Source of the DNA: Rhodobacter aestuarii
GTDB lineage: Bacteria > Pseudomonadota > Alphaproteobacteria > Rhodobacterales > Rhodobacteraceae
Direction of reading: 5' to 3'
DNA: 64,000 bases
NCBI RefSeq assembly: GCF_900156655.1
Contig: NZ_FTOG01000001.1
Span: 558,001-622,000, forward strand
The position numbers and the translations under genes are program-made. The notes beneath the pieces were generated by a model. It made no database searches. It was not told where the DNA came from and was given only the letters and a program-made list of their open reading frames with translations. How positions within the stretch are numbered: the stretch's first letter is position 1; the number at the start of each line of letters is the position of its first letter. Below are positions 1 through 64,000 of the stretch, piece by piece.

Positions 1-1187
1 GCGGCAAAAACCTTGTGTTGGCACCGGTTTACGGCCCGCCCTTCGTGCGTGACATTCACGGTGGCCGCCGCTACGCCACCCTGACCGATTTCCGCAACTT
101 CGTGAAACTCGGCCAAATGTCGAAATGGGTGCACCATTCGGGCGGCACCGTTTGCGAACCGACCGATGTGGCGGTGAACAAGCGCCACCTGGATATGCTG
201 TTCTCGCACATGACGCTTTCGGACAAACCCTATATGGGGTCGGTTACCGAGCGTTCGCGTTGCGTCGACTCGGTCGAGATGTCGAAGATCCTCTTTGGCG
301 ATGACTTCGTTGATCAGAACACGGTGATGACCTCGCTCGTGAACATCAACTCGCCGCTCACCTTCGACCCGATCATGATGGACGCGCTTGAGGTCTATGC
401 GGCGGCGAACCAAGCCTGCATCATCTCGCCCTTCATCGTGGGCGGCGCGATGGCGCCGGTCTCTGTTGCGGGCACGCTGACCCAAGTTCTGGCCGAGGTG
501 ATGGTGGGCGTGGCTTACAGCCAGCTTATCCGCAAAGGCGCGCCGGTGATTTTCGGGGCCTTCGTGACCTCGATCGACATGAACTCGGGCGCGCCCACGT
601 TCGGCACGCCGGAAGCTGCGCAAATCACCCTTGGCGCGGGCCAATTGGCGCGCCGCATGGGGCTGCCCTACCGCTCGGCGGGCTCGTTCAACGGTTCGAA
701 GCTGCCCGATGCGCAAGCCGCTTACGAAACCGCCAACACGCTCAACATCGGTCTGTTGTCGGGCGTGAACTTCATGTTGCACGCTTGCGGCTGGCTTGAA
801 GGCGGTCTGGTGGCGTCTTACGAAAAATACGTCATGGATGCCGACCAGTTGGGCGTGCTGCATCGTTTGGCGGCGGGCGTGGATATGTCTGAAAACGGCC
901 AAGCGATGGATGCGTTGCGCGAGGTTGGTCCGGGTGGCCACTTCTTGGGCTGCGCGCATACCCAGTCGAACTTCAAAGAAGCCTTCTGGAAAACCAACCT
1001 GCTCGATTACAAACCGTTCGAGACTTGGGACGAAGAAGGCGGGCGCGACACCATGACGATCGCCGCAAAACGGGTTGAGAAAATGCTGGGCGAATACCAA
1101 GCCCCGGCGATTGATCCGGGTATCAATGAAGCCCTGGCCGAATATGTCGCGAAGAAAAAAGCCGCTGAGCCGGATGCGTTCATGTAA
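1..1187 (+). CDS. trimethylamine methyltransferase (MttB) family protein, 3' part
   Basis: The reading frame is open from the first base, so the gene starts upstream and roughly the first quarter of a ~510-aa protein is missing. The visible ~395 residues match the MttB superfamily: a TIM-barrel corrinoid-dependent methyltransferase type, with the segments GGAMAPVSVAGTL, KGAPVIFGAF, SGAPTFGTPEAAQ and ACGWLEGGLVASYEKYV. Archaeal MttB uses an in-frame UAG codon for pyrrolysine, but the visible frame has no UAG, so this is the non-pyrrolysine branch. Known members of that branch demethylate glycine betaine or other quaternary amines; the substrate here is not decidable. A U-tract terminator follows 25 bases after the stop. 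Confidence 0.85.
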   Translation, partial: GKNLVLAPVYGPPFVRDIHGGRRYATLTDFRNFVKLGQMSKWVHHSGGTVCEPTDVAVNKRHLDMLFSHMTLSDKPYMGSVTERSRCVDSVEMSKILFGDDFVDQNTVMTSLVNINSPLTFDPIMMDALEVYAAANQACIISPFIVGGAMAPVSVAGTLTQVLAEVMVGVAYSQLIRKGAPVIFGAFVTSIDMNSGAPTFGTPEAAQITLGAGQLARRMGLPYRSAGSFNGSKLPDAQAAYETANTLNIGLLSGVNFMLHACGWLEGGLVASYEKYVMDADQLGVLHRLAAGVDMSENGQAMDALREVGPGGHFLGCAHTQSNFKEAFWKTNLLDYKPFETWDEEGGRDTMTIAAKRVEKMLGEYQAPAIDPGINEALAEYVAKKKAAEPDAFM

Positions 1188-1211
1188 GCCAAGGCTGCAA
1201 GGCGAATAAAG

Positions 1212-1242
1212 AAAGGCGCTCCAATAGGGGCGCCTTTTCCTT
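1212..1242 (+). terminator. Rho-independent terminator after MttB-family gene
   Basis: AAAGGCGC (1212-1219) pairs with GCGCCTTT (1230-1237) across a 10-base loop, followed by a T-rich run. It lies between the stop at 1187 and the convergent gene ending at 1260. Confidence 0.85.
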
Positions 1243-1259
1243 TTGGGGCACGCGGTTGG

Positions 1260-1793
1260 TCAGCCCATCTTCAGGCTGGCCAAAATATCGACCGGGAAGT
1301 GATCTTTGATCCCGTAAAGAAACATGTCGATTTCAAGCGCAAGCTCGGCCTCAAATTCGTTGAGTTCCGTGCCGCTCCAGCGGTGGTTTTCCAGCCGGTC
1401 TTGAAAGGCGCGGCGCTCTTGTTCGGAATGCGGTTCAAGCGGGAACATTTCGGCCGCGCGCAGCAGATCAATGCGCTTGTGCACCTCGCGCATGGCCGAA
1501 AACGCCTCCATCATCACCCGCATCAGCCGTGGCTCTTGTTGCCATGTCTGACCGCCAAAGACCTCTTGCACCACTCGGTTGCCTGCACCCAAACAATCAT
1601 AGGCGATGCAGCCGGGCATGCCCGCCTCATTCAGGCGATCATGGATCGCGCAAAGATGCCCCGACAGGTTCCGGCAGGGCTCGCAGGGGTTCTTGCTAAA
1701 GGCGAAGTCATTGCCCTGATCAAAGGCGAGCACAAGGCAGCACAAAGCGGCGCATTGGGAACAATCGGTCTTGAGACAATCGGCTTGGGGCAT
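1260..1793 (-). CDS. cysteine-rich putative metal-binding protein
   Basis: A 177-aa protein of unknown function. The N-terminal third is Cys-rich: Cys 6, 11, 14, 18 and 19, then CEPC and a further Cys, ending in IHDRL..GMPGC..YDC. This arrangement resembles small YkgJ-like cluster-binding proteins, and the N-terminal block found on some pentapeptide-repeat proteins; no pentapeptide repeats follow here. The C-terminal part is charged, probably helical and has no Cys. There is no signal peptide, so it is probably cytoplasmic. It lies 76 bases downstream of the CorC-type gene on the same strand and may end that transcription unit. Metal or Fe-S binding is inferred only from the Cys spacing. Confidence 0.7.
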   Translation of the reverse strand: MPQADCLKTDCSQCAALCCLVLAFDQGNDFAFSKNPCEPCRNLSGHLCAIHDRLNEAGMPGCIAYDCLGAGNRVVQEVFGGQTWQQEPRLMRVMMEAFSAMREVHKRIDLLRAAEMFPLEPHSEQERRAFQDRLENHRWSGTELNEFEAELALEIDMFLYGIKDHFPVDILASLKMG

Positions 1794-1869
1794 GGCGTTT
1801 GACTTTCCGCGCGGGCTGGGCGGCCTTTCTGGCGCAAAACCGCCCCGGCCTGCAAGAGGGGCGCTTGCC

Positions 1870-3189
1870 CTATTCCTGCGCCAAAAGCGGGCGGATTTTC
1901 AGTTGCGTGATGCGGTTGTCTTTGCGCCCAGCCACCTCAAAACGGAAGCCGTGGAAGGCAAAAACCTGCCCCACCTCGGGGATCGTTTGCGCCTCATGGA
2001 TCACCAAGCCCGCCACGGTATTCGCCTCGTCATCAGGCAAGGACCAATCGGTTTCGCGGTTGAGATCGCGGATCGTCATCGCGCCTTCGACAAGGTAATC
2101 GCCGTTTTCGGTGGGCTTTAGCTGGCGCTCGCCTTTCGGGTCAAACTCGTCCGAAATCTCGCCAACGATCTCTTCGAGAATGTCTTCAAGCGTCAAAAGC
2201 CCCTTCAGATCGCCATATTCATCCACCACCAGCGCAAAATGGGTGCGGCGCTTCAAAAACTCGCGCATCTGCTCATCCAGCGGCGTGGTTTCGGGGATGA
2301 AATAGGGCTTCATCGCCACTTTCATCAGATCAAGGTCAGAGACGGAATCGAGCTTGCCATCGCCTGAGCGCAAGAAGCGTTCGACCGCGCGCAACAGGTC
2401 TTTGGAATGCAAAATACCCACCACATTTTCCCGCTCGCCCTTATACATCGGCAGCCGGGTGTGGGAGGAGGCGAGCACTTGGGCCAGCACCTCATTCGGG
2501 TCGTCTTCGGCGTCGATCATTTCCACCTGGCTGCGGTGGCGCATGATTTCCTCAACCGTGCGGTTGCCCAGATCCAGCGCGCCAAGCAACCGGTCGCGGT
2601 CGTCTTTATCCACCGCGCCTTCGGAGGCGCCGAGCGCAATGGCCCCTGCAATCTCATCTTGGAAGGTGAACATATGCTGGCTGGCATCGGTGCGCAGACC
2701 AAAGATCCACAAGATCCCGCGCACGATCATTCGCACCACGCTGACGATGGGCGCCAAGATTTTGGTCAAAAGCCCCACCGGGCGGGCCACGGCGCTGGCA
2801 AAGGTTTCCGCATTGGTGATGGCGTAAGTCTTTGGCAAAACTTCCGAAAAGATCAAAACCAAGGTGGTCATAACGAGCGTTGCCAAAGCCACACCCGATT
2901 GGCCAAAGAGCCGGGTCAGAAGTGCTGTGGCGAGCGAGGCCGAAAGGATGTTGACGACGTTGTTGCCCAAAAGCAGCGCGCCGATCAGCCGCTCGTTGTC
3001 TTCGGTAATTTCCAGCGCGCGTTCCGCCCCCTTTTCCCCCTTATCCGCGCGGGCGCGCAGTTTGGGCCGCGAGGCAGCGGTCAGCGCGGTTTCAGAGCCG
3101 GAGAAAAAGCCCGAAAGCGCCAGCAAAATCACGATGGCGGCGGCAGAGAGCCAGAAGGCGGTGTCGAGAAGGGCGGTGATGTCGCTCAT
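1870..3189 (-). CDS. HlyC/CorC family protein (CNNM + CBS domains)
   Basis: A 439-aa inner-membrane protein. The N-terminal ~200 residues form a CNNM/DUF21 membrane domain with several hydrophobic segments (for example AAIVILLALSGFFSGSETAL and LLLGNNVVNILSASLATALL). A pair of CBS domains follows at about 210-340, including the motif VVDEYGDLKGLLTLEDILEEIVGEI, and a CorC_HlyC (transporter-associated) domain at about 355-435. The length and order are those of the family linked to magnesium/cobalt efflux; haemolysin in the old name is historical. It sits 34 bases after xerD on the same strand and is probably co-transcribed. The transported ion is not shown by the sequence. Confidence 0.9.
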   Translation of the reverse strand: MSDITALLDTAFWLSAAAIVILLALSGFFSGSETALTAASRPKLRARADKGEKGAERALEITEDNERLIGALLLGNNVVNILSASLATALLTRLFGQSGVALATLVMTTLVLIFSEVLPKTYAITNAETFASAVARPVGLLTKILAPIVSVVRMIVRGILWIFGLRTDASQHMFTFQDEIAGAIALGASEGAVDKDDRDRLLGALDLGNRTVEEIMRHRSQVEMIDAEDDPNEVLAQVLASSHTRLPMYKGERENVVGILHSKDLLRAVERFLRSGDGKLDSVSDLDLMKVAMKPYFIPETTPLDEQMREFLKRRTHFALVVDEYGDLKGLLTLEDILEEIVGEISDEFDPKGERQLKPTENGDYLVEGAMTIRDLNRETDWSLPDDEANTVAGLVIHEAQTIPEVGQVFAFHGFRFEVAGRKDNRITQLKIRPLLAQE

Positions 3190-3223
3190 GATCGCAAAAG
3201 AATGGGGGTTTGAGGGAAGATCA

Positions 3224-4165
3224 TCAAGCCTTGCGCGCCAGCGGATGGTGCCCCAGCACCAAATCTTTCAGCCGCGCGTCAAGAACATGGGTGTAAATTT
3301 CGGTGGTGGACAGATCCGCATGCCCCAAAAGCGTTTGGATCACCCGCAAATCCGCGCCGCGCTCAAGCAGATGCGTGGCAAAGGCATGGCGCAAAACGTG
3401 GGGCGTGACGCGGGCGGGCGAAATACCCGCCGCAACAGCGATATCTTTCAAAAGCCCATGAAAGCCCTGCCGGGTCAGATGCCCTTCTTTGGCCGAAGAC
3501 GGGAACAGGTAGCGCGAGGGCGGCGCGCGTTTGGCAAGGCGGGCTTCTTCTTCCGCCGCATCGCGGGTGGTGAGCCAAACGGCCAAAGCCTCCCGTGCGG
3601 GGGGCGAGAGCGGCACCATCCGTTCTTTGCCGCCTTTGCCGCGCACCAAAAGCATCGCCGGGTTTCCGCGCGCGGCGGCCACGGGCAGGGCGACCAATTC
3701 GGTGACCCGCATCCCGGTGGCGTAAAGCAGTTCCATCAGGCAGCGGTTGCGAATCTGGTCTTGCACCGTGCGTCCCTGATCGCGCCCTGCCTCCAAAAGC
3801 GCCTCCACCTCGCCGATGCTGAGCGTTTTGGGCAGACGTTTGGCCTTGCCGGGGCCAGAGATTTGCATCGCCGGGTTGTCGCTTCGCCAGCCTTCTTCAT
3901 AGGCGAAGCGGAAGAATTGTTTGACCGCCGAAAGCCGCCGCGCGCGGGTGGATTTGGCCAAGCCCTCGGCCTCAAGCCGCACGATCCACGCCTCGATTTC
4001 ATCGCGGGTAAGGGTCAGGATGTCGAGCTTTTTTACCTCAACAAAATCGGCGAAGTCCTTGAGATCACGTTCATAAGCCAAGATCGTGTTGCGCGCGGCT
4101 CCGGCCTCTGCCGCTTGCGCCTCAAGAAAGACAATGATCCGTTCACGCAAAGACAGGCGGATCAT
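3224..4165 (-). CDS. xerD: site-specific tyrosine recombinase XerD
   Basis: A 313-aa tyrosine recombinase. Residues 1-95 form the SAM-like core-binding domain and the C-terminal ~200 residues the catalytic domain. The catalytic set is complete: Arg153 (GMRVTEL), Lys177 (RGKGGKER), His256-x-x-Arg259 (PHVLRH), His282 (LLGHADLS) and Tyr291 (EIYTHV). XerD with XerC resolves chromosome dimers at dif during division. The start ATG overlaps the stop of the upstream 525-aa gene as ATGA, so the two are translationally coupled. No sign of integron or phage context, and length is normal, so the housekeeping XerD is preferred over a mobile-element integrase. Confidence 0.93.
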   Translation of the reverse strand: MIRLSLRERIIVFLEAQAAEAGAARNTILAYERDLKDFADFVEVKKLDILTLTRDEIEAWIVRLEAEGLAKSTRARRLSAVKQFFRFAYEEGWRSDNPAMQISGPGKAKRLPKTLSIGEVEALLEAGRDQGRTVQDQIRNRCLMELLYATGMRVTELVALPVAAARGNPAMLLVRGKGGKERMVPLSPPAREALAVWLTTRDAAEEEARLAKRAPPSRYLFPSSAKEGHLTRQGFHGLLKDIAVAAGISPARVTPHVLRHAFATHLLERGADLRVIQTLLGHADLSTTEIYTHVLDARLKDLVLGHHPLARKA

Positions 4166-5739
4166 CCGCGCCGCTCCAGCACCATCAATTCAAGCGCGGT
4201 GCGCCTAGCCAAGCTTTCCATCCCCGCTTTGCGCAGAAGTTTCAGCCCCGTTTCCACGCGGCGCTGATCGCCCTTAGCGCCCTCGGAAATATCATCAATC
4301 GCGGCCAAAAGTGCCGCGCCCAACTGGTCGGGCACCAGTGCGGCATAGGCGGCGGGCACCTCTTCGGGCGGGGCATCAAAAACGCGTTTGAGCATCATGC
4401 CAAGCACATCGGGCGCACGCGTGCCATTGGTGTTGCCCCGCGCCAACGCCGCCAAGAAGCGGGTGGTGGTGCCGGTATCAGGCGGCGAAAGCGCGCTCAT
4501 TTCAAAATCGGGCGTCAGCATCGCCATGCGGAAGGCAAGCGTTGCCGCCTCGCCCGAAAGCTGCAGGCCCGCCAAGCGTGGCACGATCATCGCGGCAAAG
4601 GGGGCTTCCAACTCTTGCGCCTGCATCTCTTCCCAAGCCTGCGGCAGCAATTGCTCCACACGGGCGCTGCGGCCATCCGACAGCGCACGGTCGAGTTCTG
4701 AAATCAGCGCAACACGCTCCCACACCCCACCCGAAGCAGAGGCGCGCTCTTGCGTGTAAAGCCCCAAAAGCTGGTTCGGGTCGATCACCCCCATGCGCGC
4801 CAGCCGTTCGGCGGCATCCAGTTGCGTTTTCCAGCCAGAGTTGGAGCGCAAATCCGCCTGCGCGAAGGCCACCGGCAGCATGGTCGTCGCCATCGGCTGG
4901 CCGATCGCCTCCATCAGCCGGAAGGTCAGCGGCGAGGGGCGCGCGGGCGGCGGCAGATCATCGGCCCCATCCGCGGCCTCATCATCCAAGAACAGTTCCA
5001 GCAGATCGGTCATTTCCGGGGTGATCTGCCCCAAAGCATGCCCGGTATTGAGGTTCAGCTCCGCATCTTCCCAATTGCCACGCCGCGCGAGGCAAAAAAT
5101 GCGCGCCGGTGGCGAGGGGGCGACGGCGGGGCTTTTTTCCATGATCTCGCAGGCGCGATCTTCTTGCCCCAAAAGCAGCGCCACATCAAAGCGGCGGCGA
5201 AAAATCTCTGCATCATCGGGGTCGGCTTGTTCGAGCAAGGCCATCGCCTGTTCGAGCGCGCCAAGGTCCAACAGCCGGTCAATGCGCGCCAAGAACAGCA
5301 CATCATGCCCGTTTGGGGCGCGGTTCGTGGGCGGATCAAGCTCTGCCAGCATCAGATCGAGCAAAAAGCCTTGGACCGAGGGCAGGGTATCGAGCCGCTC
5401 TTTCCGCAACGAGGTGGCAAGTTCGCGCTCAGGCGTGGTGCCCCAAAGGTTTGCAGGCAGGCCGAGCCGCGCGGCGGGCACCAGCCCCAGCCCATCGGCG
5501 CTGGGTTGATCAAGCGAATGCACCGTGACCGTTTCAACCGGCCCGGTGCCGCTGACGGGCGGCTCCCCCGGCACAGGCGGAAGCACCGCAGCGGAAGAGC
5601 CCGGCTGCATCGAGATCGGCATTGCCCCCGAAACCGAGGAAGACAGCCAATCAATTGCCGACATTGGCTCTTCTGCGGGCAGCGGTGTGGCCGCGCAGCC
5701 GAGCAATAGCGCAAAGGTCAAGCGCCGGTTATTGCCCAC
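4162..5739 (-). CDS. secreted/periplasmic protein of unknown function, upstream of xerD
   Basis: A 525-aa protein when started at the GTG at 5739. That start is chosen because it gives a signal peptide (VGNNRRLTFALLLGCAATPLPA) and overlaps the end of the upstream small gene by 11 bases; a longer frame to 5904 would run antisense-like through that gene and has a non-coding composition. After a Ser/Pro-rich segment the rest is Ala/Leu-rich and helical, reading like TPR/Sel1-type helical repeats (LDRLLDLGALEQAMALLEQA and similar). It has no recognised catalytic motif. It overlaps xerD by 4 bases. I know of similar proteins beside xerD and aroK in Rhodobacterales, with no assigned role. Confidence 0.75.
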   Translation of the reverse strand: MGNNRRLTFALLLGCAATPLPAEEPMSAIDWLSSSVSGAMPISMQPGSSAAVLPPVPGEPPVSGTGPVETVTVHSLDQPSADGLGLVPAARLGLPANLWGTTPERELATSLRKERLDTLPSVQGFLLDLMLAELDPPTNRAPNGHDVLFLARIDRLLDLGALEQAMALLEQADPDDAEIFRRRFDVALLLGQEDRACEIMEKSPAVAPSPPARIFCLARRGNWEDAELNLNTGHALGQITPEMTDLLELFLDDEAADGADDLPPPARPSPLTFRLMEAIGQPMATTMLPVAFAQADLRSNSGWKTQLDAAERLARMGVIDPNQLLGLYTQERASASGGVWERVALISELDRALSDGRSARVEQLLPQAWEEMQAQELEAPFAAMIVPRLAGLQLSGEAATLAFRMAMLTPDFEMSALSPPDTGTTTRFLAALARGNTNGTRAPDVLGMMLKRVFDAPPEEVPAAYAALVPDQLGAALLAAIDDISEGAKGDQRRVETGLKLLRKAGMESLARRTALELMVLERRG

Positions 5740-5968
5740 TCGCTGCCTCCGCAGGGGTGCTGCTTTCCGGGGCTGCGGAGGGCGCCACGGGAACCAGCGC
5801 AGCACCGGGCACAGGTTGTGCGGGCGGCGGTGGCGCAAGGCCGGGCAGGGTGACCGGGGTGCGGGTTTGCACCGGATCTGCTTCCATATCGCCAAAATAG
5901 GCATAGCCCAAAACGCCCAATGCGCCGAGCACGACCAGAATGAAAACTGCCTGAAGGATGCGCCCCAT
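5729..5968 (-). CDS. small single-pass membrane protein, Pro-rich tail
   Basis: A 79-aa protein with one N-terminal transmembrane segment (LQAVFILVVLGALGVLGYAYF) and a Pro/Ala-rich tail, probably periplasmic. Its last codons overlap the GTG start of the 525-aa secreted-protein gene by 11 bases, which suggests coupled translation and a shared envelope role. It is the first gene of the minus-strand chain that continues through xerD. Function unknown. Confidence 0.72.
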   Translation of the reverse strand: MGRILQAVFILVVLGALGVLGYAYFGDMEADPVQTRTPVTLPGLAPPPPAQPVPGAALVPVAPSAAPESSTPAEAASGQ

Positions 5969-6170
5969 TGTCTTTCTTTCTGTTATCTCTCATCGCAATG
6001 CGCGCACGAGGCCGCCTGAAAGCCCCGCTGCGGGTGCTTTCGAATGCAGCCGAAACGTCGCGCGTGCAAGATTATATATGGCTTTTCGGGAAACTTCACG
6101 CCATTGAGGGGCGCAAAGATCACGATTGCGCAAGCTCCCGCTCAAGGCGCGCGGGACGAGGGAGGGGCGC
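5969..6170. promoter_or_regulatory. divergent intergenic region (xerD chain / aroK)
   Basis: About 200 bases separate the divergent small-membrane-protein gene and aroK, so both promoters should lie here. The only AT-rich block is ATTATATATGG at about 6070-6080, a possible -10 region toward aroK. No clear -35 partner or operator is seen. Confidence 0.35.
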
Positions 6171-6191
6171 GTGAAAGGCGAAGGGGACACG

Positions 6192-6737
6192 ATGCCGCGT
6201 CTGCAAAAGACGATTGTGCTCGTGGGCATGATGGGCGCGGGCAAGACCGCCGTCGGCACTGCGCTGGCGCGGGCCTTGCATGTGCCGTTCCAAGACAGTG
6301 ACGAGGAAATCGTCAAAGCCGCGCAGATGTCCGTCGCGGAGATTTTCGAACGCGATGGCGAGGCTTTTTTCCGCGCCCGCGAATCGGAGGTGATTGAACG
6401 GCTTTTGACCGGGGCACCGGCTGTTGTGTCTACCGGCGGCGGCGCGTTCATGTTTGAGGCGAACCGGGAGTTGATCTCGCGGCTTGGCGTGTCGTGCTGG
6501 CTCAAGGCCGATCTGGATCTGCTGTGGAGCCGGGTGAAGGGCAAAAACACCCGGCCACTTTTGCGCACCGCCGACCCGCGCGCCACGCTTTCTGGGCTGA
6601 TCGAAAAACGCTACCCGATTTATGGCCGCGCGCAGGTGACGGTGGAATCCGAAGCTGCGCTGAGCATTGAGGCGATGGCGCAAAAGGTGATTGCTGCGCT
6701 GAAATCCCAACCGGGCCTGTTTGCGGAGGAACCATGA
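6192..6737 (+). CDS. aroK: shikimate kinase
   Basis: A 181-aa cytoplasmic kinase that phosphorylates shikimate at O3 in aromatic amino-acid biosynthesis. The P-loop GMMGAGKT is at residues 12-19, the shikimate-binding DSD (Asp35/Asp37) follows, the glycine motif STGGGAF comes at about 80, and the adenine-lid Arg region is NTRPLLR. The ATG at 6192 gives the usual ~7 residues before the first beta strand. A GTG at 6171 has a stronger Shine-Dalgarno (GGAGG, 5 bases away) and would add seven residues, so the start is uncertain. The stop overlaps aroB as ATGA. Confidence 0.93.
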   Translation: MPRLQKTIVLVGMMGAGKTAVGTALARALHVPFQDSDEEIVKAAQMSVAEIFERDGEAFFRARESEVIERLLTGAPAVVSTGGGAFMFEANRELISRLGVSCWLKADLDLLWSRVKGKNTRPLLRTADPRATLSGLIEKRYPIYGRAQVTVESEAALSIEAMAQKVIAALKSQPGLFAEEP

Positions 6738-7840
6738 AAGAAGTGGTGAAGGTCGAGCTGGGCGAACGCGCCTATGAGGTGCGCATTGGCACCGGGCTTA
6801 TTGCGCAGGCGGGCACCGAAATTGCGCCGCTGTTGCGCCGCCCGCGCGTGGCGGTGGTGGCCGATGAAACGGTGGCTGATCTGCATCTGGAGGCATTGCG
6901 CGCGGGGCTTGGTGAGATTGAAATGGTCACCTTGCGCCTGCCGCCCGGCGAAGGCACCAAAAGCTGGCCGCATTTCACCCGCACGGTGGAATGGCTTTTG
7001 GAACAAAAGGTTGAGCGCAAAGATATTGTCGTGGCCTTTGGCGGCGGAGTGATCGGCGATCTGGTGGGCTTTGCGGCCTCGGTGTTGCGCCGGGGCGTGC
7101 GATTTGTGCAAATCCCGACCTCGTTGCTCGCGCAAGTTGATAGCTCCGTGGGTGGCAAAACCGGCATCAATGCACCGCAGGGCAAGAACCTGATTGGGGC
7201 TTTTCACCAGCCAAGCCTCGTGCTGGCCGATATCGACCTCCTGGGCACGCTGACCGAGCGCGATTTTCTGGCGGGCTATGGCGAGGTGGCGAAATACGGC
7301 CTTTTGGGCGATGCCGCTTTCTTTGAATGGCTGGAAGAAAACGGGCCCAAGCTTGCCGCAGGCGATAAAGCCGCGCGGCTCTATGCGGTGAAACGCTCGG
7401 TCGAGATGAAGGCCGAGATCGTCGCGCGCGATGAAACCGAAGAAGGCGACCGCGCGCTGTTGAACCTTGGCCACACGTTTTGCCACGCGCTTGAAGCCGC
7501 CACGGGCTATGGCCAACGGCTTTTGCATGGCGAGGGCGTGGCGATTGGCTGTGCGCTGGCCTTTGAGCTTTCGCAACGGCTGGGGCTATGCAGCCAAGAG
7601 GCCCCCTCGCGCGTGCGCGCCCATTTGCGCAACATGAAGATGAAGGTCGATCTTGCTGATATCGAAGGCGAATTGCCCGATGCGGATGGGCTGATTGACT
7701 TGATGGCACAAGACAAAAAAGTGCTGGATGGCAAGCTGCGCTTCATCTTGGCGCGGGGCATTGGTGCGGCCTTTGTCATCGCCGAAGTGCCGCGCGACGT
7801 GCTGCATAAAGTGCTGTCCGAAGCACTCGCCCAGCGCTGA
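6734..7840 (+). CDS. aroB: 3-dehydroquinate synthase
   Basis: A 368-aa NAD- and metal-dependent enzyme that turns DAHP into 3-dehydroquinate, the second step of the shikimate pathway. Family signatures include FGGGVIGDLVGFAAS (NAD-binding Gly-rich turn), PTSLLAQVDSSVGGKTGIN, KNLIGAFHQP, the metal-ligand Glu in YGEVAKYG, and the His pair NLGHTFCHALE and LLHGEGVAIG. Length is normal. It starts inside the aroK stop (ATGA), the usual aroK-aroB arrangement. Confidence 0.96.
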   Translation: MKEVVKVELGERAYEVRIGTGLIAQAGTEIAPLLRRPRVAVVADETVADLHLEALRAGLGEIEMVTLRLPPGEGTKSWPHFTRTVEWLLEQKVERKDIVVAFGGGVIGDLVGFAASVLRRGVRFVQIPTSLLAQVDSSVGGKTGINAPQGKNLIGAFHQPSLVLADIDLLGTLTERDFLAGYGEVAKYGLLGDAAFFEWLEENGPKLAAGDKAARLYAVKRSVEMKAEIVARDETEEGDRALLNLGHTFCHALEAATGYGQRLLHGEGVAIGCALAFELSQRLGLCSQEAPSRVRAHLRNMKMKVDLADIEGELPDADGLIDLMAQDKKVLDGKLRFILARGIGAAFVIAEVPRDVLHKVLSEALAQR

Positions 7841-7857
7841 ACCAGCTTAAGGACGCG

Positions 7858-8844
7858 ATGATGAGCACCGATCTGCGCGAAAGTGCCCGCCTCTCTGTGG
7901 CGCCGATGATGGATTGGACGGATCGGCATTGCCGGATGTTTCATCGCACCATTTCGCGCCAAGCGCTTCTTTATACCGAAATGGTCACGGCGCCGGCGGT
8001 GATCCATGGTAAGCGCGCGCAGCTTTTGGACTATAGCCCCGAAGAACATCCCGTTGCGCTGCAACTTGGTGGCTCGGACCCGGCAGAATTGGGCGAAGCG
8101 ACGCGGATTGCCGCCGATTGGGGCTATGATGAGATCAACCTCAATGTCGGCTGCCCGTCGGACCGCGTGCAATCGGGGGCCTTTGGCGCGGTTTTGATGA
8201 AAACGCCCGATCTGGTGGCGCGCTGCGTGGAAGAAATGATCAAGGCCTCCCCGGTGGAGGTCACGGTGAAATGCCGCATCGCGGTGGATGACCAAGTGGC
8301 CGAAGAGGTTCTGCCCGCGTTTTTACGCAAAGTCTCTGCCGTGGGGGTGACGCGCTTCACGCTGCATGCGCGCAAAGCTTGGTTGCAGGGGCTGAGCCCC
8401 AAGGAAAACCGCGAAATTCCCCCGCTTGATTACCCGCTAGTGCATGCGATGAAGCGGGAGTTTCCGCATCTGCACCTCAGCCTCAATGGCGGGGTCGCCA
8501 ATCTGGCACAGGTGCAAGAGCATCTGGCCGCGGGCATGGATGGGGTGATGGTGGGCCGCGCCGCTTATGGCGAGCCGATGGATGTTTTGGGCGGGGCCGA
8601 TGCCGCGCTTTGGGGGCAGGGCGCGGAGCGCTCGCCTTTTGACGTGGCTGAAGAGATGAAACCTTATATCGCGGCGCATCTTGCGCGCGGCGGGCGGCTG
8701 CATCAAATCACCCGGCATATGCTGGGGCTGTTCCACGGTCGCCCCGGTGCGCGCGGCTGGCGGCGTGTTTTGTCGGAAGGGGCAACCCGCGACGGGGCCG
8801 GTTTGGCGCTTTACGATCAGGCCTTGGCGCAGCTTCAGCGCTAA
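7858..8844 (+). CDS. dusA: tRNA dihydrouridine synthase A
   Basis: A 328-aa FMN-dependent enzyme that reduces uridines in the tRNA D-loop. The flavin TIM barrel begins with SVAPMMDWTDRHCRMF, and the catalytic Cys lies in NVGCPSDRVQSGAFGAVLM. The DusA-type stretch HARKAWLQGLSPKENR and the phosphate-binding GGVAN and GVMVGRAAYG segments are all present. Two consecutive ATG codons open the gene, so the start could be one codon later. It lies 17 bases after aroB and may be co-transcribed. This is the DusA type; a separate DusB is at 23.4 kb. Confidence 0.94.
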   Translation: MMSTDLRESARLSVAPMMDWTDRHCRMFHRTISRQALLYTEMVTAPAVIHGKRAQLLDYSPEEHPVALQLGGSDPAELGEATRIAADWGYDEINLNVGCPSDRVQSGAFGAVLMKTPDLVARCVEEMIKASPVEVTVKCRIAVDDQVAEEVLPAFLRKVSAVGVTRFTLHARKAWLQGLSPKENREIPPLDYPLVHAMKREFPHLHLSLNGGVANLAQVQEHLAAGMDGVMVGRAAYGEPMDVLGGADAALWGQGAERSPFDVAEEMKPYIAAHLARGGRLHQITRHMLGLFHGRPGARGWRRVLSEGATRDGAGLALYDQALAQLQR

Positions 8845-8915
8845 GATGCTGCGTTGAGATACGGCGCGCCGGGGCAGAGGAGGCCAAGGCGCGGCGGCAG
8901 GAGGGGGAGACCGGA

Positions 8916-9719
8916 ATGACGCTTGCGTTTCTGGGGCTGGTGCTGGTTGCGGTCGGCGCCTTTGCCGGGTTGATGGCCGGGCTTTTGGGGGTTGGCGGCG
9001 GCATCGTGCTGGTGCCCGCGTTCTTTTACCTGTTTGAGGGGCTGGGTTACGGTGGGGACAACCTGATGCAGGTTTGTCTCGCCACCTCGCTTGCGACCAT
9101 CATCCTGACCTCGGTGCGCTCGGTGCTGGCGCATCACCGCCGCGGCGCGGTGGATATGCAGATCCTGCGCGATTGGGCGCCGCCAATTGCACTTGGGGCC
9201 GTGGTGGGCGTGGGGGTGGTGGATCACCTCTCCACTCACAGCCTGCAAGTGATCTTTGGGGTGATGGTGCTCGCCATTGCGGGCTATATGGGCTTTGGCA
9301 AGCCCGATTGGCGGCTCTCGGATAAGCTCCCGGGCTGCCGGTTTCGGCTCAGTTTCGGGCCGCTGATGGGCTTTGTCTCGGTGCTGTTGGGGATTGGCGG
9401 CGGCTCAATCGGTACGCCGATGCTCACCTTGCATGGCGTGCCCATTCACCGTGCCGTCGCCACTTCGGCGGGCTTTGGGGCGACCATCGCGCTGCCCTCT
9501 GCGGTGGCGTTTTTGTTCACCCCCGTGCCCGATGCGCCCCCCTACACGGTGGGGGCGATCAACCTGCCTGCCTTTGGCATCGTGATTGTGATGACGCTGA
9601 TCACCGCGCCGATGGGGGCCGCTTTGGCGCATCGGCTTGACCCCAAAAAACTGCGCGCGGTCTTTGTGGGGTTCTTGGCGCTGGTGGCGCTCAATATGCT
9701 GCGCAAGGCCTTGTTTTAA
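8916..9719 (+). CDS. sulfite exporter TauE/SafE family protein
   Basis: A 267-aa polytopic inner-membrane protein with about eight hydrophobic segments and the two internally repeated Gly-rich motifs typical of TauE/SafE (GLLGVGGGIVLVPAFF near residue 25 and LLGIGGGSIGTPML near 160). Members export sulfite, sulfoacetate or other small organosulfur anions, but many are uncharacterised. No sulfur-metabolism gene lies next to it, so the substrate is open. It is 71 bases downstream of dusA. Confidence 0.88.
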   Translation: MTLAFLGLVLVAVGAFAGLMAGLLGVGGGIVLVPAFFYLFEGLGYGGDNLMQVCLATSLATIILTSVRSVLAHHRRGAVDMQILRDWAPPIALGAVVGVGVVDHLSTHSLQVIFGVMVLAIAGYMGFGKPDWRLSDKLPGCRFRLSFGPLMGFVSVLLGIGGGSIGTPMLTLHGVPIHRAVATSAGFGATIALPSAVAFLFTPVPDAPPYTVGAINLPAFGIVIVMTLITAPMGAALAHRLDPKKLRAVFVGFLALVALNMLRKALF

Positions 9720-9742
9720 AAGGGCCGGGCGCCTTGCCCGGA
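9716..9742 (-). terminator. terminator for mazG (minus strand)
   Basis: On the minus strand CCGGGC/GCCCGG (9725-9730 and 9736-9741) is followed by CCC and TTTT. It lies between the convergent stops of mazG and the TauE-family gene. Confidence 0.65.
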
Positions 9743-9752
9743 CCAAGAGGCG

Positions 9753-10583
9753 TTACAGCCCCGCGCGTTTGGACGCGTTCCAAAGCCCATCCATCTCTTC
9801 CAGATCGCTTTGATCGGGGCTCTTGCCCGCTTTTGCCAGTTCCGCCTCGATAAACTCAAACCGGCGGGTGAATTTGGCATTGGCGGCGCGCAAGCAGGCT
9901 TCAGCATCCAGCCCCAAATGGCGGCCCAAATTCACCATCACAAAGAGCAGATCGCCATATTCCTCGGCGGTTTCCTCGGGGCCCAATTCGTCGCGCGCTT
10001 CCACCAGTTCATGCGCCTCTTCAACGATCTTTTCGACCACTTCCTTGGTGGAGGGCCAATCGAACCCGACCCGCGCCGCGCGCTTTTGCAATTTCAACGC
10101 ACGGGTGAGCGCGGGCAGGCCCATCGCTACGCCATCCAGCACACCTTTTTCGGCCTTGGCTGCGCGTTCGGCAGATTTGATTTTCTCCCAATCTTCCGTC
10201 TGTTGCGCGGCGCTCTTGTCGCGGGTGTCATCCCCAAACACATGCGGATGACGCGCGATCATTTTGGCCGAAATGGCCCGCAAGACGCCGCCCAGATCGA
10301 AATGCCCCGCCTCTTCGGCCATTTGCGCGTGGTAGACGACTTGCAGGGCCAAATCGCCCAATTCGCCCTCCAACTCGCCCCAAGCGCCGCGTTCAATCGC
10401 ATCGGCGACCTCATAGGCCTCTTCAATCGTATAGGGCGCGATCGAGGCGAAATCTTGCTCGATATCCCAAGGGCAGCCGGTGTCGCGGTCGCGCAGGCAG
10501 GCCATGATCGCCGCCAAGCGGCGCATTTGGTCGCCCAAGTCACCACGGTCATCAAACAGGATCGGATCGGTCGGTTTCACCAT
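9753..10583 (-). CDS. mazG: nucleoside triphosphate pyrophosphohydrolase MazG
   Basis: A 276-aa protein with two tandem MazG domains, matching the long (E. coli-type) family. It hydrolyses NTPs and dNTPs to monophosphates plus pyrophosphate, with a house-cleaning role and effects on the stringent response. Metal-binding Glu/Asp clusters are visible in both halves: YTIEEAYEVADAIE..ELEGELGDLALQV in the first and EEAHELVEARDE..EEYGDLLFVMVN in the second. The opening CPWDIEQDFASIAPYTIEE is typical. It is divergent from the M20 amidohydrolase gene, with a 60-base spacer. There is no mazEF toxin-antitoxin pair nearby. Confidence 0.94.
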   Translation of the reverse strand: MVKPTDPILFDDRGDLGDQMRRLAAIMACLRDRDTGCPWDIEQDFASIAPYTIEEAYEVADAIERGAWGELEGELGDLALQVVYHAQMAEEAGHFDLGGVLRAISAKMIARHPHVFGDDTRDKSAAQQTEDWEKIKSAERAAKAEKGVLDGVAMGLPALTRALKLQKRAARVGFDWPSTKEVVEKIVEEAHELVEARDELGPEETAEEYGDLLFVMVNLGRHLGLDAEACLRAANAKFTRRFEFIEAELAKAGKSPDQSDLEEMDGLWNASKRAGL

Positions 10584-10643
10584 TGCCTCTTGCCTCTTTC
10601 AGGGTCATCTACTCCTAACCCTCACAACAAACCCGAGTCCACT

Positions 10644-11807
10644 ATGCCCGTGATCAACCGCATTGCCGCTCTTGCCCCCGAAATGAAAGAATGGCGGCAT
10701 TGGCTGCACCGCCACCCCGAATTGGAGTTTGACCTGCCGCAAACCGCCGCCTTCGTGGCAGAGCGTCTGCGCGCGATGGGGGTGGATGAAATCCATGAAG
10801 GGATTGCGACCTCTGGCATCGTGGCGCTGATCAAAGGGCGGCAAGACGGCCCCACCATCGGGCTGCGCGCCGATATGGATGCCCTGCCGATCACCGAGGC
10901 GACCGGGGTCGATTATGCCTCTGAACATGAAGGCAAAATGCACGCCTGCGGCCATGATGGCCACACCACCATGCTCTTGGGCGCGGCGAAATACTTGGCC
11001 GAGACGCGCAATTTTGCGGGCACGGTCGCGCTGCTCTTTCAACCCGCCGAAGAAGATGGCGGCGGTGGCGAGGTGATGGTGCAAGAAGGCGTGATGGAGC
11101 GCTTTGCCATCAAAGAGGTTTACGGCATCCACAATGCGCCGAACCTGCCCTTGGGCCATTTCCACACCACGCAAGGCCCGCTGATGGCGGCGGTGGATAC
11201 CGCTTGGGTGACTGTGACGGGGCTCGGGGGCCATGGGGCTACGCCGCATGAATGCGTCGACCCGATTCCGGCGATCACCGCGATGGTGGGATCGCTGCAA
11301 ACCATCGTGTCGCGTAACCTGTTCCCGCTTGATGAATTGGTTGTGTCGGTGACGCAAATCCATGTTGGCTCGGCCAACAATATCATCCCCGAAAGCGGCT
11401 GGTTCTGCGCCACGATCCGTTCTTTCACCCCCGAAGTGCGCGCGATGGTGGAAAAACGCTTTCATGAGATCGTCGAGGGCACGGCGGCGGCCTTTGGCGT
11501 GAAGGTCGAGATCACCTATGACAAGGGCTATCCGCCCACTGTGAACGATGCCGAACGTGCCCGCTTTGCCGCCGACGTGGCGCGGGAAATCTCGGGCCCC
11601 GATGCGGTGCTCGACGATGCGGGCCGTGAAATGGGGGCAGAGGACTTCTCTTATATGCTCGAGGCGCGTCCCGGCGCTTACCTCTTCATGGGCACTGGCC
11701 CCGGCGCCGGGCTGCATCACCCGGCCTTTGATTTCAACGATGAAGCCGCGCCGGTGGGGGCGAGCTTCTTTGCGCGGCTTGTGGAGCGCGCGCTGCCAGC
11801 AAGCTAA
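10644..11807 (+). CDS. M20 family metallopeptidase / amidohydrolase (hippurate hydrolase-like)
   Basis: A 387-aa cytoplasmic enzyme of the M20D group, which includes hippurate hydrolase and indole-acetyl amino-acid hydrolases. The di-metal ligands are visible in HACGHDGHT, QPAEEDGGGG, YGIHNAPNLP and MGAEDFSYM. A dimerisation (lid) domain lies between about residues 185 and 300. The ATG at 10644 is preferred because HWLHRHPELEFDLPQT then falls at the usual position; the frame stays open further upstream but runs antisense to mazG. Substrate unknown. Short direct repeats (GCTAAGGC-like) follow the stop. Confidence 0.88.
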   Translation: MPVINRIAALAPEMKEWRHWLHRHPELEFDLPQTAAFVAERLRAMGVDEIHEGIATSGIVALIKGRQDGPTIGLRADMDALPITEATGVDYASEHEGKMHACGHDGHTTMLLGAAKYLAETRNFAGTVALLFQPAEEDGGGGEVMVQEGVMERFAIKEVYGIHNAPNLPLGHFHTTQGPLMAAVDTAWVTVTGLGGHGATPHECVDPIPAITAMVGSLQTIVSRNLFPLDELVVSVTQIHVGSANNIIPESGWFCATIRSFTPEVRAMVEKRFHEIVEGTAAAFGVKVEITYDKGYPPTVNDAERARFAADVAREISGPDAVLDDAGREMGAEDFSYMLEARPGAYLFMGTGPGAGLHHPAFDFNDEAAPVGASFFARLVERALPAS

Positions 11808-11856
11808 GGCTAAGGCTCAAGCTAAGGCGAGCAAGCTGAGGTCAATGCGCTGACGA

Positions 11857-11886
11857 GGAAGGGGGGCGGTGCCCCCCTTTTTCTTT
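11857..11886 (+). terminator. Rho-independent terminator after M20 amidohydrolase
   Basis: AAGGGGGG(C) at 11859-11867 pairs with (G)CCCCCCTT at 11871-11879, followed by TTTTTCTTT. It is a strong stem with a U-tract between the M20 gene and yajC. Confidence 0.88.
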
Positions 11887-12025
11887 CTCTCTGACACCCC
11901 CGTGATCTGGCGGCAGCGCGGGCCTGATTGCCTTGCCAAGGCCAAGGGCCGCCGCTAGGGTGCGCGCCGACACTGGGGGGAAGTGCAAAACCCCCTGCCC
12001 AAGGCCCCAAAGAGAGGACCAAGAT

Positions 12026-12364
12026 ATGTTCGTGACCCCCGCCTATGCTCAGGAAGCCGGTGCCCAAATGGGTGGCTTTGCCGCCATTGGCCAGTTCCTG
12101 CCGCTGATCCTGATCTTCGTGATCATGTATTTCCTGCTGATCCGTCCGCAGCAAAAGAAAGCCAAAGAGCACAAGCAAATGGTCGAGGCGCTGCGCCGCG
12201 GTGACAGCGTGCTGACGCAAGGCGGCATCATCGGCAAAGTGACCCATGTGCGTGAAGATGGCGAAGTCGAAGTCGAAATCGCGCAAGGCGTGAAGGTGCG
12301 TGTGCTTAAGCAAACCATTCTTCAAGTGCTCTCGAAAACCGAGCCGGCTTCGAACGACAACTGA
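12026..12364 (+). CDS. yajC: preprotein translocase subunit YajC
   Basis: A 112-aa inner-membrane accessory of the Sec holotranslocon. A short N-terminus (MFVTPAYAQEAGAQ) precedes one membrane segment at about residues 18-38 (FLPLILIFVIMYFLLIRPQQ), then the conserved QQKKAKEHKQMVEAL..GDSVLTQGGIIGKV. The ATG at 12026 follows AGAGGACC. It is directly followed by secD (21 bases) and secF, the standard yajC-secDF order. Confidence 0.96.
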   Translation: MFVTPAYAQEAGAQMGGFAAIGQFLPLILIFVIMYFLLIRPQQKKAKEHKQMVEALRRGDSVLTQGGIIGKVTHVREDGEVEVEIAQGVKVRVLKQTILQVLSKTEPASNDN

Positions 12365-12384
12365 TCCCAAGAGGCCGCGCCGCC

Positions 12385-14052
12385 ATGTTGCAAATCTCGC
12401 TTTGGAAGCGTCTCGTCATTCTTTTGCTGTGCCTTGCAGCTTTGGTTTCGGCGGCGCCCAACCTCTTTTACAATCGCGTCGAGGGCCATAACGACGCTGT
12501 CATGGCCTTCGAGAAAACCGGTGCGCTGACCGAAGAACAGGTCGCCGCGCGTGCTGCTTGGCCCGATTGGCTGCCCTCGGGGCTGGTCAACCTTGGCCTC
12601 GATCTGCGCGGCGGGGCGCATTTGCTGGCCGAAGTGCATCTGGACGAGGTCTATAAAGGCCGGATGGATGCGCTTTGGCCCGAAGCCCGGCGCACTTTGG
12701 CGGCGGAACGGGCCACCATTGGTTCGATCCGCCGTGTGCCCTCGCCGCAAGACGAGCTGCGCATTCAAATCGGCAACCCCGATCAAATCGCCAAAGCCGT
12801 GGAAGTGGCGCGCACGCTGACGAGCCCGGTGATGGGGCTTACGGGCGTGGGCCAATCGGATTACGAAGTGACGGGGGAGGGCGATACGCTCACCTTCCGG
12901 CTTTCGGAAGCGGAGAAAACCGCCACTGATGACCGCACGATGGCGCAATCGCTTGAAATCGTGCGCCGCCGTGTGGATGCCGCAGGCACCCGCGAACCCA
13001 CGATCATGCGCCAAGGCACCGACCGCATCTTGATTGAGGTGCCGGGCATTGGTTCGGCGCAAGAGTTGAAAGATCTGATCGGCACCACCGCGAAGCTGAC
13101 CTTCCACCAAGTTTACGGCCCGCCGATCTCCAACCCCGACGCGAACCCCGGTGCGAGCCGGATGCTTTTGCCCTCGGCAGAGCGCGAGGGGATTTATTAC
13201 ATCATGGATGATGTGCCGGTGGTGACAGGCGACGATCTGACCGACGCCCGCCCCGACACCGACCAAAATGGCTATCCCGCCGTCGCCTTCCGCTTTAATC
13301 CGACGGGCGCGCGCGCCTTTGGCGATTACACCGCCAGCCATATCGGCGAGCCCTTCGCGATTGTGCTCGATGGCAAGGTGATTTCCGCGCCGACGATTCA
13401 AGCCCATATCGCGGGCGGCTCTGGCATCATCACCGGGAACTTCTCGGTCGAAGAGGCCACGAACCTTGCGCTGCTGTTGCGCGCGGGGGCATTGCCCGCT
13501 GGCATGACCTTCTTGGAAGAACGCACCGTCGGCCCGGAACTGGGCGCCGATAGCATCGAGGCGGGGAAGAAAGCCGCGATGGTGGGCTTTGGGCTCGTGG
13601 TGATCTGGATGATCGCTTCTTACGGGCTTTTTGGGGTCTTTGCCGCGATTGCGCTCACCATGAACGTGATCATGGTCTTTGGCTTCATGTCGGCGGTGGG
13701 CGCGACGCTCACCATGCCCGGTATCGCCGGGATCGTGCTGACCATGGGCACGGCGGTCGATGCCAACGTGCTGGTTTACGAACGGATCCGCGAGGAATTG
13801 CGCTCGGCCAAATCGGCGGCCCGCGCGATTGAGCTTGGCTACGAAAAGGCGATGTCGGCAATTATCGACGCCAACGTCACCACCTTCTTGACCGGCGTGA
13901 TCTTGTTCGTGCTCGGCGCGGGCCCCGTGCGCGGCTTTGCCGTGACGCTGATTGTGGGCATTGCCACCTCGGTCTTTACCGCGATCTTCGTCACCCGCCT
14001 GATGGTGGTGACATGGTATGCGCGCAAGCGCCCGAAAACCCTGACCGTGTGA
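12385..14052 (+). CDS. secD: protein translocase subunit SecD
   Basis: A 555-aa RND-like membrane protein that uses the proton gradient with SecF to pull proteins out of SecYEG. It has an N-terminal membrane segment, the signature LGLDLRGGAHLLAEV, the large periplasmic P1 domain and five more membrane helices at the C-terminus. The conserved SecD motifs GTAVDANVLVYERIREELR and the Gly/Ala-rich helices after about residue 395 are present. It lies 21 bases after yajC and 10 before secF. Confidence 0.96.
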   Translation: MLQISLWKRLVILLLCLAALVSAAPNLFYNRVEGHNDAVMAFEKTGALTEEQVAARAAWPDWLPSGLVNLGLDLRGGAHLLAEVHLDEVYKGRMDALWPEARRTLAAERATIGSIRRVPSPQDELRIQIGNPDQIAKAVEVARTLTSPVMGLTGVGQSDYEVTGEGDTLTFRLSEAEKTATDDRTMAQSLEIVRRRVDAAGTREPTIMRQGTDRILIEVPGIGSAQELKDLIGTTAKLTFHQVYGPPISNPDANPGASRMLLPSAEREGIYYIMDDVPVVTGDDLTDARPDTDQNGYPAVAFRFNPTGARAFGDYTASHIGEPFAIVLDGKVISAPTIQAHIAGGSGIITGNFSVEEATNLALLLRAGALPAGMTFLEERTVGPELGADSIEAGKKAAMVGFGLVVIWMIASYGLFGVFAAIALTMNVIMVFGFMSAVGATLTMPGIAGIVLTMGTAVDANVLVYERIREELRSAKSAARAIELGYEKAMSAIIDANVTTFLTGVILFVLGAGPVRGFAVTLIVGIATSVFTAIFVTRLMVVTWYARKRPKTLTV

Positions 14053-14062
14053 GGAACGACCC

Positions 14063-15046
14063 ATGGCTTTCCGTCTTAAACTCGTTCCCGATCATACCAA
14101 TATCGACTTCTTCCGCTGGCAGTGGCTGACCTTCGGGATTTCTGGTGTCGCGGTGGTTGCCGCGCTGATCATCACGCTGATCATGGGGCTCAACTTCGGG
14201 ATCGACTTCCGCGGTGGCACCACGATCCGCACCGAATCCACCCAAGCGCTGGATGTGGGCGTTTATCGCCAAGCGATGGCCCCGCTCAATCTTGGCGATG
14301 TGTCGATCACTCAAGTCTTTGATCCGACCTTTCGCGAAGATCAGCATGTCGCCTCGATCCGCATTCAGGCGCAAGAGGGCCAAGATGCGATCGCGCCCGA
14401 GCAAATGGCCGCGATTGAAAGCGCCCTGCAAGAGGTTGATCCGGCTGTCAAATTCGTCTCGACCGAATCCGTTGGCCCGAAAGTATCGGGCGAGTTGATC
14501 TGGACCGCGATCTGGTCGGTTCTGGCGGGCACGGCGGCGATTGTGGTCTATGTTTGGCTGCGGTTCGAATGGCAATATTCGGTCGGCGCGCTCGTCGCCC
14601 TTGTCCATGATGTGGGGCTAACGATTGGCCTTTTCTCGCTCTTCCAGATCAAGTTCGATTTGGCCATCATCGCCGCACTGCTGACGATTTTGGGCTATTC
14701 GATCAACGACACAGTGGTGGTGTTCGACCGGTTGCGCGAAAACCTGATCAAATACAAAACCATGCCGCTCAAGGACGTGATGAACCTATCGGCCAACGAA
14801 ACGCTGAGCCGCACGGTGATGACCTCTGGCACCACGCTGATCGCGCTGATTTCGCTTTTGGTTTTGGGCGGCGATGTGATCCGGGGCTTTGTCTTTGCCA
14901 TGACATGGGGCGTGGTCGTGGGGACCTATTCCTCGATCTATGTTGCGAAAAACATCGTGCTGTTCCTTGGGCTTGACCGCAACAAGACCCCCAAAGATCC
15001 GGCGGCGAAGTTCTTCACCGAGGGTGCGCAAGATGCAAATCCGTGA
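14063..15046 (+). CDS. secF: protein translocase subunit SecF
   Basis: A 327-aa partner of SecD with six membrane segments. Family signatures are visible: GLNFGIDFRGGT, the long periplasmic loop, SVGALVALVHDVGLTIG and ILGYSINDTVVVFDRLREN. The C-terminal end is soluble and charged. It overlaps by 14 bases the start of the Mth938-like gene, so translation is probably coupled. Confidence 0.96.
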   Translation: MAFRLKLVPDHTNIDFFRWQWLTFGISGVAVVAALIITLIMGLNFGIDFRGGTTIRTESTQALDVGVYRQAMAPLNLGDVSITQVFDPTFREDQHVASIRIQAQEGQDAIAPEQMAAIESALQEVDPAVKFVSTESVGPKVSGELIWTAIWSVLAGTAAIVVYVWLRFEWQYSVGALVALVHDVGLTIGLFSLFQIKFDLAIIAALLTILGYSINDTVVVFDRLRENLIKYKTMPLKDVMNLSANETLSRTVMTSGTTLIALISLLVLGGDVIRGFVFAMTWGVVVGTYSSIYVAKNIVLFLGLDRNKTPKDPAAKFFTEGAQDANP

Positions 15047-15407
15047 GTCTTCCTTCGGCGGCGCCCTGCCGGTGGATGGCTACGGGCCGGGCTTTTTCCG
15101 CGTCGGCGGGCAGGTGCATGAAGGTGGGCTGTTGATCCAAGCCGAGGGCGGGCAAAGCTGGGCGGGCTTGGATGACCGGGCACCCCTGCTTGCGCTGTCT
15201 GGCAAGGTCGATGTGTTGTTCGTGGGCATGGGCGCAGAAATCGCGCTTTTGCCGCGCGACTTTGTGGCGGAACTCGAAGCGGTTGGGGTGTTTTGCGAGG
15301 CGATGGCCACGCCCTCTGCCGCGCGCAGCTATAATGTGCTGTTGTCCGAGGGCCGCCGGGTCGCTGCCGCGCTTTTGCCCATGCCGGGCGCGGTGCCCAC
15401 CGCATGA
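15033..15407 (+). CDS. Mth938-like domain-containing protein
   Basis: A 124-aa small cytoplasmic protein of the Mth938/Xcc1710 (DUF498) fold. In mitochondria the related NDUFAF3 helps assemble complex I; bacterial members often lie beside secDF, as here. The visible signature is [21 protein letters not shown] with [12 protein letters not shown] and the C-terminal [20 protein letters not shown]. The ATG at 15033 lies inside secF, 14 bases before its stop, and the gene itself overlaps ccmA by four bases. Role in bacteria is not established. Confidence 0.85.
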
Positions 15408-16048
15408 GCCTTTTGTCGGTTGAAAACCTCACCGTCAGCCGGGGCGGCTTGGCCGTGCTGGAAGGGGTGACGTTTTCGCTGCAAGCGGGGCGCGCGCTGG
15501 TGCTGCGCGGCCCGAACGGGATAGGCAAAACCACGCTTTTACGCACTTTGGCCGGGCTGCAACCGCCGCTGGCGGGCTCTGTCTCAATGCCCGGCGAGGC
15601 GATGGCCTATGCGGCCCATGCCGACGGGCTGAAGGCCACGCTTTCCGTGCGCGAAAACCTCGCCTTTTGGGCCGCGATCTATGAGACCCAAACCGTTGAG
15701 CAAGCGCTCGATCAAATGAACCTGCGCGGGCTTGAGGGGCGGGCGGCGCATAGTCTCTCTGCCGGGCAAAAGCGCCGCTTGGGGCTGGCGCGGCTTTTGG
15801 TGACGGGCCGCCCGATTTGGGTGCTCGATGAGCCAACCGTGTCGCTCGATGCCGCCTCGGTCGCGCTTTTTGCCTCTGCCGTGCGGGCGCATTTGGACAC
15901 CGGCGGCGCGGCGCTAATGGCAACGCATATCGACTTGGGGCTGGAAGAGGCGGAGGTTCTGGACCTTGCCCCCTTCAAAGCGCGCCCGCCGGAAGAGGGC
16001 GGGCATAAAGGCGCGTTTGACCATGATTTTGACGGAGCCTTCCTGTGA
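15404..16048 (+). CDS. ccmA: heme exporter ATP-binding protein CcmA
   Basis: A 214-aa ABC ATPase of the cytochrome c maturation system I. With CcmB/C/D it releases holo-CcmE for haem attachment to apocytochromes c. It has Walker [10 protein letters not shown], signature [14 protein letters not shown], Walker [13 protein letters not shown] and the switch His in MATHID. Length is normal for CcmA. It overlaps its upstream neighbour (ATGA) and ccmB by four bases. In Rhodobacter capsulatus the equivalent gene is helA. Confidence 0.94.
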
Positions 16049-16701
16049 TTGCGCTCCTGATGCGAGACTTGCGGCTGGCGATCCGCGCGGGCGGTGGCTT
16101 TGGGCTTGGGCTCGCGTTTTTCCTGATTGTCGTCACGCTGGTGCCCTTTGGCGTGGGGCCAGAAGGCGCGATCCTGTCGCGCATCGCAGCGGGGATTTTG
16201 TGGCTCGGCGCGTTGCTTGCCTGCCTGCTCTCGCTCGACCGGATCTTTGCGCTCGATTTTGAAGATGGCTCGCTCGATCTTTTGGCGACCGCGCCGATCC
16301 CGCTCGAAGCGGTCGTCACGATGAAAGCGCTTGCGCATTGGATCACCACCGGCCTGCCGCTGGTTCTGGCCGCGCCGCTCTTTGCCGTGCTGCTGCACCT
16401 GCCGACGCCTGCTTACTTTTGGCTTGAGGTGTCGCTGTTGCTGGGGACGCCCGCGCTTTCGGTGCTGGGCACCTTTGGCGCAGCGCTGACGGTGGGGCTC
16501 AAGCGCGGGGGGCTGCTGCTGTCGCTCTTGGTTCTGCCGCTTTATGTGCCGACCTTGATCTTTGGGGCGGAACTGGTGCGTCGTGGCGGCGAGGGGATGG
16601 CCGTGCAAGTACCGCTTGCCATGCTTGCGGGCATCACCGCGGCCACCATTGCGCTTGTGCCTTTTGCCTCGGCGGCTGCGATCCGGGTCAATTTAAGGTG
16701 A
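16045..16701 (+). CDS. ccmB: heme exporter protein CcmB
   Basis: A 218-aa membrane protein with about six hydrophobic helices, the permease partner of CcmA. Features of the family include the opening [34 protein letters not shown] and the Leu/Gly-rich helix [19 protein letters not shown]. The start is GTG, overlapping the ccmA stop. An 87-base gap with a candidate FNR-type box follows before ccmC. Confidence 0.93.
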
Positions 16702-16714
16702 GACTTATTCTAAC

Positions 16715-16728
16715 TTGATGCGCGTCAA
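16715..16728. promoter_or_regulatory. candidate FnrL/FNR box between ccmB and ccmC
   Basis: TTGAT-GCGC-GTCAA matches the FNR/FnrL consensus TTGAT-N4-ATCAA at nine of ten half-site positions and is fully consistent with the looser TTGAY..RTCAA form. It lies 60 bases before the ccmC start. I see no good -10 element at the class II distance. Confidence 0.45.
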
Positions 16729-16788
16729 ACCGGCGGCTGGCATTTCATGGCAAGCCCGGTGAAGATGCGAGAGGGAGGACGCCAGAAA

Positions 16789-17517
16789 ATGTCGATCTGG
16801 GAATATGCAAACCCGGTCAAGTTCATGAAGACCTCGGGCTTTTTGCTGCCGTGGCTGGTGGGCTTGACGGTGCTGACGCTGGTGCCGGGGCTCGTTTGGG
16901 GCTTTTTCTTCACGCCTTTGGCTGCCGAATTTGGCGCCACGGTGAAGGTGATCTATGTTCATGTGCCCGCAGCGACCTTTGCGATCAATATCTGGGTAAT
17001 GATGCTGGTCACCTCGCTCATCTGGCTCATTCGTCGCCACCATGTCAGCGCACTTGCCGCCAAGGCCGCCGCGCCGATTGGCATGGTGATGACGCTGATC
17101 GCGCTCATCACCGGGGCGTTTTGGGGCCAGCCGATGTGGGGCACATGGTGGGAATGGGACCCGCGTCTGACCTCTTTCTTGATCTTGTTCCTGTTTTACC
17201 TCGGCTACATGGCGCTTTGGGAAGCGATCGAGAACCCCGATACCGCGGCGGATCTGACGGGCGTTTTGTGCCTTGTGGGTTCGGTCTTTGCGCTGCTGTC
17301 CCGTTACGCGGCGATGTTTTGGAACCAAGGCTTGCACCAAGGTTCGACGCTCAGCCTCGATAAAGAAGAACATATCGCCGATGTCTTCTGGCAGCCCTTG
17401 GTGCTGACGATTGTGGGCTTTGGGCTCTTGTTCGTGACGCTGCTTTTGCTGCGCACGCGCACGGAAATTCGCGCCCGGCGGTTGAGCGCGCTGGAGCAAC
17501 GGGAGCGCATGGCATGA
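16789..17517 (+). CDS. ccmC: heme exporter protein CcmC
   Basis: A 242-aa inner-membrane protein with six helices that presents haem to CcmE. The tryptophan-rich haem-handling motif WGTWWEWDPRLTS is present, with conserved His residues in KVIYVHVPAA and in SRYAAMFWNQGLHQG. The ATG at 16789 is chosen because GAGGGAGGA lies 9 bases upstream; an ATG at 16747 would add 14 residues with no family match. The stop overlaps ccmD. Equivalent to Rhodobacter helC. Confidence 0.95.
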   Translation: MSIWEYANPVKFMKTSGFLLPWLVGLTVLTLVPGLVWGFFFTPLAAEFGATVKVIYVHVPAATFAINIWVMMLVTSLIWLIRRHHVSALAAKAAAPIGMVMTLIALITGAFWGQPMWGTWWEWDPRLTSFLILFLFYLGYMALWEAIENPDTAADLTGVLCLVGSVFALLSRYAAMFWNQGLHQGSTLSLDKEEHIADVFWQPLVLTIVGFGLLFVTLLLLRTRTEIRARRLSALEQRERMA

Positions 17518-17672
17518 TGTTCGATTTCGGCAAATATACCGTCACGATCCTTGGCTCTTGGGGCGTGACTTTGGCGCTGCTGGCGGGGCTGATTATGCTC
17601 ACGCTGGTCAAGGGGGCCCGGGTGAAACGCGCGCTTGCCGCGCAAGAAGAACGGATGAAGAAAAATGGCTAA
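17514..17672 (+). CDS. ccmD: heme exporter protein CcmD
   Basis: A 52-aa protein with one membrane helix (WGVTLALLAGLIMLTLVKG) and a basic/charged C-terminus, typical of CcmD, which stabilises the CcmABC-CcmE complex. It is identified mainly by position between ccmC and ccmG: it overlaps ccmC by four bases and ccmG by eight. A second ATG three bases later could also serve as start. Confidence 0.88.
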   Translation: MMFDFGKYTVTILGSWGVTLALLAGLIMLTLVKGARVKRALAAQEERMKKNG

Positions 17673-18195
17673 GCCACTGATGTTCTTGCCGCTTGTGGTG
17701 ATTGCGGGATTTGTGGGCGCGGCCTTTATCTCGATGGAGACGCAAGACCCGAACGCCATGCCCACGGCCCTTGCAGGCAAAGAGGCGCCCGCCGTGACGG
17801 CGGCAGCACTTGGCGCAAACCCCACCTTTGAGGATGCCGATCTGCGCGATGGCACGATCAAGCTGGTGAACTATTGGGCTTCGTGGTGCGCGCCGTGCCG
17901 GGTGGAACACCCCAACCTGATCAAACTGCGCGACGAGGGCGTGACGATCTTGGGCGTGAACTGGAAGGACAAGCCCGATCAGGCGCTTGTCTTCCTAGAC
18001 GAGCTTGGCAACCCGTTTGCGAAGCTGGGCCAAGACCCGGCCAATAAGATGGGCCTCGATTGGGGCGTTGCGGGCGTGCCAGAGACCTTTGTGGTCGATG
18101 GCGAGGGCCGGATTGTCACCCGTATCGCCGGGCCGCTCACCGATAAAGTGCTCGAAGAGCAGGTCGCACCGCTCTTGGCGGGTGAGGGTGAATAA
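17665..18195 (+). CDS. ccmG: thiol:disulfide interchange protein CcmG/DsbE
   Basis: A 176-aa membrane-anchored periplasmic thioredoxin-like protein that keeps apocytochrome c haem-binding cysteines reduced. It has an N-terminal anchor (LMFLPLVVIAGFVGAAFI), the active site WASWCAPCRVEHPNL, a CcmG-type acidic segment, and the cis-Pro loop GVPETFVVDGEG. It overlaps ccmD by eight bases and ends the ccm cluster; ccmE, ccmF and ccmH are not in the window. Equivalent to Rhodobacter helX. Confidence 0.94.
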   Translation: MAKPLMFLPLVVIAGFVGAAFISMETQDPNAMPTALAGKEAPAVTAAALGANPTFEDADLRDGTIKLVNYWASWCAPCRVEHPNLIKLRDEGVTILGVNWKDKPDQALVFLDELGNPFAKLGQDPANKMGLDWGVAGVPETFVVDGEGRIVTRIAGPLTDKVLEEQVAPLLAGEGE

Positions 18196-18219
18196 GGTTT
18201 AGGGCTAAACCATTATTCT
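18196..18219 (+). terminator. hairpin after ccmG
   Basis: GGTTTAG (18196-18202) and CTAAACC (18205-18211) form a 7-bp stem directly after the ccmG stop, followed by ATTATTCTT. The tail is weak for a classical terminator. Confidence 0.5.
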
Positions 18220-18262
18220 TCACCGCTCTGATCACAGCCCTTCACGCAATTTTTTGAAAGGC

Positions 18263-18442
18263 TTAGAGCCGGGGCACCCTTGGTTGGCGTTCCAGCGTTG
18301 CCCAATCGGGCCAGAGCCCTGCCGCCTCAAGCCCCCAAATCGCCAGCACAGCGGCTAAAACCGCTGCGCCGATTTTCACTTGGCGCAAGGATGGCGGGTG
18401 ATGCGCCCATTTTGCCATCCGCATCAGCCACAGCGGGTTCAT
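18263..18442 (-). CDS. small single-pass membrane protein downstream of hpt
   Basis: A 59-aa protein. The ATG overlaps the hpt stop (ATGA), which fixes the start. A basic segment ([19 protein letters not shown]) precedes one membrane helix ([21 protein letters not shown]) and a short C-terminus ending PRVPRL. I recall similar short proteins after hpt in other Rhodobacteraceae, with no known role. Confidence 0.72.
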
Positions 18443-18987
18443 TTTGCCTCGTCCAAGAACCGCACCGTGCCGATGAAGGGCAGGTTGCGGTGGTTTTGCG
18501 CGTAATCGAGCCCATAGCCCACCACGAACTCGTCGGGGATTTCGAAGCCGGTCCAATCGGCCTTCACATCCACTTCGCGGCGCGAGGGTTTGTCGAGCAT
18601 GGCACAGCATTTGATGCGCCGGGGCGAACGCGCGCGCAGCATCTCCATCACTTTGGAAATCGTGTGCCCGGTATCGACGATGTCTTCCACCACCAGCACA
18701 TCGCGCCCACCGATATTGCCGCGCAGGTCCTTCATCACCCGCACTTCGCGGGTGGAGGTGGTGTCATTGCCATAAGAGGAGGCTTCGAGGAAATCGACCT
18801 CGCAGGGCACGCCAATTTCGCGAATGAGGTCGGCAATGAATACGAACGAGCCACGCAACAGCCCAACCACCACCAAACGGTCGGTGTCTTGGAACGCCTC
18901 GGTGATTTCGGCCCCCAAAGCTTCGACCCGAGCGGCGATGGCCTTGGCGGAAATCATCTGGTCAATCTCGTAGCCCGGTTGCGTCAT
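18439..18987 (-). CDS. hpt: hypoxanthine phosphoribosyltransferase
   Basis: A 182-aa purine-salvage enzyme that joins hypoxanthine (and often guanine) to PRPP. The PRPP-binding loop [13 protein letters not shown] and the early motif [19 protein letters not shown] are clear, as is the C-terminal [27 protein letters not shown]. The ATG at 18987 follows GGAGCGAAAGG; another ATG lies 15 bases upstream. It is divergent from the RatA/COQ10-like gene and coupled to the small gene that follows. Confidence 0.93.
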
Positions 18988-19077
18988 CGCCTTTCGCTCC
19001 ATTGGTGCGGCCATCAGACCCTTGCATTTGCCTCGCTTTATCGCAAGAACGTGGCCGGGAAAAGGGAGACGGACGGC

Positions 19078-19542
19078 ATGCCGCAGCATTCGGAAAAACG
19101 CACCATGCCTTATTCGGCGGCGCAGATGTATGCGCTGGTGGCCGATGTGGCGCGCTACCCGGAGTTTTTGCCGTGGAATTCCGCCGCCCGCATCCGCTCG
19201 CGCAAGCCCGGCCCGGAAGCGGGGACCGAGGTGATGGAAGCGGATCTGATCATATCGTTCAAAGTGTTTCGCGAACGCTTTGGCTCACGCGTGGTGCTGA
19301 CGCCGGAAAAACACCGGGTCGACACCCGCTACCTAGATGGCCCGTTCAAATATATGCACAGCTGGTGGCAGTTCGAAGACCGTCCCGAAGGCGGCTGCAA
19401 GGTCGATTTCTTTGTCGATTTTGAGTTCAAGAACGCGCTTTTGCAAAGTGTGATCGGGATCGTGTTTGACCAAGCGATGCGGCTGATTGTGCAAGCCTTT
19501 GAAGACCGCGCCAAGGCGCTTTACGGGGTGAACCGAGGCTAA
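19078..19542 (+). CDS. RatA/COQ10 family (START-like) protein
   Basis: A 154-aa START/polyketide-cyclase-fold protein. The family pattern is clear: [22 protein letters not shown] near the N-terminus, [19 protein letters not shown] in the middle, [28 protein letters not shown], and a C-terminal helix with the FDQAM segment. Bacterial members are named after RatA (ribosome association toxin) or after COQ10, which binds ubiquinone; in alphaproteobacteria the quinone-related role is the likelier one. No antitoxin gene is adjacent. The start follows AAAGGGAGA. Confidence 0.86.
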
Positions 19543-19563
19543 GCCTCGTGTGTTCTTGCGATG

Positions 19564-19593
19564 AAAAAGGCCGCCCATTGAGGCGGCCTTTTC
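19564..19593. terminator. bidirectional terminator between COQ10-like gene and amt
   Basis: AAAAAGGCCGCC and GGCGGCCTTTT flank a 6-base loop, giving U-tracts on both strands between two convergent genes. Confidence 0.88.
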
Positions 19594-19615
19594 GTTTGAA
19601 TGCGATGGCTTACAA

Positions 19616-20794
19616 TCAAGAGTTGAGATCGTAAGCGCGCTCGCCATGGGTGGCGAGGTCTAGCCCGTTGGTCTCGCTTTCTTTGTCGACCCGCATCGGG
19701 AAGACGAGCGCGACCCCCTTGGCCAAAACGTAGGTCAGCAGCAGCGTATAGAGGCCCACAATCGCCAGCGCGCCCAATTGCGCGGTGAAGGTAGTGGCAC
19801 CAAAAACGGCGACCATGATCGTGCCGAAAATGCCGCCCACGCCGTGCACGGCGAACACGTCCAAGGAGTCATCCAGCTTCAGCCGCTCGCGGATCAATAT
19901 CACCGCCTCTTGGCACAGCGCACCGGCGATGAGGCCAATCACAACCGCCTGCCAGGGGCTCACATAGCCAGACGCGGGGGTGACAGAGGCGAGACCGGCG
20001 ATCGAGCCTGTGACGATGCCCACAAGCGAGGCGCGGCCAAATTTGATCCGCTCCCACATCATCCAGCTGAACGAGGCCGCGGCAGCGGAAAGATGCGTTG
20101 CGGTGATCGCCATTGCCGCGGTGCCATCGGCGGCCAGTTCAGAGCCACCGTTGAAGCCAAACCAACCGACCCACAAAAGCCCGGCCCCAATCGCAACCAT
20201 GCCGGGGTTATGCGGCGGGGTGTGGCGGTTTTTGCGCGGCCCGATCATCACTGCCAAAAGGAGTGCGGCCAAAGCGGCAGTTTCATGGACAACGATGCCG
20301 CCCGCAAAGTCGCGCGTGCCGGTTTCGCCCCAGATGCCGCCATCGGCCATGAAGCCGCCGCCCCAGATCCAATGGGTGACAGGCGCGTAGACCAAGAGCA
20401 TCCAGAGCGCCGAGAACACCATGACCCAAGCGAAATTCACCCGCTCGACAAAGGCGCCAATGATCAGCGCGGGGGTGATGATCGCAAAGGTCATTTGGAA
20501 GGCGAAGAACAGCACCTCGGGCAGGGTGCCTTTCAGCGTGCTGGCATCGACGCCCAGCAGCATGAATTTTGACAGCCCGCCCCAAAGCCCGTTCGCTTCG
20601 CCAAAGGCGATGGAATAGCCCGCCAAAAGCCACAAAAGGCTCATCACGGCGGCCAAGGCGAAGCACTGCATGAAGATGGAGAGCACGTTGCGCGCCCGCA
20701 CCAGCCCGCCATAAAACAGCGCCAACCCCGGCAATGTCATCAACAGCACAAGCGCGGTGGCCATGCTGACCCAGGCGGTATCTGCGCCATTCAT
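19616..20794 (-). CDS. amt: ammonium transporter Amt
   Basis: A 392-aa ammonium channel with about 11 membrane helices. Family landmarks include GLALFYGGLVRARNVLS, AFQMTFAIITPALIIGAFVERV, TGTRDFAGGIVVHETAALAAL and DDSLDVFAVHGVGGIFGTI, the last with a conserved pore His. The ATG at 20794 has an ideal Shine-Dalgarno (AAGGAGG). There is no obvious cleaved signal peptide. No glnK gene accompanies it, unlike the common glnK-amtB pair. Expression would be expected under NtrC in this group, but no site was identified. Confidence 0.95.
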   Translation of the reverse strand: MNGADTAWVSMATALVLLMTLPGLALFYGGLVRARNVLSIFMQCFALAAVMSLLWLLAGYSIAFGEANGLWGGLSKFMLLGVDASTLKGTLPEVLFFAFQMTFAIITPALIIGAFVERVNFAWVMVFSALWMLLVYAPVTHWIWGGGFMADGGIWGETGTRDFAGGIVVHETAALAALLLAVMIGPRKNRHTPPHNPGMVAIGAGLLWVGWFGFNGGSELAADGTAAMAITATHLSAAAASFSWMMWERIKFGRASLVGIVTGSIAGLASVTPASGYVSPWQAVVIGLIAGALCQEAVILIRERLKLDDSLDVFAVHGVGGIFGTIMVAVFGATTFTAQLGALAIVGLYTLLLTYVLAKGVALVFPMRVDKESETNGLDLATHGERAYDLNS

Positions 20795-20949
20795 CGCGAA
20801 TCCTCCTTTTTCACGTCTTGGCGGCGAGACCATGCCAAGAGTGCCAAGGAAAGGCGCAAAAACGCGCAAGGTGCGCTCAAGGATCGGGCAACTTATGAAT
20901 GCCCGCTAAATGGGCGCAATCTGGGCATGAAGCTTGCGTTCTGGGCGGT

Positions 20950-21417
20950 TTATGAAAGCGCGCGTAGCAGCAAGCCCAGCGCATGATCGCGCGATTTTGC
21001 GCGCACGGTGCCCCGGCCAAGGGCGCCAAACTCCTGCGTTTCAACGTGAGTCGGCGCGCCTTTTTGCGCCAGCCCAAAGCACACGCGGCCCTCTGGCTTG
21101 AACTCTGAACCGCCGGGGCCAGCGATGCCGGTGATGGAAACGGCAAGATCGGCATGGCTGTGTGCCAGTGCGCCTTCGGCCATTTCGCGGGCAATTTCTT
21201 CAGAGACCGCCCCAAAAGCATCGAGCGTGGCTTGCGCCACGCCCAACATCTCGACCTTGGCTGCGTTCGAATAGGTGACGAACCCACGGTCCACCACCGC
21301 CGAAGAGCCGGGCACATCGGTGAGCGCCACCGCCACCATTCCACCGGTGCAGCTTTCGGCGGTGGCAATGCGCCACCCTTTGCCCCGCGCCAGCGCGAGG
21401 ATCTGATCTACGCTCAT
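20950..21417 (-). CDS. CinA family protein (nicotinamide-nucleotide amidohydrolase-like)
   Basis: A 155-aa stand-alone CinA C-terminal domain (PncC type), which deamidates NMN to NaMN in pyridine-nucleotide recycling. The signature IATAESCTGGMVAVALTDVPGSS is at residues 17-39, followed by GFVTYSNAAK, SITGIAGPGG and GRVCFGLA. The start codon overlaps the pgpA stop by four bases (ATGA), which argues against the longer frame to 21477. Confidence 0.9.
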   Translation of the reverse strand: MSVDQILALARGKGWRIATAESCTGGMVAVALTDVPGSSAVVDRGFVTYSNAAKVEMLGVAQATLDAFGAVSEEIAREMAEGALAHSHADLAVSITGIAGPGGSEFKPEGRVCFGLAQKGAPTHVETQEFGALGRGTVRAKSRDHALGLLLRALS

Positions 21418-22013
21418 TCCTGACCGGTGAAGGGCAGGGCGGGCATATCGGGCAGCATCGCCACGAGTTGCGCCCAAAGCGTCGGCCAGTAGTCTTGGCC
21501 AAGGTGGTAGACGAGCGCGGTGATCAGCGTGAAGCCGCCCGCATAAACGCCGGCCCAGATGTCATCCATCATCACGCCCATGGCGCCGCCTTTTTTGTCG
21601 GCACGGCCAATCACGCCGGGCTTGAAGATGTCAAAGAAGCGGAACCAGAAGAAGGCCGCGAGCGGGCCGGGCCAAACCATTTCGGTGTGGAAGTAGTAGA
21701 AGGCCGAGGCTGGGAAGGCGAGCGCGACCCACATGCCGGCGACCTCGTCGATCACCACTTCTTTGGGGTCATCATGCGGGCGGCCGCGCAATTCTTGTTC
21801 GAGCGCCCAAAGGCCAATGATGAAGGCCAAAACAGCGGCCAAATAAAGCGCGGGCAGGCCCGCAAATTTCACCAAGCCCCAACCGGCGACGGCGGCAACC
21901 GCCGAGCCCCAAGTGCCCGGTGCGGGCACAAGTTTGCCCACAAAGGCAAAGGTGGTAATGGCTTGAAGCACATGGATTGGAACTTCACGTTTAGTCATTT
22001 CATGGGGAGGCAT
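21414..22013 (-). CDS. pgpA: phosphatidylglycerophosphatase A
   Basis: A 199-aa membrane enzyme that dephosphorylates phosphatidylglycerol phosphate. Key segments are KLVPAPGTWGSAVAA, the acidic metal-binding region KEVVIDEVAGMWVAL and FRFFDIFKPGVIGRADKK, with several hydrophobic helices. The ATG at 22013 follows AGGAG at a good distance. It starts one base past the ispDF stop and is coupled to cinA, making an ispDF-pgpA-cinA operon. Confidence 0.93.
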   Translation of the reverse strand: MPPHEMTKREVPIHVLQAITTFAFVGKLVPAPGTWGSAVAAVAGWGLVKFAGLPALYLAAVLAFIIGLWALEQELRGRPHDDPKEVVIDEVAGMWVALAFPASAFYYFHTEMVWPGPLAAFFWFRFFDIFKPGVIGRADKKGGAMGVMMDDIWAGVYAGGFTLITALVYHLGQDYWPTLWAQLVAMLPDMPALPFTGQE

Positions 22014-22014
22014 T

Positions 22015-23154
22015 TCAGACTCCTATCAAGGTGACGGTGGCAATAGAGGCGATACCCTCTTCGCGGCCGGTGAACCCAAGCCGTTCGGAGGTGGTGGCCT
22101 TGACCGAAACACGGTCGGCCGGGACGTTCATGATGCGGGCCAGTTCTTGCGCCATCGCAATGGCATGGGGCCCAACTTTCGGGCGTTCGCAGATCAGCGT
22201 GACATCGGCATTGCCGATGCGAAAGCCCTTCTCGCGCGCGAGGTTTGCGGCATGTTCAAGGAAAATCCAGCTCGCCGCGCCCTTCCACTGCGGGTCGGAC
22301 GGCGGGAAATGGCGGCCAATGTCGCCCTCGGCCATCGCGCCATAAATCGCATCGGTCAGTGCATGCATGCCGACATCGGCGTCTGAATGGCCCAAAAGCG
22401 CCTTGTCATGCGGGATTGAGACCCCGCACAGGATCACATGATCCCCTTCGGTAAAGGCATGCACATCGTAGCCATTGCCGAGCCGCACATCCATTTGAGA
22501 GCCTTTCTTTTCGCGCAAGATCGCCTCGGCGCGGGCAAAATCTTCCGCATAGGTGATCTTGAGATTGTCTTCGTGGCCGGGAACGATCGCAACGGCCATG
22601 CCCGCCGCGCGCGCCACTTCCACATCATCAGCCGCATTGCCCGGATGGGCGCGATGCGCGGCCAAAATCTCGGGGAAGCGGAAGCCTTGGGGCGTTTGTG
22701 CGCGGTAAAGCCCTTCGCGGTCTTGCGTGCCCGCAACAAGACCCTGTTCACCGCGCCAAAGCGCATCCGTCACCGGCAGCGCGGGCGCGGCACCGGGATG
22801 GGTGTCGAGCGCATCAAGCACCGCCTGTTGCACCTTTTGCGGAATGAGCGGGCGTGCGCCATCATGAATCAACACGCGCGTGACATCTGACCCCTCAAGC
22901 GTTTCAAGCGCGTTTTGCACGCTTTCCGCCCGACTTGCACCGCCCGCCACCAAAGTGGCCGCGCCGCCCAAAAGCTCGAGGCCGCGGATCATGTCATCGG
23001 GGTGCAGGACAACAATCACCCGGCCCAAATCGGCAAACGCCTCGACCGTATGCGCCAGCACCGGGCGGCCCGCGAGATCGCGCCACTGCTTTGGCAGACC
23101 CTCGCCCGCGCGGGTGCCACGCCCCGCCGCCACGATGATCACTGCAACGCTCAT
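22015..23154 (-). CDS. ispDF: bifunctional IspD/IspF (MEP cytidylyltransferase / MECDP synthase)
   Basis: A 379-aa fusion catalysing the third and fifth steps of the MEP isoprenoid pathway. Residues 1-~218 are IspD, with the CTP-binding [25 protein letters not shown] and [11 protein letters not shown]. Residues 221-379 are IspF, with metal ligands in [26 protein letters not shown] and [11 protein letters not shown], then [20 protein letters not shown]. The fusion is usual in alphaproteobacteria. It is followed immediately by pgpA and is divergent from dusB across 204 bases. Confidence 0.96.
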
Positions 23155-23358
23155 TTGGTCTCGCCCATCACATCCTTGTCAGACAAAGGCTTAGGCCAGT
23201 CTGCGCGCGGGCGCAATGTACACTAAGCCGCATGCTGGCTGGTCAAATTTTAAGCGCATGCTGTTTTTTGACGCCTTTGTGAGGCCAAGCGCTCGTCTTC
23301 TAATTGTGATTCCCAGATCAAGCCGCTAATTCCTTGAGCAAATGCTACAGGAACACTC

Positions 23359-24333
23359 GTGACAATCTCTCTCGACTGCATTCGTCTGGACCCTCCGGTG
23401 CTTTTGGCGCCGATGGCAGGGATCACGGATCTGCCGTTTCGGCGGATGGTGGCGCGTTTTGGCGCGGGTCTTGTGGTGTCTGAAATGGTCGCCTCGGGCG
23501 AAATGCTGACCGCGAAACCTTCGGTGCGGGCGAAAGCGCGGATCGAATTGGGGCTGGATATGCCCTCGTCGGTGCAGTTGGCCGGGCGTGAGGCGCAGCC
23601 GATGGCGGAAGCCGCGAAGATCGTTGCCGATATGGGCGCGAAGATCATCGACATCAACATGGGCTGCCCGGCGAAAAAGGTGACGGGCGGGGCCTCTGGC
23701 GCGGCGCTGATGCGCGACCCGGACCATGCGCTTCGGTTGATTGAGGCGGTGGTGGGCGCGGTCGATCTGCCGGTCACGCTGAAAATGCGCCTTGGCTGGG
23801 ATGTCGATCAGATCAACGCGCCGCAGATCGCCCAGCGGGCCGAGGCGGCAGGCGTGCGGATGATTGTCATTCATGGCCGCACCCGGATGCAGTTTTATAA
23901 TGGCCGCGCCGATTGGGGGGCGATTGCTTCGGTCTCCACGGCTGTCAGCGTGCCGGTTGTGGCCAATGGCGATATCACTTGCCCGGAAACGGCGCGTGCG
24001 GCGCTCAAACGCTCCAGCGCGGCGGGGGTGATGGTGGGGCGTGGCGCACAGGGCGCGCCGTGGCGGCTTGCACAAATTGGCGCGGCGCTTTACGGCGCCC
24101 CGGCTCCGGTTCTGCCGCATGGGGAAGAACTTGTTGACATGATATCAGAGCATTACGAGGCGATGTTGAGCTTTTACGGGCAAGATGTCGGGCTGCGGCT
24201 CGCGCGCAAACATCTGCGCTGGTATGCCGAGGCCGCGGGCGCGCCGCTGGTGCCCGAGATGATGCGCGCCGAAACGCCCGAAGCCGCTTTGGCCTTGGTG
24301 CGGGCGGCTTTTAGCGAAAGGCAGGCGGCATGA
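23359..24333 (+). CDS. dusB: tRNA dihydrouridine synthase B (NifR3)
   Basis: A 324-aa FMN-dependent DusB enzyme. The flavin barrel begins APMAGITDLPFRRMVARFGAG; the catalytic Cys lies in INMGCPAKKVTGGASGAALM, followed by HGRTRMQFYNGRADW and GVMVGRGAQGAPW. The GTG start follows AGGAA. In Rhodobacter capsulatus this gene is nifR3, the first gene of the nifR3-ntrB-ntrC operon, and the order is the same here, with the stop overlapping ntrB (ATGA). The old nif name reflects the operon, not a proven nitrogen role. Confidence 0.95.
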   Translation: MTISLDCIRLDPPVLLAPMAGITDLPFRRMVARFGAGLVVSEMVASGEMLTAKPSVRAKARIELGLDMPSSVQLAGREAQPMAEAAKIVADMGAKIIDINMGCPAKKVTGGASGAALMRDPDHALRLIEAVVGAVDLPVTLKMRLGWDVDQINAPQIAQRAEAAGVRMIVIHGRTRMQFYNGRADWGAIASVSTAVSVPVVANGDITCPETARAALKRSSAAGVMVGRGAQGAPWRLAQIGAALYGAPAPVLPHGEELVDMISEHYEAMLSFYGQDVGLRLARKHLRWYAEAAGAPLVPEMMRAETPEAALALVRAAFSERQAA

Positions 24334-25397
24334 CGCTTCCCCCTCCCGGCATTATCTGGACCTCGCTGCCGCTGCCTGCGCTGATGATTGATGGCGCCGA
24401 TAAGGTGATCGAGATCAACCCGGCGGCAGAGCTGTTTTTGAACCTGTCTGCCCGCGCCCTCAAAGGTCATGTCCTGGGCGAACGGCTCGCTATTGCTGCG
24501 CCTTTGGAAGAGATTTTCGCCCGTGTGCGCAAAAACCGCTCGGCGCTTTTCGTCAATGACGTGGATCTGACCACGGGCGAACGCGCGCCGGTGCAATGTA
24601 ACCTGCAAGTCGCCCCGGTGGGTGATGACCCGGAAACCGTGCTGTTGCTGATTTCGCCGCGCGAAATTGCCGACCGTTTGGGCCGGGCGAGCATGGTAAA
24701 ATCGGCGGCGCGTTCGGCGATTGGCATGGCCGAGATGCTCGCGCATGAGATCAAAAACCCGCTCGCAGGCATTGCCGGCGCGGCGCAGCTTTTGTCGATG
24801 AACCTTTCGGGCGATGATCTGGAACTGACCGATCTGATCGTGGATGAAACGCGCCGCGTGGTGAAACTGCTCGAACAAGTTGAGCAATTTGGCAATGTGC
24901 GCCCGCCGGAAATGAAGGCGGTCAACATTCATGATGTGCTTGACCGCGCGCGCAAATCGGCGGCTGTCGGCTTTGGCGTGCATATGCTGATCATCGAGGA
25001 TTATGACCCCTCGCTGCCGCCGACGATGGGTGATGCCGATCAGCTGACCCAAGTGTTTTTGAACCTTGTGAAAAACGCGGCGGAGGCTGCGAAAGAGCAA
25101 GGCACGATCCGGCTGCGCACCTTCTATGACTATTCGCTGCGCCTGCGTGGGCCGGATGGCAATGGCCAGCGGCTCCCGTTGCAGATCGAAGTGATTGACG
25201 ATGGCCCGGGCATTCCGCCCGATATTGCGAATGCGCTTTTTGAGCCTTTCGTTTCCGGGCGCGAAAATGGCACCGGCCTCGGCCTTGCCCTCGTGTCCAA
25301 AATTATTTCCGAGCACAATGGCTGGATCAACGTCGACAGCGTTCCCGGCCGTACCGTTTTCCGCGTTTCCCTACCCGTCGCCCCCAAGGAGCTTTAA
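24330..25397 (+). CDS. ntrB: nitrogen regulation sensor kinase NtrB
   Basis: A 355-aa cytoplasmic histidine kinase/phosphatase of NtrC, controlled by PII proteins. An N-terminal PAS-like domain (about 10-110) precedes the HisKA motif MLAHEIKNPLAGI with phospho-His139, then the HATPase domain with N-box LVKNAAEAA, G1 DDGPGIP and G2 GTGLGLALV. There is no membrane segment, as in other NtrB proteins. It overlaps dusB by four bases and lies three bases before ntrC. Confidence 0.96.
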   Translation: MTLPPPGIIWTSLPLPALMIDGADKVIEINPAAELFLNLSARALKGHVLGERLAIAAPLEEIFARVRKNRSALFVNDVDLTTGERAPVQCNLQVAPVGDDPETVLLLISPREIADRLGRASMVKSAARSAIGMAEMLAHEIKNPLAGIAGAAQLLSMNLSGDDLELTDLIVDETRRVVKLLEQVEQFGNVRPPEMKAVNIHDVLDRARKSAAVGFGVHMLIIEDYDPSLPPTMGDADQLTQVFLNLVKNAAEAAKEQGTIRLRTFYDYSLRLRGPDGNGQRLPLQIEVIDDGPGIPPDIANALFEPFVSGRENGTGLGLALVSKIISEHNGWINVDSVPGRTVFRVSLPVAPKEL

Positions 25398-25400
25398 GAC

Positions 25401-26774
25401 ATGGATGGCACCGTTCTCGTCGCCGACGACGACCGCACGATCCGCACCGTTCTGACGCAAGCGCTGACCCGCGCCGGCTGCAAGGTCCATGCCACGGCCT
25501 CTTTGATGACGCTGATGCGTTGGGTGGAGGAAGGCAAAGGCGATCTGGTGATTTCAGATGTGATGATGCCCGATGGCAATGGTCTGGAGGCTTTGCCGCG
25601 CATTGCCCAAGAACGCCCCGGCCTGCCGGTTATTGTGATCTCGGCGCAAAACACCATCATGACGGCAATTCAAGCCGCCGAGGCCGATGCTTATGACTAT
25701 CTGCCGAAACCGTTTGACCTGCCCGATCTGATGAAACGCGCCGCGCGGGCGCTCGAACTCAAGCGCCGCGCGCAGGTGGTGCCGAAAGTGGTGGAGCCGA
25801 CCCGGCCCGAAAATTCGGATCTGCCTTTGGTTGGTCGCACCGCTTCGATGCAGGCACTTTATCGGCTTGTTGCGCGGGTGATGAATGCCGATCTGCCGGT
25901 GATGATCATGGGGGAATCGGGTACCGGGAAATCGCTCATTGCGCGCGCGATCCATGACTTTTCAGACCGCCGCACGCTTCCTTTCGTGGTGGCGCAAGCC
26001 GCCGACCTTGCGGGCGCCGATGGCCCCTCAAGCCTGATTTCCCGCGTCAAAGGCGGCTCGCTCGTTTTTGACGAGGTGGGGGATTACGACGATGAAACCC
26101 AAGGCCGGATCGTGCGGATGCTCGATGCGCTGCCCGATCCCGCGCCGCGGATCATGGCCACCACGCAAGTGGACCTTGCCGCGCAGATGGAGGCGGGCAA
26201 GTTCCGCCAAGACCTGTTCTACCGTTTGGGCGGTGTGACGCTCGCGGTGCCCGCGCTGCGCGAGCGGGTGGAGGATATTCCGCTTTTGACCGATCACTTC
26301 TTGAGCCGGTGCGAGCGGGATGGGCTTGGCCTGCGCCGCTTCTCCAATGATGCGATGGCTCTGGTGCGCGCCTATGCGTGGCCCGGCAACGTGCGCCAGC
26401 TTGAAAACACCGTGCGCCGCTTGGTGGTGACCGCAACGGAAGAAGAAATCACCCGGGCCGAGGTGGAATTTGTGCTCGGCAACCAGCCCGCGATTGAGCC
26501 TTTGCGCTCGGGCGGCGAGGGCGAGAAGCTTTCCGCCTCGATCGCGCGGCATCTGCGGCGCTACTTCGATTTGCATGGCGGGAACCTGCCGCCGCCGGGC
26601 CTCTATGATCGGATTTTGGCTGAAATGGAGGCCCCGCTCATTGAAATCTCGCTTGATGCGACGGGCGGAAACCAAGCCAGATGTGCGGATTTGCTGGGGA
26701 TCAACCGCAATACCTTGCGTAAAAAGATCACCGATCTGGATATACAGGTGACACGGCGTCGCAAGCTGATGTAA
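25401..26774 (+). CDS. ntrC: nitrogen regulation response regulator NtrC (no GAFTGA loop)
   Basis: A 457-aa response regulator: receiver domain (1-120, phospho-Asp53), AAA+ domain (about 142-370) and C-terminal Fis-type HTH ([20 protein letters not shown]). Walker A is GESGTGKS (171-178) and Walker B LVFDEVGD. The segment that should carry the sigma-54-contacting GAFTGA is shortened to [20 protein letters not shown] (200-219), so the motif is absent. In Rhodobacter capsulatus an NtrC of this kind activates the sigma-70-type RNA polymerase, and the same is inferred here. Likely targets are ammonium-uptake and assimilation genes. Confidence 0.95.
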
Positions 26775-26841
26775 ATAGGTCACAGGTAATTGTGGCAAAT
26801 CCGTCTCATAGGATTCGCCACGGCTTGGGACCGGGGGCTTC

Positions 26842-29106
26842 GTGCACAGCGCGTTGAAAAGCACCGCTTGGGAGCGGTTAGCGCGGCTACGGCGGCAGCG
26901 TCGCTTACAGAACGGCTTTGTTCTGGGGGTCGCTGTGCTGGGGCCGGTGCTGGCGCTGGTGACCTTCGTGGTTTTGGGGCCGCTGGGGCAGGGGGCCGAT
27001 AGCACCGCGCTGCGGCTGACGCTGCTGGCGGACTTCATCTATTTCTTGCTTCTGGGCGGGCTGATCGTGGTTCGGCTCGCGCAGATTGTGGCGGCGCGGC
27101 GCGCGCGCGCCACCGGGTCGCGGCTCACGCTGCGGCTGACCGGGATGTTTGCGGGCATTGCGCTTGTGCCCACCATTTTGGTGGCTTTGTTTGCGGGCTT
27201 GACGGTGAATGTGGGCCTTGAGGGCTGGTTCTCCGACCGGGTGCGCACCGTGGTGGGGACATCGCTTTCGGCAGCGGAAGCCTATCAAGACGAACACCGC
27301 CGTGATTTGGTGCAGGACGCGCAAGCGCTTGCGGGCTTTTTGAACCTGCGCCGTCAGGCGGCGACCTTTGCCACCGATGGTGATTTGCGCGAATGGCTGG
27401 TTGCCGGGCAGCAAGGCATCCAGCGCGGGCTGAAAGAGGCCTATGTGATTGATGGTTCTGCGCAAATTGTGGCGCGGGGGGATCGGTCTTACCTCTTTGA
27501 TTTTGAAACGCCGCCCGCAGAAAAGATCGTTGCGGCGGGTAAAGGCGGCACCGAGCTGATCGAAGATTGGCCGAACTCCGAATTTCGTGCGTTGGTGCGG
27601 CTTGATGCGTTTGTTGACCGCTATCTTTACGTCTCGCGCACGGTGGATGGTAAAATCCTGTCGCTCTTGGATGATACGCGCGAAACCGTGGCGCTTTATC
27701 AACAGCTTGAGGCGTCCCGCGGGCGGCTCTTGTTTGAGTTTGGCCTTGTTTACATTGGCTTTGCGCTGATCTTGATCTTGGCCGCCGTTTGGGCGGGGCT
27801 GTGGTTTGCCGAGCGGCTTTCGCGCCCGATTGGGCGTTTGGCGGCCGCCGCCGAACGGGTGGGCACGGGCGATCTGGATGCGCAGGTGTTGGAAGAAGAA
27901 GGCGATGATGAAATCGCCACTTTGGGCCAATCCTTCAACCGGATGACGCGGCAATTGAAGCATCAGCGCGAAGAATTGGTCGAATCGCATCGTGAAACCG
28001 ACGAGCAGCGGCGGATGTTTGATTCCGTTTTGTCATCGGTCACCTCGGGGGTGATTGGGCTTGATGCAGAGGGGCGGATCGACTTCCTCAACCCTTCCGC
28101 GACGCGGCTTTTGATGTTGCAGCCCAGCAGCGACACCGATCGCCCGCTGGAAGAGGCGGTGCCAGAGTTCGCATATCTTTTCAATCGCTTGCGGGACGGT
28201 TTTCATACTGTCGTGCAAGAGGAAGTGCGGGTATCTCGGGCCGGGCGGTTGGAAAGCCTGCTTGTGCGAATGGCCGAGCGGCGGCGGGAAACGGGCGCAC
28301 GCGAAGGCTTTGTGGTGGCCTTTGACGATGTGACGGACCTTGTTTCTGCCCAGCGGATGGCGGCTTGGGGGGATGTGGCGCGGCGTATTGCGCATGAAAT
28401 CAAAAACCCGCTCACGCCGATCCAGCTTTCTGCAGAACGGATCAAACGCAAATTCTCCAAACAGATCGAAGCCGATCAGGTGGAGGCGCTCGACAATCTG
28501 ACCGGGGTGATCATTCGCCAGACCGATGATCTGCGCCGCATTGTTGATGAATTCTCGCGTTTTGCGCGGATGCCCGAACCCGACCGGCGCGACCATGATA
28601 TTGTGCAGCTCGCCCGTGATGCGGTGTTGCTGCAAGACGGTGCGCTGCATGGGGCCAAGCTGACCGCTAATCTGCCCAAAGGGCCAGAAGTGGTGGAGTT
28701 GGACGCGACGATGATCAGCCAAGCGCTTGTGAACCTTATCAAAAACGCAGGCGAGGCGATTGAGAGTTTGCAAGAGAAAGGCGCGCCGGAAGGCTGGGCG
28801 CCAGAAGTGCGCGTCGCGCTCACCGCCCATGAAGAGATGATCGAGATCACCATTGCCGACAATGGCATTGGTCTGCCGCCCGACCGGGCGCGGCTTTTTG
28901 AGCCCTATGTGACCACCCGCGCCAAGGGCACCGGGCTTGGGCTGTCGATCGTCAAGAAAATCATCGAAGAGCACGGCGGCACGTTGGCGCTGACCGATGC
29001 CCCCGCATTCACCCCCGAGGCCCATCGGGGAGCCATGGCCGAGATTCGGCTGCCACGCGCGCGCGCAGGTCTGCGTGCCATCAAGGACAGTGAGCCTTCC
29101 CCATGA
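26842..29106 (+). CDS. ntrY: nitrogen regulation sensor kinase NtrY
   Basis: A 754-aa membrane-bound histidine kinase. Hydrophobic segments near residues 25-50, 60-85 and 98-120 and another near 300-320 bracket an extracytoplasmic region. A HAMP domain (RPIGRLAAAAERVGTGDL), a PAS domain, HisKA motif RIAHEIKNPLTPIQLSAERI with His518, and the HATPase boxes LIKNAGEAI, DNGIGLP and GTGLGLSIV follow. The start is GTG at 26842, preceded by a G-rich stretch. It lies 67 bases after ntrC and overlaps ntrX by four bases. NtrY-NtrX systems have been tied to nitrogen, redox and envelope control in alphaproteobacteria. Confidence 0.95.
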   Translation: MHSALKSTAWERLARLRRQRRLQNGFVLGVAVLGPVLALVTFVVLGPLGQGADSTALRLTLLADFIYFLLLGGLIVVRLAQIVAARRARATGSRLTLRLTGMFAGIALVPTILVALFAGLTVNVGLEGWFSDRVRTVVGTSLSAAEAYQDEHRRDLVQDAQALAGFLNLRRQAATFATDGDLREWLVAGQQGIQRGLKEAYVIDGSAQIVARGDRSYLFDFETPPAEKIVAAGKGGTELIEDWPNSEFRALVRLDAFVDRYLYVSRTVDGKILSLLDDTRETVALYQQLEASRGRLLFEFGLVYIGFALILILAAVWAGLWFAERLSRPIGRLAAAAERVGTGDLDAQVLEEEGDDEIATLGQSFNRMTRQLKHQREELVESHRETDEQRRMFDSVLSSVTSGVIGLDAEGRIDFLNPSATRLLMLQPSSDTDRPLEEAVPEFAYLFNRLRDGFHTVVQEEVRVSRAGRLESLLVRMAERRRETGAREGFVVAFDDVTDLVSAQRMAAWGDVARRIAHEIKNPLTPIQLSAERIKRKFSKQIEADQVEALDNLTGVIIRQTDDLRRIVDEFSRFARMPEPDRRDHDIVQLARDAVLLQDGALHGAKLTANLPKGPEVVELDATMISQALVNLIKNAGEAIESLQEKGAPEGWAPEVRVALTAHEEMIEITIADNGIGLPPDRARLFEPYVTTRAKGTGLGLSIVKKIIEEHGGTLALTDAPAFTPEAHRGAMAEIRLPRARAGLRAIKDSEPSP

Positions 29107-30527
29107 GTGACATCCTGATTGTTGATGACGAAAAAGACATTCGCGACCTGATCGCGGATATTTTGGGGGATGAAGGGTTTTCCACCCGCACCGCCGCCAA
29201 TTCTGAAGATTGCATGGCGCAGATCAATGCCGAGGCGCCTGCGCTGATGATCCTCGATATCTGGCTCAAAGACAGCCAGATGGATGGGATCGACATCCTC
29301 AAAACGGTGAAGCGCGACAACCCCGATGTTCCGATCATCATCATCTCGGGGCATGGCAATATTGAAATCGCGGTCGCCGCGATCAAGCAAGGCGCTTACG
29401 ATTATATCGCCAAGCCCTTTAACATTGACCAATTGATGGTGGTGATTTCGCGCGCGATGGAAACCTCCCGTCTGCGGCGCGAAAACTCCACGCTCCGGCG
29501 GCGCGATCTGCATTCGGGCGATATGATCGGCCATTCGGTCGCCTTCAAACGGCTCAAAGATCAACTGGAAAAGGTCACCAAATCGAACGGGCGGGTGATG
29601 CTGACGGGCGAGCCGGGCTCGGGCAAAGAATCGGCGGCGCGGTATATTCACCAGCATTCCACCCGCGCGGCGGCGCCCTTTGTGACGGTGAATTCCGCCA
29701 CCATCGCCCCCGAGCGGATGGAAGAGGTGCTGTTTGGCCGTGAAACCGCCGAACGTGGCGTTGAAAAGGGGCTTCTGGAGCAAGCCCATGGTGGGGTGAT
29801 CTATTTCGACGAAGTGGCAGAGATGCCCACCGGCACGCAGGCGAAAATTCTGCGCGTGCTGACCGAGCAGCAATTCACCCGGCTTGGTGGCTCGGACAAA
29901 GTGCGCGTTGATCTGCGGGTGATTTCTTCGACCACGCGCAACCTGTCCAGTGAGATTGCGGCGGGCCGCTTCCGCCAAGAGCTTTATGATCGGCTGAATG
30001 TGGTGCCGATTGCGGTGCCAAGCTTGGCCGAGCGGCGCGAAGATGTGCCGGTTTTGGCGGAGCATTTCATCGAAGTGTTCAACCGCACGCAGGGTCTGAG
30101 TGCGCGTGAAATCTCGGAAGAGGCGGCGGCCACGCTGCAAACCATGGATTGGCCCGGCAACATCCGCCAATTGCGCAACGTGATCGAACGCGTGTTGATT
30201 TTGGGCGAAGGCACCGGGCCGATTGAGGCGAAGGAATTCACCGCAGGCGCCAGCACGCCCGAGGAAGGGCGGATTGTGCTTGGCGGGCAATTGGCCTCGC
30301 TGCCGTTGCGTGAGGCGCGGGAGTTGTTTGAGCGCGAATATCTGCTGACGCAAATCAACCGTTTTGGCGGCAATATCTCGCGCACGGCGGCTTTTGTCGG
30401 CATGGAACGCTCGGCGCTGCATCGTAAGCTCAAATCGCTTGGCGTGGTCACCGGCGCGAAGGGCGCCGCGCGCGGCGGGCAGGACGAGGGCGAAGACGAT
30501 CTGGACACCGTCGAGGACGCGGGCTGA
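29103..30527 (+). CDS. ntrX: nitrogen regulation response regulator NtrX
   Basis: A 474-aa regulator with receiver domain (1-120, Asp52), AAA+ domain (about 140-365, Walker A GEPGSGKE) and C-terminal HTH (NISRTAAFVGMERSALHRKL). Where sigma-54 activators have ELFGHxxGAFTGA, this protein reads EVLFGRETAERGVEKG (208-223), so GAFTGA is missing and sigma-54 contact is doubtful. The C-terminus is a charged Gly/Asp-rich tail. It is coupled to ntrY and followed by trkA after 75 bases, the usual ntrYX-trkA order. Confidence 0.95.
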   Translation: MSDILIVDDEKDIRDLIADILGDEGFSTRTAANSEDCMAQINAEAPALMILDIWLKDSQMDGIDILKTVKRDNPDVPIIIISGHGNIEIAVAAIKQGAYDYIAKPFNIDQLMVVISRAMETSRLRRENSTLRRRDLHSGDMIGHSVAFKRLKDQLEKVTKSNGRVMLTGEPGSGKESAARYIHQHSTRAAAPFVTVNSATIAPERMEEVLFGRETAERGVEKGLLEQAHGGVIYFDEVAEMPTGTQAKILRVLTEQQFTRLGGSDKVRVDLRVISSTTRNLSSEIAAGRFRQELYDRLNVVPIAVPSLAERREDVPVLAEHFIEVFNRTQGLSAREISEEAAATLQTMDWPGNIRQLRNVIERVLILGEGTGPIEAKEFTAGASTPEEGRIVLGGQLASLPLREARELFEREYLLTQINRFGGNISRTAAFVGMERSALHRKLKSLGVVTGAKGAARGGQDEGEDDLDTVEDAG

Positions 30528-30602
30528 GCGCCCAATCGGGGGCCGATTGACCGTTTCGTTTCTGCGGCTTAGAACGAAGGCCAGAAAGACGGAGGTCGGG
30601 CG

Positions 30603-31979
30603 ATGAAGGTGATCATCTGCGGTGCGGGGCAGGTGGGCTGGCAGATTGCCCGCCATCTGGCCGGGGAACGCAACGATGTGACCGTGATCGACACGAACCC
30701 CGAGTTGGTGCGCCGTGCCTCTGACCTGCTCGACGTGCAAGGGGTGGTGGGGTTTGCTTCGCACCCCGATGTGCTGGACCGCGCGGGCGCGCGCGATTGC
30801 GATTTGATCATTGCCGCCACCTATTCGGACGAGGTGAACATGGTCACCTGTCAGGTCGCGCAATCGGTTTTTGGCATCACCCGCAAGATCGCCCGTCTGC
30901 GTGCGCAAACCTATATGGCGCCGCAATATGCCGATCTGTACCGCCGCGACCATCTGCCGATCGACGTGATCATCAGCCCCGAACGCGAGGTGGCGGATGC
31001 CGCGATCCAGCGGCTTTTGGCGCCCGCGACCTTTGACACGGAAAGCTTCCTCAATGGCGCGGTGCAGCTTTTGGGCATCGCGCTTGAGGAAGAATGCCCG
31101 GTGCTCGACACGCCTTTGCGGCAGTTGAACGACCTCTTCCCAACGCTTGGGGCGATGGTGGTGGGCGTGCGCCGTGAAGGGCGTTTGTTCGCGCCAGAGG
31201 CGGGCGATCAGCTTTTCGCGGGCGATCAGATCTACGTCTTTACTCTTTCCAAAGACATCAACCGCACCTTGGAAATCTTTGGAAAGGCAACAAAAAAACA
31301 AGAACGCATCACCATCATCGGTGGCGGGATCGTGGGGCTTGGCGTGGCCAAAGCGCTTGAGGCCCGCTCCGACCGGGTGCGGGTCAAGATCATCGAGCGC
31401 GACCGGAAAACCGCCGAAGAGGCGGCGGACGCGCTTGAGCGCACCATTGTGTTGCACGGCGACGGCATGGGCACCGAGATGATGGACGAGGCCAATGTGG
31501 CGCGGGCGGATGCGGTTTTGGCGGTCACCGATGACGACAAAACCAATATCTTGGCCGCCGTGCGTGCCAAGCAATTTGGCTGTAAAATGGCGATCTCGCT
31601 CGTCAACGACCCGACGCTGGTGCCCTTGATGGCGCCTTTGGATATTGACGCCTATATCAACCCGCGCGCGATCACCGTTTCTTCGATTTTGCGCCATATC
31701 CGGCACGGTAAGGTGCGCGGCGTCTACTCAATTGGCGATGCCGAGGCCGAGGTGATTGAAGCGGTGGTGCTGTCCACCTCGCCCATCGCCGGGCGCGCTG
31801 TGCGCGAGATTGAATTCCCCGAAGGCGTGCTGTTGGGCGCGCTGCGCAAAGGCGATATGGTGATGAAACCTACGGGGGACACCAAGGTGGAGGAAAACGA
31901 CGTGATCGTTCTCTTCGCGCTTTCGCATGACATCCCAGAGGTGGAGCGGCTGTTGCAGGTCTCCATCGATTTCTTCTAA
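30603..31979 (+). CDS. trkA: Trk system potassium transporter TrkA
   Basis: A 458-aa cytoplasmic NAD-binding gating subunit of the TrkH potassium channel. It contains two RCK units. The first begins MKVIICGAGQVGWQIARHL and carries an acidic strand end VIDTNPELV; the second begins ITIIGGGIVGLGVAKAL, with a TrkA-C domain after each. Length is normal for a double TrkA. A strong GGAGG lies upstream of the start, and trkH follows after six bases. Confidence 0.95.
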   Translation: MKVIICGAGQVGWQIARHLAGERNDVTVIDTNPELVRRASDLLDVQGVVGFASHPDVLDRAGARDCDLIIAATYSDEVNMVTCQVAQSVFGITRKIARLRAQTYMAPQYADLYRRDHLPIDVIISPEREVADAAIQRLLAPATFDTESFLNGAVQLLGIALEEECPVLDTPLRQLNDLFPTLGAMVVGVRREGRLFAPEAGDQLFAGDQIYVFTLSKDINRTLEIFGKATKKQERITIIGGGIVGLGVAKALEARSDRVRVKIIERDRKTAEEAADALERTIVLHGDGMGTEMMDEANVARADAVLAVTDDDKTNILAAVRAKQFGCKMAISLVNDPTLVPLMAPLDIDAYINPRAITVSSILRHIRHGKVRGVYSIGDAEAEVIEAVVLSTSPIAGRAVREIEFPEGVLLGALRKGDMVMKPTGDTKVEENDVIVLFALSHDIPEVERLLQVSIDFF

Positions 31980-31985
31980 GCGCCG

Positions 31986-33512
31986 ATGCTGCGGCTCTTC
32001 ACCCAGCTTCCGCTTTTTGTGCAGCTGATGCTGCTGGCCTCGGTTTCGATGCTGGTGCCGGCGGGCTATGGGGTGATTGAACACCAATCGCGGGTGGCCC
32101 GGGTGTTCTTTCAGTCGTCTTTGCTTTTTACGATGATCTCGCTGGTGGTTGGGCTGGCGGCGGCGGCGAACCCAAAGCAAAACCGCGAACGCTCGCTTTT
32201 GCTGACGCTGTTTTTTGCGTTCTTGGGGCTGCCGTTGATGCTGGCCGTGCCCTTTGCCGAAGCGATTCAAAACACCGGGCTTTTGAATGCTTGGTGGGAG
32301 ATGGTGTCGAGCTTTTCGACCACCGGGGCCACGCTTTACGCGCCCGAACGGCTGCCCGTCAGCCTGCACCTTTGGCGCGCGCTGGTGGGCTGGATGGGCG
32401 GCTTTTTCATCTTGGTGATGGCGATTGCGGTGTTGGCCCCTTTGCGCATCGGCGGGTTTGAGATTTTCTTTGCGGGTGGCTTTGGCCAGCAAAGCGGCGT
32501 TGCGCCCTCGTTCATTCGCGATGGTGTGGCCGAACCAAGCGAGCGGATCGCGCATTACATCCGCGTTTTGGGCCCGGCCTATGCGGCGCTGACCGTCGTG
32601 CTTTGGGGCGCGCTGATTTTGGCGGGCGATCCCGCGGAACTGGCGCTGATCCACGCGTTTTCAACGCTTTCCACCTCGGGCATTACCAGTTTGAACCATA
32701 CGGGCGATGCGCCCTCGGGGCTGTTGGGAGAGGCGTTGATCTTCCTCTTTCTCATTCCCGCGCTGTCGCGGCGGCTTTGGCCCGGCGGCGGCGAATTGCG
32801 CGCGACCGAGAAACTGCGCGATGACCCCGAACTGCTGTTGGCGGTGGCGCTGATCGTTTTGGTGACGCTGTTCTTGTTTGCGCGCCACTGGATCGCGGCT
32901 TTGGATATTGAAAGCTCAAAACAAGCGCTGCCCGCGATTTTGCGCTCGCTTTGGGGGAGCTTGTTCACGGCGCTGTCGTTCCTCACCACCACGGGCTTTG
33001 AAAGCTCAAGCTGGAATGATGCGCGCTCTTGGTCTGGCCTTGGCACGCCGGGTGTGATTTTGGCGGGGCTTACCATCACCGGCGGCGGCATTGCCACCAC
33101 GGCGGGCGGCGTGCGTTTGCTCCGCGTCTATGCGCTGTTCCGCCTTGGCCAGCGGGAGTTGGAAAAGCTTGTCCATCCGCAATCGGTCGCGGGGGGCGGG
33201 CAGGTGGCGCGGCGGTTGCGCCGCGAGGGTGCCTATATCGCATGGATCTTTTTCATGCTGTTCGCGCTTTCCATCGCCGGGGTCATGCTGGCCGTCACCG
33301 CCTATGACAATGAGTTTGAACCCGCGCTGGTTTTGTCGATTGCGGCGCTGTCCAACACCGGGCAATTGGCCTCGGTCGCGGTGGATCAACCGATTGACTG
33401 GGCGCTTTTGGGCGCTGAACCAAAAGTGATGCTGGCCTTGGCAATGGTGCTGGGGCGGCTTGAAACGCTCGCAATTATTGCTCTCTTCAATCCTGATTTT
33501 TGGCGTAACTAA
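31986..33512 (+). CDS. trkH: TrkH family potassium uptake protein
   Basis: A 508-aa inner-membrane protein with four M1-P-M2-like repeats forming a potassium pathway. Selectivity-filter-like loops are visible, for example SSFSTTGATLYA, STLSTSGITSLN, LTTTGFESSSW and AALSNTGQLASV, each with the Thr/Ser-Gly core. It lies six bases after trkA, forming a two-gene transporter unit. A gap of 155 bases separates it from hfq. Confidence 0.94.
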   Translation: MLRLFTQLPLFVQLMLLASVSMLVPAGYGVIEHQSRVARVFFQSSLLFTMISLVVGLAAAANPKQNRERSLLLTLFFAFLGLPLMLAVPFAEAIQNTGLLNAWWEMVSSFSTTGATLYAPERLPVSLHLWRALVGWMGGFFILVMAIAVLAPLRIGGFEIFFAGGFGQQSGVAPSFIRDGVAEPSERIAHYIRVLGPAYAALTVVLWGALILAGDPAELALIHAFSTLSTSGITSLNHTGDAPSGLLGEALIFLFLIPALSRRLWPGGGELRATEKLRDDPELLLAVALIVLVTLFLFARHWIAALDIESSKQALPAILRSLWGSLFTALSFLTTTGFESSSWNDARSWSGLGTPGVILAGLTITGGGIATTAGGVRLLRVYALFRLGQRELEKLVHPQSVAGGGQVARRLRREGAYIAWIFFMLFALSIAGVMLAVTAYDNEFEPALVLSIAALSNTGQLASVAVDQPIDWALLGAEPKVMLALAMVLGRLETLAIIALFNPDFWRN

Positions 33513-33667
33513 CCTAAAGTTGCGGCAAAGATGAGCAATTTTCTGGCATTTGCCCCTTTCGCCTCCAATTCGTGCTGGAAACTGCCGCGCGCTTGGGCAT
33601 ACTGGCGGCAGGGGACTAAGCGCCCCGCTCGACAGGACATGCAAGACAAGAAAAAGGCATAATAAAA

Positions 33668-33901
33668 ATGGCTGCCGACAAACAGAACCTTCAGGACGCA
33701 TTTCTCAATCACGTTCGCAAGACCAAGGTTCCGGTCACGATTTTCCTTATCAATGGTGTGAAACTGCAAGGCGTCATCACCTGGTTCGACAATTTCTGCG
33801 TGCTGCTGCGCCGCGATGGCCAATCGCAGCTGGTTTATAAACACGCGATTTCGACCATCATGCCCGGCTCGCCCATCTCTCTTTACGAGGGCGAAGACTG
33901 A
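33668..33901 (+). CDS. hfq: RNA chaperone Hfq
   Basis: A 77-aa Sm-like hexameric RNA chaperone that pairs sRNAs with mRNAs. The Sm1 motif ([21 protein letters not shown]) and the Sm2 motif with the conserved YKHAIS are both present; the C-terminal tail is short, as in other alphaproteobacteria. The stop overlaps a possible CTG start for hflX. Confidence 0.97.
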
Positions 33902-33942
33902 GCGATTTCATCCTTTCGAAGGAACGGCCCACGCGGGTCTGG

Positions 33943-35181
33943 GTGCTGCACCCGGACCTGAAAGCCGTTGATGCGCGCCGCATGCCCGATTTGCGGTTGG
34001 CTGAGGCGGTGTCGCTTGCGGCCGCTTTGCCGGATCTAGAGATCATCGGCCATGAAGTGGTGCGCCTACCCAAACCCCATGCCGGGCATTTGTTTGGCAC
34101 GGGCAAATTGGCGGAGTTGAAAGAGCGGCTGCATGATGCCGAGATCGACCTTGTTTTGGTCGATGGCCCCGTGACGCCAATTCAGCAACGCAACCTCGAA
34201 AAAGCTTGGAATGTGAAGCTGCTCGACCGCACCGGGCTGATCTTGGAGATTTTTGCCGACCGGGCCCGCACGCGCGAAGGTGTGTTGCAGGTGGAACTGG
34301 CGGCGCTGAGCTATCAGCGCACGCGGCTGGTGCGCGCTTGGACCCACCTTGAGCGGCAACGCGGCGGGTTTGGCTTTGTGGGCGGGCCGGGGGAAACCCA
34401 GATTGAGGCCGACCGTCGGGCAATTGACGATCAGGTCATCCGGCTGAAGCGCCAGCTTTCCAAGGTCGTGAAAACCCGCGAATTGCACCGCGCCGCGCGG
34501 CGCAAAGTGCCGTTCCCGATTGTTGCGCTGGTGGGCTACACGAACGCAGGAAAATCGACGCTTTTCAACCGGATGACCGGGGCCGACGTGATGGCGAAAG
34601 ACATGCTTTTTGCCACGCTCGACCCGACCATGCGGGGCGTTGAGCTGCCCTCGGGGCGACGCGTGATCATGTCTGACACGGTGGGCTTTATCTCGGATCT
34701 GCCGCATGAGTTGGTGGCGGCCTTCCGCGCAACGCTGGAAGAGGTGCTGGAAGCCGATCTGATCTTGCATGTGCGCGACATTTCCCACCCCGAGACCGAG
34801 GAACAGGCCGAGGATGTGGGCGAGATTTTGGAAAGCCTTGGTGTGGCCGAAGATGTGGCGCTGATCGAGGTTTGGAACAAGATCGACGCATTGTCAGAGG
34901 AAACGCGGGCGAGCCTTTTGGCCACCGATGCGCGGCGCGAAGATGTGCAATCGGTCTCGGCCCTGTCGGGCGAGGGGATCGAGGCGCTTTGTGCCGCGAT
35001 TGAAGAGCGGTTGGGCGAAGAACGCCTGTCGGAAACGCTTGATCTGCCCTTTAGCCAAGGCCGCGCCCATGCGTGGCTTCATGCCCAAGGCGTGGTGCGC
35101 GAGGAGCGCCAAGGCAAAGAGGGCTGGCATCTGGACGTGAGCTGGACCGCCACGCAAAAAGCGCGTTACGAGCGGTTATAG
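33943..35181 (+). CDS. hflX: GTPase HflX
   Basis: A 412-aa ribosome-associated GTPase. The HflX N-terminal domain (about 1-175, ending GGPGETQIEADRR) precedes the G domain with G1 GYTNAGKST, G3 DTVGF and G4 NKID. The only in-frame ATG/GTG/TTG start is the GTG at 33943, but it has no well-placed Shine-Dalgarno, and the frame upstream codes SKERPTRVWVLHPDL, which I recall as conserved in Rhodobacteral HflX. A CTG at 33898 inside the hfq stop, preceded by GAGGGCGAAGA, may therefore be the real start. The hfq-hflX order is widespread. Confidence 0.9.
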   Translation: MLHPDLKAVDARRMPDLRLAEAVSLAAALPDLEIIGHEVVRLPKPHAGHLFGTGKLAELKERLHDAEIDLVLVDGPVTPIQQRNLEKAWNVKLLDRTGLILEIFADRARTREGVLQVELAALSYQRTRLVRAWTHLERQRGGFGFVGGPGETQIEADRRAIDDQVIRLKRQLSKVVKTRELHRAARRKVPFPIVALVGYTNAGKSTLFNRMTGADVMAKDMLFATLDPTMRGVELPSGRRVIMSDTVGFISDLPHELVAAFRATLEEVLEADLILHVRDISHPETEEQAEDVGEILESLGVAEDVALIEVWNKIDALSEETRASLLATDARREDVQSVSALSGEGIEALCAAIEERLGEERLSETLDLPFSQGRAHAWLHAQGVVREERQGKEGWHLDVSWTATQKARYERL

Positions 35182-35207
35182 GCTGAAAAAACTTCAAGAA
35201 AACAAAT

Positions 35208-35246
35208 CTCTAGGCGCTGCTTTTGAAGCGGCGCCTAGTCGTTTTC
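35208..35246. terminator. terminator after hflX overlapping the downstream gene's 3' end
   Basis: CTAGGCGC (35210-35217) pairs with GCGCCTAG (35231-35238), extended inward by three pairs including one wobble, and is followed by TCGTTTTC on the plus strand. The right arm lies inside the stop region of the convergent acylase gene. Confidence 0.75.
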
Positions 35247-37709
35247 TGCCTTGGGTTCAAGCCGAGTAATGCCCGAGGCCGCTGCGCGCGCAAGCTCCGG
35301 GTCAAGCGACATCGGCACATATTCCCCGCGCCGCCAGCGGTCTGCCAGATCGTCGTAATGGCTTGAAAGCGGATGACCCGATTGCCCGGTCGAGATCACG
35401 AAAACCGAACTGTCCGGGTCGGCAAAGTCATAAACACCGCGATAGCCCGCGCCATGCACATTGGCGTAAAGGTCGGGCCCGGTGCCGCGCGTCACGCCCC
35501 GGTTGAGGGTGAAATCCCCCCCCGAGGTGGATTGGCGGATATTCATGATCCAGCCCAAAAGCGTGGAATTGCCAAGCGCGGCGTGTTTATGCACCGCCTC
35601 ATGCGCGTCGCCCCAGCGCCAGCTTTCAATCTGGGGGCCGTATTTCTCGCTCAACCCCAAAAGCGCCGCGTCCAAAGAGATGCGCGCAATATCGGAGCAG
35701 GTTTCACGCGGGGCGGATTGCAACACGTCACACCAGCGCGCCGCGCCATCGGTGTTGCGCAAAACGCGCTCCAAAAAGAGTGGTTGCAGATGGGTGTATT
35801 TGGCGGCGAGTTCGGGGCCAAGTTCATCGCGCAGCACGCGGCTTTGGAACTCGCGCATCCACGCGGCATAGATCAGTGGCTCGGGCAGATGCTCGTTCAT
35901 ATCGCCATCCCACGCCGCCAGCAGTTCCAGAGCGCGTTGGCGGAACCGTTCGGGCGTGCCTTCGGGCGCGGGCTGGCCGGTGAACCACAGATCGGCGCCG
36001 ACGAGCGGCAAGAGGCCCCGCGCGGCTGGCGAGACGGTATCAAGCTGCGCGGCAATGAAGCTTTCGCGCGAATGCACCTCCCGCTCGCCCATCAGCCGGG
36101 TGAGCCGGGTTACACGCTCGGTATCGCCCCAATCAAAGCTGACATGTTCAGGAAAGGCGCGGTCGGTCACCTTGTTATTGGTGTTGATGACAATGCCACC
36201 CGCTGGGTTTTCAACGCGCGGGTTGAGCGCATAGGGCAGCCGCCCTTGCCAGCGCGAGGCCGCAAGCCAGCCGGGGGTCGGCATCCGTCCTTGGGTCGGG
36301 TGGTTCGTCGCGCGCCGGGGCAGGGCACCGAGCGTCACCATGCCGACCGTTTCTTGATCGGCGAGCGTCAGGTTCATGGAAGGCGCCAAGAAGCCCTCGC
36401 CCGCCGCGATGGCCTGCGTCACGTTTTGCGATTGCATGATCTCAAGCGCGGCACTGATTGAGGTATCGGCAGGCGACAGCGCCGACCAGCCAAGGCTCAT
36501 CACATGGCCCGGCGGCGTGACGGTGCCCAGATCAAAATGGCCCGCAGGCAGCACGGGGCCGTTCTCGCTCCAGCGCAGGGTGAGGGTGATCGGCGTTTGA
36601 TCTTTGACCTCGACAATCACCTTGCGGGTGCGGAATTCGGCCCAACTCGAAGGGGTCCGGTAGCGCTCTGGGTTTGCCGGATCAAGCTCTTCGACAAAGA
36701 CATCTTGGTCATCGGCGTAAGAGGCGCTGACGCCCCAACCGAGATGCGGGCTGCGGCCCGAAAGGACCAAAGGCACACCCGGAATCGTGGCGCCAATCAC
36801 CCCGCCGGAAGAGAGTTCAAGCCGGGCCAGATACCAAAGCGAGGGGGCCGAAAGCGCCACATGCGGGTCGTTGGCCATCAAGGCGCCACCCGCCGCCGAA
36901 CGGGATGGCGCGGCGGCATAGGCATTGGACGCAGTGGCAAAAATTGCGGGGCCAAAGGGAGATAGCGGGCCTTCTTCATCTGCTTTGGCGCTGCGGGTTT
37001 CGGGCACGGCACTGGGAAAAAGGGTGGCGTAATCGGGCAGCGCCATCACGCCGGTACCCGGCACATCGGGCATCAGATCTTCCGCCCAGCCTTGGCCAAG
37101 GAGTGATAGCCTTGCTCGTAGAACTTCGGTTTCCACCTGCGTTGCGCCCTGCGCCGCCATCAGCTTCAAGATCGCGATGGAATCGGCGGGCGTCCAATAG
37201 GGGATCGGCGCATCGAACAAAAAGAATTCCGGCGCGCCACGGCCAAGGGCCTGATCATTGACCGTTTCAACCCAAGCGTTGACGCCACGCGCATAAGCCT
37301 CAAGCGCCGATCTGGCAGCCGGGCTTTGCGCGGATACCGAGGCCATCGCCGCGCCGTAAAGATCAAGCCGCCGCATCAGCTCATCGGTTTTGAGCGTTTC
37401 GGGGCCGAAGACCTCGCTCAGCCGCCCCTGCACGGTGCGGCGCAGCATCGTCATTTGCCACAGCCGATCTTGGGCATGGGCCAGCCCCAAAGCAAAGAAC
37501 ACATCGGCATCGGTTTGCCCAAAGATATGCGGCACGTTTTCGGTAGTGCGCACAATCTCAACCGGGGCGGAAAGCCCCTCAACTGCGTAGGTCGCGTTGT
37601 AATCGGGCAGCGAGCGGGCGGCAAAATACCAAACCCCCGTCACCCCCACCACAAAGGCGGCCAGCGCAAAGGTTACAAGGCGAACCATCCAGCGAAAGAA
37701 GCGATACAT
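35235..37709 (-). CDS. penicillin acylase family protein
   Basis: An 824-aa Ntn-hydrolase of the penicillin/AHL acylase (S45) family. A single N-terminal membrane segment (LVTFALAAFVVGVTGVWYFA) suggests a periplasm-facing enzyme. A small-chain region begins GLSAPVEIVRTTENVPHIF, followed by ALGLAHAQDRLWQM. The autocleavage Ser is probably in ATASNAYAAAPSRS, then LMANDPHVALSAPSLWYLARL and a long beta chain. Members deacylate penicillins, acyl-homoserine lactones or unknown amides, so the substrate cannot be read from sequence. It is convergent with hflX and divergent from the HIBADH-like gene. Confidence 0.88.
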   Translation of the reverse strand: MYRFFRWMVRLVTFALAAFVVGVTGVWYFAARSLPDYNATYAVEGLSAPVEIVRTTENVPHIFGQTDADVFFALGLAHAQDRLWQMTMLRRTVQGRLSEVFGPETLKTDELMRRLDLYGAAMASVSAQSPAARSALEAYARGVNAWVETVNDQALGRGAPEFFLFDAPIPYWTPADSIAILKLMAAQGATQVETEVLRARLSLLGQGWAEDLMPDVPGTGVMALPDYATLFPSAVPETRSAKADEEGPLSPFGPAIFATASNAYAAAPSRSAAGGALMANDPHVALSAPSLWYLARLELSSGGVIGATIPGVPLVLSGRSPHLGWGVSASYADDQDVFVEELDPANPERYRTPSSWAEFRTRKVIVEVKDQTPITLTLRWSENGPVLPAGHFDLGTVTPPGHVMSLGWSALSPADTSISAALEIMQSQNVTQAIAAGEGFLAPSMNLTLADQETVGMVTLGALPRRATNHPTQGRMPTPGWLAASRWQGRLPYALNPRVENPAGGIVINTNNKVTDRAFPEHVSFDWGDTERVTRLTRLMGEREVHSRESFIAAQLDTVSPAARGLLPLVGADLWFTGQPAPEGTPERFRQRALELLAAWDGDMNEHLPEPLIYAAWMREFQSRVLRDELGPELAAKYTHLQPLFLERVLRNTDGAARWCDVLQSAPRETCSDIARISLDAALLGLSEKYGPQIESWRWGDAHEAVHKHAALGNSTLLGWIMNIRQSTSGGDFTLNRGVTRGTGPDLYANVHGAGYRGVYDFADPDSSVFVISTGQSGHPLSSHYDDLADRWRRGEYVPMSLDPELARAAASGITRLEPKAEND

Positions 37710-37810
37710 CGAAACCCTTTCGAAGGCGCGGCGTTGACGGGGCAGGCGCAGGCGTTACTAAGTCAGGGCAGGCAAAGTTTCAACGCGCAAACGCGCGCAA
37801 GGAGGCACGG

Positions 37811-38683
37811 ATGGCGAAGCTGGCATTTTTGGGCTTGGGGGTGATGGGGTATCCGATGGCGGGCCATCTGGTCGCCAAGGGCCATGCGGTCACGGTCTAT
37901 AACCGCACCGCCGCCAAGGCCGATGCTTGGGTCGCGCAATATGGTGGCGCGATGGCGGCCACGCCCGCGGCCGCAGCGACGGGGGCCGATTTCGTGATGG
38001 CCTGCGTTGGCAATGATGATGATCTGCGCGCGGTCTGTTTGGGCGAGACGGGCGCTTTTGAAGGCATGGAAGAGGGCGCGATCTTTGTTGATCACACCAC
38101 CGTTTCGGCCAAGGTCACGCGGGAGCTTGCGCAAGCGGCGGATGCTCTGGGCTTGGGCTTTGTCGATGCGCCGGTTTCTGGCGGGCAAGCGGGCGCGGAA
38201 AATGGCGTGCTGTCGGTGATGTGCGGCGGGGCTGAGGCGCATTATGCAGCCGCCGAGCCGGTGATTGCGGCTTATGCCAAAATTTGCCGTCGTCTGGGCG
38301 AAAGCGGTGCCGGGCAAATGGCGAAGATGTGCAACCAGATTGCTATTGCCGGGCTGGTGCAGGGGCTCTCTGAATCTTTGCATTTCGCCGAAAAGGCGGG
38401 GCTCTCGATCCCGGAACTGGTGGAGGTGATCTCGCAAGGGGCGGCGGGCAGCTGGCAAATGGTGAACCGCGCCGAGACGATGGCGGCAAACAAATTCGAC
38501 TTTGGCTTTGCGGTGGATTGGATGCGCAAGGATCTGGGCATCTGTTTGGAAACCGCGAATGAAACCGGGGCAAGCTTGCCGGTCACGGCGCTGGTCGATC
38601 AATTCTATAAAGATGTGCAGAAGATGGGCGGCAATCGCTGGGATACTTCGAGCCTGATCGCGCGGCTGCGCAAGCTTGATTAA
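37811..38683 (+). CDS. NAD(P)-dependent beta-hydroxyacid dehydrogenase (HIBADH-like)
   Basis: A 290-aa protein with the Rossmann motif FLGLGVMGYPMAGHLVAKGH at the N-terminus, the substrate-binding DAPVSGGQAGAENGVLSVM at about 118-137, and the catalytic Lys in GAGQMAKMCNQ. These define the 3-hydroxyisobutyrate / 6-phosphogluconate-like dehydrogenase family. It could be 3-hydroxyisobutyrate, 2-hydroxy-3-oxopropionate or another beta-hydroxyacid dehydrogenase; no valine-degradation gene lies beside it. A bidirectional terminator separates it from ssb. Confidence 0.88.
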   Translation: MAKLAFLGLGVMGYPMAGHLVAKGHAVTVYNRTAAKADAWVAQYGGAMAATPAAAATGADFVMACVGNDDDLRAVCLGETGAFEGMEEGAIFVDHTTVSAKVTRELAQAADALGLGFVDAPVSGGQAGAENGVLSVMCGGAEAHYAAAEPVIAAYAKICRRLGESGAGQMAKMCNQIAIAGLVQGLSESLHFAEKAGLSIPELVEVISQGAAGSWQMVNRAETMAANKFDFGFAVDWMRKDLGICLETANETGASLPVTALVDQFYKDVQKMGGNRWDTSSLIARLRKLD

Positions 38684-38718
38684 AGGACGGGAGCGCTGCC
38701 CCCTGATCCGCTAAAAAC

Positions 38719-38746
38719 AAAGGGGGCCGCGTGGCCCCCTTTTTCT
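38719..38746. terminator. bidirectional terminator between HIBADH-like gene and ssb
   Basis: AAAGGGGGCC (38719-38728), loop GCGT, GGCCCCCTTT (38733-38742) then TTTC. It serves the plus-strand gene and, less clearly, ssb on the minus strand. Confidence 0.88.
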
Positions 38747-39273
38747 TAGAACGGGATGTCGTCGTCGAAATCCGACCGGCCACCGCCCGAAGGCGCGCCG
38801 CCGCCACCTTGGTTGCCGCCGCCATAGCCGCCGGGGCCATCGTCATACCCGCCGCCGTAGCCGCCACCGCCTTGGTTGCCACCGCCGTAGCCACCGCTAC
38901 CACCGCCCGCGCCGCCGCCGTTCGGACCATCTAGCATGGTGAGGGTGCCGTCATAGCCTTGCAAAACGACTTCGGTCGAATACCGATCTTGGCCGCTTTG
39001 ATCTTGCCATTTCCGGGTTTGAAGCTTGCCCTCAATATAGACCTTGGAGCCTTTGCGCAGATATTGCTCCGCGATGCGCACCAAACCCTCTTGGAAGACG
39101 GCTACGCTGTGCCATTCGGTGCGCTCTTTACGTTCGCCCGATTGCTTGTCGCGCCAGGTTTCCGAGGTGGCAATGCGTAGGTTGCAAACCTTGTTTCCAT
39201 TGGAAAAAGTTCGCACTTCCGGGTCGCGCCCGAGGTTGCCCACCAAAATAACCTTGTTTACGGACCCTGCCAT
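38746..39273 (-). CDS. ssb: single-stranded DNA-binding protein
   Basis: A 175-aa SSB. The OB fold spans about 1-112 ([21 protein letters not shown], then [21 protein letters not shown]), followed by a flexible Gly/Gln-rich linker containing two copies of [12 protein letters not shown], and the conserved acidic tip DFDDDIPF that recruits replication and repair proteins. The linker DNA is a low-complexity repeat of GCC-type codons. Length is typical. Confidence 0.97.
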
Positions 39274-39445
39274 AACACTCCCTCGTGCGATTCCGATTTG
39301 GCAGACAACTTACCCAAGGGCGGGCGCGAGAGAAAGGGGCGCTCGGCAAAAGCTTGCACGCCTTCGCGGGCCTTAAGCAAAGCTCTGGGCAAAACGGCCA
39401 ATCTTTTCTATAGTGCGGGCGTTTTGGGTACCTGTGGACGGTCGG

Positions 39446-40063
39446 ATGAAGACAAAAGCCGTGACGATTGGGCTGGGGCTTATGCTGGCGCTTGCGCCGG
39501 TGGCTGCCGATGTGGCGCGGGCCGATGGGCTGGTGCTTGGGCGGAAATCCACGAAATCTCAGTCTCTTGTGCGTGCGAGCCAGTTCGCGCTTTTGGATGG
39601 GCGGCTCTCTGGGCAATATTCCAATTCCACGCGGCTGCGCCCCGATGCGCCCAAGGGCGGCGATGAGGCGGCTTCAACCCCGCGTTATTCGGGCCGCTAT
39701 AAGGGCGAATATCTGGGCCATGCGAAAGCGGCAGCGGCGCGGCATGGGATTCCGGAAGATTTGTTCTTGCGTCTTGTGCAGCAAGAAAGCGGCTGGAACC
39801 CCGGCGCAGTCTCGCCCAAAGGGGCGCGGGGCTTGGCGCAGTTGATGCCCGGTACGGCGGCGAAACTTGGGGTGGATGCGGCAGATCCGGTGCAAAACCT
39901 TGAGGGCGGCGCACGCTATTTGCGGATGATGTATGACCGCTTTGGCAATTGGCGGCTGGCGCTTGCGGCCTATAACGCCGGGCCCGAGGCGGTGGAAAAA
40001 CATGGCGGGGTACCGCCTTACACCGAGACGAAGAATTACGTTCGGATCATCTACGGCAGCTAA
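39446..40063 (+). CDS. lytic transglycosylase domain-containing protein
   Basis: A 205-aa secreted protein with a signal peptide ([26 protein letters not shown]) and a C-terminal SLT domain of the family-1 lytic transglycosylase type, which cleaves peptidoglycan. The catalytic Glu is in [29 protein letters not shown], followed by the motif [29 protein letters not shown]. The ATG at 39446 is chosen because it starts the signal peptide. No secretion-system or conjugation gene lies nearby, so a general cell-wall role is likely. Confidence 0.9.
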
Positions 40064-40095
40064 GGCGAAACTTAGCTTTGTGTTGCAAGGAATTG

Positions 40096-40131
40096 AAAAG
40101 GCGCGGAAAATACCCGCGCCTTATGCGTTTT
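40096..40131 (+). terminator. terminator after lytic transglycosylase
   Basis: AAGGCGCGG (40098-40106) pairs with CCGCGCCTT (40114-40122), between the convergent transglycosylase and SYLF genes. The T-rich tail is short. Confidence 0.65.
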
Positions 40132-40144
40132 GAGGGCGTTGTGA

Positions 40145-40702
40145 TCAGGGCAGAATGCGGGTGTATTTCGTGCCCGCAAGCGAGGCGCCGACGATCAGCC
40201 CCGATTGCCCAAAGACCTGAACCACCACCGGCGCGAGCGTCGTCGTGGTATCGGTGCCAATCGCGGCGCCATGATCGGGCAGCGCATAGCGCGCATCGGC
40301 GCCCAGTTCCCAACCATCGGCGCGGCGGAAATCAGCCAAGGCTTTTTCGGTCATGAAGAACAGCGCATGGGCATATTGCTGCGCGCCGATCTGGAAGCCA
40401 AAACTGGCCGAAGCGGCGGAGTAATAATCCACCGTCACATTGTTGATGCGCAGCGCGCCACGGCCAAAGGCACCGCCGACGCCAAAGCCTGCTTCGGTCA
40501 TCAGCGGCATGTAGAGCACGCCCACCGATTTATCGAGCAATTGCTGCGACGAGGTGAAGTTGCGCAGCATGTAAGAACGCGTCGCATCCACGCGGGCGTC
40601 GATCTTTGCCGCGCCATTCGAGCCCACGCCATTGCCGCAAGCCGCCAGCCCAAGGCTTGCGCCGCCTGCCAAAAGAAGGGTTCGTCTGGAAAGATCTGTC
40701 AT
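40145..40702 (-). CDS. SYLF/YSC84 domain lipoprotein
   Basis: A 185-aa predicted lipoprotein: a signal sequence (MTDLSRRTLLLAGGASLG) ends in the lipobox LAAC with acylation at Cys21. The mature part matches the SYLF (YSC84/DUF1134-like) lipid-binding pattern, with FGVGGAFGRGALRINNVTVDYYSAASASFGFQIGAQQYAHALFFMTEKAL. Function in bacteria is not defined; lipid binding is known for eukaryotic members. Confidence 0.83.
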   Translation of the reverse strand: MTDLSRRTLLLAGGASLGLAACGNGVGSNGAAKIDARVDATRSYMLRNFTSSQQLLDKSVGVLYMPLMTEAGFGVGGAFGRGALRINNVTVDYYSAASASFGFQIGAQQYAHALFFMTEKALADFRRADGWELGADARYALPDHGAAIGTDTTTTLAPVVVQVFGQSGLIVGASLAGTKYTRILP

Positions 40703-40808
40703 CTGCTCGCTCCGTTAGGGGCCGGGTTTTCTCCGGTTCGCGCAAGACTTTAGCGCAGCCCCGCCCGCTTGTCATGCCCAAGGGGCGTGGGGGCTGCGCT
40801 TTGCGCGT

Positions 40809-41807
40809 TCAACCGCCGATAAGCTTGGCGGCTTTCGGCGCGAAATAGGTCAGCACCCCGTCACAGCCTGCGCGACGGAAGCCGATCAGGCTTTCCAGCA
40901 TCACTTTGTCATGATCGAGCCAGCCGTTTTGCACCGCCGCCATCAGCATCGCATATTCACCCGAGACCTGATAGGCGAAGGTCGGCACTTGGAACTCGTC
41001 CTTCACGCGGCGGACGATGTCGAGATAAGGCATGCCGGGCTTGACCATCACCATATCGGCCCCCTCGGCAATATCGCGCGCCACGTTGCGAAGCGCCTCA
41101 TCCGAATTGCCCGGGTTCATCTGATAGGTTTTCTTATCGCCCTTGAGCGCGCCCGAAGCGCCCACCGCATCGCGGAACGGGCCATAAAAGGCAGAGGCAT
41201 ATTTCGCGGCATAAGACAGGATCGTGATATCCTTGTGGCCAGCCGCTTCCATCGCCTCACGGATCTGGCCCACGCGGCCATCCATCATATCGGACGGGCC
41301 CAGAATATCGGCCCCGGCCTCAGCTTGGGCGAGCGCCATTTTCACAAGCGCTTCAACGGTTTCGTCGTTGATGATGATGCCATCGCGGACAAGGCCGTCA
41401 TGGCCATTGGCGTTATAGGGGTCCAGCGCGATATCGGTCATGATCGCGACTTCGGGCACCGCCGCTTTCATCGCTGCAATCACCCGGTTGACGAAGTTGT
41501 CGCCTTGCCAAGCCATTTCGCAGGTTTCGGTTTTCACCGCCGGATCGGTGTAGGGAAACAGGCAAATCGCCGGAATACCAAGCTCGGCCGCTTCTTCGGC
41601 GGCCTTAATCGCGCCCTCCATCGTGCGGCGCACAACCCCCGGCATCGAGGCGATTTCCACATCTGCGCCGGGCACATCGGTAATGAAAATCGGCCAGATT
41701 AGGTCTTTGACGGAAAGCCGGGTTTCCTGTGCCAAATCGCGCAAAGCGGCGGTGCTGCGCATCCGGCGCATGCGATTGGTGGGGAAGGGCGGGGTGATGA
41801 GCGTCAT
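40809..41807 (-). CDS. hemB: porphobilinogen synthase (delta-aminolevulinic acid dehydratase)
   Basis: A 332-aa enzyme condensing two 5-aminolevulinates in tetrapyrrole synthesis. Active-site Lys residues lie in the family positions, including MVMVKPGMPYLDIV. The metal region reads DIALDPYNANGHDGLV: the Cys residues of Zn-dependent enzymes are replaced by Ala/Asp, which is the Zn-independent type seen in Pseudomonas and Rhodobacter. The ATG at 41807 follows GAAGGAGAA; the frame upstream to 42152 is a shadow. It is divergent from the SufBCD-component gene. Confidence 0.95.
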   Translation of the reverse strand: MTLITPPFPTNRMRRMRSTAALRDLAQETRLSVKDLIWPIFITDVPGADVEIASMPGVVRRTMEGAIKAAEEAAELGIPAICLFPYTDPAVKTETCEMAWQGDNFVNRVIAAMKAAVPEVAIMTDIALDPYNANGHDGLVRDGIIINDETVEALVKMALAQAEAGADILGPSDMMDGRVGQIREAMEAAGHKDITILSYAAKYASAFYGPFRDAVGASGALKGDKKTYQMNPGNSDEALRNVARDIAEGADMVMVKPGMPYLDIVRRVKDEFQVPTFAYQVSGEYAMLMAAVQNGWLDHDKVMLESLIGFRRAGCDGVLTYFAPKAAKLIGG

Positions 41808-41937
41808 GGCATTCTCCTTCTTACACTTTCGGTGCCACGGATTACCCGCCTTCTCAAGCCCCTCGAATGTCGCGGCCCGCTTGCATGCCGCGCGCGAATG
41901 CGCGAAACCGGGGGCAGAACAAGAAGCGAGCCTGCCG

Positions 41938-42471
41938 TTGAATATCCTGGAAACGATCTTCGAACTGATCGACATGCGGTCATTTTCGAACCTGTGGTAC
42001 TGGATTGCCTTGGCCGTGGTCTGGTCGACCACGTCGCATTGGGTGCTGGGGGTGCCGTTTGATCTGGTGGTGCAGGCGCGCCGCAAGGGCGGGCAAGCCG
42101 GGCAGGATATGCTGGTGCTGACGGGGATCAACACGCGCCGGTTGCTGCGCATCGGGCGCGAGGCGGGGGTGGTGTTGAGCCTCGGCGCCTCGTTCCTGCT
42201 CAGCCTGATCGTGATGCTGGGTTTTGGCTATGGGTTCGAATTTGCCCAAGCCGTGGCGCTGATCGCGCTGCCGCTCACCGTTGTAGGGGCGATGAGCCTG
42301 CGCACCGCCGCGCAGATTGAGCCGGTTCTGGCTCGTGCACCCGAGCCCGAGGAAGTGGCGGCGCTTTTGGCGCGCCATCGGGTGGCGGTGCAGGCGGTGG
42401 GGCTTGTTGCGATCACCGTCACCGCGCTTTGGGGCATGTTCCAGAACATGCAGCTATCTGTTCTACGTTAA
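41938..42471 (+). CDS. membrane protein, 'component of SufBCD complex' family
   Basis: A 177-aa protein from the TTG at 41938. The TTG is preferred because family members I recall begin a few residues before IFELIDMRSFSNLWYWIALAVVWST; an ATG at 41974 would cut that conserved opening. Three to four hydrophobic segments are visible (NLWYWIALAVVWST, GVVLSLGASFLLSLIVMLGFG, FAQAVALIALPLTVVGAMSL and a C-terminal one). Rhodobacteral homologues carry the name 'component of SufBCD complex', but there are no suf genes here and the name is not evidence of function. Confidence 0.72.
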   Translation: MNILETIFELIDMRSFSNLWYWIALAVVWSTTSHWVLGVPFDLVVQARRKGGQAGQDMLVLTGINTRRLLRIGREAGVVLSLGASFLLSLIVMLGFGYGFEFAQAVALIALPLTVVGAMSLRTAAQIEPVLARAPEPEEVAALLARHRVAVQAVGLVAITVTALWGMFQNMQLSVLR

Positions 42472-42518
42472 ACTATCTGCGCGCCGGTCCGAGGGGCCGG
42501 GGCGGAGCCCGACTGGGA

Positions 42519-45500
42519 ATGGTTATGGAACATTTTCTTCTTTCCGGTGCGCCCGAGGGCTATGACGCCAAGCTGCTCGCCAAGGAATTGGCGCGCGGGC
42601 AAAGCGTGGTGCATGTGGCCCGCGATGATCGGCGGATGGAGGCGATGCGCGCCGCGCTCGCCTTTTTTGAGCCCTCCGCGGTGGTGCTGACCTTCCCGGC
42701 GTGGGATTGTTTGCCCTATGACCGGGTCTCGCCCAACCCCGATATTTCTGCCGCGCGGATGGCGACGCTCGCCGCTTTGGCCTCTGGCGCGGTGCCGGGG
42801 CCGTTTGTTTTGCTCACCACTTTGTCGGCGGCAACGCAGCGGATTCCGGCGCGCGATTTGGTAGCTGGGGCGAGCTTTTCGGCCCGTGTCGGGCAGCGAA
42901 TTGATGAGAAGGCCCTCAAGCAATTCCTTGTTCGGATGGGATTTTCACCGGTTGGTACGGTTTCGGAACCCGGTGATTATGCGATCCGTGGCGGGATCAT
43001 TGATATTTACCCGCCGGGCGAGTCTGGCCCGGTGCGGCTTGACCTTTTTGGCGATGTTCTGGATGGCGCGCGCCGGTTTGACCCGGTTAGCCAACGCACC
43101 ACCGAGAAGCTGACCGCGATCGACCTTGCCCCGGTGAGCGAGGTGATTTTGGACGATGCCTCGATCACCCGGTTCCGGCAAAACTACCGCGTCGAATTTG
43201 GCGCCGGTGGGGCGGAAGACCCACTCTATGAGGCGGTGAGCGCCGGGCGCAAACATGCCGGGATGGAGCATTGGCTTGGCTTTTTCCACGAGCGGCTCGA
43301 GACGCTCTTCAGCTACCTGCCCGAGGCGACGGTGATGCTGGATGACCAGACCGAGCCGCAACGCCTTGTCCGCTGGGAGGGCATCGCCGATCAGTATGAC
43401 ACGCGGCGCGAGGCAATGACCCGGCGCGACCGGCTCGACACGGTTTATAAGCCCGCACCGCCGGATTTGCTCTACCTCGATAGCAAGGGCTGGGAGGCCG
43501 AACTGGCCGGGCACCGGGTGCTGAAATTGCAGGTGTTACCCGCGCCGCCGGGGCCCGGCATCTTGAATGCCGAGGCACGGATCGGGCGGAACTTTGCGCC
43601 GGAGCGTCAACTTGAAAATATAAACCTTTTCAGTGCACTGAAAGATCACATTCAGGCGCGTTTGAAGCTTGGCCCGGTGGTTTTGGCAAGCTGGTCCGAG
43701 GGGGCGCGCGAGCGTTTGAAGGGCCTTTTGGAAGACGAGGGCCTAAGTGGTAGCGTTCTTATAAACGATGCGCGCGGTATCAAAGGGCTGAGCCTTGCGG
43801 TCTGGGCATTGGATGCTGGGTTCGAGGCGGACGGGCTCACCGTGATCTCGGAACAAGATGTTCTGGGCGACCGGTTGGTGGCGAAACCGCGTAAGAAACG
43901 CAAGGCAGAGAACTTCCTGACAGAGGCGCAAAGCCTCAGCCCCGGCGATTTGGTGGTCCACGTCGATCACGGCGTGGGTCGCTATAAGGGGCTTGAGACG
44001 GTATCCGCCCTTGGCGCGCCGCATGAATGTGTGCTCTTGGAATATGCGGGCGGGGATCGGCTCTATCTTCCCGTTGAAAACATTGAACTTCTGAGCCGCT
44101 ATGGCCATGAAGAAGGGCTTTTGGACAAGCTCGGCGGTGGCGCCTGGCAAGCGAAAAAGGCCAAACTCAAGGAACGTATTCGCCAAATTGCCGACCGGTT
44201 GATGCGGATCGCGGCAGAGCGGCTTTTGCGCGCGGCCCCTATGTTGGAAGCGCCGCATCATGAATGGGAGGCCTTCGCGGCCCGCTTCCCCTATACCGAA
44301 ACCGAGGATCAGCTCTCCGCCATCGAAGATGTGGTCACCGACCTTGGCTCGGGCCGCCCGATGGACCGGTTGGTGGTGGGCGATGTGGGCTTTGGCAAGA
44401 CCGAGGTGGCGATGCGCGCGGCCTTCATTGCCGCGATTTCGGGCTTACAGGTAGCCGTGATTGCCCCCACCACCCTGCTTGCCCGCCAACATTATAAGAC
44501 CTTTGCCGAGAGGTTCCGGGGCACGCCGCTCACGGTGCGGCCGCTGTCTCGTTTTGTCTCCGCCAAGGAGGCGACCAAGACCCGCGAGGGGTTGGCCGAG
44601 GGCACGGTTGATATTGTTATAGGAACGCATGCGGTGCTGGCCAAAAGCGTAAAGTTCCGCAACCTTGGCTTGCTAGTCATTGATGAAGAACAACATTTTG
44701 GCGTTCAGCATAAAGAGCGGCTGAAAGAGATGCGCTCTGAAATCCATGTACTGACTCTCACCGCCACACCGATCCCGCGGACACTGCAACTCAGCCTGAC
44801 TGGGGTGCGAGACCTCTCGATTATTGGCACACCGCCGGTCGATCGGCTGGCTATTCGCACTTATGTCAGCGAATTTGACGCCGTTACGATACGCGAAGCC
44901 TTGCTACGGGAACATTATCGGGGCGGTCAGAGCTTTTACGTTGTGCCAAGAATTTCCGATCTGGCGGAGGTGGAAGAGTTCCTGCGCAGCCACGTGCCCG
45001 AGGTCAGTTTCATCACCGCGCATGGTCAAATGGCGGCGGGTGAGCTGGATGACCGGATGAACGCCTTCTATGACGGCAAATATGACGTGCTTTTGGCCAC
45101 GACCATCGTTGAATCCGGGCTCGATATCCCCACGGCGAACACAATGGTGGTGCACCGGGCGGATATGTTTGGCCTGTCACAGCTCTACCAAATCCGCGGC
45201 CGGGTGGGGCGGGCCAAATTGCGCGCCTATTGCTATCTGACCACCAAACCGCGCCTGCCGTTGACGCCACAGGCCACCAAGCGCCTGCGGCTTTTGGGCA
45301 GCCTCGACAGCCTTGGCGCAGGTTTCAATTTGGCAAGTCAGGATCTTGATCTGCGCGGCGCGGGCAACCTGCTGGGCGAGGAGCAATCGGGCCATATCAA
45401 GGAAGTCGGCTACGAGCTTTACCAAGCGATGTTGGAGGAAACGATCTCCAAGCTGAAATCGGGCGAGTTGACGGAAGCGGGGGATGATGGGGATTGGTCG

Positions 45501-45962
45501 CCACAAATCAACCTTGGCGTTCCTGTCATGATTCCAGAGGCTTATATACCCGATCTTGATGTGCGCTTGGGGCTTTACCGGCGCCTGTCGAGCCTGACCA
45601 CCAAGGTCGAACTGGAGGGGTTTGCCGCAGAACTGATTGACCGTTTTGGCCCGCTGCCGAAAGAAGTGAACACGCTTTTGCTGGTGGTGCGGATCAAGGC
45701 GATGTGCAAGCGCGCGATGATTATGCGCATGGATGCCGGGCCCAAAGGCGCCACGGTGCAGTTCCATAATGACAAGTTTCCGAACCCGGCGGGGTTGGTG
45801 GAATTTCTCACCGATCAGCGCGGACTTGCCAAAATCAACGGCAACAAGGTCGTGCTTCAGCGCGATTGGAAAAGCGACGCCGAGCGGATCAAGGGCGCGT
45901 TTGCGATTGCCCGCGATCTGGCCGAGAAGGTGCGCGACGGCAAGAAGGCCGCGAAGGGCTAA
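42519..45962 (+). CDS. mfd: transcription-repair coupling factor Mfd
   Basis: A 1147-aa translocase that removes stalled RNA polymerase at lesions and recruits UvrA. The N-terminal UvrB-like region is followed by the CarD-like RNA-polymerase-interacting domain (LSPGDLVVHVDHGVGRYKGL, about residue 480), a superfamily 2 helicase motor with Walker A GDVGFGKTEVAMR and the DEEQ box VIDEEQHFGVQHKERL, a TRG motif region, and the C-terminal D7 domain. The start is at ATG 42519 (a second ATG is two codons later); the track of open frame to 42429 runs through the previous gene. Confidence 0.96.
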   Translation: MVMEHFLLSGAPEGYDAKLLAKELARGQSVVHVARDDRRMEAMRAALAFFEPSAVVLTFPAWDCLPYDRVSPNPDISAARMATLAALASGAVPGPFVLLTTLSAATQRIPARDLVAGASFSARVGQRIDEKALKQFLVRMGFSPVGTVSEPGDYAIRGGIIDIYPPGESGPVRLDLFGDVLDGARRFDPVSQRTTEKLTAIDLAPVSEVILDDASITRFRQNYRVEFGAGGAEDPLYEAVSAGRKHAGMEHWLGFFHERLETLFSYLPEATVMLDDQTEPQRLVRWEGIADQYDTRREAMTRRDRLDTVYKPAPPDLLYLDSKGWEAELAGHRVLKLQVLPAPPGPGILNAEARIGRNFAPERQLENINLFSALKDHIQARLKLGPVVLASWSEGARERLKGLLEDEGLSGSVLINDARGIKGLSLAVWALDAGFEADGLTVISEQDVLGDRLVAKPRKKRKAENFLTEAQSLSPGDLVVHVDHGVGRYKGLETVSALGAPHECVLLEYAGGDRLYLPVENIELLSRYGHEEGLLDKLGGGAWQAKKAKLKERIRQIADRLMRIAAERLLRAAPMLEAPHHEWEAFAARFPYTETEDQLSAIEDVVTDLGSGRPMDRLVVGDVGFGKTEVAMRAAFIAAISGLQVAVIAPTTLLARQHYKTFAERFRGTPLTVRPLSRFVSAKEATKTREGLAEGTVDIVIGTHAVLAKSVKFRNLGLLVIDEEQHFGVQHKERLKEMRSEIHVLTLTATPIPRTLQLSLTGVRDLSIIGTPPVDRLAIRTYVSEFDAVTIREALLREHYRGGQSFYVVPRISDLAEVEEFLRSHVPEVSFITAHGQMAAGELDDRMNAFYDGKYDVLLATTIVESGLDIPTANTMVVHRADMFGLSQLYQIRGRVGRAKLRAYCYLTTKPRLPLTPQATKRLRLLGSLDSLGAGFNLASQDLDLRGAGNLLGEEQSGHIKEVGYELYQAMLEETISKLKSGELTEAGDDGDWSPQINLGVPVMIPEAYIPDLDVRLGLYRRLSSLTTKVELEGFAAELIDRFGPLPKEVNTLLLVVRIKAMCKRAMIMRMDAGPKGATVQFHNDKFPNPAGLVEFLTDQRGLAKINGNKVVLQRDWKSDAERIKGAFAIARDLAEKVRDGKKAAKG

Positions 45963-46095
45963 ACAGGCGGTTCCTTCGCGCGCCGAAGCCCGACGTAAGG
46001 TCAACCCTCATAGGGTTGCACCTCGGGGATGTATCATTTACGACTTTTATGTCGGTTTCGGCCGACCTTGTGAGCGTGCCTCTGCGCGCCTTGTG

Positions 46096-46127
46096 ACCGG
46101 CCGCCCTTGTGGCCGGTTGTTTTGCGG
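46096..46127 (+). terminator. hairpin with T-tract upstream of the quaternary-amine ABC operon
   Basis: ACCGGCC (46096-46102) pairs with GGCCGGT (46111-46117), followed by TGTTTTG. It is either the mfd terminator or part of the leader of the ABC operon. A second small dyad, AACCCT-CAT-AGGGTT, lies at 46003-46017. Confidence 0.55.
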
Positions 46128-46235
46128 CCCCGCGCCCCTTGGTGCTTGGGTGGGCCCAAAGAAATCAAACGGATTTCCGGCGCAAGCGGCGCGTCGGTCA
46201 TCGTCGAGAACAGCCGCAAAGACAGGAGAAAGCCC

Positions 46236-47237
46236 ATGACGAAGCGTTTCGCTTCTGCTTGGCTTGCCATGCCGCTCGCTGCTCTGGCCACTTCGGCCTG
46301 GGCCTCGGAGGAATGTGGCAACGTCAGTATCGCCGAAATGAACTGGGCCTCGGCGGGGGTCGCGGCACAGGTCGATAAAATCATTCTTGAACAGGGCTAT
46401 GGCTGCTCGGTTGAGCTGGTGGCGGGTGACACCATGCCGACCTTTACCTCGATGAACGAGAAGGGCGAGCCGGATATGGCGCCCGAATTGTGGGTGAATG
46501 CTGTGCGCACGCCGCTGGATGCGGCTGTGGGTGAGGGCCGCTTGGTGATTGCGGCGGAAATTCTGGAAGACGGCGGCGTCGAAGGCTGGTGGATTCCGAA
46601 ATATATTGCGGAAGCGCATCCGGAAATTGATAGCGTTCAGGCTGCGCTTGAACATCCTGAGTTGTTCCCTGCGCCGGAAGACCCCTCGGTCGGTGGCGTC
46701 TATAACTGCCCGTCGGGGTGGAACTGCCAGATTTCCACCGCGAACCTTTTTGCCGCGCTTGGGGCCGAGGACAAAGGCTTTGAGCTGATTGATACCGGCT
46801 CGGCTGCGGGGCTCGATGGCTCGATCGCCAATGCTTATGAGCGTGAGGCGGGGTGGCTTGGCTACTACTGGGCGCCGACCGCGATCTTGGGCAAATACGA
46901 GATGGTGCGTCTGTCCTTCGGCGTTGAAAACGACAAGGCCGAATGGGATGCCTGCACCGCAATTCCGGATTGCCCGGAGCCGAAAGTGAACTCCTATCCG
47001 GTGTCGGATGTGTTCACCGTCGTGACCAAGGAGTTTGCGGATAAAGCTGGCTTTGCAATGGATTACGTGGCGAAGCGTAAGTGGTCGAACGACACTGTCG
47101 GCAAGATCCTCGCGTGGATGGACGAAAACCAAGGCACCAACGAGGATGCGGCCTACCACTTCCTCGAAACCATGCCTGAGCTTTGGAAAACCTGGGTGCC
47201 GGAAGACGTTGCCCAGCGTGTTTCCGACGCGCTTTAA
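46236..47237 (+). CDS. ABC transporter substrate-binding protein (choline/glycine betaine type)
   Basis: A 333-aa periplasmic OpuAC/ProX-family binding protein with a signal peptide (MTKRFASAWLAMPLAALATSAWA). Trp/Tyr-rich stretches (EMNWASAGVAAQ, APELWVNAV, GWWIPKYIAE, WLGYYWAPTAI) fit an aromatic box for quaternary amines. The ATG at 46236 has AGGAG nine bases upstream and opens the signal peptide; the longer frame to 46107 is discounted. First gene of a binding protein - permease - ATPase - XRE operon. Ligand could be choline, glycine betaine or a related compound. Confidence 0.87.
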   Translation: MTKRFASAWLAMPLAALATSAWASEECGNVSIAEMNWASAGVAAQVDKIILEQGYGCSVELVAGDTMPTFTSMNEKGEPDMAPELWVNAVRTPLDAAVGEGRLVIAAEILEDGGVEGWWIPKYIAEAHPEIDSVQAALEHPELFPAPEDPSVGGVYNCPSGWNCQISTANLFAALGAEDKGFELIDTGSAAGLDGSIANAYEREAGWLGYYWAPTAILGKYEMVRLSFGVENDKAEWDACTAIPDCPEPKVNSYPVSDVFTVVTKEFADKAGFAMDYVAKRKWSNDTVGKILAWMDENQGTNEDAAYHFLETMPELWKTWVPEDVAQRVSDAL

Positions 47238-47256
47238 AAGCAGCTTGAGACTGTCG

Positions 47257-47280
47257 GCCGGGCCCTTGTTGGGGCCCGGC
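47257..47280 (+). repeat. intercistronic hairpin (binding protein / permease)
   Basis: GCCGGGCCC (47257-47265), loop TTGTTG, GGGCCCGGC (47272-47280): a perfect 9-bp stem with no U-tract. Such hairpins after a binding-protein gene commonly protect the upstream mRNA, giving more binding protein than permease. Confidence 0.7.
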
Positions 47281-47314
47281 TGATCCTCCCAAAAGAAAAA
47301 TAGAAAGGAACGGG

Positions 47315-48226
47315 ATGGCCTCTGGTTGTTGGAGCTTACCCGATGCCCTGTGCCACTTTCCGTCGCTGGAAAGCAGCACATTGCGCACGATGCGCAAAAC
47401 CGTTGACGGGGGGTTTCGTGACCTCGTCCGAACCTATTCCGACTGGATCGATGCCGCGACCGCGCCGCTGCAGGTGGCGCTGAACACGTTGGAAGATGCG
47501 TTCACCAACACGCCGTGGATCGTAGTGCTGGTGGTGCTTTTGGCGCTCGTTTGGGGCGCCTCGCGCGATTGGCGCATTGTGGTCGGCACCACGCTTGCGA
47601 TGCTGATGATCGGCTGGATGGACCTGTGGGATGACACGATGGTCACGCTGGCCATGGTCTCGGTCTGCACCGCAATCGCGGTGGTGATCGGTCTGCCGAT
47701 CGGCATTATCGCGGCCCGCTCGGACCGGATGCAAAAGATCGTCAACCCCGTGCTTGACGTGATGCAAACGCTGCCAAGCTTCGTTTACCTGATTCCGGTT
47801 GTGGTGATCTTTGGTATCGGCAAAGTGCCGGGCATGATCGCCGTGGTGATTTATGCCGTGCCGCCGATGATCCGCCTTACCAATTTGGGCATTCGCATGG
47901 TCGATGCCGAGGTACTCGAAGCGGCAGAGGCCTTTGGCTCTTCGGCGTGGCAAAAGCTGTGGAATGTGCAGTTGCCGCTCGCGCTGCCCGCGCTGATGAC
48001 CGGGGTGAACCAAACCATCATGATGTCACTCTCGATGGTGGTTGTCGCCTCGATGGTGGGCGTGGGCGGTCTGGGTAAGAACGTGTTGCAAGCGATCAAC
48101 AACCAGTTCTTCACGATGGGCTTCCTGAACGGCTTCGCGCTGGTGGCGATTGCGATCGTGTTTGACCGTGCCTCTCAGGCCTTTGGCCACCGTCTGCAAA
48201 AACACCGCGAGGTGCGCCATGACTGA
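47315..48226 (+). CDS. quaternary-amine ABC transporter permease (ProW-like)
   Basis: A 303-aa inner-membrane permease with about six helices and the typical EAA loop (EAAEAFGSSAWQKLWNVQLPLALPALMTGVNQT), which docks on the ATPase. The opening region TPWIVVLVVLLALVWGASRDW and DVMQTLPSFVYLIPVVVIFGIG match the ProW/ChoW type. The gene overlaps the ATPase gene by eight bases. An AAAGGA lies just before the start. Confidence 0.9.
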   Translation: MASGCWSLPDALCHFPSLESSTLRTMRKTVDGGFRDLVRTYSDWIDAATAPLQVALNTLEDAFTNTPWIVVLVVLLALVWGASRDWRIVVGTTLAMLMIGWMDLWDDTMVTLAMVSVCTAIAVVIGLPIGIIAARSDRMQKIVNPVLDVMQTLPSFVYLIPVVVIFGIGKVPGMIAVVIYAVPPMIRLTNLGIRMVDAEVLEAAEAFGSSAWQKLWNVQLPLALPALMTGVNQTIMMSLSMVVVASMVGVGGLGKNVLQAINNQFFTMGFLNGFALVAIAIVFDRASQAFGHRLQKHREVRHD

Positions 48227-49319
48227 TCAAACCGTCACTATCGCGGAAGAGGACGACAGCGTCCCCGCCGGCCCCGGTATCGAAATCAAGAACCTTTACA
48301 AGATCTTCGGGCCCGATCCTAAACGCTGGATCGGCGAAGTGAAAAAGGGGATGAGCAAAGAGGAACTCAACCGAAAGCACGGCCATGTGCTGGGGTTGAC
48401 GGATATTTCGCTCTCGATGCCGCCGGGCAAAATCACCGTGATCATGGGGCTTTCGGGCTCGGGCAAATCGACGCTCATTCGCCATGTGAACGGGCTGATC
48501 GCGCCCACGGCGGGCGAAATCATCTGCGACGATGCCGATGTTTGCCAAATGACCGAGCAAGAGCTGCGGCATTTCCGCCGGGCACGCACGGCGATGGTGT
48601 TCCAAAAGTTCGCGCTTTTGCCGCACCGCACCGTGCTCGAAAACACCTGCTACGGGCTCGATATTCAAGGCGTGCCGCGTGCCAAATCCGAACCTGAGGC
48701 GCGCCGTTGGATCGACCGTGTCGGGCTCAGGGGGTTTGAAGACAATTACCCCTCGCAGCTTTCGGGCGGGATGCAGCAACGCGTGGGGCTTGCGCGTGCG
48801 CTCACGACCGATGCCGATATCCTCTTGATGGACGAGGCGTTTTCTGCTCTGGATCCGCTGATCCGTCTGGATATGCAGGCGGTGCTGCTGGAGCTGCAGG
48901 AAGAGTTGCAGAAGACCATCGTCTTCATTACCCACGACCTTGACGAGGCGCTTCGCCTTGGCGATCGGATTGCGATCTTGCGAGATGGGCGGCTCGAACA
49001 GGTCGGTACAGGCCAGCAGATCGTGCAAAACCCTGCGAATGACTATGTCACGGCCTTCGTGCGCGAAGTGAACCGGGGCAGGGTGCTGCAAGCTGCCACA
49101 GTTGCACGGCCTCTTCCCGAGAGTAACCTTCCCGATATGAAGCTGTCTGGGAAACTTGTTCTCGAAGAGGCTGCCCGTCGGATGATTTCCGCCGGTGCAT
49201 CTGAGGCTTTGGTGGTGGGGGCACGGAATAACCCGCGTGGCGTGCTGAATGTGTCGGACGTTCTGGCCGCTATGGTGCAACCCACCGAAACGACTTCTTC
49301 TCAACCGAAGGGAGGTTAG
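48219..49319 (+). CDS. quaternary-amine ABC transporter ATP-binding protein (ProV/ChoV-like)
   Basis: A 366-aa ATPase with the ProV-type N-terminal extension (IFGPDPKRWIGEVKKGMSKEEL), Walker A GLSGSGKST, signature LSGGMQQRVGLARA, Walker B ILLMDEAFSALDP, and a C-terminal CBS-like region (about 305-355) typical of osmoregulated quaternary-amine importers. The ATG at 48219 lies inside the permease gene, eight bases before its end. The XRE regulator follows after three bases. Confidence 0.92.
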   Translation: MTDQTVTIAEEDDSVPAGPGIEIKNLYKIFGPDPKRWIGEVKKGMSKEELNRKHGHVLGLTDISLSMPPGKITVIMGLSGSGKSTLIRHVNGLIAPTAGEIICDDADVCQMTEQELRHFRRARTAMVFQKFALLPHRTVLENTCYGLDIQGVPRAKSEPEARRWIDRVGLRGFEDNYPSQLSGGMQQRVGLARALTTDADILLMDEAFSALDPLIRLDMQAVLLELQEELQKTIVFITHDLDEALRLGDRIAILRDGRLEQVGTGQQIVQNPANDYVTAFVREVNRGRVLQAATVARPLPESNLPDMKLSGKLVLEEAARRMISAGASEALVVGARNNPRGVLNVSDVLAAMVQPTETTSSQPKGG

Positions 49320-49322
49320 AGA

Positions 49323-49700
49323 ATGGACGCGGAAGATCCCGATCATTGGTTTGACGAGGCGGTAGCCACGTTTGGGGACCGGTTGTCTGCGGCGCGTGAT
49401 GCCGCAATGCACAGCCGCGCCTCGCTGGCCGAAAAACTGGGCGTGGCGCCCGATATCTATGACAGCTGGGAGGATGACTCGGCGATGCCGCGCGCCAACC
49501 AGATCCAGATGCTGTCGGGCATGCTGGGGGTGTCGCTCGCTTGGCTGCTGACAGGCGAAGGCCCGGGCATTCCGGCGCCGCATGATGCGGCCCAAGCCGA
49601 GGCAGAATTGGAACGTCTGACCGAAGACTTGCATGCGACGCAAGCCCGGATGGAACAACTTGAAGAGCGCGTCCGTCAGATGATGCTGCGCCTTGAGTGA
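49323..49700 (+). CDS. XRE family transcriptional regulator, last gene of the ABC operon
   Basis: A 125-aa protein with an N-terminal helix-turn-helix of the Cro/CI type (about residues 14-70: DRLSAARDAAMHSRASLAEKLGVAP..WEDDSAMPRANQIQMLSGMLGVSLAWLLTGEG) and a C-terminal coiled-coil-like segment (AEAELERLTEDLHATQARMEQLEERVRQM), probably for oligomerisation. There is no ligand domain. It starts three bases after the ATPase stop, so it is almost certainly co-transcribed and may control the operon. A strong terminator follows. Confidence 0.85.
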   Translation: MDAEDPDHWFDEAVATFGDRLSAARDAAMHSRASLAEKLGVAPDIYDSWEDDSAMPRANQIQMLSGMLGVSLAWLLTGEGPGIPAPHDAAQAEAELERLTEDLHATQARMEQLEERVRQMMLRLE

Positions 49701-49729
49701 GTTCTAAAAAGTTGCGTGTTTAAAATGCA

Positions 49730-49768
49730 TTACGGCGCGGTCCTTAACTGGATCGCGCCGTTTTTCTT
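49730..49768 (+). terminator. Rho-independent terminator after the ABC/XRE operon
   Basis: ACGGCGCGGTC (49732-49742) and GATCGCGCCGT (49751-49761) form an 11-bp stem with one wobble, followed by TTTTCTTTC. Confidence 0.88.
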
Positions 49769-49783
49769 TCATGTCTGGTGCGC

Positions 49784-51007
49784 TTAGCTCGGGTCGTCAG
49801 TGTAACCCATAATCAGGAACGCCAGCCCCGAACAGGTGAGCGTCGCAATCACCAAAGGCAGCGGTGTGCCGTTGAACATCAGCCCAATCGGCACCGCAAT
49901 CACCACAGCGCCGACGGTCGAAATCGCGGAGACGACCGAGGCCGTCATCCCCGCCAAATGCCCCATATGTTGCATCGCCAGCGCGTTCAGGTTGCCAAAG
50001 GTGATCCCCGCCATCATGAACACGGTGATCGACCAGAAAAACAGGAACACAAAGCCTGTGGGCGGGTTCACGGCCCCGGTCAGGATCAAGATCAGCATCG
50101 TGGCGGAAGAGCCCACTTGCAGCAAATAGGCCCCGCGCACGATCCGCTTCATGCCTAGCCGCATCACGAAAAACGCGTTGAACGCATTGCCGGTGCCAGC
50201 AATCACCGCCATCAGTGCAAACCAGCGTGGGAAGCTTTCGACCACGTCGAAAGCGGCAAAGATCTGCTGCGCACTCGAAAGCATGGCGAACATCTGCCCA
50301 AAGCCGAGCGTCAGCACCAAGATGTAAAGCCGCACCTCGCGGTTGCCCAAAACCTCTTTCGCCCCTGCAAGCAAATAGGTCGGGTGCAGCGGGCGGCGTT
50401 TGTCTTTCGCAAGCGTTTCGGGTTGGCGCAGGCTCAGCCATGTGAGGCCAATGATCGCAAATAGGATGAAGGCGTAAAAGACGCCGCGCCATCCGGCAAA
50501 ACCGATGATCATCTGCCCGGCCGAGGGGGCGAGCGCGGGCACCAAAATGAAAACCATCATGATAAAGGCCGTGACCTTTGCCATTTCGCGCCCGGCAAAC
50601 AAATCGCGCACTAAAGCCATCGGCACAATGCGCGGGGCGGCGGCGCCAAAACCTTGTAAAAACCGTGCCGCTAGAAGCACTTCGAGGCTTTGTGCCTGTG
50701 CGCCGATAAAGGCACCAATGATGAAAAACACCGCCCCAATCAGCAGCGTGGGCTTGCGGCCGATGGCATCCGAAAGCGGCCCTGTCAGGAAGGTGCCGAC
50801 CCCCATACCCGCCACGAAAGCGGTCAGCACAAGTTGCGCTCGGTTCACCGCCTCGGGGCTAAGTGACTGCGCAATTTCGGGCAGCGCGGGCAGCATCGCA
50901 TCAATGGAAAAGGCAACGGTGGCGGCCAAAAGCGCCATCATCGCGGTAAATTCCCAAACGGGCAGGCGGCGGATTTCGGTCTCCGCCGCGGGTGTTTTGT
51001 CAGTCAT
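49784..51007 (-). CDS. Bcr/CflA family MFS multidrug efflux transporter
   Basis: A 407-aa protein with about 12 membrane helices. MFS features include the motif GPLSDAIGRKPTLLIGAV (loop 2-3), FLQGFGAAAPRIVPMALVRDLF and the early FSIDAMLPALPEIA typical of Bcr/CflA proteins, which export bicyclomycin, chloramphenicol or other small molecules. It lies 29 bases after the DsbA-like gene on the same strand, so it may export something handled by the two enzymes upstream. The N-terminus is cytoplasmic and Glu/Pro-rich. Confidence 0.87.
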   Translation of the reverse strand: MTDKTPAAETEIRRLPVWEFTAMMALLAATVAFSIDAMLPALPEIAQSLSPEAVNRAQLVLTAFVAGMGVGTFLTGPLSDAIGRKPTLLIGAVFFIIGAFIGAQAQSLEVLLAARFLQGFGAAAPRIVPMALVRDLFAGREMAKVTAFIMMVFILVPALAPSAGQMIIGFAGWRGVFYAFILFAIIGLTWLSLRQPETLAKDKRRPLHPTYLLAGAKEVLGNREVRLYILVLTLGFGQMFAMLSSAQQIFAAFDVVESFPRWFALMAVIAGTGNAFNAFFVMRLGMKRIVRGAYLLQVGSSATMLILILTGAVNPPTGFVFLFFWSITVFMMAGITFGNLNALAMQHMGHLAGMTASVVSAISTVGAVVIAVPIGLMFNGTPLPLVIATLTCSGLAFLIMGYTDDPS

Positions 51008-51036
51008 TTTGGGCCTTTCGGGCGGGCTGAGCCGGA

Positions 51037-51663
51037 TCAGGCGGCGGAGATTTCGTCAATGACGTTTTGCCAGAATTCCGTACTCTGTGCACCCGTCACA
51101 ACATGCTGATTGGCGATGATAAAGCTCGGCACGGCAGTAATACCACGTTCGCGGGCATGCGCTTCGCGGTTCGCCACGGTATCGGCATCGGCCTCTGTAT
51201 CCAGCAGTCGTGCGATCACCGCACCATCAAGCCCGGCTTGGGTGGCGATGTCGCTTAGCACCTCGGGTGCGCCGATATCGCGCCCCTCGCGCCAATAGGC
51301 GCGCATCAGCGCCGCCATCACCGGGCTTTGCCGCCCCTCGATCCCCGCCCAATGCAATAGCCGCTGCGCATCGCGAGTGTTGGGCATGCGGGTGATTGCG
51401 GGCAGGTTCATCGCCACCCCCGTCGCCTGTGCAGCCTCGATTATCGGAACGTCCACGCGCTTCGCTTCGGCGGGGCCGAACCGCGCAATCAACCATGCGC
51501 CCCGGTCCATCCCGTCGGGCGGCAGACTTGGGTTGATTTCGAACGGATGCCATTCAATCGCAAAAGGATGATTGGGGCGTGTCTCTAGCGCGCGGTCCAG
51601 ATAGGTTTTGCCAAGGTAACAAAACGGGCAAGTGGGATCGGCAAAAATATCAAGCGTGATCAT
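51037..51663 (-). CDS. DsbA family oxidoreductase (FrnE / 2-hydroxychromene-2-carboxylate isomerase-like)
   Basis: A 208-aa cytoplasmic thioredoxin-fold protein. It starts MITLDIFADPTCPFCYLGKTYLDRAL with CPFC at 12-15, followed by the family stretch IEWHPFEINPSLPPDG and, near the end, GITAVPSFIIANQHVVTGAQ with the cis-Pro loop. There is no signal peptide. Relatives include the FrnE oxidoreductase and glutathione-dependent HCCA isomerase; the CxxC favours a redox role. The start overlaps the acyl-CoA ligase stop by four bases, so the two are coupled. Confidence 0.86.
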   Translation of the reverse strand: MITLDIFADPTCPFCYLGKTYLDRALETRPNHPFAIEWHPFEINPSLPPDGMDRGAWLIARFGPAEAKRVDVPIIEAAQATGVAMNLPAITRMPNTRDAQRLLHWAGIEGRQSPVMAALMRAYWREGRDIGAPEVLSDIATQAGLDGAVIARLLDTEADADTVANREAHARERGITAVPSFIIANQHVVTGAQSTEFWQNVIDEISAA

Positions 51664-53195
51664 TTGGTTGTGCCCCGTGGTTCAAGTTCTGGCCAGCTGT
51701 TGCGCAGGCTTTTGCGGTCGATCTTTCCATTGCGATTGTGCGGCAATTGGTCGAAATGTTGAAAGATCCGAGGTTGCTTGTAACGCGCCAGATGCGTGCT
51801 TGCATGGGCGGCCAAATCCTCGGCGCAGGCCGTGCCGGTATAGGCCAAGGCGATGAGCGATGTCTCTTCCGAGATCCGCAATTCCACCGCCGCAACCTCG
51901 CCCGCATCCGCGCAGGTGGTCATTGTGGCCTCCACTTCAAGCGGGCTGACGCGGAAGCCGCCCGCGTTCATCATATCATCATCGCGGCCCTGATAGGCGA
52001 TCGCGCCTTCGGGCGTCATCCGCACCATGTCGCCGGTGCGGAACCATTGGCCATCTTCGGTGAATTTGGCGCGGGCTTCGGTCTCAGCGCTCACATAGGT
52101 CAGGAACAGGCCCGGGTCGCTGCGATGCACCGCCAATTCGCCGGGCGCGCCGCGCGGGACGGGCGCGCCATCCTCGCCCAATACGGCGATATGGCGGCCC
52201 GGTTGCGGCCAGCCCATCGCGCCTTCGGGGGCGGGATGGTCGGGGCAAGACGAGATGAAGGTCGAGCATTCCGACATGCCAAGCGCTTCATAAATCGCCG
52301 TGCCTGTTGCCTCTGCCCAATGGGCGCGGGTGAGCGCAGGCAGCGCTTCCCCCGCACTCAATCCGTGCCGCAATTTGGGCAGGTCGAGCTTTGGGTGTTG
52401 CTTCAACATCTGCCGGTAAACACCTGGCACGCCTGCAAAGATCGTCGCATCAAACCGCTTGAGCAACAATGGCAATGTAGCAGGTGCAACGCCATCGGCC
52501 GGGATCAGCGCTGTGGCCCCAACCGACCACGGATCCATCAATCCGGTGCCCAAAGTATAGGTCCAGTTGAAGGCGCCCGCGTGCAAAAGCCGATCAGTTT
52601 CGTCCAAACCATACCAGCCCGCATGCATCATCTGCCGCGCCCAAATTGCGCGATGCGCATGGGCCACCGCGCGGGCGGTTCCAGAGGTGCCGGAGGTGAA
52701 AACGATATAGGCGAGCTCATCGGGCGCGCCCATCCGATAATCGCACGGCGGCAGCGCCTCATAGCCACGCAGCTCCGCCTCGGGGATGATCTTGGTGGCG
52801 CGCGTGGGCAGCGCAATCCTTTCGCCGGCAATCACCGCCGCCGGGGTAATTTGCGCGGCCATCTTGGTGATCTCTTCTTCCGTCAACTGCGCCGAGGTCG
52901 GTACCGGTACGAGCCCCGCTGTGATTGCCCCCAAAAAGGCCACCGGAAATTCGGGCGTGTTGCCGAGCCGCAAAAGTACCCGGTTCCCAGGCTGAAGCCC
53001 CGCTTGCAACAGCCCCGTGCCTGCGCCGCGCACGGCAGCGGCAAGACGGCCGTAAGACCACCGCTCGGCCCCTGTGGGGCGCAAGATTTGCAGCGCAGAT
53101 TTCTCGGCCAGCCGGTCGGCATGGGCCAGCACATGGGCTGCCATGTTGAAGGCAGCCGGCGGAGCGGGGAAAGAGGATACATGGACAGACAGCAT
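51660..53195 (-). CDS. AMP-dependent acyl-CoA synthetase/ligase
   Basis: A 511-aa ANL-superfamily enzyme. Landmarks are the P-loop VFTSGTSGTARAVAHAHRA, the A5-type EALGMSEC, the hinge region YQGRDDDMMNAGGFRVSPLEVE, and the catalytic Lys in RNGKIDRKSLR. The length and GAFNWTYTLGTGLMDPW segment resemble benzoate-CoA and medium-chain acyl-CoA ligases, but the substrate is unknown. The ATG at 53195 is 46 bases from the divergent regulator; the longer frame to 53441 would run across that regulator. First gene of a likely three-gene unit with the DsbA-like protein and MFS exporter. Confidence 0.87.
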   Translation of the reverse strand: MLSVHVSSFPAPPAAFNMAAHVLAHADRLAEKSALQILRPTGAERWSYGRLAAAVRGAGTGLLQAGLQPGNRVLLRLGNTPEFPVAFLGAITAGLVPVPTSAQLTEEEITKMAAQITPAAVIAGERIALPTRATKIIPEAELRGYEALPPCDYRMGAPDELAYIVFTSGTSGTARAVAHAHRAIWARQMMHAGWYGLDETDRLLHAGAFNWTYTLGTGLMDPWSVGATALIPADGVAPATLPLLLKRFDATIFAGVPGVYRQMLKQHPKLDLPKLRHGLSAGEALPALTRAHWAEATGTAIYEALGMSECSTFISSCPDHPAPEGAMGWPQPGRHIAVLGEDGAPVPRGAPGELAVHRSDPGLFLTYVSAETEARAKFTEDGQWFRTGDMVRMTPEGAIAYQGRDDDMMNAGGFRVSPLEVEATMTTCADAGEVAAVELRISEETSLIALAYTGTACAEDLAAHASTHLARYKQPRIFQHFDQLPHNRNGKIDRKSLRNSWPELEPRGTTK

Positions 53196-53241
53196 GCCCC
53201 CTGCTACGCCGCGAGAGGATGTGTTGCAAGCGGAGGGCGCG

Positions 53242-53865
53242 ATGGGAGAACGAGACGAGACACGGCTCATTCGTATCGCGCGCGAAAACGGGGCGGAGGA
53301 ACGCGCCGAGCCGGTCGATTTGGGCCATCGGCTGCGGGAATTGCGCCGCGCGCGCGGCTGGACACTGGAGCGCGCTGCAAGCGCCACGGGGCTGGCCCGC
53401 TCGACCCTTTCCAAGATCGAAAACGGCCAGATGTCGCCCACCTATGATGTGCTGCGCAAGCTTGCCGAAGGGCTAGAAATCACGGTGCCGCAATTGTTTA
53501 CCCCGCCCGCGCAGGCCGATGCTGCGGGCCGGATTTTGGTCACCAAGGCGGGCGAGGGGCTGACGCATCCGACCACGACCTATGAGCATGAATTGCTCGC
53601 CGCAGGGATCAAACCGAAGAAAATGCTGCCGTATCGCGCGCGCATACGTGCCCGCAGCTTTGAGGAATTCGCGGGGTGGGTGCGCCATGACGGCGAAGAA
53701 TTTTTGCTGGTTTTGACCGGGATCGTGCGGCTTTTCACCGAATTTCATGAACCTGTCGACCTGCGCCGCGGTGACAGTGCTTATTACGATGCGACGATGG
53801 GCCACAATCTGATTTCGATCAGCACAGAGGATGCGACGGTGCTTTGGGTCACTTCGCTCGAATGA
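53242..53865 (+). CDS. XRE-cupin transcriptional regulator, divergent from the acyl-CoA ligase
   Basis: A 207-aa regulator. A Cro/CI helix-turn-helix occupies about residues 28-82 (LGHRLRELRRARGWTLERAASATGLARSTLSKIENGQMSPTYDVLRKLAEGL) and a cupin sensor domain about 130-205 (DGEEFLLVLTGIVRLFTEFHEPVDLRRGDSAYYDATMGH). It has an ideal Shine-Dalgarno (GGAGG, five bases from the ATG). Only 46 bases separate it from the ligase gene, so the operator controlling both is probably in that spacer. Such regulators usually sense a small pathway metabolite. Confidence 0.9.
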   Translation: MGERDETRLIRIARENGAEERAEPVDLGHRLRELRRARGWTLERAASATGLARSTLSKIENGQMSPTYDVLRKLAEGLEITVPQLFTPPAQADAAGRILVTKAGEGLTHPTTTYEHELLAAGIKPKKMLPYRARIRARSFEEFAGWVRHDGEEFLLVLTGIVRLFTEFHEPVDLRRGDSAYYDATMGHNLISISTEDATVLWVTSLE

Positions 53866-53872
53866 GGCATAA

Positions 53873-53898
53873 GCGCGCAAAACCAAAGCCTTGCGCGC
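53873..53898. terminator. hairpin between convergent regulator and CsbD-like genes
   Basis: GCGCGCAA (53873-53880) and TTGCGCGC (53891-53898) form an 8-bp stem with a 10-base loop. There is no strong U-tract on either strand. Confidence 0.55.
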
Positions 53899-53908
53899 CG
53901 ATATTCAT

Positions 53909-54226
53909 TTAACTGTCATCGCCAAAACGGGAATCATCGTCATATTCATCCTCGCCATCGGGGACGTATTTCTGACTCAGCGCGATCGAGTGATTGTCGT
54001 GGCGCGGGTCCATCACAACATCCGAGGGAAGCTCGCCCGTCAGCCACTCGCGAATTTCCGCGCGCGCCTCTTCGGGTTCTTGCTCGGTGATTTGCGTGAT
54101 ATAGGCGATGAAAGCGCGCTGATCGCCGTCAATTTCGTCAAGCTCGGCTTCTTCGGCCTCAGGCCAGCGGTCGATGATAGCCTCGTAAAACGCGGGCCAA
54201 TTTTCCTGAACATGATGCCATTTCAT
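53909..54226 (-). CDS. acidic CsbD-like protein
   Basis: A 105-aa very acidic soluble protein with no recognised enzyme motif. The first ~65 residues (MKWHHVQENWPAFYEAIIDRW, then LDEIDGDQRAFIAYITQIT and EARAEIREWL) follow the spacing of CsbD/YjbJ stress proteins: an opening xW..I..NW, a central D..xG, and a closing xxxWL. The Gly-rich turn of classical CsbD is lost, and an Asp/Glu-rich tail follows. I propose a diverged CsbD relative; function unknown. It lies on the strand opposite to the cupin regulator. Confidence 0.68.
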   Translation of the reverse strand: MKWHHVQENWPAFYEAIIDRWPEAEEAELDEIDGDQRAFIAYITQITEQEPEEARAEIREWLTGELPSDVVMDPRHDNHSIALSQKYVPDGEDEYDDDSRFGDDS

Positions 54227-54321
54227 GGCTCTCTCCTTGATCGCACGGCCTTCGGACAGACCGATCTTGCGCCGTAAAACGCGGCGTGAAAAGGGAAATC
54301 AGTGGGCGCGCTGCGCGGTTT

Positions 54322-54438
54322 CTAGAACCAGCTTTGCACCGTGCGCGCCACGCCCGAGACATCGTCACCGATGCCTGCAACGGTGTTGCATCCGGTGAGT
54401 GTGAGCGCCATTGCGGCCAAAAGGATCAATCTTTTCAT
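54322..54438 (-). CDS. entericidin-like small lipoprotein
   Basis: A 38-aa lipoprotein precursor, MKRLILLAAMALTLTGCNTV..., with a lipobox LTGC and a short mature peptide NTVAGIGDDVSGVARTVQSWF fragmentwise typical of entericidin A/B (EcnAB) peptides. It is too short for ORF callers with a 60-aa limit. Its ATG overlaps the stop of the YejA-like gene (ATGA), so it is coupled to it. E. coli entericidins form an antidote/toxin lipopeptide pair; only one is present here. Confidence 0.82.
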   Translation of the reverse strand: MKRLILLAAMALTLTGCNTVAGIGDDVSGVARTVQSWF

Positions 54439-56285
54439 TGCTCTGCCTCAATCCACCAAGCATCGGGCGTTACGCCCGGCCAATCTCCGTATAGCGGAAC
54501 AACCGTGGGGCTGTGAAGGTTCCGCGTATGGGCCACGCGCGAAACCGGCGAAAACCAAACCGGAATGACATAGCGCCCGGCGGTCAAGACACGGTCGAGC
54601 GCGCGCACCGCTGCGGTGAAATCGTCCGTGTCGCGCGCATCGAGCATCGCGGCAATCATCGCCTCAGCGGCCGGGGAGTTCATGCCCATAAGATTGCGTG
54701 AACCGGGTTCTGTGACGCCTTGCGATCCCCAATAAAGATATTGCTCATTGCCTGGCGATAGCGAGGTTGCCACCCAAAACCATGTCATATCAAAGTCATA
54801 GCCATTTTTGCGGGCCTGAAATTGGGCATCATCCACCACTGTGATGGTTGGGAAGATGCCCAAGGGCCGCAACGCTTCCACATAGATATCAACGATGGTT
54901 TGCGCCTCTGAGCCTTGTGGCAGCACAATTTCAAAGGTGAAGGGGGTGCCTTCGCCGTTTTTCAGCACGCCTGCGGCATCCGCCTCCCAACCCGCCTCGG
55001 CCAACAGCTTTAACGCGGCGCGGGCATTGCGACGGTTTGATGGTGAACCATCAGATGCAGGGAATGCATAGCCTTCAACCGTTCCGGGAAAAAGTTCAGC
55101 CTTAAAGGGTTCTAGCAAAGCCGCGACTTTTTCGCTGGCTGGGCCGGGTTGCAGGGCGAGCGGTGAATTGCCAAAGTAAGAGGAAATGCGCGGTTCCACA
55201 CCCCCTGTCAGCGTCGTGTTGATGAATTCAAAGTTGAAAGCGCGGATCAGTGCCTCGCGCACGCGCCAATCGGCAAAAATCGGTTTGCGCGTGTTCATCA
55301 CCAGCCCCTTGATGCCCGAAGGCGTCGCGCGGGGAATTTCCTCTTTAACGACAAGGCCTTCGGTCATGGCCGGGAAGGTGTAATCGCGCGCCCATTTGAC
55401 CGGGTTCCCTTCGCGATAAAGGTCCAGATCGCCGGCCTTAAACGCCTCAAACATCGCATTCGGGTCGCCAAAATAGTCCCATCGCAGCGTGTCGATGTTC
55501 TGTAGCCCTTGCGTCAGGGGCAGATCTTTGGCCCACCAATCGGCGTTGCGTTTAAGTGTGATCACACGGCCCATATCGACCCTGTCGATCACGTAAGGCC
55601 CAGACCCCACCGGGATCATCTGCGTTTCTGTTGCGAAATCATGGCCTTGCCACTGAGCTTTTTCCAGAACCGGGCGCAGCCCCATGATCAGCGCCAATTC
55701 CCGGTTTTGTTCAGAAAAGGTGATGCGCAGGCTCCGTTCGCCGGTTTGTTCGATTTTGGCGACTTTTCCCCACGCATTTTGGTAGCGCGGCGCGCCCGCG
55801 GTGCCGAGCGTTTCATATGACCAAATCACATCTTCGACCGTGACTGGGGCGCCATCGGAAAAGCGCGCCTCGGGGCGGAGCGTAAACTCGACCCAAGTCC
55901 GCTCGGGGTCTGTTGTCACGCTTTCGGCCAAAAGCCCGTAGAGCGTGAACGGCTCGTCATAGCTGCGCAGCATCAGCGACTCGGTCACATAGCTGGAAAT
56001 GCCCTGCGCGGGCCGCCCGGCCAAAACCCAGGGGTTGAGCGAATCGAAGCTGCCGGTTTCGCCCATCCGCAAGGTGCCGCCCTTCGGCGCTTGCGGGTTG
56101 GCGTAGGGCAGATGGGCGAAACCTTCGGGCAAGGCAGGGGTGCCATACATGGCGATACCATGGGTGATTCCCGCGCCGGGACCGATTCCCTGCGCGGGCT
56201 CAGCCTGCGCGCCAAGGCTTGCGAGAATCGGTGATACGGCCAGAGTTAGCGCACTCAGCCGGTGGAAAAAGACTGATCCCCTCAT
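54435..56285 (-). CDS. extracellular solute-binding protein family 5 (YejA-like)
   Basis: A 616-aa periplasmic peptide-binding protein with a signal peptide (VFFHRLSALTLAVSPILASLGAQA). Family-5 features: ALPEGFAHLPYANPQAPKGGTLRMGETGSFDSLNPW near the N-terminus, VESVTTDPERTWVEFTLRPEARFSDGAPVTVEDVIWSYETL and GVTEPGSRNLMGMNSPAAEAM near the C-terminus. This resembles YejA of the microcin C/peptide importer. No permease or ATPase gene lies beside it, so it is an orphan binding protein here. The entericidin-like gene overlaps its stop. Confidence 0.88.
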   Translation of the reverse strand: MRGSVFFHRLSALTLAVSPILASLGAQAEPAQGIGPGAGITHGIAMYGTPALPEGFAHLPYANPQAPKGGTLRMGETGSFDSLNPWVLAGRPAQGISSYVTESLMLRSYDEPFTLYGLLAESVTTDPERTWVEFTLRPEARFSDGAPVTVEDVIWSYETLGTAGAPRYQNAWGKVAKIEQTGERSLRITFSEQNRELALIMGLRPVLEKAQWQGHDFATETQMIPVGSGPYVIDRVDMGRVITLKRNADWWAKDLPLTQGLQNIDTLRWDYFGDPNAMFEAFKAGDLDLYREGNPVKWARDYTFPAMTEGLVVKEEIPRATPSGIKGLVMNTRKPIFADWRVREALIRAFNFEFINTTLTGGVEPRISSYFGNSPLALQPGPASEKVAALLEPFKAELFPGTVEGYAFPASDGSPSNRRNARAALKLLAEAGWEADAAGVLKNGEGTPFTFEIVLPQGSEAQTIVDIYVEALRPLGIFPTITVVDDAQFQARKNGYDFDMTWFWVATSLSPGNEQYLYWGSQGVTEPGSRNLMGMNSPAAEAMIAAMLDARDTDDFTAAVRALDRVLTAGRYVIPVWFSPVSRVAHTRNLHSPTVVPLYGDWPGVTPDAWWIEAEQ

Positions 56286-56359
56286 CGCAACAATCCTTGT
56301 TTTCCTGTGTTTTCAGCGCTCAAGCTAACCTGACCCGGGGGCAGAGGCAAACTTTTCCC

Positions 56360-56388
56360 TTGGAACTGAGGCCCGGCAGGATTATAAA
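56360..56388 (+). promoter_or_regulatory. sigma-70 type promoter of the candidate sRNA
   Basis: TTGGAA (56360-56365), exactly 17 bases, then TATAAA (56383-56388). Start of transcription is expected near 56395. Confidence 0.6.
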
Positions 56389-56394
56389 GGTCTC

Positions 56395-56470
56395 ACTGCT
56401 CGATAGGTTTCTTGCCTGTATGAAACCTGCCTCATGACTTGACGCCCGCCTTGCGCGGGCGTCTTTTTTT
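56395..56470 (+). ncRNA. candidate small RNA with terminal hairpin
   Basis: No gene overlaps this ~75-base stretch. A first stem AGGTTTC/GAAACCT spans 56405-56428; a second, GACGCCCGC/GCGGGCGTC (56441-56463), is directly followed by seven T residues, a textbook Rho-independent terminator. A well-spaced promoter lies just upstream. It could be a stand-alone Hfq-type sRNA (hfq is in the window) or an attenuated leader of bdhA, which starts 85 bases further on. A five-codon MKPAS reading frame is present but has no Shine-Dalgarno. Confidence 0.6.
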
Positions 56471-56554
56471 ATGCCTGAAGGCTGGCAAACCATTGCGCGA
56501 CGCCGCGCCCGGGTTACTTCTTCCTCAACGGATTTTAGAAATGGGGAGAGAAGA

Positions 56555-57328
56555 ATGAGCCTGAAGGGCAAGACAGCGATCATCACCGGGTCGAATTCCG
56601 GCATTGGTTTGGGGGTCGCACGCGAATTGGCGCGAGCGGGCGCGGATGTGGTGCTCAATTCCTTCACCGATCGCGAAGAGGATCATGCGCTCGCGGCCGA
56701 GATCGGCAAAGAGTTTGGCGTGACCGCGCGCTACATCAAGGCGGATATGTCGAAGGGCGCAGAGTGCCGCGCGCTGATCGAACAGGCCGGGCGCTGCGAT
56801 ATTTTGGTCAACAATGCGGGTATCCAACATGTTGCCGCTGTTGATGAATTTCCTATCGAGAAATGGGATGCGATTATTGCGATCAACCTGTCGTCCGCCT
56901 TTCACACCACCGCTGCCGCGCTGCCGATGATGCGCAAAGCGGGCTGGGGCCGGGTGGTCAATATCGCTTCGGCGCATGGGCTGACGGCATCGCCCTTTAA
57001 ATCCGCCTATGTCGCGGCGAAACATGGGGTGGTGGGCTTTACCAAAACCGTTGCGCTGGAAACGGCGGAAGAGCCGATCACCTGCAATGCGATCTGCCCG
57101 GGCTATGTGCTGACGCCTTTGGTGGAGGCGCAGATCCCCGATCAGATGAAGGTGCACGACATGGATCGGGAGACGGTGATCCGTGAGGTGATGCTGACGC
57201 GCCAACCCTCGAAAGAATTCGCCACGGTCGAGCAATTGGGTGGCACCACGGTGTTTCTGTGCTCCGATGCGGCGGCGCAAATTACCGGCACGACGATCTC
57301 GGTCGATGGTGGCTGGACCGCACTTTAA
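56555..57328 (+). CDS. bdhA: 3-hydroxybutyrate dehydrogenase
   Basis: A 257-aa short-chain dehydrogenase that interconverts 3-hydroxybutyrate and acetoacetate in polyhydroxybutyrate and ketone-body use. It has the NAD motif TGSNSGIGLGVA, NNAGIQHVAAVDEFP, catalytic Ser/Tyr/Lys in NIASAHGL and YVAAKHG, and the family end stretch VTLVEAQIPDQ-like segment followed by TAQITGTTISVDGGW. The AHGLTASPFKSAY and NNAGIQHV stretches are those of BdhA. The ATG at 56555 has GGGGAGAGAAG before it. Confidence 0.9.
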   Translation: MSLKGKTAIITGSNSGIGLGVARELARAGADVVLNSFTDREEDHALAAEIGKEFGVTARYIKADMSKGAECRALIEQAGRCDILVNNAGIQHVAAVDEFPIEKWDAIIAINLSSAFHTTAAALPMMRKAGWGRVVNIASAHGLTASPFKSAYVAAKHGVVGFTKTVALETAEEPITCNAICPGYVLTPLVEAQIPDQMKVHDMDRETVIREVMLTRQPSKEFATVEQLGGTTVFLCSDAAAQITGTTISVDGGWTAL

Positions 57329-57331
57329 GAT

Positions 57332-57357
57332 CAAAAAAGGGGGCCGAAAGGCCCCCT
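57332..57357 (-). terminator. terminator of the DUF502 gene (minus strand)
   Basis: On the minus strand GGGGGCC/GGCCCCC (57339-57345 and 57350-57356) with a 4-base loop is followed by six T residues (57333-57338). On the plus strand it may also stop bdhA. Confidence 0.83.
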
Positions 57358-57382
57358 GATTACTAAGCTGATCGCGCGGGCT

Positions 57383-58132
57383 TTAGGCCGCTTCTGTGTC
57401 TTTCGACGGCTTGATCACGATCTTCTTTTCTGTTTTCCAACCAAGGCGTTGCTCGACGATCTTCTTATCGCTCGGATAGACGAGCCCCGCCGAAATCACC
57501 AGCTTGGCGGCATCTTCCACGCTCATGTCGAGATAGGTGATTTCGCTTTCCGGCACGAAGAGCAAAAAGCCCGAGGTCGGGTTGGGCGTGGTCGGCAAAA
57601 ACACGGAAACGAGTGGGTCGCCCTCATCTCCGGTCGCGGCCACCTCACCCTTGGCTTTCGACGACACAAAGGCAATCGCACGCAGCCCTTTGCGGGGGTA
57701 TTCAATGATGCAGGCGCGGTCGAATTTGGTCTCCCCGGTGCTCAGCACGGTTTCCGCAATTTGCTTCACGCCATTGTAGATCGAGCGCACAATCGGCGTG
57801 CGGTCCACCAGCCCCTCGCCAAAACGAATGATGGCGCGGCCAATGAAGTTGCGGGCAAGGGCCCCGACAATCAGCGTGAAGAGCAAGAAGATCAGCACAC
57901 CCACGCCACGCAGGTTGGTGCCAACGTAGGTTTCAGGTTGCAGATGCGCGGGAATGAAGGGCAGCACCCAGCCATCCACCATGCCTGCAATTGTCCACAT
58001 CAGCCACAGCGTCAGCGCGATGGGGGCCAGCACCACAAGCCCGGTCAGAAAAGAGGCACGCAAGCCCGCCAAAAAGCCCTTTTTATGCGGGGGCAGGTCA
58101 GGCTGCGGAAGGGGTTCGTTCGGTTGGGTCAT
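57383..58132 (-). CDS. DUF502 domain-containing membrane protein
   Basis: A 249-aa membrane protein with two helices (LRASFLTGLVVLAPIALTLWLMWTI and LRGVGVLIFLLFTLIVGALARNFIG) and a soluble beta-rich region. The DUF502 motifs are GLVDRTPIVRSIYNGVKQIAETVL, FVSSKAKGEVAATGDEG and VSVFLPTTPNPTSGFLLFVPESEI. Function unknown; membrane location likely. It follows psuG on the same strand, after a hairpin that may separate their transcripts. Confidence 0.88.
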   Translation of the reverse strand: MTQPNEPLPQPDLPPHKKGFLAGLRASFLTGLVVLAPIALTLWLMWTIAGMVDGWVLPFIPAHLQPETYVGTNLRGVGVLIFLLFTLIVGALARNFIGRAIIRFGEGLVDRTPIVRSIYNGVKQIAETVLSTGETKFDRACIIEYPRKGLRAIAFVSSKAKGEVAATGDEGDPLVSVFLPTTPNPTSGFLLFVPESEITYLDMSVEDAAKLVISAGLVYPSDKKIVEQRLGWKTEKKIVIKPSKDTEAA

Positions 58133-58155
58133 CTTTGATCCAAAAAAGGAGGGGC

Positions 58156-58177
58156 GCTGCCTATGAGTTAGGCAGCC
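58156..58177 (-). terminator. terminator-like hairpin between psuG and the DUF502 gene
   Basis: GCTGCCTA (58156-58163) pairs with TAGGCAGC (58169-58176) across a five-base loop. On the minus strand it is followed after 8 bases by TTTTTT. A perfect 14-bp palindrome, CGTTTGCGCAAACG, adjoins it at 58177-58190. Confidence 0.6.
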
Positions 58178-58198
58178 GTTTGCGCAAACGCAATGCGC

Positions 58199-59119
58199 TC
58201 ATCTGCGGGCATCGGCGATTTCACGCGCAATTGCGCTCGCCAGACGGGCATTGTTCAGAACAAGGGCAATATTCGCCGCCAAAGACCGTCCTTCGGTCAG
58301 CGCGTAAATCCGCGCGAGCAGGAAGGGCGTGACCTCTTTGGCCGCGATGCCTTGCGCGGTGGCTTCTGCCAGCGCGGCTTCAATCGCGGGCACAATCTCT
58401 TCGCGCGGGATTTCAGCCTCGGTTGGGATCGGGTTTGCCACCAATTGCCCGCCGTGCAAGCCAAGCTTGGCCCGCATGAGATGGGCGGCTGCAATCTCGG
58501 CGGCGCTGTCGGCGCGTAGCGGCGCTTTCAGCCCCGATTGGCGCGACCAAAAGGCGGGCAGTTCCTCTTGCCCATAGGCGATCACCGGCACGCCATTGGT
58601 TTCCAGCACTTCAAGCGTTTTGGGCAGGTCCAAAATCGCCTTCGCGCCCGCGGCCACCACGGTGACCGAGGTCAGGCCCAGTTCGGCCAGATCGGCAGAG
58701 ATATCAAAGCTGTCTTCCGCGCCACGGTGCACGCCGCCAATCCCGCCCGTGGCAAAGACCGCAATCCCCGCCAGATGTGCGCAAATCATCGTTGCCGCGA
58801 CGGTCGTGGCCCCGGTTTTGCCCGCCGCCAGACAAAACGCCAAATCGGCGCGCGAGAGCTTCATTGCATCGGGCGTTTGCGCCAGCTTTTCAAGCTCTTG
58901 CGGGGTGAGGCCAATGTGAATTTGTCCGCCCATAATGGCAATGGTCGCGGGCGTGGCGCCTGCCGCGCGCACCTCTGCCTCGACCTGTTTTGCGGTTTCA
59001 TAGTTTTGCGGCCAAGGCATGCCGTGGGTGATGATCGTGCTTTCAAGGGCCACAACGGGCGCGCCAGTATCAAGCGCGGTGCGAACCTCGGGCGCGAAGG
59101 TGAGGGGGAGGGGCTTCAT
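58199..59119 (-). CDS. psuG: pseudouridine-5'-phosphate glycosidase
   Basis: A 306-aa enzyme that splits pseudouridine 5'-phosphate into uracil and ribose 5-phosphate (PsuG/IndA family). Signature stretches: VVALESTIITHGMPWPQN, RADLAFCLAAGKTGATTVAATM, ATGGIGGVHRGAEDSFDISADL, SVTVVAAGAKAILDLPKTLE and NGVPVIAYGQEELPAF. The start overlaps psuK's stop by four bases; psuK-psuG is the usual pair for recycling pseudouridine from RNA. Confidence 0.93.
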   Translation of the reverse strand: MKPLPLTFAPEVRTALDTGAPVVALESTIITHGMPWPQNYETAKQVEAEVRAAGATPATIAIMGGQIHIGLTPQELEKLAQTPDAMKLSRADLAFCLAAGKTGATTVAATMICAHLAGIAVFATGGIGGVHRGAEDSFDISADLAELGLTSVTVVAAGAKAILDLPKTLEVLETNGVPVIAYGQEELPAFWSRQSGLKAPLRADSAAEIAAAHLMRAKLGLHGGQLVANPIPTEAEIPREEIVPAIEAALAEATAQGIAAKEVTPFLLARIYALTEGRSLAANIALVLNNARLASAIAREIADARR

Positions 59120-60012
59120 CTGTGTTTGTCTCCGGAAACGTAGCGGGCGGCGGCATCCAAGGCGCGGGAAAGCGCTTCGGGGCGTTCGGCCCCCTCGCGC
59201 TCGGCCACGATATGGGCTGCCATGAAAGTATCGCCAGCGCCTGTCACACGGGTGACAAGCACGGGTGGCGGGGTGGCGGTCAGCACGCCGTGATCTTTTT
59301 GACCATCGGCGGCCGCTTGGCTGCCATTGGTCACCAAAACACGCTGCGCGCCGCGCGCCAGAAGCGCCTCGGCTGCGGCTTCAGCGCCATCAAAATCTTG
59401 CTGGCACAAAATCCCCGCCTCTTCGCAATTGACGTAGAGCGTCGCGCCTTGGTGGGTGAGAAGCGGGGCCAAGCGATCCGCCTTGCCGGGGCTTGCGGGT
59501 GCGACGCGCAGATCGGCTTGCGCAAAAAGCGGCGAGCGCGCGATTTCGGCAAGCAAATGCTGGGTGAGGTTGCCATCCAGCGCGACAAGCCCCGCCCAAG
59601 GTGTGCCCATATCCCCCAAACGGCCATCCCCCAGTGGGCGGAGGATCTTGTCGCCTGCCGCCTCAAGGCTATGGGCATCGGCCACCGCCGCAATCAGCCC
59701 ATTCGCCCCCTCAATCGCCATATAACGGTCTGTCGGAAGGTCATCTGAGCGGTAGAGGTAGCCGCAATCAATCCCCATCAGTTCTGCGGCATGGATCAGA
59801 TCATCGCCCGGCGCATCACGGCCGATTGCCGTCAATATGGCGGGGCGCAGGCCAAAGCGGGTGAGCGTCATGGCAATATTCATCGCCACACCACCGGGAA
59901 GCCGGGTGATCCGGCCCGGCACATCAGAGCCTGCGCGCATGTGGTAGGGCGCACGGCCAATGATGTCCCACAAAACGGAGCCGATACAAAGAATGTCTGG
60001 ATGCGTGGTCAT
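59116..60012 (-). CDS. psuK: PfkB family carbohydrate kinase (probable pseudouridine kinase)
   Basis: A 298-aa ribokinase-like kinase. It opens ILCIGSVLWDIIGRAP, has the sugar-binding PGGVAMNIAMTLTRFGLRPAILTAIG, and ends in the PfkB C-terminal motif TRVTGAGDTFMAAHIV with catalytic Asp. The adjacent psuG makes pseudouridine phosphorylation the likely reaction. The ATG at 60012 has AAAGGG upstream; the longer frame to 60093 lacks support. Confidence 0.87.
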   Translation of the reverse strand: MTTHPDILCIGSVLWDIIGRAPYHMRAGSDVPGRITRLPGGVAMNIAMTLTRFGLRPAILTAIGRDAPGDDLIHAAELMGIDCGYLYRSDDLPTDRYMAIEGANGLIAAVADAHSLEAAGDKILRPLGDGRLGDMGTPWAGLVALDGNLTQHLLAEIARSPLFAQADLRVAPASPGKADRLAPLLTHQGATLYVNCEEAGILCQQDFDGAEAAAEALLARGAQRVLVTNGSQAAADGQKDHGVLTATPPPVLVTRVTGAGDTFMAAHIVAEREGAERPEALSRALDAAARYVSGDKHR

Positions 60013-60159
60013 GCCCTTTGGTGCGATGGATGCGCGCGCGGCGCAAGAGCGCATCTGGAGCTTGCCTTCCAAAACCCTTAAAGCGTGCCGCACGCGCCCG
60101 CTTCAAACTCTGCGAAACGCCTATTTCAAAGGAAAGTCGCGCAAATTGGGGCAGGGGGC

Positions 60160-60188
60160 TTGCCATAGCTTTGGCAATGCCCTAAAGG
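60160..60188 (+). promoter_or_regulatory. candidate rpsB promoter
   Basis: TTGCCA (60160-60165), 17 bases, TAAAGG (60183-60188). The -10 is only half consensus. It would place the start near 60195, giving a leader of about 110 bases. Confidence 0.4.
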
Positions 60189-60203
60189 GCGCTCACTTCA
60201 CAG

Positions 60204-60275
60204 GCGGAGGCGGGCCAGCGGCGGGAGACATCCCCGTTTGGTCCACCGGTTGGGGGCAACCCTGAATTCCTCCGC
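60204..60275 (+). promoter_or_regulatory. structured 5' leader of rpsB
   Basis: GCGGAGG (60204-60210) can pair with CCTCCGC (60269-60275), enclosing a smaller GGTTG-GGGG-CAACC hairpin (60248-60261). The closing stem ends 17 bases before the AAGGA Shine-Dalgarno. This may be the ribosomal-protein S2 autoregulatory site; the link is inference from position. Confidence 0.4.
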
Positions 60276-60303
60276 TCAGGCGCAAACCGGAAAGGAAATG
60301 GAC

Positions 60304-61059
60304 ATGGCGCTTCCTGATTTCTCGATGCGTCAGCTCTTGGAAGCTGGCGTTCACTATGGTCACCAAACCCAACGTTGGAACCCGCGTATGGCGGAGTTCA
60401 TCTATGGCGACCGTAACGGCATCCACATCATCGACCTGACGCAAACCGTCCCGATGCTGGACGCCGCGCTCAACGTGGTGCGTGAAACCGTTGCCAAAGG
60501 CGGCCGTGTTCTGTTCGTTGGCACCAAGCGTCAGGCCTCGAAAGCCGTCGCCGAAGCCGCTGAAAAATGCGCGCAATACTACATGAACCACCGCTGGCTC
60601 GGTGGCACGCTGACCAACTGGAAAACCGTTTCCCAGTCGATCGCGCGTCTTAAGCACATTGACGAAGTGATGGCGTCGGGCGCCGAAGGCCTGACCAAGA
60701 AAGAGCGTCTGGGCATGGAACGCGAGCAGGCCAAACTGCAAGCGTCGCTCGGCGGCATCCGCGAAATGGGCGGCCTGCCGGACCTGCTCTTCGTCATCGA
60801 CGTGAACAAAGAAGACCTCGCCATCGCCGAAGCGCAAAAGCTGGGCATCCCGGTTGTGGCCGTGGTTGACACCAACTGCTCGCCCAAAGGCGTGGATTAC
60901 GTGATCCCGGGCAACGACGACGCGGCCCGCGCCATCGCGCTCTACTGCGACCTCGTTTCGCGCGCTGCCCTTGACGGCATGACCGCGCAAATGGGCGCTG
61001 CCGGTGTGGACCTTGGCGCGCTTGAAGAAGCGCCCGCCGAAGAAGCCGCCGAGGCCTGA
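60304..61059 (+). CDS. rpsB: 30S ribosomal protein S2
   Basis: A 251-aa protein of the small ribosomal subunit. The opening [29 protein letters not shown] is characteristic, followed by [34 protein letters not shown] and [34 protein letters not shown]. The ATG at 60304 is chosen over one at 60298 by family start and an AAGGA seven bases upstream. Ends in an acidic Glu/Ala tail, common in alphaproteobacteria. Followed by tsf. Confidence 0.97.
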
Positions 61060-61072
61060 TTTTGCGCAGCGT

Positions 61073-61131
61073 GGGCCCGAAGCTCGGGCCCCGCGTCACG
61101 CAATTGACATCGGGCGGGGGTAACCCCGCCC
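61073..61131 (+). repeat. two strong hairpins in the rpsB-tsf spacer
   Basis: GGGCCCGA-AGC-TCGGGCCC (61073-61091) and GGGCGGGG-GTAA-CCCCGCCC (61112-61131) are two perfect 8-bp stems separated by 20 bases. Neither has a U-tract, so they are more likely RNA-processing or stability elements than terminators. Confidence 0.6.
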
Positions 61132-61156
61132 TCACCCAATTCAGAGGAGAAATCCC

Positions 61157-62065
61157 ATGGCGATCACCGCTGCGATGGTGAAAGAGCTGCGCGACACCAC
61201 TGGCGCCGGCATGATGGATGCGAAAAAAGCGCTCACCGAGACCGACGGCAACATGGAAGCCGCGATCGACTGGCTGCGCACCAAAGGTCTGGCGAAAGCC
61301 GCCAAGAAAGCCGACCGTGTGGCCGCTGAAGGTCTTGTCGGTGTGGCCGTTTCGACCGGCCGTGGCGTTGCCATCGAGATCAACTCGGAAACCGACTTCG
61401 TTGCGAAAAACGACGATTTCCAAGCGCTCGTGCGCGATGTCGCCAAAGTGGCGCTGGAAACCGGTGAATCGGTCGAAGTGGTGAAAGCCGCTGCGCTCAA
61501 TGGCAAAACCGTTGACGAAGTGATCGGCGAAGCGATCGCCCGTATCGGCGAAAACATGACCTTCCGCCGTCTGCACGTGCTCGAAGGCGACACCATCGTT
61601 TCCTACGTCCACAACGCTGCCGCGCCCGAAATGGGCAAAATCGGTGTGCTCGTGGCGCTGAAAGGCGATGCGGCGAAAGCGGCTGAAGTTGGCAAGCAAA
61701 TCGCCATGCACATCGCCGCCACCGCGCCGATGGCGCTGGACGAGTCGAGCCTCGATCAAGACGTGGTTGCGCGCGAGCTGAAAGTGCAGACCGAAAAAGC
61801 GCTGGAAGAAAACGCCACCGCCGCGAAGCCGAAGCCCGAGCAAGTGATCCACAACAACATCATCCCGGGCCGGATGAAGAAATTCCTGGAAGAAGTGACC
61901 CTTCTGAACCAGAAATTCGTCATCAACCCGGACATCACCGTGGCGCAAGCCGCGACCGAAGCGGGTGTGGAAATCACCGGCTTTGCGCGTCTGGCCGTGG
62001 GTGAAGGCGTTGAGAAAAAAGAAGAAGACTTCGCCGCCGAAGTGGCGAAAATGGCTGGCGTGTAA
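61157..62065 (+). CDS. tsf: elongation factor Ts
   Basis: A 302-aa nucleotide-exchange factor for EF-Tu. The N-terminal UBA-like region [22 protein letters not shown] is diagnostic, followed by the core with [13 protein letters not shown] and [13 protein letters not shown]. It is longer than E. coli's (283 aa) by inserts common in this group. Preceded by GAGGAG seven bases upstream. It ends the rpsB-tsf operon before a strong terminator. Confidence 0.97.
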
Positions 62066-62087
62066 GCCACAGCTTCTTCAAGGCAAA

Positions 62088-62115
62088 GGCGCCGCCCTTC
62101 GGGGCGGCGTTTTTC
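62088..62115 (+). terminator. Rho-independent terminator after tsf
   Basis: CGCCGCCC (62090-62097), loop TTCG, GGGCGGCG (62102-62109), then TTTTTC: a classic UUCG-loop terminator. Confidence 0.93.
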
Positions 62116-62171
62116 TTTGGCACAACGCCCAAATGTTTGCTGCGGGCTTTGTGAACCAAATTCCTGTCGGG

Positions 62172-62220
62172 AAATAAAAAACGACCCGGAACAGCGAATA
62201 TAAGCTGCCCGGGCCGTTCC
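62172..62220 (-). terminator. strong minus-strand terminator downstream of luxR
   Basis: On the minus strand AACGGCCCGG (62218-62209) pairs with CCGGGTCGTT (62189-62180, one wobble), with an inner GCAGC/GCTGT stem and an 8-base loop, followed by TTTTATTT. It lies about 190 bases past the luxR stop, so it ends either a long luxR 3' UTR or a separate minus-strand RNA. Confidence 0.8.
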
Positions 62221-62406
62221 GGAAAACCGGTTTGAGTTTCGCCGGATCAATCTTCGACTACGCTCATGTTCCTGGCCGAAGCCACCACTCACGGAACTCC
62301 TACACTAAACCCAATTTTTGCTGCGCTGGCGAGTATGGAATACCATACCTTTACCATTTTGTCGCAGGTCGCGGATGGGCGTAAACCTGCCGTGAATGGC
62401 TAAGTC

Positions 62407-63156
62407 TCAGTATTTTGTGAGAAAAAGTTGCTTTTGTAGCGCGGCTTTCAGTACCGCTTGCGCCGTAGTTTCGACCTCCAGCGTCTCGCGCGCGAGCCGC
62501 AAGTGCTTTTCGACGGTGGCCTGAGTCACCCCCATGATCTGCGCAATATCGGCTGTTGTCTTGCCGTCGCTCACCCATTCGAGCACTTCGCGCTGGCGCG
62601 CAGTGAGGGGGCGTCGCTGCGCCGGGAAAGGCAGGGAACTGATCTTGAGATGCAGCACCGAATTGAGCACCCACAGTTCGCGACCATGTTCATTCCAGAT
62701 CGCATCGACCTCGTCTTGGCTTAGCCCTGGGCGAGCGCATAGCCCAATCGCGCCTTTCGCCCGTGTCGAAGTGTCTGGAAAACCAATGGAATAGCCCGCC
62801 AGCACCTCAAAGCGCTGGTTTAGTGCAATCACCTTTTTCTCTTCGTCGCTGAGCAGGCCAGCGCTTGCGCGTTCGGCCACCAGCCGCCACGATTGGGCGC
62901 CGTTTGATTCCGCTGCCCATTTGACCATCGGGGCCTGCGAGAACAGCTTATCGCCCAAAAAGGCCTTGAGATATTCTGGGTCGTGATTGGAGAGAACGAG
63001 GGTGTCATCAAGGTTGCCCTCGATGTGCGGCGTCCGAAACCGGGTGAAGCCGTAGATGAGGCGGTCGAAGCCAAAGCTAGCCATCCGATCGCAGTGGAGC
63101 GACCAGAGCCCGGCGATATCTTCCACCGCAAGCAGGTTTTCTAGGTGCCCAAGCAT
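62407..63156 (-). CDS. LuxR-type regulator with autoinducer-binding domain (solo)
   Basis: A 249-aa regulator from the ATG at 63156, for which no clear Shine-Dalgarno is visible. The N-terminal ~165 residues match the AHL-binding domain, with the conserved Tyr in LIYGFTRF, the Asp-Pro of SNHDPEYLKAF and the Trp in APMVKWA. The C-terminal HTH is LTARQREVLEWVSDGKTTADIAQIMGVTQATVEKHLRLARETL. No luxI synthase is in the window, so this is a LuxR solo locally; whether it senses an AHL is open. Confidence 0.87.
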   Translation of the reverse strand: MLGHLENLLAVEDIAGLWSLHCDRMASFGFDRLIYGFTRFRTPHIEGNLDDTLVLSNHDPEYLKAFLGDKLFSQAPMVKWAAESNGAQSWRLVAERASAGLLSDEEKKVIALNQRFEVLAGYSIGFPDTSTRAKGAIGLCARPGLSQDEVDAIWNEHGRELWVLNSVLHLKISSLPFPAQRRPLTARQREVLEWVSDGKTTADIAQIMGVTQATVEKHLRLARETLEVETTAQAVLKAALQKQLFLTKY

Positions 63157-63305
63157 TGCGTGATTTAGTCTGTAGAGTGGTTGGTAACAGGACTGTGACA
63201 CGCACCTGACATGTCGGCAAGAAAAAGCGGTGCTAAACCGCCTCGTCCGGTCACTTAGTCGCACAAACCTATAAGTTTAGTGTATCTTATTTTTCGGTTG
63301 AAGTT

Positions 63306-63329
63306 CGTGCAAAAACAAAGTCTTGCACG
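63306..63329. promoter_or_regulatory. inverted repeat upstream of luxR
   Basis: CGTGCAA (63306-63312) and TTGCACG (63323-63329) form a perfect 7-bp inverted repeat with a 10-base spacer in the gap between luxR and the DUF442 gene. Its 24-base size suits a dimeric operator; it could equally end the DUF442 transcript. It is about 150 bases from the luxR start. Confidence 0.4.
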
Positions 63330-63336
63330 ATGATCT

Positions 63337-63783
63337 TTACGTAAACTTCGCGCGGGACGCGGCTTTCCCACGCAGCAGCGGCAGCAGCGCAGAATGGTCA
63401 TAACCGGCCTGTGCGGCAGCCTGCAGAATCTCTTCGGTAGGGCGCAAACCCGCTTGCGACAGCGCCCAAAGATGTGATGACCGCGTGCCAGAGCGGCACC
63501 ACGCCAGAACGGGCATCTCGGCCCCCTCTAGCGCGCTTTCAAACCCGTCCACCAAATCTTGGGTCAAAAGACCCGGCTCATAGGGCAAAAAGACATAGCG
63601 CAGGCCAGCCGCTTCTGCCGCAGCTTGAAATGCCTCATGCTGTAGGGCGTCGGGCACTTCATCATCGGGTCGATTGTTGATCAGCGTGCGAAAGCCCAGT
63701 TCTGCGGCTTTTGCCACATCTTCAAGCTCGATTTGGGGGGCCACCGCGAAATCGGGCGCCAGATACCGTAGATCCATCACCAT
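63337..63783 (-). CDS. TIGR01244/DUF442 family phosphatase-like protein
   Basis: A 148-aa protein with the dual-specificity-phosphatase-like fold of the DUF442/BLH family, whose members are tied to sulfide and sulfur metabolism. It has the family strand LGFRTLINNRPDDEVPDAL, VFLPYEPGLLTQDLVDGF and the loop WCRSGTRSSHLWALSQA, with the active-site Cys in CRSGTRS. The start could be ATG at 63783 or 63777. Function of this member is unproven. Confidence 0.84.
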   Translation of the reverse strand: MVMDLRYLAPDFAVAPQIELEDVAKAAELGFRTLINNRPDDEVPDALQHEAFQAAAEAAGLRYVFLPYEPGLLTQDLVDGFESALEGAEMPVLAWCRSGTRSSHLWALSQAGLRPTEEILQAAAQAGYDHSALLPLLRGKAASRAKFT

Positions 63784-63838
63784 CCTGCCTCGTTATCGCG
63801 TCAAAATGGCGCAGAGGGGCCGCAGATGCAAGGGCGGC

Positions 63839-64000
63839 TCAGGGCAGATCGGGGATGTCTTGGAGTGACGCTTGCGTGAGGTCCGCGCGCAACCAATCGG
63901 CGGCGGCAAAATCATCGCCCGTGGTATAGGCCGAGGGGGTGAGCACCACGCGCAAGCCTGCCGCTTTCGCCGAAGCCAGACCGGCGCGGCTGTCTTCAAA
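63839..64000 (-). CDS. HAD family hydrolase (CbbY/phosphoglycolate phosphatase-like), 3' end
   Basis: The last 53 residues of a gene that begins beyond the window. The segment FEDSRAGLASAKAAGLRVV is the conserved HAD motif IV region with its Asp, followed by LTPSAYTTGDDFAAADWL, as in CbbY-type phosphatases. The reading frame is open to the window's edge. Confidence 0.8.
   Translation of the reverse strand, partial: FEDSRAGLASAKAAGLRVVLTPSAYTTGDDFAAADWLRADLTQASLQDIPDLP

Follow-up and report, generated by a model that had tools for sequence, protein, structure and literature searches.

A probable stand-alone small RNA gene beside bdhA in Rhodobacter aestuarii, conserved across its bacterial family in a near-invariant 40-nt block

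Small RNAs (sRNAs) of a build similar to the one described here work by Hfq-assisted pairing in trans. MmgR acts on polyhydroxybutyrate granules, and SorY, a stand-alone sRNA of Rhodobacter, is about 83 nt long. StsR of Rhodobacter sphaeroides is given as 72 nt long in the accessible part of one report (PMC8307010) and is termed an orphan sRNA in that of another (PMC8625941). The promoters of RpoHI/RpoHII carry TTG and TAT, according to the accessible part of PMC10673084. For Paracoccus denitrificans, the accessible text of PMC5107571 describes two expressed RNAs found across the Rhodobacteraceae, Intergenic 134 and Intergenic 60 (84 and 80 nt), the former in a gene context common with a putative R. 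sphaeroides sRNA.

We analyzed a 64,000-nt stretch of Rhodobacter aestuarii DNA (the window), in which a sequence-only reading had proposed an Hfq-type sRNA upstream of bdhA. The RNA, of approximately 76 nt, is placed at 56395..56470 on the plus strand from homologues, fold, and alignment, with its 5′ end at 56395 inferred from the conservation edge and the promoter spacing. The −35 element TTGGAA (56360 to 56365) is followed by a 17-nt spacer and the −10 element TATAAA (56383 to 56388), so that the promoter spans 56360..56388 (+) and the conserved RNA start falls 6 nt past the −10 element, as the sequence-only reading had it. This arrangement is rarer than chance in the window: TTGG-N19-TATAAA occurs once against 0.02 expected and was present in 2 of 100 shuffles. 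A strict sigma-70 scan, in which T was required at the last −10 position, returned no promoters here against 1.1 expected. Among 205 distinct upstream sequences, TATA stands at −12 in 195, and TTGG stands at −35 in 179 and at −36 in 11 (together 190). Thus, the RNA gene appears to have its own promoter, at fixed spacing in most of these sequences, and the pattern seems equally compatible with sigma-70 and RpoH-type recognition, which it does not tell apart.

Further conserved sites lie upstream. Just 5′ of the −35 element, CAAACTTTT (56348..56356, no strand assigned) is conserved, with AAACTTTT in 166 of the 205 sequences; it may serve the divergent transporter promoter as its −35 region, or it may be an upstream element. 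On the minus strand, GTTAGC (56324..56329) is a possible −10 element of the divergent solute-binding-protein gene, with CTA conserved at −70 to −68. The conserved sites between 56286 and 56360 are apparently common to both divergent promoters. By eye, the transporter-gene leaders of many species also have a motif like ACAAGGGCAGAGCRGGATTGTT ahead of the start codon.

Folding of the 76-nt RNA is predicted at −28.0 kcal/mol, whereas its shuffles average −15.6 (z −4.86; none of 200 did as well), and a slightly longer piece gave a z of −5.20. The predicted hairpin 1 (56404..56429, +) has an 8-bp stem with arms UAGGUUUC and GAAACCUG and a 10-nt loop, UUGCCUGUAU. All eight pairs are invariant among 70 aligned sequences and the loop almost never varies, an invariance owed in part to selection, as the exact-core scan supplied many of the 70 rows; since the helix never varies, its covariation speaks neither for nor against it. 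An A/U-rich linker that mostly ends in ACUU (56430..56440, +) varies in other species. The intrinsic terminator (56441..56470, +), located by a terminator scan, has a stem of nine pairs (56441 to 56463), eight of them G-C, followed by T7 at 56464 to 56470. Terminator-like patterns are expected by chance in so GC-rich a stretch (8 found in the window against 5.3 expected), and this one is the strongest of the eight. Its helix shows two-sided changes in 8 of 9 pairs across the 70 sequences, with 98.9% of cells paired and a covariation score of 0.215, which none of 500 shuffles reached (shuffled score, 0.080). The two hairpins of the sequence-only reading, the last a 9-bp GC-rich stem ending in T7, are therefore present as placed.

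Homologues were found by BLAST, with the RNA plus promoter as query, in all 18 genomes of the genus. In a draw of 295 genomes from the family, 290 matched at an E value of ≤0.01, and 289 of these were strong, the weak one (genome G182) having an E value of 0.0028. A covariance-model search of G182 and the five matchless genomes was also empty; these six assemblies are fragmented (70 to 530 contigs, 71 to 92% complete), and the absence may come from assembly gaps. All 292 genomes of an order draw carried the RNA (weakest E value, 3.8e-16), in 112 genera that all belong to the same family, with a single match per genome in 290. It was found in 124 of 125 genomes of a second genus, most likely Paracoccus, as judged from flank similarity to two of seven named Paracoccus loci. 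Among 337 genomes drawn from the class, the five of the family scored at least 100.7 bits, while the other 332 reached at most 32.7 bits under strict filters that may have missed weak relatives. When named genomes were scanned with a 37-nt core, at least 118 stretches matched; the matches listed were from Rhodobacterales or unclassified Alphaproteobacteria and included Ruegeria pomeroyi, Leisingera, Sulfitobacter, Paracoccus, and Neomegalonema. In plasmid records the RNA was on four Paracoccus replicons of 1.5 to 2.2 Mb, and none was found in the phage records searched. Homologues in hundreds of genomes exclude a chance origin.

The first 40 nt of the RNA (56395..56434, +), which take in an unpaired 5′ tail, all of hairpin 1, and the first linker bases, form a near-invariant block in the homologue comparison. 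With exact-core finds left out and the count limited to BLAST and covariance-model loci, the block was unchanged in 115 of 116. After de-duplication it was identical in 104 of 105 distinct neighborhoods, the lone exception having two changes. Single-cell genomes also keep it intact, although the stretches retrieved from them are 35% GC (the window is 61%). Across 30 readings, no conserved open reading frame was found in the block: the sole start (ATGAAACCT...) leads to MKPAS, MKPASIT, MKPASMT, or run-ons. The RNA thus appears to be non-coding, with the frame from its sole internal ATG not conserved.

We consider it probable that this is an sRNA gene that stands alone in a single copy, served by a promoter and terminator of its own, and that the RNA pairs in trans. 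The comparative evidence, namely distribution, covariation, the conserved promoter, and loci free of bdhA, strongly supports the stand-alone sRNA of the sequence-only reading; promoter, hairpins, terminator covariation, conservation, and independence from bdhA can each be read from sequence. In the proposed mechanism, RNA polymerase would start near 56395 at the RNA's own promoter and halt at the intrinsic terminator, yielding an RNA of approximately 72 to 76 nt independently of bdhA. The first 40 nt (the open 5′ tail, the hairpin with its pyrimidine-rich loop, and an open CCUCA) would be the surface that does the work. Hfq would be held by the U-rich tail and the A/U-rich linker, and several mRNAs would pair with the 5′ tail and the loop and so change in translation or stability. 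Hfq-assisted pairing in trans is argued from RNA anatomy and from other sRNAs of the same build; we infer transcription, Hfq binding, trans pairing, and regulation rather than observe them. The label "Hfq-type" is compatible with the anatomy, a U-rich terminator tail preceded by an A/U-rich linker, and we use it in that sense only.

Two neighbors, bdhA and the divergent transporter gene, were screened as targets. The bdhA mRNA was no more complementary to the RNA than shuffles were (mean z −0.26 over 187 loci; complementary 8-mers in 11 loci against 9.9 in shuffles), with target regions that may be off by a few codons where start codons are mis-set. For the transporter gene, there was a weak and mixed excess of seeds. 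Loop 7-mers occurred in 18 of 160 loci against 5.2 in shuffles (largest, 11) and 5′-tail 6-mers in 41 against 15.3 (largest, 26). Counts were 27 against 23.4 for loop 6-mers, 7 against 3.4 (largest, 10) for 5′-tail 7-mers, and 9 against 7.8 for linker 6-mers. Duplexes with this gene were no better than shuffles (mean z −0.08). Given that value, and because related species are not independent, we treat the transporter signal as a lead only.

The RNA might instead stand alone but act mainly by binding protein, as do 6S RNA or the CsrB-type RNAs. Both strands of hairpin 1 are fixed in the 70 sequences and the loop nearly so, which suits a protein-recognition element, and neither of the two neighbors showed a conserved target site. 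A protein-binding role is possible because RNAs that pair solely through open regions do not usually have a stem without variation. However, a fixed block is also expected from several conserved mRNA targets, no Rfam family matched at its cut-off, and the RNA sequence has no repeated GGA motifs of the kind seen in CsrA sponges. We regard this explanation as unlikely.

The sequence-only reading had named an attenuator in the bdhA leader as its main alternative, in which the hairpins would decide whether polymerase reads on into the gene. The label of the downstream gene was right: bdhA (56555..57328, +), which lies outside the RNA gene, encodes a D-3-hydroxybutyrate dehydrogenase, matching TIGR01963 at 370.5 bits (cut-off, 307.05). 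On the other side is a divergent gene for a family 5 ABC transporter solute-binding protein (54435..56285, −; PF00496), and R. sphaeroides has the same order of solute-binding protein, RNA, and bdhA. Across 209 loci, bdhA is downstream in 173, at least 700 nt without bdhA follow in 25, and 11 are too short to judge; for the 202 distinct loci the counts are 166, 25, and 11. The divergent gene is upstream in 194 of the 209 loci (187 of the 202). The same-strand position of bdhA in those 166 loci, mostly 113 to 313 nt from the RNA start, is what an attenuator would predict. Yet 25 of the 202 have none, and in 15 of the 173 bdhA-bearing loci the gene lies 414 to 2,291 nt off, although a controlled gene should always follow on the same strand.

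At loci without bdhA, the longest reading frame that follows often lies on the opposite strand. Pfam identified this convergent neighbor as Mfd in loci L144, L162, and L155 and as DUF502 in L150. The mfd stop coincides with the RNA 3′ end in L144, falls within the RNA in L162 and in L174 (the latter judged by likeness to L162), and is about 430 nt beyond the RNA in L155. At such loci, an attenuator therefore has nothing to control. Furthermore, hairpin 1 is too invariant for switching between exclusive folds, and the predicted fold of the 76-nt RNA contains no alternative antiterminator pairing. An attenuator is thus disfavored as very improbable, and the link between the RNA and bdhA is positional. 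In L162 and L174, which come from AT-rich single-cell genomes (35% GC over the stretch retrieved), the opposite-strand mfd stop is at the TCA of the block, which is unaltered. In the window, a strong GC-rich hairpin with a T-rich tail (57338 to 57357, −) and an A-rich other side lies between the convergent bdhA and DUF502 genes and is probably a bidirectional terminator.

We also give very little credence to the proposal that the RNA is StsR (RSs0827), the partner of the sRNA UpsM and rpoE mRNA in R. sphaeroides. This was our initial lead. As far as the accessible parts of the reports go, the 72-nt length fits (PMC8307010), the RNA promoter has the TTG and TAT of RpoHI/RpoHII promoters (PMC10673084), and StsR is termed an orphan sRNA (PMC8625941). 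The lead was dropped on map position. In the R. sphaeroides genome that we used, SorY lies within 3 nt of its published 2.4.1 position and PufL is identical to a typed R. sphaeroides sequence; the homologue of our RNA is at 1,443,996 to 1,444,075 on the minus strand. RSs numbers rise along the chromosome (RSs0680a at 692 kb, RSs0682 upstream of mraZ at 695 kb, RSs1543 at 1,633 kb, RSs1624 at 1,725 kb, and RSs2461 at 2,598 kb). By this scheme, which is our own deduction given that RSs0019 is on chromosome 2, RSs0827 is expected near 850 kb, whereas our RNA (ACTGCTCGATAGG...) falls near number 1370. On this numbering, the two are probably distinct.

That the region makes no functional RNA and acts at the DNA level only, as a strong terminator and a regulator site that shield the divergent transporter gene from bdhA, is extremely improbable: the intergenic region does hold conserved sites common to the divergent promoter, but constraint centers on the transcribed 40 nt and not on the promoter, the terminator arms change in compensating pairs, and the block survives in the 6 of 202 distinct loci that lack both neighbors.

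Returning to the stand-alone sRNA, we believe that the point of interest is the exceptional conservation of a single-copy, family-wide sRNA gene. To our knowledge, few bacterial sRNAs hold 40 consecutive bases nearly unchanged family-wide. The RNA is very probably an important regulator and would mark an old and heavily constrained regulatory hub. We suggest tentatively, and with somewhat more doubt than belief, that it is a core-genome sRNA, present once in almost all members of the family, whose 40-nt surface is frozen over more than 100 genera by simultaneous pairing with many conserved mRNAs or with a conserved protein, and that its role is central, perhaps essential. The host family matters for marine carbon and sulfur cycling and provides models of photosynthesis, and the fixed sequence means that a single probe or deletion design would serve many laboratory strains.

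Among known RNAs, neither the window nor the R. sphaeroides locus gave a match at the cut-off of any Rfam family, and the RNA is absent from Rfam 15. The best sub-threshold match was suhB/MmgR (RF00519), at 27.1 bits against a cut-off of 41. MmgR was tempting because it acts on polyhydroxybutyrate granules and bdhA is a hydroxybutyrate gene. Like suhB/MmgR, the RNA has a 5′ hairpin, a linker with ACUU, and a terminator. Unlike a true member, it scores below another site of the same genome. We rejected this identity, as the RNA is under the cut-off and relatives carry a separate suhB: in two of them (G018 and G021), suhB passes the cut-off at 60.4 and 61.7 bits, and the RNA homologue lies elsewhere. 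The other site in the window's genome (contig C19, 670768 to 670845; 30.8 bits) is perhaps the true MmgR.

The RNA resembles SorY (RF02651) in being a stand-alone RNA of similar size in Rhodobacter, but the SorY model, whose cut-off is 111, gives it 19.1 bits and gives its R. sphaeroides homologue 15.3. SorY itself is at 1,632,645 in the R. sphaeroides genome and on another contig in the window's genome; its model scores 115 bits in the former and falls to 51.7 in the latter, where our family model still gives the RNA 100.7 bits. SorY, SorX, CcsR1, and UpsM were ruled out, as all are sited elsewhere in R. sphaeroides. The SorY-like site of the window's genome (contig C11, 239239 to 239318), at 51.7 bits against 111, has a similar upstream element, and Rfam may have set the cut-off too high for other genera. 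StsR shares the similar length, the stand-alone character, and the bacterial family, but the map position of the RNA homologue does not fit its numbering.

Six 14- to 15-nt pieces of the RNA had no match in open full text, a search outside which lie most subscription journals and supplements, and an earlier description under another name is quite possible. The published PD1222 coordinates, 759,993 to 760,077 for Intergenic 134 and 1,384,880 to 1,384,960 for Intergenic 60, gave no match among the 125 genomes of presumed Paracoccus. In the accessible part of PMC5107571, the lists for Intergenic 134 and 60 include matches outside the family, such as our RNA lacked in the class draw, and that for Intergenic 134 omits genera expected to have our RNA. 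Like Intergenic 134, which by our own reading of the numbering in that text is on chromosome 2, the RNA is on a second replicon of 1.5 to 2.2 Mb in close Paracoccus relatives. The RNA may be the same as one of these P. denitrificans RNA-seq candidates.
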